Assembly: GCA_902766095.1 (NCBI GenBank) | Contig: CACXCN010000080.1 | Coordinates: forward strand, 1-35,743 | DNA length: 35,743 bases | Direction: 5' to 3' | Source of the DNA: an uncultured Selenomonas sp. | GTDB lineage: Bacteria > Bacillota > Negativicutes > Selenomonadales > Selenomonadaceae | Part shown: piece by piece, positions 1-35,743 of the stretch | How the letters are laid out: each line of letters begins with the position of its first letter | Numbering within the stretch: position 1 is the stretch's first letter | Made by a program: the position numbers and the translations under genes | Notes under the pieces: generated by a model | What the model was told of the DNA's origin: nothing | Databases searched by the model: none | Seen by the model: only the letters and a program-made list of their open reading frames with translations

Positions 1-68
1 AGCTTTTCTTTTCTTATCTACCTACTATTCTACGGCAGGTGCCTCTTTTTAACAAAGCCTATTTTAGG

Positions 69-1973
69 TCATAACAGGAATGCTCCCTTTTCGTGTGCTG
101 GTGCCAGCGTTGCGGCGATGCGCCCGGCAATGCGCTCCGGCTGCAGGCCGGTCAGCTCGTAGAGCTGCGGCACCGAGCCCTGCTCGATGAATTCATCCGG
201 CAGACCGATGCGGAGCAGCGGTTTATTTATGCCTTGATCAGCCATGTACTCGGCTATTGCCGACCCAAAGCCGCCGGCCAGTACATTCTCCTCCAGCGTC
301 ACCAGCATTCGGGATCTGGCGGCATACTCATCGATCATCTCCGTGTCCAGCGGCTTTACGAACCGCATGTTGACCACAGCTGCCGATATCCCCTGAGCCT
401 GCAATAGGCCAGCTGTCTCTACCGCAGTTCCAACCATGGTACCGACAGCCAGCAAAGCCACATCCGGAGCCTCGACATCGCTGATGACCTCGGCCCGGCC
501 CACCGGTATCTCATGGAACGACTCCGTCAGGTCCACGCCGCGCCCGGCACCGCGCGGATAGCGCACCGCTGTCGGCCCCGGCAGTCTCACGGCCGTATAG
601 AGCATGTGGCGCAGTTCCTCCTCGTCCTTCGGCACAAATATGGTCATGCCCGGCATGGCGCGCAGGAAAGACAGATCGAATACTCCATGATGCGTAGGGC
701 CGTCAGCGCCCACGAGTCCGGCCCGGTCGAGGCACAGCGTCACCGGCAGCTTTTGCAGGCACACATCATGCATCAGCTCATCATAAGCCCGCTGGGCGAA
801 TGTCGAGTACAGCGCCACAACTGGATGGATGCCCATCGTCGCCAGGCCGGCGGCCAGCGTCACAGCATGCTCCTCGGCAATGCCGACATCGAAGAAGCGC
901 TCCGGATAGGCTTTGCCAAAAGCCTTCAAACCTGTGCCGGTCGGCATGGCTGCCGTGATGCCCACGATGTGTTCATCCTGAGCCGCCAGCTTGATCATCG
1001 TCTGGCTGAATACCTGCGTGTATGTTACAGGACCGGATTTAGCCGCGACATGACCGGTCGCCACATCGAACTTGCCGATGCCGTGGAAGCGGCAGGGCTC
1101 CTGCTCGGCCGGCAGATAGCCTTTGCCTTTCTTCGTATGGATATGGATGAGTACCGGACCGCCGTCCCGCACGGCATCGGCCAGTATCGTGCGCAGCAAG
1201 TGTATATTATGACCGTCGATGGGCCCGATGTAGTGGAAGCCCAGATTCTCGAACAGGCTGCCCGGGACGATGGCCGCCCGAACGCCGTCCTTCAGCCGCC
1301 CGGCCGTCTTGTACATAGCTCCACCTATGTGCGGGATGCTCTGCAGCAGCGTGCCCACATCGTGCTTGACGCGGTTGTATTGCGGCAGGCTGCGCAGGCG
1401 GGACAGATAGTCGCTGATCGCCCCCACGTTCTCATCGATGGACATCTCGTTGTCATTGAGGATGACGATCATCCGCTTGTGCAGGGAGCCCGCATGATTC
1501 AGAGCCTCCATGGCCAGCCCGCCGGTCATGGCACCATCGCCGATCACCGCGACGATGTTCTCGTGACCACCGCGCAGGTCACGGGCAATGGCCATGCCCA
1601 GCGCCGCCGATATCGACGTCGATGCATGCCCGACTCCGAAGGCATCATACTCCGACTCCGACCGGTTCGGAAATCCGGTGATCCCGCCGAGCTGCCGCAG
1701 CGTATCGAACTTGTCCCGCCGCCCGGTCAATATCTTATAAGCATAGGCCTGATGACCCACATCCCACACGATCTTATCCTCAGGTACAGAGAATACCTGC
1801 AGCAGCGCCAGCGTCAGCTCTACCGTCCCGAGGCTGGAAGCCAGATGTCCGCCATGACCTGAGACCGTATGGACCATAAATTCCCGGATCTCGGATGCCA
1901 GCTGGTTCAGCTCGGCTGCATCCAGTTTCTTTACATCACTTGGCGCTTTTATAGTTTCTAAAAGCGGATACAT
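69..1973 (-). CDS. dxs: 1-deoxy-D-xylulose-5-phosphate synthase
   Basis: This enzyme condenses pyruvate with glyceraldehyde 3-phosphate, using thiamine diphosphate, in the first step of the MEP isoprenoid pathway. The 634-residue length is normal for the family. Visible motifs are SGHGGHLASSLG (about 38-49), the ThDP/Mg motif GDGAMTGG (145-152) with NDNEMSID (173-180), GIAEEHAVTLAAG with the catalytic Glu, and DRAGLVGADGPTHHG in the transketolase-like pyrimidine-binding domain. A C-terminal transketolase domain follows. The ATG at 1973 has only a weak GGGGTG-type ribosome site. It is the last gene of xseA-xseB-ispA-dxs, the same order as in Bacillus, and lies 76 bases after ispA, which makes the prenyl diphosphates this pathway feeds. 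I see no clear terminator in bases 1-68. Confidence 0.97.
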   Translation of the reverse strand: MYPLLETIKAPSDVKKLDAAELNQLASEIREFMVHTVSGHGGHLASSLGTVELTLALLQVFSVPEDKIVWDVGHQAYAYKILTGRRDKFDTLRQLGGITGFPNRSESEYDAFGVGHASTSISAALGMAIARDLRGGHENIVAVIGDGAMTGGLAMEALNHAGSLHKRMIVILNDNEMSIDENVGAISDYLSRLRSLPQYNRVKHDVGTLLQSIPHIGGAMYKTAGRLKDGVRAAIVPGSLFENLGFHYIGPIDGHNIHLLRTILADAVRDGGPVLIHIHTKKGKGYLPAEQEPCRFHGIGKFDVATGHVAAKSGPVTYTQVFSQTMIKLAAQDEHIVGITAAMPTGTGLKAFGKAYPERFFDVGIAEEHAVTLAAGLATMGIHPVVALYSTFAQRAYDELMHDVCLQKLPVTLCLDRAGLVGADGPTHHGVFDLSFLRAMPGMTIFVPKDEEELRHMLYTAVRLPGPTAVRYPRGAGRGVDLTESFHEIPVGRAEVISDVEAPDVALLAVGTMVGTAVETAGLLQAQGISAAVVNMRFVKPLDTEMIDEYAARSRMLVTLEENVLAGGFGSAIAEYMADQGINKPLLRIGLPDEFIEQGSVPQLYELTGLQPERIAGRIAATLAPAHEKGAFLL

Positions 1974-2049
1974 ATATTTTACACCCCACAGCGTATGATT
2001 TCCCCCATAGATGACGGTCCTGCGCTCCCCACACTGCCGGACCGCATCA

Positions 2050-2940
2050 TCAATGGTCGCGCTTCAGCAGATAGGAGAGCAGGTCGCGCAGGAACCAGGC
2101 CGCATCGCCGAATGGCTCGAGTGCCGCCAGACCACGCTCTACGCTTTCCCGTGCCAGGCGACGCGCTTCCTCCAGCGAGGTCAGAGTCACATACGTCGAC
2201 TTTTCATTCTTCTCATCCGACCCCACCGGCTTGCCGATGAGTTCCTGCTCGCCCACGACATCGAGGATGTCATCCGTTATCTGGAATGCCAGCCCGAACT
2301 CCTCGGCATAAGCCGTCAGGGCAGCCAGTTCCCTCTCGCTGGCTCCCGCCATGATAGCTCCCGAGCGTATCGCGGCACGGAACAGAGCCCCCGTCTTGCC
2401 CATGTGCATCTTGCGCAGCTGTTCCATCGATATATGCTGGCCCTCGGACTCGAGATCTATGGCCTGACCACCGACCATGCCGTTCATACCGGCAGCTATG
2501 GCCATCTCGCGCACGACCGTCAGGCGTACGCCATCGCTCACCCCCGTCTGACGCAGCATGACCTCGAAAGCCAGTGTCAGCAGGGCATCGCCTGCCAGCG
2601 TAGCGATTCCGGCCCCATAGACCTTGTGATTCGTCAGCTTGCCGCGACGATAGTCATCATCATCCATAGCCGGCAGGTCATCATGAATCAGTGAATAGGT
2701 ATGTATCATCTCGATGGCAGCGCCGGTCGTCAGATAATCCGTCCCCTCGGCTCCGAGAGCATCAGCCGCTGCCATGAGCAGGATCGGCCGCAGGCGCTTG
2801 CCTCCGGCCATGAGGCTGTACTTCATGGATTCCGCCAGATGCGGGTCAAGTGCTTCCTGCTCGCGCAGTTCCTTTACCAAAGCCTGCTCAACCAGTGCCT
2901 TGCGCTCTGTCCAAAGTTTGTTCATATCATTATCCGGCAT
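2050..2940 (-). CDS. ispA: Short-chain polyprenyl (farnesyl/geranyl) diphosphate synthase
   Basis: This is an all-alpha prenyltransferase that elongates DMAPP/GPP with isopentenyl diphosphate. The first Asp-rich motif DDLPAMDDDD is at 87-96. It carries the two-residue insertion typical of bacterial type II FPP synthases, with a Tyr five residues ahead (82). The second Asp-rich motif DDILD starts at 223, and GGKRLRP is at 46-52. The open frame reaches 2970, but the ATG at 2940 has GGAGG eight bases upstream and gives a normal 296-residue protein, so I take that start. It sits between xseB and dxs in the conserved Firmicute order. Product chain length (C15 or C20) cannot be settled from sequence. 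Confidence 0.95.
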   Translation of the reverse strand: MPDNDMNKLWTERKALVEQALVKELREQEALDPHLAESMKYSLMAGGKRLRPILLMAAADALGAEGTDYLTTGAAIEMIHTYSLIHDDLPAMDDDDYRRGKLTNHKVYGAGIATLAGDALLTLAFEVMLRQTGVSDGVRLTVVREMAIAAGMNGMVGGQAIDLESEGQHISMEQLRKMHMGKTGALFRAAIRSGAIMAGASERELAALTAYAEEFGLAFQITDDILDVVGEQELIGKPVGSDEKNEKSTYVTLTSLEEARRLARESVERGLAALEPFGDAAWFLRDLLSYLLKRDH

Positions 2941-2997
2941 TTTCTGTCCTCCAAAACAATACCTGCCCATGGGCTCCCTGACCCGGGCCGGGAATCG

Positions 2998-3234
2998 TCA
3001 TTCGATGTTCAGTTCTTCTTCCGTCACCTGACCGCTCTCATCCTGTTTGACGAGGAGGTCCATCGCTTTCTCGACGCGGTCGAGGTCGCTCTGGCATTTC
3101 TGAGCCAGCTCCACTCCGCTCGAGTAATCCTTCATGAGATCCTGCAGTGTCTCATCGCCGCTTTCGAGCTTCTGCACGATGCTCTCGAGCTGCGCCAGCG
3201 ATTCTTCAAAACTAAGTGCTTTCTTCCTCGGCAT
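2998..3234 (-). CDS. xseB: Exodeoxyribonuclease VII small subunit
   Basis: This 78-residue helical protein is the small subunit of exonuclease VII, which degrades single-stranded DNA in both directions. The FEESLAQLESIVQKLESGD stretch and the following helical segment, with an acidic C-terminus, are characteristic of the family and its length. The AGGTGA ribosome site lies in the 11-base gap after xseA, so the two subunits are probably translated in coupled fashion. ispA follows after 57 bases. Confidence 0.95.
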   Translation of the reverse strand: MPRKKALSFEESLAQLESIVQKLESGDETLQDLMKDYSSGVELAQKCQSDLDRVEKAMDLLVKQDESGQVTEEELNIE

Positions 3235-3245
3235 AGATAATCACC

Positions 3246-4436
3246 TTATTCCAATCCTTCGATGGATGCCCGGGCCGCACCATCCCAGAACTTCAACACG
3301 ACATCATCGCCCTCGTGCAATGCCCGCACGCTCGTCAGGCTGCGGCCATCGCGCTCCACCATCGTATAGCCGCGCCGCAAAACGCCAGCCGGATTCAGGC
3401 TGTCCAGCTTGTTCAGCGCCAGTTCCAGCCGATGGCGTCGCTGCGTCACCTGCTCGCGCGCCAGACGATGCAGACGCTCCGACAGTGCATCAAGCTGCTG
3501 AGAGCGCGGCTCCAGCAGGACATGTGGCTCCCGGAATACGCGCTTGCTGCGGCAGGCCTCGAGGCGCTGACGCTGGGCCATCAGATAGCCGCGAGCATCC
3601 TGCTGGAGCCGCTGCCGGAGTCCTGCGACATAGCGCATGAGCTCTCGACGATCCGGCGTAGCGAACTCAGCCGCCTGGCTCGGCGTAGCGGCCCGCCGGT
3701 CCGCCGCGAAATCTGCCAATGTGACATCCGTCTCGTGTCCGACTGCCGATATAACCGGTATCTGCGAAGCAGCGATCGCCCGCACGACGCATTCCTCATT
3801 GAACGGCCACAAATCCTCGAGCGAGCCGCCGCCGCGGCCTACGATGAGCACATCGACCGGATATTGCTCATTAAAGAACCTGATGGCCGCTGCAATCTGC
3901 GGCGCCGCCTGCTCCCCCTGCACCAGCACAGGACGCAGGACGAGCTGCACGCCCGGCCAGCGCAGCGAGCTGACATGATAGATATCGCGCAACACCGCCC
4001 CGTCACGCGAGGTGACTACGCCGATCCGCTGTGGAAAGGCCGGCAGCTCTTTTTTGCGCGCTGCATCGAACAGCCCCTCTGCCGCCAGCTTCGCCTTCAG
4101 CTGTTCATAGGCCAGGGCCAGATCGCCGATCCCCTCCGGGGCCATAGAGCGCACGATGAGCTGATAAACGCCATCCCGTTCATAGACCTCGATCGAGCCA
4201 CTCGCCACGACTGTCAGGCCATCCTCCGGCTGGAATCGCAGATGCGATGCATTGCCGCGGAACATGACGGCTTTCAGCTTCCCCGCTGCATCCTTCAGTG
4301 AGAAATAGCAGTGCCCGGACGCATAACGCTTGAAATTCGAAATCTCGCCCCGGACCATGATGGAGCTCAGCGCCCGGTCATGCCCCAGCAAGCCTTTCAC
4401 GTATCGGTTAACCTCGCTTACACTATGTATAGCCAT
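3246..4436 (-). CDS. xseA: Exodeoxyribonuclease VII large subunit
   Basis: This is the catalytic subunit of exonuclease VII, 396 residues long and at the short end for the family. The N-terminal OB-fold (about 1-100) begins with VSEVNRYVKGLL and includes GEISNFKRYASGHCYFSLKD. The central catalytic domain has the family signatures VVTSRDGAVLRDI, IVGRGGGSLEDLWPFNEE and SAVGHETDVTLADFAADRRAATPSQAAE. A coiled-coil region follows, ending with LRRGYTMVERDG. It is the first gene after the nusB terminator. Only about 47 bases separate it from that hairpin and I see no promoter there, so it probably depends on readthrough. Confidence 0.96.
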   Translation of the reverse strand: MAIHSVSEVNRYVKGLLGHDRALSSIMVRGEISNFKRYASGHCYFSLKDAAGKLKAVMFRGNASHLRFQPEDGLTVVASGSIEVYERDGVYQLIVRSMAPEGIGDLALAYEQLKAKLAAEGLFDAARKKELPAFPQRIGVVTSRDGAVLRDIYHVSSLRWPGVQLVLRPVLVQGEQAAPQIAAAIRFFNEQYPVDVLIVGRGGGSLEDLWPFNEECVVRAIAASQIPVISAVGHETDVTLADFAADRRAATPSQAAEFATPDRRELMRYVAGLRQRLQQDARGYLMAQRQRLEACRSKRVFREPHVLLEPRSQQLDALSERLHRLAREQVTQRRHRLELALNKLDSLNPAGVLRRGYTMVERDGRSLTSVRALHEGDDVVLKFWDGAARASIEGLE

Positions 4437-4475
4437 TCACGCTCACACTCCAGCCCATTCCTCAGCCGCTACAGC

Positions 4476-4537
4476 AAAATGACGGACAAGGGACTGTGAA
4501 TAAATGGCCAAAGCATTTTTTCACAGCCCCTTGTCCG
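4476..4537 (-). terminator. Intrinsic terminator after nusB
   Basis: An 18-bp inverted repeat (arms 4483-4500 and 4520-4537) has one non-Watson-Crick position, which is a G-U pair in the minus-strand RNA. A TCATTTTG tract follows it on the minus strand. It begins a few bases past the nusB stop and lies before xseA, so it should end or attenuate the asp23-amaP-nusB transcript. Confidence 0.8.
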
Positions 4538-4543
4538 AACCGA

Positions 4544-4990
4544 TCATTCGGCCTCATCAGTATGTGCTACAACCGTGCCCAGTATGCCATTCACATATTT
4601 ATGCGAATCATCCGTGCCATATTTCTTGGCCAGTTCCACAGCTTCATTGATAGCCAGAGGCGCTTCGGCAGGTATGTCTGCATAGCGCATCTCATAGATA
4701 GCCATGCGGATGAGATTGCGGTCCACGACAGCCATGCGCTCGAGCTTCCACCTCTTGCTGGCCTTGCGGATGGCTGCATCGATTTCCTCGAGATGATTCC
4801 GCGTTCCCGTCACCAGATCCTTCACGAACTCATGCTCATAGCCCTCGATATGCACATCATCAGGCAGCTCGGCAAAAGCCGCATCTATAGCCAGCTGCTC
4901 GTACTGCGCCTTCTTCCCCGGTTCTCCGGGGTTCAGGTCCAGCTGGAATAAGGCCTGAAGAGCTATCTCTCTTGCTTGTCTACGTTTCAT
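4544..4990 (-). CDS. nusB: Transcription antitermination factor NusB
   Basis: NusB binds boxA RNA with NusE (S10) and supports antitermination of rRNA operons. The 148-residue all-helical protein has the family N-terminus MKRRQAREIALQALFQLD, the central KRWKLERMAVVDRNLIRMAIYEM and the C-terminal AINEAVELAKKYGTDDSHKYVNGILG. An AGAGG site is about 14 bases upstream of the ATG, a somewhat long spacing. It follows DUF2273 by 42 bases, in the asp23-amaP-DUF2273-nusB order known in Firmicutes. Confidence 0.97.
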   Translation of the reverse strand: MKRRQAREIALQALFQLDLNPGEPGKKAQYEQLAIDAAFAELPDDVHIEGYEHEFVKDLVTGTRNHLEEIDAAIRKASKRWKLERMAVVDRNLIRMAIYEMRYADIPAEAPLAINEAVELAKKYGTDDSHKYVNGILGTVVAHTDEAE

Positions 4991-5032
4991 TAGTTAATCA
5001 AAAACCTCTTGTAAATATAAAACAACGATATG

Positions 5033-5308
5033 TCAGCGCAGATGACGCCGCCGGCCATGTCCGGGCCACCGGAACCGATCCGGCAACGCATCGTCCAACA
5101 CGGCTCGCCAGTCGCTGTCCCGGTCATGCTGACTGCCCAGCAGCCAGCCCACACCTCCGCAAACGGCCAGGAAGAAGATCGACCAGAATCCGAACAGCAG
5201 GATGCATATGCCGACGAATATGCCGCCGAGTGTCCCGACCAGCCGTCCGCGATGCTCGTGCCATTCCCCTAAAATGAGATCCTTTATCTCATCACGCATA
5301 GCATCCAT
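5033..5308 (-). CDS. DUF2273 small membrane protein
   Basis: This 91-residue protein has a charged N-terminus and two closely spaced hydrophobic segments (about 24-60) rich in Gly, including GGIFVGICILLFGFWSIFF. That matches the DUF2273 family that accompanies AmaP and Asp23 in Firmicutes. Its start codon lies one base after the amaP stop, so the two are translationally coupled. The tail is polar and Arg-rich. Its function is unknown; by context it is probably part of the membrane platform for Asp23. Confidence 0.8.
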   Translation of the reverse strand: MDAMRDEIKDLILGEWHEHRGRLVGTLGGIFVGICILLFGFWSIFFLAVCGGVGWLLGSQHDRDSDWRAVLDDALPDRFRWPGHGRRRHLR

Positions 5309-5309
5309 C

Positions 5310-5888
5310 TCAGACCACCCGTCGTTCTCTCTTCACTGGAGCATTCGTTATCCCGCCGATGGCGACCTGCACCGGGATATCATCTACGGACAAGACCTGG
5401 GCAAACTTCTCCTGCAGCTTTTTGACTGCGAGTTCCGACACCTGGGGCACATTCGCACTGTCGTTCACTACAAGTCGCAACGACACGGACAATGGTGCCG
5501 TTGCCTCCTTCGCCTGCTTGCCATGCGGCACGGCGATGCTGACCTCGGCATCGCTGATTCCGCGGATTGCCCGGACCGTCTCGAGCACCAGGGAACGGAT
5601 GGCCGCCACAGCCACACTGACCTCACCATCGGCCGATGTCCGCAACACGATCTCCGGCGGCCGGCTGCCAGTCCCGGCCGCCAGGAAAGACCGCAGCACC
5701 ATGACGAGGCACAGCACGGCCACAACCGCCGCCACGACCGGTGTCTCCTGACGGGCCAGCAGATCTCTGGCCATCGCCAGCCAGCTTGCCTCACCGAGCA
5801 GTCCCAAGGATAGCACGAGGACGACGATCGCGGCTCCTGCCAGGACCAGACTGATCACAAACATCAAGAAACGATTTATGATCCCCAT
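5310..5888 (-). CDS. amaP: Alkaline shock response membrane anchor protein AmaP
   Basis: In staphylococci AmaP recruits Asp23 to the cytoplasmic membrane. This 192-residue protein has two N-terminal hydrophobic segments (about 7-30 and 50-70). A soluble Asp23-like domain follows, recognisable from EIVLRTSADGEVSVAVAAIRSLV and the closing VDDIPVQVAIGGI. A GGTGGGG site precedes the ATG. It sits between asp23 (34 bases upstream) and DUF2273. The family call rests on architecture and neighbours together. Confidence 0.85.
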   Translation of the reverse strand: MGIINRFLMFVISLVLAGAAIVVLVLSLGLLGEASWLAMARDLLARQETPVVAAVVAVLCLVMVLRSFLAAGTGSRPPEIVLRTSADGEVSVAVAAIRSLVLETVRAIRGISDAEVSIAVPHGKQAKEATAPLSVSLRLVVNDSANVPQVSELAVKKLQEKFAQVLSVDDIPVQVAIGGITNAPVKRERRVV

Positions 5889-5921
5889 CAGATTACCCCA
5901 CCAAGATTCTCAACGTGCTGT

Positions 5922-6320
5922 TCAGCGGACGCGTACTTCCTCGACCTTTTCCTCCTCGGGGAAGCTGACTCCCTGGACATGGATATTGACTTCGACGACG
6001 GACAGGCCGGTCATGGTCTCTATGGCCTGCTTGACATTCTCCTGCGCTGCGAGAGCTACATCCGGTATGCGCACGCCATATTTGACGATGATGTAGAGAT
6101 CGACGGCAGCTTCTTTCTCGCCGACCTCGACCTTTACGCCCTTGGCGAAATTCTTGCGGCCCAGCATCTCAGCAATACCGCCGGCGATGCCGCCGCTCAT
6201 GCCGGCGATGCCCTCTACCTCGGTGGCAGCGAGTCCGGCAATGATGCTGACGACATCATCAGCGATGCGGATCGAGCCCAGCTGATTATCTTTTTTTAAG
6301 ACTTCTTTTTCATTGGCCAT
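5922..6320 (-). CDS. asp23: Asp23/Gls24 family envelope stress protein
   Basis: This 132-residue cytosolic protein belongs to the alkaline-shock Asp23/Gls24 family linked to cell-envelope homeostasis. The family core is clear: GSIRIADDVVSIIAGLAATEVEGIAGM near the N-terminus, then VDLYIIVKYGVRIPDVA and VEVNIHVQGVSF. The GGAGGG ribosome site is well placed. It leads the asp23-amaP-DUF2273-nusB group, just downstream of the efp terminator. The AT-rich leader (6321-6400) has overlapping TATA-like inverted repeats, but I could not settle on one promoter. Confidence 0.93.
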   Translation of the reverse strand: MANEKEVLKKDNQLGSIRIADDVVSIIAGLAATEVEGIAGMSGGIAGGIAEMLGRKNFAKGVKVEVGEKEAAVDLYIIVKYGVRIPDVALAAQENVKQAIETMTGLSVVEVNIHVQGVSFPEEEKVEEVRVR

Positions 6321-6431
6321 GACGAATCCCTCCTGAAAAAAGCAAAAATTCCTTACTATATACTCTGTATATCAAGTATATTCGACCTCATATAAAGTCA
6401 TTCCTGCCCGCAGGCCACAGAAACATACTGG

Positions 6432-6460
6432 AAAAAAAGAGCCGGACGAGCCAGCTCTTT
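6432..6460 (-). terminator. Intrinsic terminator after efp
   Basis: The minus-strand RNA forms a 10-bp stem with one G-U pair and a 5-base loop, with outer arms AAAGAGC/GCTCTTT at 6454-6460 and 6436-6442. It runs into an uninterrupted U tract (6432-6438). It lies 24 bases beyond the efp stop and insulates asp23 from efp. Confidence 0.85.
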
Positions 6461-6483
6461 CGTATCCCTGTCAATAGTGCTTA

Positions 6484-7041
6484 TCAAGCGCGCTCTATAT
6501 AGTTGCCCGTACGGGTATCGATGCGCAGCACATCGCCCTCGTTGATGAACAGCGGCACACGCACCTCGTAGCCCGTCTCGACCTTGGCCATCTTCGTGGC
6601 ACCAGTAGCCGTGTTGCCCTTGACGCTCGGCTCGCACTCTACGACCTTCAGGTTGACCGAGTTCGGCAGCGAGATGCCGATGATGCGGTCCTTGAACGAC
6701 TGTACAGCCACCTCCATGTTCTCCATGAGGTAGTTCAGCGCATCGCCGAGCTGGTCCTTGTTGAGCTCGACCTGCTCATAGGTCTCCGTGTCCATGAACG
6801 TATAGAGGCCATCCGACTCATAGAGATACTGCATGTTGCGCGTATCGAGATGAGCAGCCGGCATCTTCTCGTTCGGGTTGAACGTGCGCTCGACTACAGC
6901 ACCAGTCTCAACATTCTTGATCTTCGTGCGTACGAAAGCAGCGCCCTTGCCCGGCTTTACATGCTGGAACTCGACGATCTGCCATACGCCGCCATCAATC
7001 TCGATGGTGAGGCCCGTGCGGAAATCTGTACTATTTATCAT
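6484..7041 (-). CDS. efp: Translation elongation factor P
   Basis: EF-P enters the ribosomal E site and relieves stalling at polyproline stretches. The 185-residue length and three beta-barrel domains are standard. The domain I loop reads KPGKGAAF with Lys32 at the tip, the residue that is 5-aminopentanolylated in B. subtilis, rather than the Arg of rhamnosylated EF-Ps. ERTFNPNEKM and the C-terminal NEGDVLRIDTRTGNYIERA are family signatures. A GGAGGG site precedes the start. It has its own near-consensus promoter and follows the aroQ and M24 peptidase genes, the same neighbourhood as in Bacillus. The enzyme modifying Lys32 is not in this window. Confidence 0.98.
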   Translation of the reverse strand: MINSTDFRTGLTIEIDGGVWQIVEFQHVKPGKGAAFVRTKIKNVETGAVVERTFNPNEKMPAAHLDTRNMQYLYESDGLYTFMDTETYEQVELNKDQLGDALNYLMENMEVAVQSFKDRIIGISLPNSVNLKVVECEPSVKGNTATGATKMAKVETGYEVRVPLFINEGDVLRIDTRTGNYIERA

Positions 7042-7107
7042 TTAAATATGCCCTCCAATGTCTTTCGACAAAAAATATCATTTTAGAACTGCAAACGTAA
7101 CATCACT

Positions 7108-7137
7108 ATTATAACGCTATTGCCTGAAGTTTGTCAA
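7108..7137 (-). promoter_or_regulatory. Sigma-70-type promoter of efp
   Basis: A perfect -35 TTGACA (7132-7137) and a perfect -10 TATAAT (7108-7113) are separated by 18 bases on the minus strand. Transcription would start near 7100, giving a leader of roughly 58 bases before efp. The -35 lies within an imperfect inverted repeat at 7124-7151 that follows the upstream peptidase gene. Confidence 0.8.
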
Positions 7138-7161
7138 AGACAAAACCTCAGAATCAGCCAT

Positions 7162-8262
7162 TCAGCGCCCGATTTCTATCAGCTCTTTGGCTGATTTCGT
7201 CAAGGGCTCGCCGCCATCGTCCGTGACCAGCACGCTGTCCTCGATGCGCAGACCGCCATAGCCCGGCAGATAGACGCCCGGCTCATCCGTAATGACCATG
7301 CCCGGCAGCAGGCTTTCACAGGTACTCGACGGCGACAGACGCGGCTCCTCATGAATCTCGAGCCCGACGCTGTGACCGAGCCCATGCCCGAAATACTGGG
7401 CAAGGTCATATTGTTCGAGGTTGGCGGCCGCGGCCATATGGACCTCGCGACCGGAAGCTCCTGTCTTTATGAGCGGCAGGACCGACTGCTGCGTCTCGAG
7501 CACCGCATGATAGAGTTCCTTCTGGCGGTCGCTGGCCTCGCCTACGCATACCGTGCGCGTGATGTCCGAGTGGTAGCCGTCATAGACAGCCCCGTAGTCC
7601 ATCGTCACGAAATCGCCCGCCTGTATCTCGGCCGTCGTCGCCGTCGCATGCGGCATGGAGCCGCGGATGCCGGATGCGACGATCGTCGTGAACGAGGGCT
7701 CCTCCGAGCCCAGTTCGCGCATCGTATTCTCGAGATGGGCCGCTACCGCCAGCTCCGTCACGCCCGGCTTTATGAATTTCACGATATCGTCAAAGGCAGC
7801 ATCAGCGATCTCACAGGCCTTGCGCAGCTTGGCGAGCTCGAGCTCATCTTTCACCTCGCGCAGGATGTCGAGATCCAGACTTTCCTTGAGCTTTATATCG
7901 CGGTCAGACAGGAGCTTCTTCAGCTGGCGGTATTCATCGTAGCTCAGCGCTGCCCCTTCGAATCCGACGCGCTTCACGCCGAGTCGGGCCAGGCACTTGG
8001 CTGTCTTCTTGAACAGACCGTGCCGCTGCTCGACCACCTTGTACAGCGGTGCCTGCTGGCCAGCCTGCTCCGTATACCGGTTGTCCGTTATGAGCAGCGC
8101 TTTCTTGCGCGTCACGACGAGCGCTGTATCATCGCCACGGAAGCCGCTGAAATAATGCAGGTTGACAACTTTCGTCACCACGACTGCATCGAGTTTCTCG
8201 GCCCGCAGTACATCGCGCAGCATGTGCAGGCGCTCCTTTACTGCATCCATCATGCTTATCAT
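7162..8262 (-). CDS. Xaa-Pro peptidase (M24 family)
   Basis: This is a 366-residue metallopeptidase of the creatinase/aminopeptidase P fold. It has an N-terminal creatinase-like domain (about 8-135) and a C-terminal pita-bread domain. The five metal ligands can be placed: Asp222 in MDYG, Asp233 in SDITRT, His297 in GHGLGHSVG, Glu327 in TDEPGVY and Glu341 in RIED. It resembles Bacillus YqhT/PapB, which also lies between aroQ and efp. It is likely to release N-terminal residues next to proline. The start at 8262 overlaps the aroQ stop (ATGA) and has GGGTGG upstream; Met4 and Met5 are weaker alternatives. Confidence 0.93.
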   Translation of the reverse strand: MISMMDAVKERLHMLRDVLRAEKLDAVVVTKVVNLHYFSGFRGDDTALVVTRKKALLITDNRYTEQAGQQAPLYKVVEQRHGLFKKTAKCLARLGVKRVGFEGAALSYDEYRQLKKLLSDRDIKLKESLDLDILREVKDELELAKLRKACEIADAAFDDIVKFIKPGVTELAVAAHLENTMRELGSEEPSFTTIVASGIRGSMPHATATTAEIQAGDFVTMDYGAVYDGYHSDITRTVCVGEASDRQKELYHAVLETQQSVLPLIKTGASGREVHMAAAANLEQYDLAQYFGHGLGHSVGLEIHEEPRLSPSSTCESLLPGMVITDEPGVYLPGYGGLRIEDSVLVTDDGGEPLTKSAKELIEIGR

Positions 8263-8723
8263 AGATGTGCGCCACCCTTCTCGAGCTTGTCACCCAGTTT
8301 GTATATGACCGCCTCGAGAGCCGCCATGTAGCTCTCGACGCCGAGCCCGCAGATCTGCCCCAGGGCCACCGGCGCCAGAACCGATGTATGGCGGAACTCC
8401 TCGCGCCGATGGATGTTCGAGATATGCACCTCGATGACAGGCACATCGATGCCGGCGATGGCATCGCGCAACGCTATGCTGTAGTGCGTGAACGCCGCTG
8501 CATTGAATATGATGTAGTCATACTTGCCACGTGCGGCTTGTATGGTATCCACGAGCACTCCCTCATGATTCGACTGCATGAAATCGAGCTCCAGCCCGAC
8601 CTCCTGCGCCCGGGCACGCATGCGCTCCTCGATATCATGGAGCGTCGTCGTGCCGTAGATCTGCGGCTCCCGTGTCCCGAGCAGATTCAGGTTAGGCCCA
8701 TTCATAACTAATACACTGGCCAT
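8259..8723 (-). CDS. aroQ: 3-dehydroquinate dehydratase, type II
   Basis: This catalyses the third step of the shikimate pathway and forms dodecamers in this family. The chosen ATG at 8723 has GGGAGG just upstream and yields 154 residues starting MASVLVMNGPNLNLLG. The open frame upstream adds 19 non-family residues. Active-site residues are visible: Arg18 and Tyr23 in the flexible lid (GTREPQIYG), Asn75 in FNAAAFTHYS, His100 in EVHISN and Arg111 in EEFRHTS. It lies 16 bases after acyP and overlaps the following peptidase gene by four bases. Confidence 0.97.
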   Translation of the reverse strand: MASVLVMNGPNLNLLGTREPQIYGTTTLHDIEERMRARAQEVGLELDFMQSNHEGVLVDTIQAARGKYDYIIFNAAAFTHYSIALRDAIAGIDVPVIEVHISNIHRREEFRHTSVLAPVALGQICGLGVESYMAALEAVIYKLGDKLEKGGAHL

Positions 8724-8739
8724 ATTCTGCCTCCCAGAT

Positions 8740-9024
8740 TCAATAACGGATTTCAAAGCCTTTTTCATCGGCGACCACATCGCGCTTTTCGAGGCCGAAG
8801 CTCTGAACCTTTATGAAATAGTTGCCATCGCGAATCAGCTTCTCGAGGGCATCAATCTTGCTCTGCGGTCCCTGTATCTCCATGTGGACGCTGCCGTCCT
8901 CCATATTCCTGATCCAGCCCGTTATCCCCATATCCATAGCGTGCTCGCGCACGAACATGCGGAAGCCAACGCCCTGTACGCGTCCCGTGGCAACTCCGAA
9001 ATAGCGCAAAACTTCGTTCTCCAT
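8740..9024 (-). CDS. acyP: Acylphosphatase
   Basis: This small enzyme hydrolyses the carboxyl-phosphate bond of acyl phosphates. The signature GRVQGVGFR carries the phosphate-binding loop and the catalytic Arg. GWIRNMEDGSVHMEIQG carries the catalytic Asn and the beta strand that follows. There are two adjacent ATG codons (9027 and 9024) after AGGAGG. The second has the better eight-base spacing and gives 94 residues. It is the first gene of acyP-aroQ-M24 peptidase. Confidence 0.93.
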   Translation of the reverse strand: MENEVLRYFGVATGRVQGVGFRMFVREHAMDMGITGWIRNMEDGSVHMEIQGPQSKIDALEKLIRDGNYFIKVQSFGLEKRDVVADEKGFEIRY

Positions 9025-9051
9025 CATTTATTCCTCCTCAAGTATATGGTG

Positions 9052-9080
9052 AAAAAATATATGAATGGGAGTCACCCCAT
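9052..9080 (-). terminator. Weak terminator after trhP
   Basis: A short ATGGG/CCCAT hairpin (9065-9080) lies nine bases past the trhP stop. On the minus strand it is followed, after a few bases, by a run of six T (9052-9057). The stem is short, so this is a modest call. Confidence 0.45.
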
Positions 9081-9088
9081 ATTTTTCC

Positions 9089-10354
9089 TCATCGGTCTGT
9101 CCGTGTCTCGCTCTCCGGCCGGTCACGGCGGATGATGGTCAGCGGCGGCACCGGATGATCGAGCCGGATATGCACCAGCTGCTGCGCATGCGGCGCGACA
9201 TCTATGGCCTCACCGGTCTCCGCATCGCGCATGTCGCCCAGGGTCTGGTACCAGCCGCGGCCTGTCGGCGGGAATATCTCGATCTCCTGCCCGGTCTTCA
9301 TATTGTTGCGCTGCTCTACCAGAGCATAGCCGGTATCAGCATCAAAGCTGCGCACGATGCCGATGAAATCAGATGTCTGCTCATAGGACGATGAACCGTA
9401 TATCTGCATATCCTCCGGCTGCGCCAAAAAGAAACCGGCTGTATAAGCGCGATGGGACACCTTGTCAAGCTCCGTCAGCCATTCCGGCCGCACCGTGTAG
9501 TCATCAGGATCATCCCAGCAGGCATCGATTGCCTCGCGATAGGCATGGACGACACTGGCCACATAGTGCGCGCTCTTCATGCGCCCCTCGATTTTCAGGC
9601 TGTCGACGCCGAGCTCGCGGATCTGCGGCAGATACGGCAACAGGCACATATCCTTCGAATTCAAGATATACGTACCGCGCTCATCCTCCGCGATCGGGTA
9701 GTATTCGCCCGACCGCTTGGCCTCCTCGAGCGCATACTGCCAGCGGCAGGACTGCGCACATGCGCCGCGGTTCGAATCCCGCCCCGTCATGTAGGCCGAT
9801 AGCAGGCAGCGCCCTGAGTAGGAGATGCACATCGCTCCGTGGACGAATATCTCGAACTCCATGTCCGGCACTGCTGCTCTGAGCTGCTTGATCTCTGCCG
9901 CTGATAGCTCGCGGGCCAGTACCGTACGCCGAGCCCCCAGGCGCTGCCAGGCCTTGATCGCCGCACTGTTCGTCACATTGGCCTGCGTGCTGACATGAAG
10001 CTCCATATCGGGCGCCAGCTCGCGCACGAGCGAGAATACCCCGATATCAGCCACGAGCAGCGCATCGACACCGATGCTGTCCAGGAACCGTATATAATCG
10101 GGCAGCCCGGACAAATCTGATTCATGCGGGAATATATTCACCGTTACATAGACGCGCCGCCGCGGCTCCATATCATGCGCATACGCCACTGCCTCCCGCA
10201 GCTGCTCCCGCGAGAAATTCCCGCCGAAAGCCCGCAGGCCGTATGCCTTGCCCCCCAGATACACCGCATCAGCGCCATAGGCCAGGGCGAACTTCAGCTT
10301 TTCCATATTCCCTGCCGGAGCCAGCAGCTCCGGCTTCCTGTATTCCTTACTAAT
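9089..10354 (-). CDS. trhP: U32-family tRNA uridine-34 hydroxylase (TrhP-like)
   Basis: U32 proteins of this type hydroxylate U34 of tRNA to ho5U, using prephenate-derived chemistry in E. coli and B. subtilis. The protein has YGADAVYLGG, the conserved Cys cluster in HGAMCISYSGRCLL and GACAQSC plus a Cys in SKDMCLLP, then SLKIEGRMKS. Only one start is in the usual set, the ATG at 10306. That would delete the conserved KPELLAPAGN block, which is intact in frame just upstream. No ATG, GTG or TTG lies between an upstream stop and that block. The best candidate is an ATT codon at 10354-10352. GAGG is nine bases before it, and it overlaps the trmR stop by one base. This gives 421 residues, a normal family length. 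The start is inference; the function follows from family and the adjacent trmR. Confidence 0.85.
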   Translation of the reverse strand: MSKEYRKPELLAPAGNMEKLKFALAYGADAVYLGGKAYGLRAFGGNFSREQLREAVAYAHDMEPRRRVYVTVNIFPHESDLSGLPDYIRFLDSIGVDALLVADIGVFSLVRELAPDMELHVSTQANVTNSAAIKAWQRLGARRTVLARELSAAEIKQLRAAVPDMEFEIFVHGAMCISYSGRCLLSAYMTGRDSNRGACAQSCRWQYALEEAKRSGEYYPIAEDERGTYILNSKDMCLLPYLPQIRELGVDSLKIEGRMKSAHYVASVVHAYREAIDACWDDPDDYTVRPEWLTELDKVSHRAYTAGFFLAQPEDMQIYGSSSYEQTSDFIGIVRSFDADTGYALVEQRNNMKTGQEIEIFPPTGRGWYQTLGDMRDAETGEAIDVAPHAQQLVHIRLDHPVPPLTIIRRDRPESETRTDR

Positions 10355-11000
10355 CGTTTGCTTCCTCGCTTTCTGCCGTTCCGATCCGCGTTACTGCCAT
10401 ACCATCGCCATGCGGGAGTATCTCGGTATCATACTGCCCGACGATATCCAGATACTCGCGCAAGCGCTTGACGATGGTGCGCTGACGCCGCGGGATCGTA
10501 CGCGGCCCCCGCGGCCGGACATAGCCATGGTACAGCACATCATCCGCTATGACCGTAGCGTCCGGCCGCAGCAGCGGCTGTATCTTCTGCCAGTAGTCGG
10601 GGTACTGCCCTTTAGCCGCATCAATGAATACCAGGTCATATGCCGGTGCAGCCTCCGGACTGCCGGCCAGCCGTGCCAATATCTCCCCGGCATCGCCGCG
10701 CCAGAGCCGGATGCGTGCCTGACACTCCGGCACCTCGGCCCAGAACCGCTCCGCGGTATCAGCCAGCTCGCGCGAATGTTCGAGCGTCGTGATCTGTGCC
10801 TCAGGCGCGGCCGCGGCCAGCAGCAGCGTCGAATACCCTATGGCCGTCCCTATCTCCAGCACGTGCCGGGGCCGGGCAGCCGCTGCTACATTCAGGAATA
10901 TCTGCCGCTCATCCCGCCGCAGTATCGGCAGATCGTGTTCACCGGCATATATTTCCATGCGGTCGAGCAGGCCGCTGAGTCTTTCATTCCCTATTCTCAT
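10350..11000 (-). CDS. trmR: tRNA 5-hydroxyuridine O-methyltransferase (TrmR-like)
   Basis: This is a 216-residue class I SAM-dependent O-methyltransferase of the YrrM/COMT family. B. subtilis TrmR converts ho5U34 to mo5U34. The SAM-binding motif is VLEIGTAIGYSTLLLA (about 47-62), the acidic post-I residue lies in TTLEHS, and DLVFIDAAKGQYPDYW and VIADDVLYHG are the metal/substrate motifs of this family. Its start overlaps the mltG stop (ATGA) and its stop abuts the next gene, the U32 hydroxylase that makes its substrate. The mltG-trmR-trhP order matches Bacillus yrrL-yrrM-yrrN/O, which supports a tRNA rather than small-molecule substrate. Confidence 0.87.
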   Translation of the reverse strand: MRIGNERLSGLLDRMEIYAGEHDLPILRRDERQIFLNVAAAARPRHVLEIGTAIGYSTLLLAAAAPEAQITTLEHSRELADTAERFWAEVPECQARIRLWRGDAGEILARLAGSPEAAPAYDLVFIDAAKGQYPDYWQKIQPLLRPDATVIADDVLYHGYVRPRGPRTIPRRQRTIVKRLREYLDIVGQYDTEILPHGDGMAVTRIGTAESEEAND

Positions 11001-12139
11001 CTGTATCTATTTACATTCACCATATGATCCGCATAGTTCGTCGCATAGTGGTTATGTCCCTCGCGATCCGCCACGAAATAGAGGTAATCCGTCGCGGATG
11101 GATAAAGCACAGCCTTGATGGCCGCCATGCCCGGCGAGGCGATTGGTCCCGGCGGCAGCCCATCGTGCTGATACGTATTGTACGGCGACTCGATGCGCGT
11201 ATCCTGCAGGGACACATCTTCCTTCGGGGCATCCATCAGATACTGCAGCGTCGTATCCGTCTGCAGCGGCATGCCTACCTGCAGCCGCTTCAGGAATACC
11301 TGAGCCACCATGGGGCGGTCTTCCTCATAGCGCGCCTCTTTCTCTACGAGCGAAGCCAGCGTGATGAGGTCGTAGAGCGACAGATTCATCTCCGCCGCCC
11401 GCTCCCGCAGCTGCGGCGTCAGACGCGTATCGAGGTCCTGTGCCATGAGCTTCATGATGCCATCGACCGTTGGCGCCTCATGCAGTTCATACGTATCGGG
11501 GAACAGGAACCCCTCAGCTGCATAGCGCTGCTGTGAAGCCCGCTGCTTATCCGCCGGCCGCATGTAGTCATACGGCGCAAATGTCTTTGCCTTGGTCAGG
11601 AACTCCTTCTCATCCACGAGCCCCATATCGCTGAGCCGTCGGGCGATTTCCTTGATGCCGAAGCCTTCCGGGATCGTGAATTTCATCGCCGTCGTCTCAC
11701 CATTCACCATCATGGATATGACGGAGTCCATATCCATGCCCGGATGCAGGGCATAGACACCGGTCTGGAACTTGTCCTCGAGCCCCTTCCACTTGACATA
11801 CAGCCGGAAACGGGTCGCGCTGGGTATGATACCATGCTGCTCCAGCTGCCTGCCTATATCCGCGATTCCCATGCCAGACTTGACCGTGAAATAAACATTT
11901 TGTCCGGCATTCTCGGCGGCCATCTGCTGTGTCCCCGCTCCACTGCCTCCGATGACGGCATAACCGGCACCGAGGAATACGAGCAGCACCACGCCGCTGA
12001 TCAGGAGCCATTGACGCCAGCCGAACCGCTGCCCGATACCATTCAGGAAACTGGCCAGCCACTCATGCTGCCCCAGCTTTTCCTCTAGGGCGTTCAGACT
12101 GTCGGACAGTTCCTCCCGCAGGTCACTAAGCTTCAACAT
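10997..12139 (-). CDS. mltG: Endolytic murein transglycosylase MltG
   Basis: MltG cleaves nascent glycan strands and is thought to set the end of peptidoglycan polymerisation. The ATG at 12139 has GGAGGG upstream and gives 380 residues; the longer frame to 12169 would run through the preceding terminator. A cytoplasmic helical N-terminus (1-42) is followed by one membrane segment (about 44-64), a LysM-like region and the YceG domain. Family signatures are FTIPEGFGIKEIARRL, EGFLFPDTYEL, the catalytic ASLVEKEA (263-269) and the closing SPYNTY with LPPGPIASPGMAAIKA. It overlaps trmR by four bases. Confidence 0.95.
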   Translation of the reverse strand: MLKLSDLREELSDSLNALEEKLGQHEWLASFLNGIGQRFGWRQWLLISGVVLLVFLGAGYAVIGGSGAGTQQMAAENAGQNVYFTVKSGMGIADIGRQLEQHGIIPSATRFRLYVKWKGLEDKFQTGVYALHPGMDMDSVISMMVNGETTAMKFTIPEGFGIKEIARRLSDMGLVDEKEFLTKAKTFAPYDYMRPADKQRASQQRYAAEGFLFPDTYELHEAPTVDGIMKLMAQDLDTRLTPQLRERAAEMNLSLYDLITLASLVEKEARYEEDRPMVAQVFLKRLQVGMPLQTDTTLQYLMDAPKEDVSLQDTRIESPYNTYQHDGLPPGPIASPGMAAIKAVLYPSATDYLYFVADREGHNHYATNYADHMVNVNRYR

Positions 12140-12157
12140 CTGCCCTCCACATAACAT

Positions 12158-12199
12158 AAAAGCCACCACTGCAGGCCTTTCCCTGTACGCAGTAGTGGC
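12158..12199 (-). terminator. Hairpin terminator/attenuator between DUF1292 gene and mltG
   Basis: An 11-bp inverted repeat (12162-12172 and 12189-12199) has one G-U pair in minus-strand RNA and is followed by TTTTATGTT. It lies just after the DUF1292 stop and about ten bases ahead of the mltG ribosome site. It should therefore reduce, but cannot abolish, transcription into mltG-trmR-trhP unless a hidden promoter exists. Confidence 0.65.
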
Positions 12200-12205
12200 A
12201 TATAT

Positions 12206-12514
12206 TCACATGCTCTCGTTCTCATCAACGAGGGCATTATAAGCCTTCTCAGCTGCCGCGAATTCTTCCTCAGTCGGCGCCACATATTCCTCTTCGCCCT
12301 CGGCATTCGTGATGATCTTGGCTATGATGGCATCCTCATCGTCGCCATCACCCGCGCCCTGTCCATCATCATCCTCATCATGGATGCGGACCAGTATCGC
12401 ATAGTTCACGCCATCCACTGGCATGATCATCTCTTCCGCATAGTTATAGCTATGCCCGTCATCATCCTCGAATGTCACGATCACATCGCTCATATCATCT
12501 TTATTATCTGCCAT
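12206..12514 (-). CDS. DUF1292 protein (YrzB-like)
   Basis: This is a very acidic 102-residue protein. The opening VIVTFEDDDGHSYNYAEE and the central NYAILVRIHDEDDD fit the DUF1292 family, found in Firmicutes next to ruvX and ireB. A second acidic stretch EEEYVAPTEEEFAAAEKAYNAL ends the protein. Of two adjacent ATGs, the one at 12514 is six bases from GAGGTG and is preferred. It has its own TTGACA/TACAAT promoter. Its function is unknown. Confidence 0.85.
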   Translation of the reverse strand: MADNKDDMSDVIVTFEDDDGHSYNYAEEMIMPVDGVNYAILVRIHDEDDDGQGAGDGDDEDAIIAKIITNAEGEEEYVAPTEEEFAAAEKAYNALVDENESM

Positions 12515-12586
12515 CATAGCACCTCATTTCATTGCTGAAAGCCGCTCTGCCAACCGTTCCCGACGGGGCCACGGCACTACGTTCTA

Positions 12587-12616
12587 ATTGTACCCTGTTG
12601 GGCGCAGCCCTGTCAA
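12587..12616 (-). promoter_or_regulatory. Promoter of DUF1292-mltG-trmR-trhP
   Basis: The minus strand carries TTGACA (12611-12616), an 18-base spacer and TACAAT (12587-12592), about 70 bases before the DUF1292 start. It lies in the gap after ruvX and so separates these genes from ireB-ruvX. Confidence 0.7.
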
Positions 12617-12635
12617 GCATCCACCACCGATCGGC

Positions 12636-13070
12636 TCAGCCCTGCTTCGCCTGAGGCGAATCGAGGAAGCCTTGCAGGATGAACACAGCCGCCATCTTAT
12701 CGATCACCTTGCGGCGCTTGCGGCGCGACAGGTCCGCCTCGAGCAGCGACCGCGAAGCCGCCACCGTCGACAGGCGCTCATCCCAGAAATACACCTCGGT
12801 ATCCGGATAGCGTTCCTGCACCTGATGCATGAACTCGCGCACCACCTCGCAGCGCTCCCCCTCGGTCCCGTTCATATTCTTCGGGAGCCCAGACACGAGT
12901 GCATGGACATCATACTCCTGCATGAGCTCGCCGATGCGCTGGAGCGGCCGCTCCATCTCACCATCCTTGCGCCGGATGGTCTCTATCCCCTGTGCCGTCA
13001 GCCCCAGTGGATCGCTGATGGCGATGCCTACGGTATGATCGCCGATATCGAGCCCCATATAGCGCTTCAT
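12636..13070 (-). CDS. ruvX: Holliday junction resolvase-like protein RuvX (YqgF)
   Basis: This 144-residue RNase H-fold nuclease of the YqgF family is implicated in pre-16S rRNA 5'-end processing and possibly Holliday junction resolution. The fold's acidic motifs are visible in [19 protein letters not shown] at the N-terminus, [13 protein letters not shown] in the middle, [10 protein letters not shown] and [17 protein letters not shown]. Its start overlaps the ireB stop by four bases (ATGA), so the two genes are coupled. Confidence 0.95.
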
Positions 13071-13327
13071 TTTGCGTCCTTTCCCTTAGCCAGATACGAC
13101 CGGATCAGCTCCTCGAGCAGCTCATCGCGCTCGAGACGGCGTATCTCGCTGCGCGCATCATGATAGCTTGTCACATAGGCCGGATCGCCCGACAGCAGAT
13201 AGCCTACGAGCTGGTTGATGGGATTGTAGCCCTTCTCCTGCATCGCCTCGCAGACATGATTGATAATCTTGCGGGCCCGGTTCTCATCATGGCCGGGCTG
13301 ATACATCATCGTTTCATCGCTTACCAT
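13067..13327 (-). CDS. ireB: IreB-family regulatory phosphoprotein
   Basis: This is a small protein of the DUF965/IreB family, which in Enterococcus is a substrate of the Ser/Thr kinase IreK and affects cephalosporin resistance. Signatures are [35 protein letters not shown] and the basic/acidic tail. The open frame begins at a TTG (13333) only one base from the ribosome site and cannot be right. GGAGG at 13335-13339 favours the ATG at 13327 (seven-base spacing, 86 residues) over the ATG at 13330. It precedes ruvX as in Bacillus (yrzL-yrrK). Confidence 0.92.
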
Positions 13328-13360
13328 CATCAAGCCTCCACTTCATCATAACCTACTCTA

Positions 13361-13369
13361 ACTATAGCA
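13361..13369 (-). promoter_or_regulatory. Extended -10 promoter of ireB-ruvX
   Basis: TGC followed by TATAGT on the minus strand (13361-13369) forms an extended -10 element about 34 bases upstream of ireB. No good -35 is visible. Confidence 0.45.
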
Positions 13370-13468
13370 TATACTGTGAAGATTTACTAGAAATTTTGCT
13401 GGGAAACAACCTAAGATACGCTATAAAGCCACTGAAATGCATGACATAGAACAGACGAAACACAGCAA

Positions 13469-13545
13469 CGGCAGGTACAGCTCCCTGACCATGCGTGGCC
13501 GTCCAGGACCGCCACCACCGGATTACAGGGAACCATACCTGCCGC
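13469..13545 (-). repeat. Long imperfect palindrome after asd (element A)
   Basis: This is a nested inverted repeat. The outer arms CGGCAGGTA/TACCTGCCG (13469-13477 and 13536-13544) enclose TCCCTG/CAGGGA arms and an inner near-palindrome around 13497-13513. It lies in the 248-base gap between asd and ireB and could form a long RNA hairpin at the 3' end of the dapB-asd transcript, but no good T tract follows. Its 17-base end (13529-13545) matches 15 of 17 bases of the arm of the palindrome at 22464-22513. I see no gene in this gap. Confidence 0.65.
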
Positions 13546-13575
13546 ATCACTCTATGCGTAGTTATCTGCTGCTGA

Positions 13576-14613
13576 TCAGATCATCTCATGCTCGATCATG
13601 TACTCCGCAATCTGCAGTGCGTTCTGCGCTGCGCCTTTGCGGATCTGATCGCCACACACCCAGAAATTCAGGCCATGCTCGATCGACTCATCACGGCGGA
13701 TACGTCCGACCTCGACATCGGTCTTGCCCGACGTGAACAGCGGCATCGGATACTCCTGCTCGGCCGGATTGTCACGCACGATGACGCCCGGGAAAGCTGC
13801 CAGCGCCTTCTTGGCTGCCGCGACATCGACATCATCCTTGAACTCCACATTGACCGACTCCGCATGGCTGCGATAGACCGGCACGCGGACCGTCGTGGCC
13901 GTGATGCGGATCGTATCATCCGAGAAGATTTTCTTCGTCTCGTTGACCATCTTCATTTCTTCCTTCGTATAGTCATTATCGAGGAAGACATCGATCTGCG
14001 GAATCAGATTGAACGCGATCTGGTAATGCTTCGGGAACTTCGCGCCCGGCAGGATATTCGCCTTGATCTCGTTGCCAGCCACGCTGTCCTTCACCTGCTG
14101 CTCGAGCTCAGCCATCGCTTCTTTGCCGCCGCCCGAGACTGCCTGATACGTCGACACGACGATGCGCTCGATATGCGAGATATCATAGAGCGGCTTCAGG
14201 GCCATCACCATGATGATCGTCGAGCAGTTCGGATTGGCGATGATGCCCTTCTTCTTCCAGTCCTTGATGGCCTCCGGATTGACCTCCGGTACGACGAGAG
14301 GCACATCCGGGTCCATGCGGAACGTGCTCGAGTTATCTATGACGACAGCGCCAGCTGCCGCAGCTGCCGGAGCAAACTCCTTGCTCGCAGCGCCGCCAGC
14401 GAACAACGCGATCTCGACGCCTTTGAAAGAATCCTTAGTAGCTTCCTCGACCGTATACTCCTTGCCCATGAACTCGATTTTCTTGCCAGCCGAGCGCTTC
14501 GAGGCCAGCAGCTTCAGATCAGCATACGGGAAATGACGCTCCTCGATGAGGTTCAGGAACTCCTGGCCCACGGCACCAGTAGCACCGAGGATGGCTACGT
14601 TGTACTTCTTCAT
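13576..14613 (-). CDS. asd: Aspartate-semialdehyde dehydrogenase
   Basis: This reduces aspartyl phosphate to aspartate semialdehyde with NADPH, the branch point to lysine/diaminopimelate, threonine and methionine. The 345-residue protein has the nucleotide-binding GATGAVGQEF (10-19), the catalytic Cys130 in NPNCSTI, VSTYQAVSGGGKEAM, and a late SVNVEF. A GGAGG site is well placed. It follows dapB by 34 bases in one operon supplying meso-diaminopimelate for peptidoglycan. The phosphorylating aspartokinase is not here. Confidence 0.97.
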   Translation of the reverse strand: MKKYNVAILGATGAVGQEFLNLIEERHFPYADLKLLASKRSAGKKIEFMGKEYTVEEATKDSFKGVEIALFAGGAASKEFAPAAAAAGAVVIDNSSTFRMDPDVPLVVPEVNPEAIKDWKKKGIIANPNCSTIIMVMALKPLYDISHIERIVVSTYQAVSGGGKEAMAELEQQVKDSVAGNEIKANILPGAKFPKHYQIAFNLIPQIDVFLDNDYTKEEMKMVNETKKIFSDDTIRITATTVRVPVYRSHAESVNVEFKDDVDVAAAKKALAAFPGVIVRDNPAEQEYPMPLFTSGKTDVEVGRIRRDESIEHGLNFWVCGDQIRKGAAQNALQIAEYMIEHEMI

Positions 14614-14647
14614 ATTATCTTTCCTCCAAAATATACGGTATACAATA

Positions 14648-15436
14648 TCAGAGCAGCTTATCGAGACCGACCGTCAAGCCATGCAGCTGACGCACCTTCT
14701 TGGCTGCCAGCACGACGCCCGGCATGAACGACTCGCGCGCCATGGAATCATGGCGTATGGTCAGCGTCTGTCCCAGACCGCCGAATATGACCTCCTGATG
14801 CGCCACATAGCCCGGCAGGCGCACGCTGTGGATATGCATGCCCTCGTACTCCGCGCCGCGGGCACCAGGCATCTTCTCCTTCTCGTCCGGATGACCCTGA
14901 TGATGCTCTGGGCGGACCTCAGCGATCATTTGCGCCGTCTGTATGGCCGTGCCCGAGGGCGCATCGAGCTTCTTATCATGATGCAGCTCGATGATCTCCA
15001 CGTCCGGCATATACTTGGCCGCCATGCGGCTCATGAGCATGAGCAGTACTGCCCCGATTGCAAAATTCGGTGCAATGAAGGCCGGCGTATCATTCTGCTC
15101 CGCCAGCGCCCGGATCTCATCCTTCTGCGCCTCACTGAGTCCCGTAGTGCCGACGACCGGCGACACATGATGTTCCAGTGCCGTCTTGACATTCGCGAAC
15201 ACGACATCCGGCCGGGTGAAATCAACCATGACCTCCGGCTTCAGACGCTCGAGCGCTGCCGCGAGATCGGTCTCCACCTTTATGCCATTGGCAGGGCCGC
15301 CGACCAGCTCCCCGGTATCCGCTCCGCCTTTTATATCGACGGCTCCCACGAGCTGCAGGTCCTTATCGTCCTGTACCGCTTTCAATACAGCAGTACCCAT
15401 CCGCCCACAAGCGCCATTGACGAGTACAGTAGTCAA
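14648..15436 (-). CDS. dapB: 4-hydroxy-tetrahydrodipicolinate reductase
   Basis: DapB reduces the dapA product to tetrahydrodipicolinate in lysine/diaminopimelate synthesis. The 262-residue protein has the NAD(P)H-binding NGACGRMG (7-14), VDFTRPDVV, GTTGLSEAQ, APNFAIGAV, the substrate-loop motif ELHHDKKLDAPSGTA and HSVRLPGYVAHQEVIFG. The start is a TTG, eight bases after a perfect AGGAGG (15445-15450); no closer ATG fits the conserved N-terminus. It leads the dapB-asd operon and has its own promoter. Confidence 0.97.
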   Translation of the reverse strand: MTTVLVNGACGRMGTAVLKAVQDDKDLQLVGAVDIKGGADTGELVGGPANGIKVETDLAAALERLKPEVMVDFTRPDVVFANVKTALEHHVSPVVGTTGLSEAQKDEIRALAEQNDTPAFIAPNFAIGAVLLMLMSRMAAKYMPDVEIIELHHDKKLDAPSGTAIQTAQMIAEVRPEHHQGHPDEKEKMPGARGAEYEGMHIHSVRLPGYVAHQEVIFGGLGQTLTIRHDSMARESFMPGVVLAAKKVRQLHGLTVGLDKLL

Positions 15437-15470
15437 AATATACGCCTCCTAAAAAGCTCAATATGCATTC

Positions 15471-15500
15471 ATTGTATAGCATGTCCACCGTTTATGTCAA
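15471..15500 (-). promoter_or_regulatory. Promoter of dapB-asd
   Basis: The -35 TTGACA is at 15495-15500. The -10 is either TACAAT (15471-15476, 18-base spacer) or the overlapping TATACA (15473-15478, 16-base spacer). The start site would be about 30 bases ahead of the dapB TTG. Confidence 0.7.
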
Positions 15501-15536
15501 TATGTGTATACAAAAAAGACGTCTCGGGACAGCAAA

Positions 15537-15577
15537 CAAAAAACGAAGCCGTCCAGCCTCCCAGCCAGACGACCTCG
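15537..15577 (-). terminator. Intrinsic terminator after the small OMP gene
   Basis: A 10-bp stem (15544-15553 and 15568-15577) contains two G-U pairs in the minus-strand RNA. It is followed at once by a run of T (15537-15543). It lies 17 bases past the stop of the OMP gene and upstream of the dapB promoter. Confidence 0.85.
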
Positions 15578-15594
15578 TCATACGCATTGATGAA

Positions 15595-16104
15595 TCAGAA
15601 TTTCACGGTCAGGCCTACGCCGACAGCATTCTCGCGGTCACCATGTTTCGGTTTGAAATTGTGATAGTTCACATTGAGACCGACATTGGCGATGATGTCC
15701 TTGTTCAGTCCGACCTGGACCTCGTTGAAATCACGTCCTGCCACATAGGAGGAATACAGGTCGAAGCCGAGCACCTTCGGCGTCGAAAGCGCTACACCGC
15801 CATAGGCATTGCTCTTCTCATTGCTGCCCATGTCCCAGCGATAGCCACCGATGAGCTTGACCTCGGAGCCTACCACATCGTACTGCATGTAGGCAGCCTT
15901 GTGGTCGCCGTACTCATCGCGGTCCATATACTGGAAACCGACCGTCGCCTTGTGGGCGAACTTATGCTCCACATATGTCTCCTTCGTGCCCACGCCGATT
16001 GCCGTCTCATTGTTGGCCATCTGGTTGATCGGCGCTGCCATAGCCGTCGATGCGCCCAGAGCCATAATCGCCATAGACGTAAACAATATTTTCTTCAATT
16101 TCAT
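15595..16104 (-). CDS. Small outer-membrane beta-barrel protein (predicted)
   Basis: This 169-residue protein has a clear signal peptide: MKLKK, a hydrophobic core, and a likely AMA cleavage site after residue 23. The mature part (about 146 residues) alternates polar and hydrophobic residues in short stretches such as TVGFQYMDRDEYG, KLIGGYRWDMG, GLNVNYHNF and VGVGLTVKF. It ends in Phe, the usual last residue of an outer-membrane beta-signal. The size suggests an eight-stranded barrel. AGGAGG precedes the ATG, and it is flanked by its own promoter and terminator, so it is monocistronic. I do not recognise a named family; the outer-membrane call is inference, but it fits a diderm host. Confidence 0.75.
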   Translation of the reverse strand: MKLKKILFTSMAIMALGASTAMAAPINQMANNETAIGVGTKETYVEHKFAHKATVGFQYMDRDEYGDHKAAYMQYDVVGSEVKLIGGYRWDMGSNEKSNAYGGVALSTPKVLGFDLYSSYVAGRDFNEVQVGLNKDIIANVGLNVNYHNFKPKHGDRENAVGVGLTVKF

Positions 16105-16169
16105 TTCTGCATTCCTCCTGAATGTCCATATACCCGGCTTCCGCGGCTCCCCTTCGCCCCGTCCGCCTT

Positions 16170-16198
16170 GGTATATAGATTACTATATAACGAAACAA
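16170..16198 (-). promoter_or_regulatory. Possible promoter of the small OMP gene
   Basis: TTGTTT (16193-16198), a 17-base spacer and TATACC (16170-16175) on the minus strand would give a leader of about 60 bases. The -35 is only a partial match. Confidence 0.45.
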
Positions 16199-16227
16199 AA
16201 TGCAACACCGCCGCCCGAGCCTTCCCC

Positions 16228-19065
16228 TCACTTCTCTCTGCTTGCCGGATCTTCGAGCATCGGTTTGAGGAACTTGCCGGTGTACGAGGCCTGGACCTGC
16301 ACGATTTCTTCCGGTGTCCCCGTGGCTACGACCGTGCCGCCGCCTGAGCCGCCCTCGGGGCCGAGGTCGATGATATAGTCGGCCGTCTTTATGACATCGA
16401 GATTATGCTCGATGACCACGATGGTATTGCCAGCATCGACGAGACGCTGCAATATACCGAGCAGGCGATGGATATCAGCCGTGTGCAGGCCGGTCGTCGG
16501 CTCATCGAGTATGTACAGCGTGCGACCGGTCGAGCGCCGCGAGAGCTCGGTAGCGAGCTTCACGCGCTGCGCCTCACCGCCCGACAGCGTCGTGGCCGGC
16601 TGACCCAGCTTTATATAGCCCAGTCCGACATCCTGTATGACCTGCAGCCGGCGCGCGATGCGCGGCACATTGGCAAAGAACTCCACTGCCTCATCGATCG
16701 TCATGTCGAGGACTTCTGATATATTCTTCCCCTTGTAGCGTACCTCGAGCGTCTCACGGTTGTAGCGGGCGCCATGGCATACCTCGCAGGGCACATAGAC
16801 ATCGGGCAGGAAATGCATCTCGATCTTCAGGATACCATCACCCTTGCAGGCCTCGCAGCGTCCGCCCTTGACGTTGAACGAGAACCGCCCTGCCTTATAG
16901 CCGCGGATCTGCGCCTCGCTCGTCTTCGCGAACAACTGCCGGATGAGGTCGAATGTCCCCGTATACGTAGCCGGATTCGAGCGAGGGGTCCGTCCTATGG
17001 GCTGCTGGTCGATATTGATGATCTTGTCGATATTTTCGAGGCCCTTGATTGCCTTATGACGGCCTGGCTTCCCCTTCGCATGGTAGAGCCGCGCCGCTAT
17101 CCCCTTATACAGGATCTCATTCACGAGCGTGGACTTGCCGGAGCCCGATACGCCCGTCACGAGCGTCAGCGTACCGAGCGGTATCTGCACATCGATATTC
17201 TGCAGATTGTTCTCGGCTGCTCCGAGCACTTCGATGAACTTGCCGTTGCCCGGCCGCCGCACCGCCGGCACCGGGATGAATTTCCGCCGCGACAGATACT
17301 GTCCCGTCACGGACTCCGGCACCTTCTTTATATCCTCGACCGTGCCCTGTGCCACGACGCGGCCGCCATTCGCTCCAGCGCCCGGCCCCATATCGATGAT
17401 ATGGTCAGACGCATACATCGTATCCTCATCGTGCTCGACGACGATGAGCGTGTTGCCGAGATCGCGCAAGTGCTTCAAAGCGGCCAGCAGCCGGTTGTTA
17501 TCGCGCTGATGCAGGCCAATCGATGGCTCATCGAGTACGTAGAGCACGCCGCGCAGACCTGAGCCGATCTGCGTCGCGAGCCGGATACGCTGTGCCTCGC
17601 CGCCCGAAAGCGTGCGCGCTGCGCGTGCCAGAGTCAGGTAGTCGAGGCCCACATTGATCAGGAAATGCAGCCGCGCATGAATCTCCTTCAATATCTGCCG
17701 GGCGATCTTCGCCTCACGCTCATCGAACTCGAGCCCGGACAGGAACTCATCGGCCTCACGGATATTCAGACAGGTGAACTCATAGATGTTCTTGCCCCCG
17801 ACCGTGACGGCCAGCGTCTCCGGTTTCAGCCGGGCTCCGTGGCATGCCTCGCAGGGGGTGTCTATCATGTAGTTCTCATACGTCTCGCGCATCTCATCGC
17901 TGTCGGTCTCATGATAGCGGCGCGACAGCAGCGGCATGACACCCTCGAACGGGACATAGTACTCCTTGTACTCGCCGAACATATTCGTATAGTGGAACCG
18001 GAACCGCTCATCACCCGAGCCGTGCAGCAGGATATCCTGCGTCTCATGGTCCATGGCGCGCCATTTCGTCGTCATATCGTAGCCATGATCGGCGAGCAGC
18101 GACTCGATGCAGCACATGGCATACGAGTTGCGATTCGTCGACAGTGGCGCGAAAAGGCCCTCGCCTACCGACAGGTTCTTATCCGGCATCACGAGCTCCT
18201 CATCGAACTCCATGTGCGACCCCAGTCCCGTGCAGACCGGGCAGGCACCATAGGGATTGTTGAACGAGAACATGCGCGGTGTGATCTCAGGCAGGCTGAT
18301 GCCGCAGTCGACACAGGCAAAATTCTCGCTGAACATGAGGCATTCACCATCGACGATCTGCACGTAGACGACACCGCCGCCCATCTTCAGCGAAGTCTCG
18401 AGCGAGTCAACAAGCCGCTGCCGCATCCCCTCCCGCACGACGAGGCGGTCGACAACGACCTCTATGGTATGTTTCTTATTCTTCTCGAGATTGATATCAT
18501 CGCTGAGATCGTACACCTCGCCATCGATGCGCACGCGGACATAGCCATCATGCGCGATATGCTCGAGCAGACGCTTGTGCTCCCCCTTGCGCCCGCGGAC
18601 GACCTGGGCCATGATCAGGAGACGCGTGCGCTCTGGCAGGGCCATGATCGTATCAGCCATCTGGTCGACGGTCTGCTGCGTAATCGGCTTGCCGCACTTC
18701 GGACAGTGCGGATGACCGACGCGGGCATAGAGCAGGCGCAGATAGTCATAGATCTCCGTCACCGTGCCGACCGTCGAACGCGGATTATGCGACGTCGTCT
18801 TCTGGTCGATCGATATAGCCGGCGACAGACCATCGATCTTATCGACGTCCGGCTTATCCATCTGGCCGAGGAACTGACGCGCATAGGCCGACAGCGACTC
18901 GACATAACGGCGCTGCCCCTCGGCATATATCGTATCAAAAGCCAGCGACGACTTGCCGCTGCCCGAGAGACCGGTGATCACGACGAACTTGTCGCGGGGA
19001 ATCTCGATATCTATATTCTTGAGATTGTGGGCACGCGCGCCCTTTATCGTTATCGTGTTCTGCAT
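16228..19065 (-). CDS. uvrA: Excinuclease ABC subunit A
   Basis: UvrA is the damage-sensing ATPase of nucleotide excision repair and loads UvrB. The ATG at 19065 (945 residues, starting [18 protein letters not shown]) is chosen because the 58 residues upstream are unrelated to the family and AGAGAAG precedes it. Visible features are Walker [10 protein letters not shown] (32-40), zinc-binding Cys pairs in CPKCGKP, CVDCG and CPVCTG, the signature [12 protein letters not shown], the second Walker [10 protein letters not shown], the C-terminal zinc finger (CEACKGDG and CEVCHGARY), the second signature [12 protein letters not shown] and Walker [11 protein letters not shown]. It follows DUF4127 by 79 bases. 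uvrB and uvrC are not in the window. Confidence 0.98.
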
Positions 19066-19110
19066 TTTCAGTCTTCTCTCTTCCAGCCCGTTAACTATAG
19101 ATATAGCAAC

Positions 19111-19137
19111 AGCGAGTCTTGCCAGGCAGGACTCGCT
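19111..19137 (-). terminator. Hairpin between DUF4127 gene and uvrA
   Basis: An 8-bp perfect stem (AGCGAGTC/GACTCGCT, 19111-19118 and 19130-19137) with an 11-base loop lies just after the DUF4127 stop. On the minus strand it is followed by GTTGCTATATC, a poor U tract. It is probably a weak terminator or 3' stabiliser rather than a full stop. Confidence 0.4.
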
Positions 19138-19144
19138 TCTATTT

Positions 19145-20833
19145 TTATTTATGTTTGTTGCTTGTCTCCGTGCCAGGCTCCGGCGGGATATGGAACAGCT
19201 TGCTGAAATCCTCGTCCTGATGCTCGCCATGCTGCACATCAGACTCGAACATGCGGTTCCAGGGGAAGCTGACCTCGATCTCCTCGAGATTGCTCATCGG
19301 CGGCAGATTATCCTCGACGAAACGCTTCATCATCGTCGACGTACGATAGGCCACCGACTTGTACTTCGTGCCGAGATTGCCATAGACGCCATCACCGCGC
19401 AGCCACGTCAGCTGACGGGCTATGATATTGCGCACGTTGGCCTGATAGGCCCAGTCATCGAGATAGCGTGTCGTCAGCAGATCATCGACAGCCGCGTCGG
19501 TCATATGACGCACGAGCATACCCTCGCCGATGACGAATCCGGTGCTGTTCGTAGCTGTATTCCAGCCCGCATAGGCCCGCAGCTTATACAGGAGTCCCTG
19601 TGCCTTCAGCTGCTCCATGAGCGCATTATCCGAACCGTTCGCAAAAGCGATATCCGCGATACCGACCGGATAGCCGGCAGCGATGTACTCATTGACGATA
19701 TCCATGAAGTAGCTCGTATCGCTCTTACGCGGCGTGCCGTCATTCTCCGGCATATTCGCCTCATAAGTCTTGCCATTGGAATTCGTATTCACGCAGAGCA
19801 CGAAATCTGCCTTGGCCGGATTCGGCACCATCATGCCGCCCGCAGCTACGACCGCATCAGCGATTGACTGGCCGATACTTTCATCAGAATAGGACGGTAT
19901 GACAGACTCGCCCCGCCCCCAGTTATAGCGGACAAAGATAAACGGCATCTCGCGGCGCATATCATTGACTGCCCGCGTCAGCATCAGCATGCCCATCTCA
20001 TCGATACCGGCCATCGCCTGGAACTGGGTTTTCCCCAGATCCTTACCGACTTCTGCCAGATGACGGCTCTCCATATGCGTAGCTGAGAACGGCGCATTAT
20101 CATCGCGTCCAAGCACGAAATATTTGAAATCACCCTTGCGAACCATATTGATGAGCTGCACGCTGGCATCATAGTTCTTCGCCCGGCGCTCCTGCCAGTC
20201 CTGCAGGGCATTGGCCGGTATGAGCTTCGTGAGGAAATGATATTCCTTCTGCTCCCGCTTCGTCAGGCCCTTGACCTCCTGCTTGTCCTTCAGCACCGTA
20301 TAGCGGAATATGTCCGCGCCATAGCTGCGGTAGTACTCCGGTTCCTCATGTCCGGAGGCTTCGCCATTGCGCGGGGTGCGCATGATCGAGCCGAAAGCAT
20401 ACATCTTCAGCTTCGGGAATTCCTTGTGGAAATTATCGAACTCTGCCGTCCGCTGCGATATCTGTTCCTTCGTATACTCATGCTTGCGCGAGCCTACGAG
20501 GCTGCCATAGAGCATGGAGTCGGACGATACGACAGCGGCCTCGGCCCCGGGGGCATTCTCGCGCAGCCACTGCCAGAGTGCATCCGGATTGCCGAGATTA
20601 TCACGGCTGCCGAGCATATCATCCGGCGGCACTACGACATTGTAGCCCAGCTTCTTCACGACCTCAGCCGTCTGCTTGTCAGATATCGGCCGGTTGTCGT
20701 GCGGTATGAATATGATTTTCTGCGGCTCGACGACCTTCTTGCGCTTCGCGCCAGCCTGCGGCATGCAGGTCAGCAGGACAAAGAATATGGCCCCCAAAAC
20801 GAGCAGCCCTCGATACTTATTCTTTAAAAACAA
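19145..20833 (-). CDS. DUF4127 family secreted protein
   Basis: This 562-residue protein has an N-terminal signal sequence: a charged start, a hydrophobic core from about residues 9 to 24, and a likely cleavage after QAGA. The rest is soluble. Family features are [26 protein letters not shown] at the start of the mature chain, [31 protein letters not shown], the central [13 protein letters not shown] and [16 protein letters not shown]. Conserved His, Asp and Asn clusters look like an active site, but no activity is known to me. The start is TTG, seven bases after AAGGAGT. It lies between the DUF2993-like gene and uvrA, separated from each by a hairpin. The family call is confident; the function is not assigned. 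Confidence 0.8.
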
Positions 20834-20853
20834 AAAAGATACTCCTTCCCTTT

Positions 20854-20878
20854 AATCCTTCTCCCTAGGAGAAGGATT
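20854..20878 (-). repeat. Perfect 11-bp palindrome before DUF4127
   Basis: AATCCTTCTCC and its exact complement (20854-20864 and 20868-20878) are separated by three bases. It lies six bases past the stop of the preceding gene and directly before the DUF4127 ribosome site. No U tract follows on the minus strand. The CCTTCxCC core resembles the palindromes at 26923-26945 and 35638. Confidence 0.6.
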
Positions 20879-20883
20879 TATAT

Positions 20884-21552
20884 TTACTCTGCCAGCGCCA
20901 GACGCAGGGCGGATTTCAAGCTGTCCGGCACATTGAGCTTCGTCTGCAGATCGATACCGCCGTCTTTCGGCGTAGCGCCGGTGACCTCGATCATGTCGAT
21001 CAGGCTGGTCCCATTGACCTGTATCTGACCCGCTTTCGAGGCCGCCAGCACCTGGCTGTAGTCGATTTTTATGTCATTGTGCTTGATCGTCACCGGCAGA
21101 TTATCCGGGAAATCAAATCCGCCTGCCAGACGCATGGCCATCGACATCGAGATGCGCGAGAACACCCAGCTCATGAGCCCGTGATTCGCTATGTTGCGCT
21201 GCTTCACATGATAGACCATATACGAAGAATCGCCCTCATGCACGAATTCCTTTATCGTACCGGATATCTGCACGAGCCCCTGTTTCTTCGTATCGATATC
21301 CACCGCGAGCTGCCCGTTGTCACTGGATGTCACCTTGATCGAGTTGACCGCGCTGTCCTCATTTATATTTTTGGCGATGGTATCATTCAGCACCTCATCG
21401 GGGATGAATACATGACCGTTCAGTATATCGAGCAATGTCTCCCGGTCCAGCGTCGACTGTGCGATCTGCAGCGCGGGGCCGTAATCCTGTACATGGCTCG
21501 TTATATCCGACAAATCGAAAGCCGCATATTGCGCCGGCATCATCAGAACCAT
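20884..21552 (-). CDS. Conserved hypothetical, possible DUF2993/LmeA-like protein
   Basis: The 222-residue product reads as mixed beta strands and amphipathic segments, for example AVDIDTKKQGLVQISGTIKEFV, YMVYHVKQRNIANHG and NLPVTIKHNDIKIDYSQVL. This is reminiscent of DUF2993 (LmeA-like, lipid-binding) proteins, but there is no obvious signal peptide and the match is from memory of pattern only. The frame opens at a TTG (21561). The ATG at 21552 is nine bases from AAGGG and overlaps the DUF2225 stop, so it is preferred; ATGs at 21543 and 21540 are also possible. It is co-transcribed with the DUF2225 gene. Confidence 0.55.
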   Translation of the reverse strand: MVLMMPAQYAAFDLSDITSHVQDYGPALQIAQSTLDRETLLDILNGHVFIPDEVLNDTIAKNINEDSAVNSIKVTSSDNGQLAVDIDTKKQGLVQISGTIKEFVHEGDSSYMVYHVKQRNIANHGLMSWVFSRISMSMAMRLAGGFDFPDNLPVTIKHNDIKIDYSQVLAASKAGQIQVNGTSLIDMIEVTGATPKDGGIDLQTKLNVPDSLKSALRLALAE

Positions 21553-22364
21553 TTGCGCCAACCCTTCTTTTCCTTTTTCTTATTTTTTGCAGCCGGCTTG
21601 CTGGCGGCCTGATTGCGCTGCGCCCGGGCTTCTTCGCGGGCTTCCTGCTGCTTGGCAGCAGCAGCCGCCTTGGCATCCTCCTGCTTGTTTTTTGCAAGCT
21701 CACGCATATTCTGCCATATATCACGGCTGGCCTTGTAGAGCTTGTAGTCCGTCTCGCGCACGTTGCGGTCGCCCATGATGCGCGAGATATATTTCTCCGC
21801 CGTATCATAGTCGCCCGTGCGGTACCGGAGCACACCGATCAGGTATATGGCCATCGTATCGCTCATGCCGTTGATCGGATAGTGCTCCGTCATCAGTGAC
21901 TCATCATAGAGATCGGCCGCCTTCACGAGCGCCTGCTGCTCCTTCTCCTCCTCGCCGGAGTCGCGGTATACCCAGCCCAGCTCGAGCCAGAGACCGGCCT
22001 GACGGGCCAGCGGTGCCTTGATCAGCTCATCGAAGAATATCGCCAGTTTGAAACTGGCCACTGCCTCCGGCACCCCGCGCACCTCGGTGAACTCCATATT
22101 GAGCTTCTTCTGCTCGAGATAGCCGCGTATCGTCTCCCGGTGGCGCTCCGGCAATCCATTCAGGAATGTCTTCTCATCTGCCGCGAAGCCACAATGCTCG
22201 CATAGCCAGATCTTATAGAAATAAGGATTGAAATCCTTATAGTGACGGCAGAAGTCATCGTCCTGAGCCAATATCATGAGTTTGGAATCCTTGGTCTTGA
22301 CGATACGGGTCGTCTGGCCGCATATCGGACATGTCTTCTCCACTACGAAAGTATGCTCCGCCAT
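21543..22364 (-). CDS. DUF2225 zinc-ribbon protein
   Basis: This 273-residue protein has an N-terminal metal-binding region with CPIC (12-15), a Cys at 39 in DDDFCRHY and CEHCGFA (55-61), the DUF2225 pattern. A helical, TPR-like middle (about 100-215) includes LELGWVYRDSG and IYLIGVLRYRTGDYDTAEKYI. A long Ala/Glu/Lys-rich charged tail ends in KKKEKKGWRKWF. GAGGAG is six bases before the ATG. It begins the group DUF2225, DUF2993-like, DUF4127, uvrA. Its function is unknown; the tail may bind membrane or nucleic acid, which is a guess. Confidence 0.82.
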   Translation of the reverse strand: MAEHTFVVEKTCPICGQTTRIVKTKDSKLMILAQDDDFCRHYKDFNPYFYKIWLCEHCGFAADEKTFLNGLPERHRETIRGYLEQKKLNMEFTEVRGVPEAVASFKLAIFFDELIKAPLARQAGLWLELGWVYRDSGEEEKEQQALVKAADLYDESLMTEHYPINGMSDTMAIYLIGVLRYRTGDYDTAEKYISRIMGDRNVRETDYKLYKASRDIWQNMRELAKNKQEDAKAAAAAKQQEAREEARAQRNQAASKPAAKNKKKEKKGWRKWF

Positions 22365-22402
22365 GTTATCTCCTCATCAATCATGTCAAGTCAGATAAAC
22401 TC

Positions 22403-22431
22403 ATGTTATCACCAAAACGAGAAGTTGTAAA
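22403..22431 (-). promoter_or_regulatory. Likely promoter of the DUF2225 gene
   Basis: TTTACA (22426-22431), a 17-base spacer and TAACAT (22403-22408) on the minus strand place the start about 30 bases before the ATG at 22364. Confidence 0.5.
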
Positions 22432-22463
22432 GAAACGAGCTGTAACTCCCTATCGATAAAGCA

Positions 22464-22513
22464 GCGGCAGGCATGATTCCGGAATAGCGCAATGAAGGAA
22501 TCATGCCTGCCGC
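22464..22513 (-). repeat. Perfect 17-bp palindrome after the permease gene (element B)
   Basis: The arms at 22464-22480 and 22497-22513 are exact reverse complements and flank a 16-base loop. The element lies about 70 bases past the permease stop and upstream of the DUF2225 promoter. It is followed on the minus strand only by CTGCTTTATCG, so it may act as a T-poor terminator. It shares its arm with element A at 13529-13545 (15 of 17 bases). The rest of this 217-base gap holds no gene. Confidence 0.75.
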
Positions 22514-22581
22514 GGTACTATATGCTCAGGCCTGACAATATTTATATTTCGTTGCAGCCCGCATGCCAACTAGAAATATTA

Positions 22582-23862
22582 TCAGAGATATCTGACCCAA
22601 ACATACAGACTGGATATGATAATGGTCAGAATCATGATCGGGAACGCGATCTTCATAAAGCCCAGGAACGAAATCTGCCGGCCACGCTCCGCCGCCATGC
22701 TCGCGACGACGACATTCGCACTCGCACCGATCAGCGTGCCATTGCCCCCCAGGCAGGCACCGAGCGCCAACGACCACCACATCGGGTCGAGGTTCGTGAG
22801 CCCCATCATGCCCATATCCTTGATCAGCGGTATGAGCGTAGCGACGAATGGAATGTTGTCGATGAAGGCCGAAGCAAGCGCACTCATCCAGAGGATCAGC
22901 ATGGCCGTAGCCGTCTCATTGCCACTCGTAATCTTTATGGCTTCCGAAGCCAGCATGTTGATGACGCCCGTCTCGACGAGGGCACCGACGAGAACGAACA
23001 GCCCTGCGAAGAAGAATATGGCCAGCCACTCGACTTTCGAGAGGACCTTCGCAATCATGCCCTCATCGCGCGTATAGGTGATGAGCAGCAGGAAGCCGGC
23101 ACCAGTCAGCGCTGCCGTAGCCGTCTGCAGACCAAGCGTCCCGTGCAGCACGAACAGCGTGATCGTGCAGAATATGACGAGCAGGCATTTCTTCAGCAAC
23201 GCCGGATTGGCAATCTGGCTCTTGGCATTGAGCCGCATGATCTTTGCCTGAAGCTCGGGACTCGTATGGAGTTCCTTGCCGTAGATGAGCAGCAGCACCA
23301 TATCGACGACGAAGAATATGAACACCGCCACACCGGTCATGTTGAACACGAAATCCATGAAATTCAGACCGACGGCCGAACCGATCATAATATTCGGAGG
23401 ATCACCGATGAGCGTAGCCGTGCCGCCGATATTCGAGGCCAGTATCTGGCTGATGAGGTACGGCTTCACATCGACATTCAGCTGCTTCGTTATGCTGAAT
23501 GTGATCGGCACGGTCAGGAGGACCGTGGTGACATTATCGAGCAACGCGGAGCAGACCATCGTGAGGCCTGACAGAGCCATCAGCAGGGCTATCGGCCTTG
23601 CCTTCACCCGCTGCGCCGCCCATATCGCGAGAAAGTTGAACAAACCTGTCTCGCTCGTGATGTTCACGATGATCATCATGCCCATGAGCAGGCCCAGCGT
23701 ATTGAAATCAATATGCGATATAGCCGTCTGCTGGTCTATGATGCCGCACAATATCATCAGCATGGCACCACAGATACCGACGATGGTACGGTGAACCTTC
23801 TCCGAAATGATCAACGCATACGAACAAACGAATATTATGATAGCTATCGTAGTACTGTCCAA
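22582..23862 (-). CDS. ArsB/NhaD-type ion transporter (SLC13-like permease)
   Basis: This is a polytopic membrane protein of about 11-12 hydrophobic segments in two related halves, each with a re-entrant signature. The first is LLDNVTTVLLTVPITFSI followed by SNIGGTATLIGDPPNIMIG. The second is AFIDNIPFVATLIPLI followed by LGACLGGNGTLIGASANVV. This is the ion-transporter superfamily architecture shared by ArsB, NhaD and SLC13/CitM carriers. The substrate (Na+/H+, arsenite or a dicarboxylate) cannot be told. The frame starts at an ATG (23880) with no ribosome site. A TTG at 23862 lies six bases after GAAGGGTG and gives 426 residues starting at the first helix, so it is preferred. Confidence 0.85.
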   Translation of the reverse strand: MDSTTIAIIIFVCSYALIISEKVHRTIVGICGAMLMILCGIIDQQTAISHIDFNTLGLLMGMMIIVNITSETGLFNFLAIWAAQRVKARPIALLMALSGLTMVCSALLDNVTTVLLTVPITFSITKQLNVDVKPYLISQILASNIGGTATLIGDPPNIMIGSAVGLNFMDFVFNMTGVAVFIFFVVDMVLLLIYGKELHTSPELQAKIMRLNAKSQIANPALLKKCLLVIFCTITLFVLHGTLGLQTATAALTGAGFLLLITYTRDEGMIAKVLSKVEWLAIFFFAGLFVLVGALVETGVINMLASEAIKITSGNETATAMLILWMSALASAFIDNIPFVATLIPLIKDMGMMGLTNLDPMWWSLALGACLGGNGTLIGASANVVVASMAAERGRQISFLGFMKIAFPIMILTIIISSLYVWVRYL

Positions 23863-23955
23863 AGCACACCCTTCTCTCATAAGATTTGGTTATTTTTACT
23901 GCCTGTTACAGCTACTGCTCATACTTCTTATTCTGCTGCCGTTCCCCGGATTCTA

Positions 23956-24306
23956 TCAACCTTTATGCTGCGGCATCAATACGATGTTCTGACCATCGCG
24001 TTTTATCTTGATACTGTATTTATTGACACCTGCCAGCGACAGATCGACCTTCAGCTGGAGCAGCGCCCGCCCAAGCTCCTTTACGAGCTCCGGTGTAAAG
24101 CCCGTCAGAGCCAGCGCGATGTCCTCCTCAGCCTCACTGGCCACCTGCCCCTGTTTGGCGGACAGCCGATGCTGACGCTTCTTCTCCGCCTGCTCGAACT
24201 GCTGCTCGAGCGTTTCCTCATCCTCGACGAATGCGGCCAGCATCTCCTTATCCGATAGTCCCCGCGGGATTTTGGCCTTGGGGATTTTCTTCGTCATCTT
24301 GCTCAT
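23956..24306 (-). CDS. Small charged protein of unknown function
   Basis: This 116-residue soluble protein has no signal peptide or membrane segment. The basic N-terminus is followed by an acidic, probably coiled-coil stretch (about 28-65, EEDEETLEQQFEQAEKKRQ-like). A compact C-terminal part follows with FTPELVKELGRALLQLKVDL and KYSIKIKRDGQNIVLMPQ. It begins six bases after the glnS stop, so it is co-transcribed with glnS. I do not recognise the family. Confidence 0.7.
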   Translation of the reverse strand: MSKMTKKIPKAKIPRGLSDKEMLAAFVEDEETLEQQFEQAEKKRQHRLSAKQGQVASEAEEDIALALTGFTPELVKELGRALLQLKVDLSLAGVNKYSIKIKRDGQNIVLMPQHKG

Positions 24307-24312
24307 CTGAAA

Positions 24313-25989
24313 TCACTTTCCCTTACTCTGGATTTTCGCCCAGGAGTCGCGCAGACCGACCACCTTGTTGAAAACAAGCTGTCCCGGCTGCGTATCCGGG
24401 TCGACTACGAAATAGCCTTCGCGCAGGAACTGATAGTGCTTGCCTGCAGCTGCGTATTTCACGCTCGGCTCGATGAGCGCTCCCTTGACCACCTGCAACG
24501 AATCCTTGTTCAGCGCCGCAATGAAATCCGACGGCACATTGCCATTCTCATCCGTCTGCAGCAGATAGTCATAGAGACGGACCTCGACCGGCAGCGCCGT
24601 CTTGGCAGCTACCCAATGAATCGTGCCCTTGATCTTGCGGTTGGCCGTCTTGCCGCCCGTCTTCGAATCCGGATCGCAGGTGCAGTGCAGCTCCGTTACG
24701 TTGCCGTCGGCATCCTTTATGACTTCTTCGCACTTTATGATGTAGGCATGCTTCAGACGCACCTCTCCGCCCGGCTTCAGGCGGAAATACTTCTTCGGCG
24801 GATTCTCCATGAAATCTTCCTGCTCGATATAGATCTCGCGCGAGAACGGAACATAGCGGCGGCCGCCATGCATCGGATTGTTGTCGGCCAGCAGCCACTC
24901 CTGCTTGTCCTCCGGATAGTTCGTGATGACGACCTTCAGCGGGTGCAGCACGCACATGACGCGGTCGGCATGCTCATTCAGGTCATCGCGCACGCAATGC
25001 TCGAGCATCGCCACATCGACGAGGCTGTCGGCCTTTGCCACGCCGATCTCCTCACAGAATTTCCGGATGGCTGCCGGCGTGTAGCCGCGGCGGCGCAGAC
25101 CGGATATGGTCGGCATGCGCGGATCATCCCAGCCCGAGACGTAGTGCTCCTCGACGAGCTGACGCAGCTTGCGCTTGCTCGTGACCGTATTCGTCAGGTT
25201 CAGCCGTGCGAACTCGATCTGGCGCGGCCGGGTATTCGGGTCGAAGCCCAGAGAGTCGAGCAGCCAGTCATAGAACGGACGATGCTCCTCGAACTCCAGC
25301 GTGCAGACCGAATGCGTGATGCCCTCGATCGCATCAGACAGCGGATGGGCGAAATCATACATCGGATAGATGCACCATTTGTCCCCCGTGCGATGATGCG
25401 TGACATGGGCAATGCGGTAGATGACCGTATCGCGCATGACCATGTTCGGTGACGCCATATCGATCTTCGCCCGAAGCACATGACTGCCATCCGGGAACTC
25501 GCCCGCCTTCATACGGCGGAAAAGGTCGAGATTCTCCTCGACCGAGCGATCGCGGTACGGACTGTTCTTCCCCGGCTCCGTCAGCGTGCCGCGGTACTCC
25601 TTGATCTGCTCTGCCGACAAATCATCGACATAGGCCAGCCCCTTCTTTATGAGCTGCTCCGCATAGTCATAGAGCTTATCAAAGTAATCCGAAGCGTAGA
25701 ACATGCGGTTCTGCCAGGAAAATCCCAGCCAGTGGATATCCTCCTGTATGGAGTCGACGTACTCCGTATCCTCCTTCGTCGGATTCGTATCGTCGAACCG
25801 CAGATTGCAGAGGCCATGATTATGCTCGGCCAGACCGAAATTCAGGCAGATGGACTTCGCGTGGCCGATATGCAGATAGCCGTTCGGCTCCGGCGGGAAA
25901 CGGGTATGGATGCCCTCGCTGTATTTCCCCTGTGCCAGATCGTCATCGATGATATTCTGAATGAAATTATTGCTTTTCGTCTCCTGCAT
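24313..25989 (-). CDS. glnS: Glutaminyl-tRNA synthetase
   Basis: This class I synthetase charges tRNA-Gln directly. The start at 25989 (558 residues, MQETKSNNF) follows GGGAG; the GTG at 25998 is too close to it. HIGH is at 40-43 in [17 protein letters not shown] is at 65-71, and the second signature is VTSKRKL (270-276), the GlnRS form of KMSKS with Thr where Met is common. The GlnRS-specific [14 protein letters not shown] and the two C-terminal beta-barrel domains are present. Many Firmicutes lack GlnRS and use GatCAB, so its presence supports a Negativicutes-type host. It follows the HD gene by 22 bases. Confidence 0.97.
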
Positions 25990-26011
25990 ATATACCACTC
26001 TCCCATTTATT

Positions 26012-26809
26012 TCAGAACGGCACTACATCCGTAGCTGCACATTTCTCATCTATATAAGCGCGCAAGCGCTTGATTCCTTCATCCAGTCCGGGCTGGTCCG
26101 GCAGATACTTGATGATGAGGTCCACATACCCGCGTTTCACGATCTCACGCAGCGTCCAGGCAAAATTAATATCATAGACCCACATCAGCCGCACCAGCTT
26201 GCGGTCGCCATGCGTGCGCAGACGATTATAATCCGCCTGCTTCCCCTCGGCAAAATCGCGCACGAAATCCTCGCTCACGAGCTGGCTCGCATCCGATGTT
26301 ATGAATTTCGGCGCATCCTCCGCCATCTCGGGAGCAAGGTATGGTGCCAACACCCGATATATATCAAGCTTGTCCGCATCGCGCAGCAGCTTGGCAAAGA
26401 AAAGGGCCCGCACATCATTCGTCGGCTCTATGGCTTTCTTGTTGTGATTCTTTATCGCGAACCGTACCAGCGCCTCATCCTGCGGGCTCAGCCGCTTCAT
26501 GAGCGGCAACTCCGCCAGCACGCTCAGACCGAGATTGGCATGATCCTCCGACTGCGCATCATTGAATGTCTTGTAAACCGTATACTGCTTGAACCGCCCC
26601 ACATCGTGGAACAGCCCCATGATCTCCGCCAGCTGCACATCATGCTGCGACAGCCCCAGATAGCTGGCCAGCTCACGAGCAATCGCCGTCACCTTGCCAG
26701 TATGGATCACCTTGATATCGATCCCCTGCTTCACCTCAGGGTCATCCGTATCATAGCTATGCATATACTGATTCATCCAGCTATGCATCTCTCTAAGCAA
26801 CTCGTCCAA
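26012..26809 (-). CDS. HD-domain phosphohydrolase
   Basis: This 265-residue protein has the metal-binding HD pattern: His36 in VIHTGKV, His68-Asp69 in [10 protein letters not shown], His90 in SEDHANLG, the helix with IKNHNKK, and Asp144 in [12 protein letters not shown] proteins of this kind hydrolyse phosphate esters such as nucleotides or cyclic nucleotides; the substrate is unknown. The start is a TTG, eight bases after GAGG; Met8 is an alternative. It leads HD-glnS-small unknown-permease, with a TATAAT about 46 bases upstream. Confidence 0.87.
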
Positions 26810-26854
26810 TATAAACGCCTCATCAAATAATTAACATATAAAATATACTTTTCT

Positions 26855-26860
26855 ATTATA
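26855..26860 (-). promoter_or_regulatory. Probable -10 of the HD-glnS operon
   Basis: A perfect TATAAT on the minus strand lies about 46 bases before the HD start in an AT-rich stretch. The hexamer 17 bases upstream (TGGTAA) is a poor -35, so activator help is possible. Confidence 0.45.
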
Positions 26861-26922
26861 CCCCCTTTGTTAAGATTTTACCATAGTCAAAGGATGTATA
26901 CAGATGTATGTTTCAAATACTC

Positions 26923-26945
26923 AGTCTTCCCCTCAGGGGAAGGCT
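26923..26945 (-). repeat. CTTCCCC/GGGGAAG palindrome after the membrane-anchored unknown
   Basis: A 10-base inverted repeat with one imperfect pair (26923-26932 and 26936-26945) and a three-base loop begins three bases past the stop of the preceding gene. It resembles the left part of the repeat at 35638-35687. It could act as a terminator, but the following minus-strand sequence is not a clean U tract. Confidence 0.55.
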
Positions 26946-26948
26946 CCT

Positions 26949-27665
26949 TCACTCTTCCTCCTGCGACAACAGCAACTCATACAGCTCGATCATCTGTCCC
27001 AGCTGCTGGATTTCCTCGCTGCTGATCGCCTGCGAGCGCGATTTGCCGCCGGCCTTGTAGTACACCAGCTGCCCGCCGCCAACGGCAGCAGCCCGCGCGA
27101 CTGCGAGACCATCTGCGTCAAACGTGAACTGGCTCCGCTCCGTCAGCGCTCCCGCATCCTGCGCCATGCTCCGCTGCTGACGCTCCGGCTGCAGCGCGAT
27201 ATCTACAGACTGCCCCTTTGCTGACAGCGTCAGATGGTCACCATAGATCCAGGCCGTCTGGGCCGGATCATCGATTGTATAGTGGTAGACGATCTCCCCC
27301 AGCAGCTGCACGCCCTGATTCCCCCGACGCACGAAAGCCTCCAGATAAAGCCCGCTGGACAGATCAGCCGCCCGCGCGAGCGGGAAGCGGTAATACGTAT
27401 TGCCGCTCACTGTCTCGACCTGCATCGACTGCTCCAGCTCATCGATGCGAGCCTCACGGGCCTCACGCTGCTGCTTTGCCTGCGCCAGCGCCTGCTGCTC
27501 TGCATCAGACACCGATGCTGCCGTATTCGTAGCCGTCGATGCCGGGCTGGCAGCCGGCTGCTGCGAGCTCGACATATGATCGACCACATAGTAGGCGACG
27601 CCGCCCGCCACCATGATGCACAGATATACGGCGAGCGCTATCCCGATCAGGCGCCGCCTGCTCAC
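26949..27665 (-). CDS. Membrane-anchored protein of unknown function
   Basis: This 238-residue protein starts MSRRRLIGIALAVYLCIMVAGGVAYYVV, a basic start and a single membrane segment (about 7-28). A Ser/Ala/Thr-rich linker (32-52) and a coiled-coil stretch of Gln, Ala, Arg and Glu (53-82) follow. The rest (about 85-238) appears to be a beta-rich extracytoplasmic domain with IVYHYTIDDPAQTAWIYGDHLTLSAKG. The start is GTG with GAGGT seven bases upstream, and it overlaps the nitroreductase stop (GTGA). I do not recognise the family; its location is probably cell envelope. Confidence 0.72.
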   Translation of the reverse strand: MSRRRLIGIALAVYLCIMVAGGVAYYVVDHMSSSQQPAASPASTATNTAASVSDAEQQALAQAKQQREAREARIDELEQSMQVETVSGNTYYRFPLARAADLSSGLYLEAFVRRGNQGVQLLGEIVYHYTIDDPAQTAWIYGDHLTLSAKGQSVDIALQPERQQRSMAQDAGALTERSQFTFDADGLAVARAAAVGGGQLVYYKAGGKSRSQAISSEEIQQLGQMIELYELLLSQEEE

Positions 27666-28183
27666 CGCTCGACCTCATGGACGGCATCCCAGCGCAGCTT
27701 TTCCTCCGTATGCGGATGGAGCTCCTGCCCCAGCAGCCCCAGTGAAAGCACGGCCTCCGGCGCTACATCATCCGGCAGCGACAGCACATCGCGCACATAC
27801 TGCACCGTATCGCTGCCATCCACACGCGTGCGCAGACGCAGCTGCACCCAGCAGCTGCCGAGTCCGAGACTATAGGCAGCCAGATGCATATAGCCCATGA
27901 CGAGCGCACAGTCCTCGACCCAGACATCGCTGGTCTCCGGCCGGCCGCATACGACGATTGCCGCTGCCGCATGCTCCAGCATCTTCGCCGCCGCCCGGCT
28001 CTGCGACAGCTTTACCAGCAGCTCCGGATCCTGCACCACATACAGCTCGTAGGGATACTTGCTATGCCCGGACGGTGCCAGCAGCCCGGCCTCGATGACC
28101 TCATGCAGCACCTCCGGCGCGATCTCCCCCTCCGCATAGCGACGTACACTGCGGCGATTCTTTATGGCTTCCATAGTATTCAT
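27662..28183 (-). CDS. Nitroreductase family flavoprotein
   Basis: This 173-residue FMN-dependent oxidoreductase of the nitroreductase fold has the N-terminal MEAIKNRRSVRRYAEGEI with the phosphate-binding Arg residues. LLAPSGHSKYPYELYVV follows, with Ser-Gly-His-Ser-Lys where many members have an Asn/Gln-Pro-Trp motif. AAYSLGLGSCWVQL and SLGLLGQE come later. The ATG at 28183 has GGGGTGG upstream and is preferred over the GTG at 28192. It is short for the family and overlaps the following membrane protein gene. The substrate is unknown. Confidence 0.88.
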   Translation of the reverse strand: MNTMEAIKNRRSVRRYAEGEIAPEVLHEVIEAGLLAPSGHSKYPYELYVVQDPELLVKLSQSRAAAKMLEHAAAAIVVCGRPETSDVWVEDCALVMGYMHLAAYSLGLGSCWVQLRLRTRVDGSDTVQYVRDVLSLPDDVAPEAVLSLGLLGQELHPHTEEKLRWDAVHEVER

Positions 28184-28225
28184 GATATCCACCCCACATA
28201 ATCATTCTGTTTTTAATCTAAAACA

Positions 28226-28234
28226 ATTATACCA
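28226..28234 (-). promoter_or_regulatory. Extended -10 promoter of the nitroreductase operon
   Basis: TGG followed by a perfect TATAAT on the minus strand (28226-28234) is an extended -10 about 43 bases before the nitroreductase start. It lies just beyond the terminator at 28265-28295. Confidence 0.6.
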
Positions 28235-28264
28235 CAGATCCCTCCCAACCTTCTATAGGTACAC

Positions 28265-28295
28265 AAAAAGCCTAACTAATAAAAGTCAGGCTTTT
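28265..28295 (-). terminator. Second terminator downstream of tRNA-Pro
   Basis: An 11-bp stem (28266-28276 and 28285-28295, one G-U pair on the minus strand) with an 8-base loop is followed by a run of T. It lies about 56 bases beyond the tRNA terminator. I see no gene between them, so it probably backs up that terminator. Confidence 0.7.
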
Positions 28296-28351
28296 GCAAC
28301 GCGTATATGACAGATACCAAAACTGCTTTCCTGAAGCGAAAACGTAGAAAC

Positions 28352-28383
28352 AACAAAAAAGAGGCTGTACTCCACAGCCTCTT
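28352..28383 (-). terminator. Intrinsic terminator of tRNA-Pro / RND operon
   Basis: A perfect 10-bp stem (28359-28368 and 28374-28383) with a five-base loop runs into six or more T on the minus strand. It lies 13 bases past the CCA end of the tRNA gene. Confidence 0.9.
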
Positions 28384-28396
28384 CTGACTTTCAAAC

Positions 28397-28473
28397 TGGT
28401 CGGGATGACAGGGTTCGAACCTGCGGCCTCATCGTCCCGAACGATGCGCGCTACCAAACTGCGCCACATCCCG
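28397..28473 (-). tRNA. tRNA-Pro (anticodon CGG)
   Basis: The 77-base cloverleaf is complete on the minus strand. It has acceptor arms CGGGATG/CATCCCG, D-stem GCGC/GCGC, anticodon stem CATCG/CGATG around loop TTCGGGA, a T-loop TTCGAAC, discriminator A and an encoded CCA. The anticodon CGG reads CCG proline codons. It begins 18 bases after the RND pump stop codon. Confidence 0.97.
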
Positions 28474-28485
28474 ACAACAAAAACA

Positions 28486-28514
28486 ATTATACTACGACTC
28501 TTCCTTTTTGGCAA
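28486..28514 (-). promoter_or_regulatory. Promoter of tRNA-Pro inside the 3' end of the RND gene
   Basis: TTGCCA (28509-28514), a 17-base spacer and a perfect TATAAT (28486-28491) on the minus strand would start transcription about seven bases before the tRNA. The -35 and spacer lie within the last codons of the RND pump gene, and the -10 overlaps its stop region. Confidence 0.75.
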
Positions 28515-31500
28515 CCCCCTGCATGACAAGATTTGGAGTTTTTTTCGCAAAAAAGAGAAAAATAATCGGAATGACGACGAGGGTGAACACCGTGGAGGTC
28601 AGCAGACCACCGATGATGACCCAGGCCATGGACGAGCGCGTCTCGGATCCGGCCGTCATGGCCAGAGCCGTCGGCAGCATGCCGACCATCATCGTGATCG
28701 TCGTCATGAATATCGGTTTGAGCCGGACGCGGCCGGCTTCCTTTACGGCCTCGAGCGCCGTCATGCCCCGGTCCATGAGCGTCAGCGTATAGTCGATGAG
28801 CAGCGTGCCATTCTTCGCCACGATGCCGTCCATGACGAGGATACCGATCATGGAGTAGAGGTTCAGCGTGTTATGCGTCAGGAACAGCAGCAGCACAGAG
28901 CCGATGAGGCCCAGCGGCAGCGAGAACATGCGGATGAACGGCGTGATGACCGACTCATAGAGCACGGCCAGCAGCATGTATATGAGCACGAGCGCCAGCA
29001 ACAGCGCGCTGATGAGCTCGGTGAATGTCTCATCCATTTTCGTTGACTGGCCCTTGAACCTGTAGGTAACCGTACTGCCGAGATCGGCTTTCTTCAGTGC
29101 TTTCTTCACATCCTTGGTGACATCGCCCACAGGCCGGCCGCTCGTATTGGCGCCGATCGCTACGGAGCGCTGCTTGTCGACGCGCCGGATGCTGACGGGA
29201 CCGCGGCCGTTCTTGATTGTCGCCACATCACCGAGGTAGATGAGCTTGCCATTGGCCGAGAGCGGCACGCGCGATACGTCCGAGGCCTTGAATCCATCGG
29301 CGCCGCGGAACCGGACTTTTATCTTCGTATCCTGGCCGCCATTCAGCGCATCATTCTTCAGCTCTCCGGCCGACACACCCGATATGGCGGAGGAAAAGGC
29401 CGTATCGACATCATCGAGCGACGTGCCGTATGTCTTGAGACGCTCTCGGTCTACGGTCAGCTGCAGCTCAGGCATGCCCTCCGTATAGGTGCTGTTCACA
29501 TCGGTGACGCCGGGCACATCCTTCTCGAGTATCTGCATGACGCGCTCCGCCGCACTGTTCAGTTCCTCATTGTTGTTGCCGCGCAGCTCGATCTGGAGCG
29601 TACCGCCGCCATTGCGGGCACCACCGCCACCGGATATACCGGCTACGGAGGTCTGCGTCTCGGATACGCGGACATCGGCTTCCTTGATCCCCGCAGCGAA
29701 ATCGCGCACCTCGTTGGCTACCTCCCATACCGAGCGGCTGCGTTCCTGCCGCGGTACGAGCTCGACCTTGATCCGCCCCTCATAGGCGGTAGAGCCGCCG
29801 GCATGCGTCATGTAGTAGCGCACTTCCGGTATCTCGCTGAGCTTTTCCTCCAGCTGCCTGGCCACGCGGTTGCTGACCTCGGCGGACGAGCGCACGGGGG
29901 CCTGGATGTTTATGGTAAATGATGACTCATCGGTCTGGGGCATATACTCCATGCCCACGAGCCCCAGCGGCACGAGCGCCATGACGCCGGCGAATACGGC
30001 CACGATGCCCACGAGCAGCTTGCGCTGATGTCCGAGGCTCCAGTCCAGGATCGCATCGTATTTCCTGATTGCCGCCGCCTCGAGCCGGTCCATGAAATTC
30101 CAGAGACGTGTCTTGTCGGGATGAAAGCCGCCCCGGAAGAACCGCGACGCCATCATCGGCGTCAGGGTAAAGGACACGAACAACGAGAACGCCCCGGCAA
30201 AAACGATGGTCAGACCGAACTGACGGAAATACTGCCCCGTCATGCCATTCATGAAGGCAATCGGCATGAACACCGCGGCATCGCAGAGCGTGATGGCTAC
30301 CGCCGCCATGCCGATCTCGGTACGCCCCTTCTCCGCTGCCACATCCGGCGCCTCGCCCATGCGCAGATGGCGCGTGATATTCTCGAGCACGACGATTGAG
30401 TCATCGACGAGTATGCCGACGCACAGCGTCATGCCCATGAGCGACATCATATTGAATGTAAAGCCGAATATATACATCGCGAAGAACGTCGAGATGAGCG
30501 AGGTCGGTATGGCGATCATGACAGCTGCCGTCGAGCGCCAGCCGCGCAGGAACAGGAACAGCACGAGTCCGGTCGTGATCAGGCCCTCGATGAGCGTCCC
30601 CAGCGTGTTATGCAGCGAGGTATTGACATAGTCGGCGTCATTCGACACGACGACGAACTGGTAGTCCGGATAGTTCTTGCGCAGCTTCTGCACGCTGTCG
30701 AGGATATTGGCCGCCGTCTGGACGACATTCGCATCACTGTTCTTATAGATCAGGACATTGACCGAGTCCTCGCCATTCAGACGACCATAGCGCTCGATGC
30801 GGGCATCCTGCTCGCGGACGGTAGCTACAGCTGTCAGCGGTACAGGCTTGTTATCAGTATTCTTGACCTGGACCTTCTCGATATCGGCTGCCTTGGCATA
30901 CTGGGCGATGACGCGCACATCGGATTTCGTCTGCTCCGTATAGACAGAGCCGGACGGCAGCAGCTGGTTTTCCGCCTTGATCGCATTCGCGATGCGCGTG
31001 AGCGTCAGCTTGTAGGCCGCCATCTTGTCGCGGTCGACCTCGATTGCAACTTCTTTGTCGCGCCCGCCATGCAGCTCGACCTCCGAGACACCCCCGGCCT
31101 GCTGCAGCACTTCCTGGAATACATTCTCAGTCTCCGAATAGGTGTCAGCCAGACTGTGCTGAGACATGACCGCGAGCTCGACGATTGGCTTGGCGTTCAT
31201 ATCGCGCTTGATGACGACCGGTGTCTCGGCCTCATCAGGCAGCTTGCGCATGATGGCTTCGACCTTTTTCGTCGCATCGATAGCTGCGGCATCCGCATCC
31301 GCATCGAACTCGAGCTCGAGCCCCACGCGTGCCTGCTCATAGCTGGCCGTCGATGTTATCTTCTTTACATTCGACACCGAGGAGACAGCGTCCTCGATGG
31401 GCTTTACGATCTCCTGCTCGACCGACTCGGCACTGGCCCCCGGATATTTCACGCGGACCGTCACATACGGCGTATTCAGCGCCGGCAACAGCTCGACGCC

Positions 31501-31596
31501 GATGCGGTAGTAGCTGTAGCAGCCCAGTACCACGAAGAAAGCCACGATCATCGATATGCCGACCGGGCGCTTGATAGATAGACGGGTTATGTTCAC
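28492..31596 (-). CDS. RND-family efflux pump, inner-membrane transporter (AcrB/HAE1-like)
   Basis: This proton-driven exporter trimer works with a periplasmic adaptor and an outer-membrane channel. The start is a GTG at 31596 that overlaps the adaptor stop (GTGA), with GGAGG ten bases upstream. The protein then begins VNITRLSIKRPVGISMIVAFF and has 1034 residues. It has the 12-helix RND plan with two large periplasmic loops. The proton-relay motif MTLCVGILVDDSIVVLENI (helix 4, paired Asp) and the matching helix 10 region MIGILVMDGIVAKNGTLLIDYT are present, as is the porter segment PGASAESVEQEIVKPIEDAV. The motifs fit drug/hydrophobe exporters rather than metal exporters. No TolC-like gene is in the window. 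Confidence 0.96.
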   Translation of the reverse strand: MNITRLSIKRPVGISMIVAFFVVLGCYSYYRIGVELLPALNTPYVTVRVKYPGASAESVEQEIVKPIEDAVSSVSNVKKITSTASYEQARVGLELEFDADADAAAIDATKKVEAIMRKLPDEAETPVVIKRDMNAKPIVELAVMSQHSLADTYSETENVFQEVLQQAGGVSEVELHGGRDKEVAIEVDRDKMAAYKLTLTRIANAIKAENQLLPSGSVYTEQTKSDVRVIAQYAKAADIEKVQVKNTDNKPVPLTAVATVREQDARIERYGRLNGEDSVNVLIYKNSDANVVQTAANILDSVQKLRKNYPDYQFVVVSNDADYVNTSLHNTLGTLIEGLITTGLVLFLFLRGWRSTAAVMIAIPTSLISTFFAMYIFGFTFNMMSLMGMTLCVGILVDDSIVVLENITRHLRMGEAPDVAAEKGRTEIGMAAVAITLCDAAVFMPIAFMNGMTGQYFRQFGLTIVFAGAFSLFVSFTLTPMMASRFFRGGFHPDKTRLWNFMDRLEAAAIRKYDAILDWSLGHQRKLLVGIVAVFAGVMALVPLGLVGMEYMPQTDESSFTINIQAPVRSSAEVSNRVARQLEEKLSEIPEVRYYMTHAGGSTAYEGRIKVELVPRQERSRSVWEVANEVRDFAAGIKEADVRVSETQTSVAGISGGGGARNGGGTLQIELRGNNNEELNSAAERVMQILEKDVPGVTDVNSTYTEGMPELQLTVDRERLKTYGTSLDDVDTAFSSAISGVSAGELKNDALNGGQDTKIKVRFRGADGFKASDVSRVPLSANGKLIYLGDVATIKNGRGPVSIRRVDKQRSVAIGANTSGRPVGDVTKDVKKALKKADLGSTVTYRFKGQSTKMDETFTELISALLLALVLIYMLLAVLYESVITPFIRMFSLPLGLIGSVLLLFLTHNTLNLYSMIGILVMDGIVAKNGTLLIDYTLTLMDRGMTALEAVKEAGRVRLKPIFMTTITMMVGMLPTALAMTAGSETRSSMAWVIIGGLLTSTVFTLVVIPIIFLFFAKKTPNLVMQGVAKKEES

Positions 31597-32882
31597 GACG
31601 CATGCGCCTCCGCTCCGGCGGCTCCGGCTTCGCTGTCGCTGCTCCATACTGCCTGCACCGCTGTACCATCAGACAGCTTGTCCTGATTCGTGAGCACGAC
31701 GACATCCCCATCTTCTATACCATCGATGATTTCCTCAGACTCATCATTGATGAGACCGATCTTCACCTCGCGCTCCGTGACGCTGCCATCGCTCCGCAGT
31801 ACGAACAGTGTCTGCCGGCCATTGCGCGACATCACGGCCTCCTTCGGTACGAACAGCGTCTGCTCGCGCTGCAGGATATCGATCGCCGTATGAGCGAACA
31901 GGCCCGCCTTTATATTCTCCGGCGACTCATCGAGCTCGATGCGCACCTGATACGTCTTCGATGTATCATCCATGGCCGGGCTGACATAGATGATGCGCCC
32001 ATTGTAGTCGCCGCCCAGTGCATCGATGGTCATGACGACCTCCATCCCTGGCTGCAGTATGGCAGCATCGCTCTCTGACAGCGTGCAGTCTACATTGATA
32101 TGGCTGTTGTCGACGAGCGAGAACGTCTTCGTCCCGGCCGGCGCTATGGCACCGACCTCGGCGGAACGATAGCCGATGACGCCATCCCGCGGAGCGCGCA
32201 GGATCATATCATCGCGCTGCTTCTCGAGCGCCTCGCGCTGATGCTCATTCTTCTGAGCCGCGTATTCCTTCGACGCTACGCTGGCGGGCGAGCCGTCACT
32301 ATCGGCATTCGCCTGATTGGCCAGCACTTCGAACGACGCTTTCGAGCTCATGTATTCCTGCTTCACCGCGTCCAGTGTATCCTGCGATATGGCGCCGATG
32401 GAGAACAGATATTTGTTGCGCTCATACTTATCCTCCACGACGGCGAGGTCATTGCGCGCTTTTATATAATTCGCATCGTAGGTCGCCGCCGCCACCTGGG
32501 CATCCGACCAGGCCGCACCGGCCGCCGCCTGGCTCTCGCGTATCGATATATCGAGGTCGCCCATATCCTGGACCATGAGCACCTGACCTGCCGTCACGTG
32601 ATCGCCGAGATCCGCATACACGGCGACGATGCGTCCCGTATACTTCGGTGCCAGCGCGATATTCGCGTCAGCTACCGTCTGGCCGGACAGCGCGATATGG
32701 CGCATCATATCCTGACGATCGATGCGCATGACCTGCACGAGCGGCTTGTCATGCCGGATATTCTGCGCCAGCTTGCGTCCCTGCCCCATATACACATAAA
32801 GTGCCGCCAGGAGCAGGACGACGACCACCGCTCCCGCGATGCGGAACTGCTTCCGACTCAGATTGTGAATACTATGTCTCAT
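31593..32882 (-). CDS. RND efflux periplasmic adaptor (membrane fusion protein)
   Basis: The adaptor links the RND pump to an outer-membrane channel. The ATG at 32882 follows AAGGA by eight bases and gives 429 residues; the frame to 32903 opens at an unsupported TTG. It has an N-terminal membrane anchor (about 14-34, no lipobox). The first lipoyl half includes APKYTGRIVAVYADLGDHVTAGQVL. A helical hairpin follows, then the second lipoyl half MILRAPRDGVIGYRSAEVGAIAPAGT, and a beta-barrel domain ending with GLINDESEEIIDGIEDGDVVV. It is coupled to the pump gene by a four-base overlap. Confidence 0.94.
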   Translation of the reverse strand: MRHSIHNLSRKQFRIAGAVVVVLLLAALYVYMGQGRKLAQNIRHDKPLVQVMRIDRQDMMRHIALSGQTVADANIALAPKYTGRIVAVYADLGDHVTAGQVLMVQDMGDLDISIRESQAAAGAAWSDAQVAAATYDANYIKARNDLAVVEDKYERNKYLFSIGAISQDTLDAVKQEYMSSKASFEVLANQANADSDGSPASVASKEYAAQKNEHQREALEKQRDDMILRAPRDGVIGYRSAEVGAIAPAGTKTFSLVDNSHINVDCTLSESDAAILQPGMEVVMTIDALGGDYNGRIIYVSPAMDDTSKTYQVRIELDESPENIKAGLFAHTAIDILQREQTLFVPKEAVMSRNGRQTLFVLRSDGSVTEREVKIGLINDESEEIIDGIEDGDVVVLTNQDKLSDGTAVQAVWSSDSEAGAAGAEAHAS

Positions 32883-32914
32883 ACACTTCATCCTTTTATA
32901 CAATCTACCCTCTC

Positions 32915-32923
32915 ATTCTAGCA
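32915..32923 (-). promoter_or_regulatory. Extended -10 promoter of the RND operon
   Basis: TGC followed by TAGAAT on the minus strand (32915-32923) lies about 33 bases before the adaptor start. No good -35 is seen. It faces away from the fprA promoter across a gap of about 75 bases. Confidence 0.45.
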
Positions 32924-32998
32924 TAAATGTGAACCGTTTTGCTATAAATATATTTATCGTTTAGGGAAATTTTATATTGTTCATCTGAAGTTTACTAA

Positions 32999-33027
32999 TT
33001 GCCAAATGCCCTGGTACGCGGTAAAAT
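32999..33027 (+). promoter_or_regulatory. Promoter of fprA
   Basis: TTGCCA (32999-33004), a 17-base spacer and TAAAAT (33022-33027) on the plus strand give a leader of roughly 40 bases. AAAGGAGC lies six bases before the ATG. Confidence 0.65.
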
Positions 33028-33072
33028 GGAATAGTAAACCGATAACCATGAAGTGCGAAAGGAGCTTTACGA

Positions 33073-34239
33073 ATGGAAGCAGTAAAAATCTCTGAAAATA
33101 TATACTGGGTAGGAGCCATCGACTGGTCGATGCGCTCGTTCCACGGCTATCAGACCGGCCGCGGCTCGACGTACAACGCCTACCTCATCCTCGATGACAA
33201 GATCACGCTCATCGATACGGTGAAGCACGGCTTCGAGCCGGAGCTGCTCGAGCGCATCGAGAGCGTCATCGACCCGGCCAAAATCGATTACATCGTATCG
33301 AGCCATGTCGAGCCCGATCATTCCGGCGGCATCCCGTTCATGGCCAAGATATGCCCCAACGCCACGATCATCACCAGCTCGCCGCAGGGTCTCAAGGGCC
33401 TCACGGCCCGCTATGGCCAGCTGAACTATCAGGCAGTCAAGACGGGCGAGACGCTGTCGATCGGCAAGCGCACGCTGCAGTTCGTAGCCACCCCGATGCT
33501 GCACTGGCCGGACAGCATGGTCACCTACTGCCCGGAGGAGAAGATCCTGTTCTCGAACGACGCGTTCGGCGAGCACTATGCCACGAGCCACCGCTTCGAC
33601 GATGAGAACGATCTGCCGATCATCCTGTTCGAGGCGCAAAAATACTACGCCAACATCCTCATGCTCTACGGGCCGCAGGCCCAGAAGGCCCTCCAGGCGC
33701 TCGGCGGGCTCGATATCCGGATGATTGCCACCGGCCACGGCGTCATCTGGCGCAAGAACATCGCCACGATCATGGACTGCTACAAGAAATGGTCGGCCGG
33801 AGTGCCCGAGGAGCGTGCCGTCGTCGTCTTCGACAGCATGTGGCACTCGACGGAGACCATGGCCCGCTGCATCGCCGAGGCCTTCGAGAGCGCCGGCGTC
33901 CCTGCAGACTACTACGATATAAAGCAGAACCACATGTCCGATATCATCACCGACATCCTGACGGCCAAATACATCGCCATCGGGTCGCCGACGATCAACA
34001 ACCAGATGATGCCGACCATCGCCGGTTTCCTGTCCTATCTGAAAGGCTTCCAGCCCAAGCAGAAACAGGGCTTCGCCTTCGGCTCCTATGGCTGGGGCGG
34101 CCAAAGCATCGGCCTCGTCGAGGACGAGATGAAAGCCTGCGGCATCGACATCGTACTCGACAAGATCCGCATCGCCAACGTCCCAACCGCCGAGCAGCTC
34201 CAGGACATCACCGCAAAAGTCAAGGGCCTGATCGGATGA
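33073..34239 (+). CDS. fprA: A-type flavodiiron protein (NO/O2 reductase)
   Basis: This 388-residue protein reduces O2 to water, or NO to N2O, in anaerobes. It uses a di-iron site and FMN, fed by rubredoxin or a similar donor. The N-terminal metallo-beta-lactamase domain (about 1-250) has all six iron ligands: His78, Glu80 and Asp82 in SHVEPDHSGG, His144 in MLHWPDS, Asp163 in SNDAFGEH and His222 in ATGHGVIW. The flavodoxin domain (about 255-388) has the phosphate loop SMWHSTETMA, then GSPTINNQMMPTIAGFL and FGSYGWGGQS. There is no C-terminal rubredoxin domain. It is the only clear plus-strand gene and diverges from the efflux operon. Third codon positions look strongly G/C, as for a highly expressed gene. 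Confidence 0.96.
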   Translation: MEAVKISENIYWVGAIDWSMRSFHGYQTGRGSTYNAYLILDDKITLIDTVKHGFEPELLERIESVIDPAKIDYIVSSHVEPDHSGGIPFMAKICPNATIITSSPQGLKGLTARYGQLNYQAVKTGETLSIGKRTLQFVATPMLHWPDSMVTYCPEEKILFSNDAFGEHYATSHRFDDENDLPIILFEAQKYYANILMLYGPQAQKALQALGGLDIRMIATGHGVIWRKNIATIMDCYKKWSAGVPEERAVVVFDSMWHSTETMARCIAEAFESAGVPADYYDIKQNHMSDIITDILTAKYIAIGSPTINNQMMPTIAGFLSYLKGFQPKQKQGFAFGSYGWGGQSIGLVEDEMKACGIDIVLDKIRIANVPTAEQLQDITAKVKGLIG

Positions 34240-34285
34240 CATCTGCATGACATCAGCTCAGACAGACAAAAAGCTGTAATAAGAT

Positions 34286-34340
34286 AAAAATATACCCCTG
34301 GATAAGATGGTGAAGAGCCTGTCTCATCTAGGGGTATATT
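34286..34340. terminator. Convergent terminator between fprA and the PD-(D/E)XK gene
   Basis: The arms AATATACCCCT/AGGGGTATATT (34289-34299 and 34330-34340) flank a 30-base loop. On the minus strand a run of five T overlaps and follows the second arm (34286-34290), fitting the end of the 34391-35311 gene. On the plus strand the following ATTATAATG is weaker but could serve fprA. Confidence 0.65.
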
Positions 34341-34390
34341 ATAATGCCGAAATCTCGTTTCAATAAACTGCGTCTCTGTCCGCACAGCCT

Positions 34391-35311
34391 TTATAGAATT
34401 CCGTTGACTCTCCCCAGTTCGCGGACTTTCTCATTTGTCCAGCCGACAATCTGTGCTATCGTATCCGTCGGAATGCCGTGCTTCAGCATAGCAAGAATGG
34501 TATCCTTACGGCCTTCCTCACGGCCACGTTCTATTCCACGTTTTTCAATTCCTTCACTCAGATTGCACATTTCAGCTACCCCCTTTTCCAGTTTCGGCGT
34601 CGTCTGTATGCCGAAATCCTGTCGAAGTGTCTCGACTTTCTCATCTTTGCTGACGTTGTCTACGAATAAGAGATTCAGCATCCTCAGTACACCTTGGAGC
34701 TCTGTATATTTCTTCGTCCCCAGACATACCAGTACCGGAGTTATCAGGTCGTAGTCGGCTTTCGGTGCCTTGGCATTGCCGACCACGTTCTCTTCCTGCA
34801 TGTGATAGCGGGTGATGGTGTAGGCCCATTCCTCGGTCGGTTCCATACATACCCAGATAGTATAGACCTTCTCAATCTTGCCATATTCCGCCTTGACGAA
34901 TACCGTTCCGTACTGGCTCGATATCATGCGGCAACCGTAGAACACGGCCCGCTTCAGTATCGGATAGCCGGGGTGGAACTCGTTCTGCGCCTCGATGTTG
35001 ACAATGAGCCGGATCAGCTTGCCATCGACCGGGGCTACCGCGTTGAACCGGATGTCGAAGAATACGGTTCCCTCGATTGCCGATTTGTCCTCGACATGGG
35101 TGCTCTCGATCTTCGTCTCCCCCAGCATGACCGTCACCTTGCCTACCTCGGGGCTACCTTGTATGTATTTGTTGACGATGTCGTATGTGCTGCAGTTGCA
35201 GAACTCTTCCGTGCAGTCCTTCAGAATCTGTGCCAATATGCCCTTCTCGGACAACACCTGCTTGCACTCCGCATCGTATCGGGCCTTGCGCTCTTGCTGC
35301 TTGCTTGCCAC
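34391..35311 (-). CDS. PD-(D/E)XK nuclease family protein (Rpn/putative transposase type)
   Basis: This 306-residue protein matches the Rpn/PDDEXK_2 group, which is annotated as putative transposases or recombination-promoting nucleases and is often multicopy in Negativicutes. The N-terminal nuclease core shows FFDIRFNAV and RLIVNIEAQNE, where the acidic residues and Glu-x-Gln take the place of the D...ExK active site. YPILKRAVFYGCRMISSQ follows. The C-terminal part has the typical charged stretch IEKRGIERGREEGRKDTILAML and GIPTDTIAQIVGWTNEKVREL. The start is a GTG with GGGAGGTG seven bases upstream. I see no terminal inverted repeats next to it. It lies beside a cluster of short repeats. The catalytic state is not certain. 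Confidence 0.85.
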   Translation of the reverse strand: MASKQQERKARYDAECKQVLSEKGILAQILKDCTEEFCNCSTYDIVNKYIQGSPEVGKVTVMLGETKIESTHVEDKSAIEGTVFFDIRFNAVAPVDGKLIRLIVNIEAQNEFHPGYPILKRAVFYGCRMISSQYGTVFVKAEYGKIEKVYTIWVCMEPTEEWAYTITRYHMQEENVVGNAKAPKADYDLITPVLVCLGTKKYTELQGVLRMLNLLFVDNVSKDEKVETLRQDFGIQTTPKLEKGVAEMCNLSEGIEKRGIERGREEGRKDTILAMLKHGIPTDTIAQIVGWTNEKVRELGRVNGIL

Positions 35312-35341
35312 GTCTGCACCTCCCTGTGTTCCTCTACCTTA

Positions 35342-35370
35342 ATTTTACAACAGAAACCCAATGCTGACAA
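35342..35370 (-). promoter_or_regulatory. Promoter of the PD-(D/E)XK gene
   Basis: TTGTCA (35365-35370), a 17-base spacer and TAAAAT (35342-35347) on the minus strand lie about 30 bases before the GTG start. Confidence 0.6.
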
Positions 35371-35426
35371 TCTATATCATCTCATTTTCAGGACACTTCG
35401 AGCTGTCCCCAGAGTAAGTACATACG

Positions 35427-35481
35427 GAGCCTTCAGTGGCCCCCCTGGGCAGGTGGATGCGAAGCTGACGAAAAAGGTGTT
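35427..35481 (+). repeat. Short dispersed repeat, copy 1
   Basis: It begins GAGCCTTC and ends with a 32-base core (35450-35481) that matches 29 of 32 bases at 35656-35687 in the same orientation. A C-rich/G-rich inverted segment (GGCCCCCCTGGGC) lies near its left side. Confidence 0.75.
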
Positions 35482-35538
35482 TAACTAAGTCAGATAAAAT
35501 GCTTAGTCTATATGGCCTCATAAAGCCGAAAAACATAA

Positions 35539-35587
35539 GCATCCCCCTTTGGGGGAGGAGGACCGCGCTAGCGGTGGTGGGGGTGGC
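35539..35587. repeat. GC-rich palindromic repeat segment
   Basis: CCCCC/GGGGG arms around a TTT loop (35542-35554) are followed by the palindrome ACCGC-GCTA-GCGGT (35562-35575) and a GGTGGGGGTGG tail that can also pair with the leading CCCCC. The composition differs sharply from the flanking DNA. Confidence 0.65.
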
Positions 35588-35637
35588 GAGCCTCAAAAAC
35601 TACTCGAGTGCAACCGCTAAAACGGCCCACACTCACA

Positions 35638-35687
35638 GAGCCTTCCCCTCAGGGACAGGTGGCAGCGAAGCTGACGAAAGAGGTGTT
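35638..35687 (+). repeat. Short dispersed repeat, copy 2
   Basis: It begins GAGCCTTCCCCTCAGGG and ends with the same 32-base core as copy 1 (35656-35687). Its left part resembles the palindrome at 26923-26945. Confidence 0.75.
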
Positions 35688-35743
35688 CCGCAAGGCTAAA
35701 GAACATGACTTATCATTATGGCCACTATAGCCTGATTGATGTG

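Follow-up and report, generated by a model that had tools for sequence, protein, structure and literature searches.

The repeats at the end of contig 80

The window, i.e. the whole stretch of 35,743 nucleotides that was analysed, is contig 80 (CACXCN010000080.1) of a 94-contig, 2.34 Mb genome of an uncultured Selenomonas sp. At its right end, a segment of short repeats (35427-35743) lies next to a divergent Rpn-like gene of the PD-(D/E)XK type (34391-35311, minus strand; TIGR01784 28.2 bits against a cut-off of 52.1, PF12784 18 against 27.4). This gene is judged to be located outside the element. Just past its 3' end, an inverted repeat, ATATACCCCT...AGGGGTATAT, was recognized by eye at 34287-34343, which is possibly a terminator.

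The initial annotation had described a 32-base direct repeat with a different palindromic unit between its two copies, and both are present. The two cores (35450-35481 and 35656-35687) are 206 bases apart and identical at 29 of 32 positions, and the similarity reaches beyond them (71% over 78 bases, 35440-35517 versus 35646-35723). The pattern GCGAAGCTGACGAAARAGGTGTT with up to three mismatches matches twice in the window and never in 100 shuffled sequences. The unit in between (35536-35590) occurs once in the window, and its 21-base hairpin core yields one match there and none in the shuffles. The arm model, R1, is based on 33 arms from this genome and its relatives, all of which match by construction; the between-unit, one of these 33, scores 67.6 bits with it at 35536-35584.

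The segment combines arms of two families, A and B, each with two arm types, T1 and T2. All its parts are read on the plus strand. It begins with a degenerate T2-type arm of family A (35427-35482) that contains the left copy of the direct repeat and was assigned by pattern and similarity. The between-unit (35536-35590) is a T1-type, i.e. left, arm of family B with hairpin 1 at 35542-35556, hairpin 2 at 35562-35575 and the inner end GGTGGCGAG. It is followed by a spacer of the short B form (35591-35637) with ACTCGAGT (35602-35609) and CGGCCCAC (35623-35630). The next part is a T2-type arm of family A (35638-35687; R1 17.4 bits), comprising the right copy of the direct repeat with hairpin 2 at 35663-35673. 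The remaining tail (35688-35743) also occurs with the arm copy beside an Rpn gene on contig 73. The copies in the window are incomplete: the between-unit and its spacer have no right arm, and the right-hand copy is truncated at 35743, where the contig stops. When the pieces of the window were folded as single-stranded DNA, their z values against shuffles were -1.22, -1.27 and, for the degenerate left arm, 0.60; only the spacer region 35593-35637 stands out (z -2.83).

Fragments resembling the left part had been noted near 26923-26945 and 20854-20878. Both exist, but each is a single hairpin similar to hairpin 1 of an arm, with no strand assigned (26919-26947, R1 10.4 bits, E 0.18; 20853-20879, R1 23.1 bits). 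In the window, a tRNA is the sole Rfam match at gathering level, and four repeat loci yielded no Rfam match up to an E value of 1.

Copy number and architecture in the genome

A genome-wide search, as proposed along with the repeats, found both the direct repeat and the between-unit to be multicopy. The dominant, near-identical repeat is the between-unit, the T1 arm of B: among 61 matches listed, 42 reach at least 64 bits, and 40 of these are at least 95% identical over the aligned part. For the right-hand direct repeat, the T2 arm of A, 50 matches were listed at E<=10, of which 13, including two in the window, have E<1e-6. A T1 arm of A as query had 59 matches with E<=0.01, and many of these are in fact arms of B. 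Across 16 stretches taken as a fixed sample (320 kb in total), five arm-model matches of at least 24 bits were detected. For at least 12 of the 42 between-unit copies, a contig end is no more than 100 bp away.

Full copies are inverted pairs. A full B copy (about 205 bp) is composed of AAGC, two hairpins, GGTGGCGAG, a spacer, CTCGCCACCCC and an unlike two-hairpin arm in inverted orientation. This two-arm design is present in 16 distinct full B copies. A full A copy (about 155 bp) pairs a T2 arm with a T1 arm in inverted orientation. Among the 20 family A T1 arms listed, 9 are paired with an inverted T2 arm, 7 continue directly into a B element and 4 have neither. Nine of these 20 carry GTAG just inside the T1 arm, a motif absent from the window copies. 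Hairpin 2 of the T1 arm reads ACCGC-loop-GCGGT; the letters of its T2 counterpart are variable. Among 15 distinct T2 arms retrieved with one pattern, 11 have CGTC on the opposite strand at the base of hairpin 2, as do both window copies; it is not a T1 feature. In addition, three short B units follow one another in tandem on contig 43 (L055:278-530), with a period of 98 bp.

Folding and conservation of the arms

Folded as RNA, one full B copy (-101.2 kcal/mol) and one full A copy (-102.5 kcal/mol) each form one long hairpin. In the 16 distinct full B copies, mean identity amounts to 97.4% in the left arm, 92.5% in the right arm and 73.3% in the spacer, and drops to 42% and 40% outside the copies. 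Arms that are alike around a divergent spacer are a REPIN-like pattern, and the inverted conserved ends fold together around the less conserved spacer as they do in REPINs. Since hairpin 1 appears in two registers in the alignment (A1), a half-swap test was used instead of a covariation count over whole arms. In 13 T2 arms, hairpin 2 has 2-5 contiguous pairs and a loop of 3-4; the mean of 4.3 contiguous pairs compares to 1.5 when the halves are swapped between arms (140 swaps).

Placement and occupancy

Genes were predicted with a home-made caller, one of whose 16 training frames is antisense to a recognized gene. All 48 arm sites of the own genome, with neighbouring A and B arms of one site counted apart, lie outside the genes predicted in this way. 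Of 31 sites with both neighbours, 25 are between tandem, 5 between convergent and 1 between divergent genes; mostly, the arms are downstream of a gene.

The impression of short mobile-looking intergenic repeats was borne out by presence/absence differences between sister species. All four of G173, G175, G176 and G177 have an element at one site. In a syntenic stretch, a second site is occupied in G173 but not in G175, and for a third the reverse holds. At a further site, G173 and G177 have an element, and that of G175 is degenerate. The empty sites are not base-exact, and when a G175 island was used as occupancy query, most of the region was non-syntenic. Each of these differences may be a gain or a loss. 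L148:19700-20000 (G175) and L149:9900-10190 (G173) agree in their arm types, but not in their inner ends and spacers; judged from the one flank compared, they may be a shared site that looks as if its inside had been exchanged. By eye, no consistent target-site duplications were seen in the occupancy comparisons, the family A T1 arms or the copies of G170.

Distribution in the family and beyond

In the survey of the family with R1, about 32 candidates per genome were scored, i.e. the arm counts per genome are lower bounds. At E<=0.001, R1 matches 97 of 189 family genomes, 66 of the 99 good ones and 21 of 30 genera. A stricter query, the 103-base B sequence, matches 21 of the 189. The exact T1 pattern was found in 35 stretches: a single assembly of an uncultured Selenomonas accounts for 24, and the other 11 are labelled Selenomonas, Selenomonadaceae, Clostridiales, Clostridia or Oscillospiraceae. 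The exact B-arm pattern has no match in the genome_contigs collection, from which the own or very near genomes may be absent, and none in viral contigs. Likewise, one A copy has no match in phages. With one B copy, 18 Rhizobium plasmid records were retrieved that match 24-30% of the query, the right-arm part only, at about 79-84% identity. These matches extend over 55-70 bases of L059:1630-1699 (B right arm) and are taken as convergence or a distant REP.

Extra hairpins in the arm linker

One element is common to G169 (L215) and G170 (L218:7380-7440), with aligned flanks that are 96-98% identical. The G170 copy has a 25-base palindrome, AGAAACATGCC-GGT-GGCATGTTTCT, between hairpins 1 and 2, which is absent in G169. 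Overall, the G170 copy exceeds that of G169 by 22 bases, and its hairpin 2 is altered on the 5' side. Related hairpins of the type GGTTGCC(A/G)GTGGCAACC are located just behind hairpin 1 at seven loci of the own genome (L021, L029, L038, L044, L050, L102 and L123), which include both element families. At these seven loci they are preceded by a GCGC-type hairpin or a trace of one. Two loci of other species (L078 and L247) contain similar linker hairpins; one further match in the own genome, L187, looks unrelated. Because the G170 palindrome and the related hairpins of the own arms sit in the same linker, this linker looks like a repeated acceptor of extra hairpins.

The centre of the linker palindromes reads GCC(A/G)GTGGC.

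Candidate partner enzymes

The initial annotation considered a role of the neighbouring Rpn-type nuclease in mobilisation worth testing. Rpn genes were found in 127 of the 189 family genomes. Arms and Rpn genes occur together in 76 genomes, arms alone in 21, Rpn genes alone in 51 and neither in 41. The pooled association is weak and positive (odds ratio 2.9, Fisher p 0.001; Spearman 0.37, p 2e-7), and a 66-genome genus without arms contributes to it. Within genera, with genus limits read from genome order and arm counts being capped near 32, none of seven computable correlations is significant at 0.05: five are positive and two negative, the lowest p is 0.06 (g6, n=14) and g2 comprises three genomes only. 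Thirteen genomes with at least 10 arm matches are devoid of an Rpn match, and 11 with at least six Rpn matches of an arm match. Local enrichment is not observed either: in 12 arm-bearing genomes, arm-model matches with E<=0.01 are present at 5 of 30 Rpn loci (102 kb) versus 8 of 30 AMP-binding control loci (117 kb), the 30 loci being unevenly spread over the 12 genomes, one of which has no AMP-binding match. This means that the expected co-occurrence was found in the pooled genomes, but neither locally nor significantly within genera. The own genome has six further PF12784 matches, four of them without arms. One gene (L032) has a 19.9-bit arm match nearby that resembles coding sequence, and the Rpn gene on contig 73 is flanked on both sides by arms in direct orientation (L031:962-1017 and 2397-2442). 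For Rpn proteins, toxin-antitoxin and anti-phage roles have been described, and Zhong et al. consider them as transposases 'highly unlikely' (excerpts of PMC10327210). Neither this published argument nor the control loci, the 13 arm-rich genomes and the missing within-genus correlation fit a nuclease that mobilises the repeats, for which its adjacency in the window, the flanked gene on contig 73 and the pooled odds ratio could be put forward. Such a role is extremely unlikely; the adjoining Rpn-like nuclease is probably not the repeats' mover.

A classical REPIN would be moved by a RAYT-type Y1 transposase of the same genome. The inverted design, the variable spacer and the compensatory changes in the hairpins are as in REPINs (excerpts of PMC3116915), and Y1 genes are found in 72 of the 189 family genomes. 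No Y1 gene tied to the repeats, as REPINs have it, was detected in the own genome or in several arm-rich genomes. The only Y1 gene of the own genome adjoins a TnpB-like frame whose hairpin ends, compared by eye, are other and shorter ones. Moreover, G031, G035 (one contig) and G134, with at least 32 arm matches each, and G147, with at least 25, have no Y1 match. G016, G017 and G133 (at least 27, 22 and 32 arm matches; completeness 83, 91 and 92%) have neither an Rpn nor a Y1 match. With unlike ends at the own Y1 gene and several arm-rich genomes without Y1, a RAYT partner is not supported, and we regard this explanation as very unlikely. Somewhat easier to envisage, though still rather unlikely, are MITEs of an IS630-like or other DDE insertion sequence. 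In G170, 3 of 20 copies are units of 102-103 bp with the ends TATACTC...GAGTATA, the left end being present in 6 and the right end in 9 copies, and these ends may point to a DDE-type MITE in this species. Against this explanation, the ends vary among species and families, and no target duplication was resolved by eye.

Mobile elements or RNA structures

We conclude that the repeats are best read as non-autonomous REPIN/MITE-like elements, which we consider probable. It is likewise probable that this segment represents a cluster of incomplete copies from two related miniature non-autonomous mobile element families. A full element is a pair of a T1 and a T2 arm in inverted orientation with complementary inner ends and a variable spacer, and either strand can form a single long hairpin that bears side hairpins. 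Copies would spread because a trans-acting enzyme recognizes the folded arms, either in a single strand or in a cruciform, and the conservation of the arms would reflect this recognition. Copy number, the inverted two-arm design, arm identity, the pairing kept in hairpin 2, the folding of full copies, intergenic placement, the distribution in the family and the occupancy differences in G173, G175 and G177 argue for mobile elements. On the other side, a transposase with such ends was not found among the Rpn and Y1 candidates examined, no target-site duplication was seen, the pieces in the window, taken by themselves and apart from the spacer, are hardly more stable than shuffles, and presence/absence could be due to loss as well as gain. 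Furthermore, alike arms with drifting spacers could also come from selection on RNA.

According to this last alternative, the arms are mainly functional RNA structures at 3' ends, i.e. transcript stabilizers or terminator-like hairpins under selection, and mobility is past or minor. The location of 48 of 48 sites outside predicted genes, the 25 of 31 tandem sites mostly downstream of a gene, the hairpin that is kept despite letter changes and the one site common to four species are in agreement with it. It accounts less well for sister species that differ in presence/absence, near-identical copies specific to species, arm identity that is longer than a hairpin requires and the lack of an Rfam match for the repeats. 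Altogether, we consider it unlikely. The reading as mobile elements can tentatively be extended: the family as a whole might have a modular hairpin system, in which structure rather than letters is recognized by an enzyme other than Y1 or Rpn and in which the linker takes up extra hairpins. This extension is possible, albeit doubtful.

Comparison with known systems

The repeats are real and extensive, and they belong to a general kind that is already known. Bacterial MITEs such as RUP are 100-300 bp long, non-autonomous and intergenic, and have inverted ends. The elements described here share all these properties, but differ in that neither a parent insertion sequence nor a target duplication has been identified. 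What is known about REPs and REPINs rests largely on Proteobacteria and RAYT enzymes. REPINs are REP doublets that form hairpins (PMC3116915, excerpts). The Selenomonas elements resemble them in their inverted conserved ends, variable spacer, whole-unit hairpin, intergenic location and compensatory changes (PMC3116915, excerpts). In contrast to REPINs, they have two hairpins per arm, their arms are of unlike type and no RAYT partner is evident. For CGTC-tagged REPs, too, no dedicated transposase is known and heterodimers have been described (PMC3733652, excerpts), and here a CGTC is seen on the opposite strand at the base of hairpin 2 in both window copies and 11 of the 15 T2 arms, though not as a feature of T1 arms. 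Differences concern the stem of 8-9 bp and loop of 4-5 reported there (PMC3733652, excerpts) versus 2-5 pairs and a loop of 3-4 here, as well as the two hairpins per arm in the Selenomonas elements. In the excerpted main texts, Firmicutes are not mentioned among the phyla with CGTC-tagged REPs (PMC3733652), nor is Selenomonas in the RepRanger paper (PMC12306157). In the open-access literature searched, no prior description of these elements in Selenomonadaceae was found.

Because many contig ends of this assembly carry the repeats, they matter when genomes of these gut bacteria are assembled. A repeat family that is widespread in Selenomonadaceae, conserved in structure and without an evident partner enzyme would constitute a second, independent REP/REPIN-like system. 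Such a system allows one to ask what moves the elements and why their hairpins outlast their letters.
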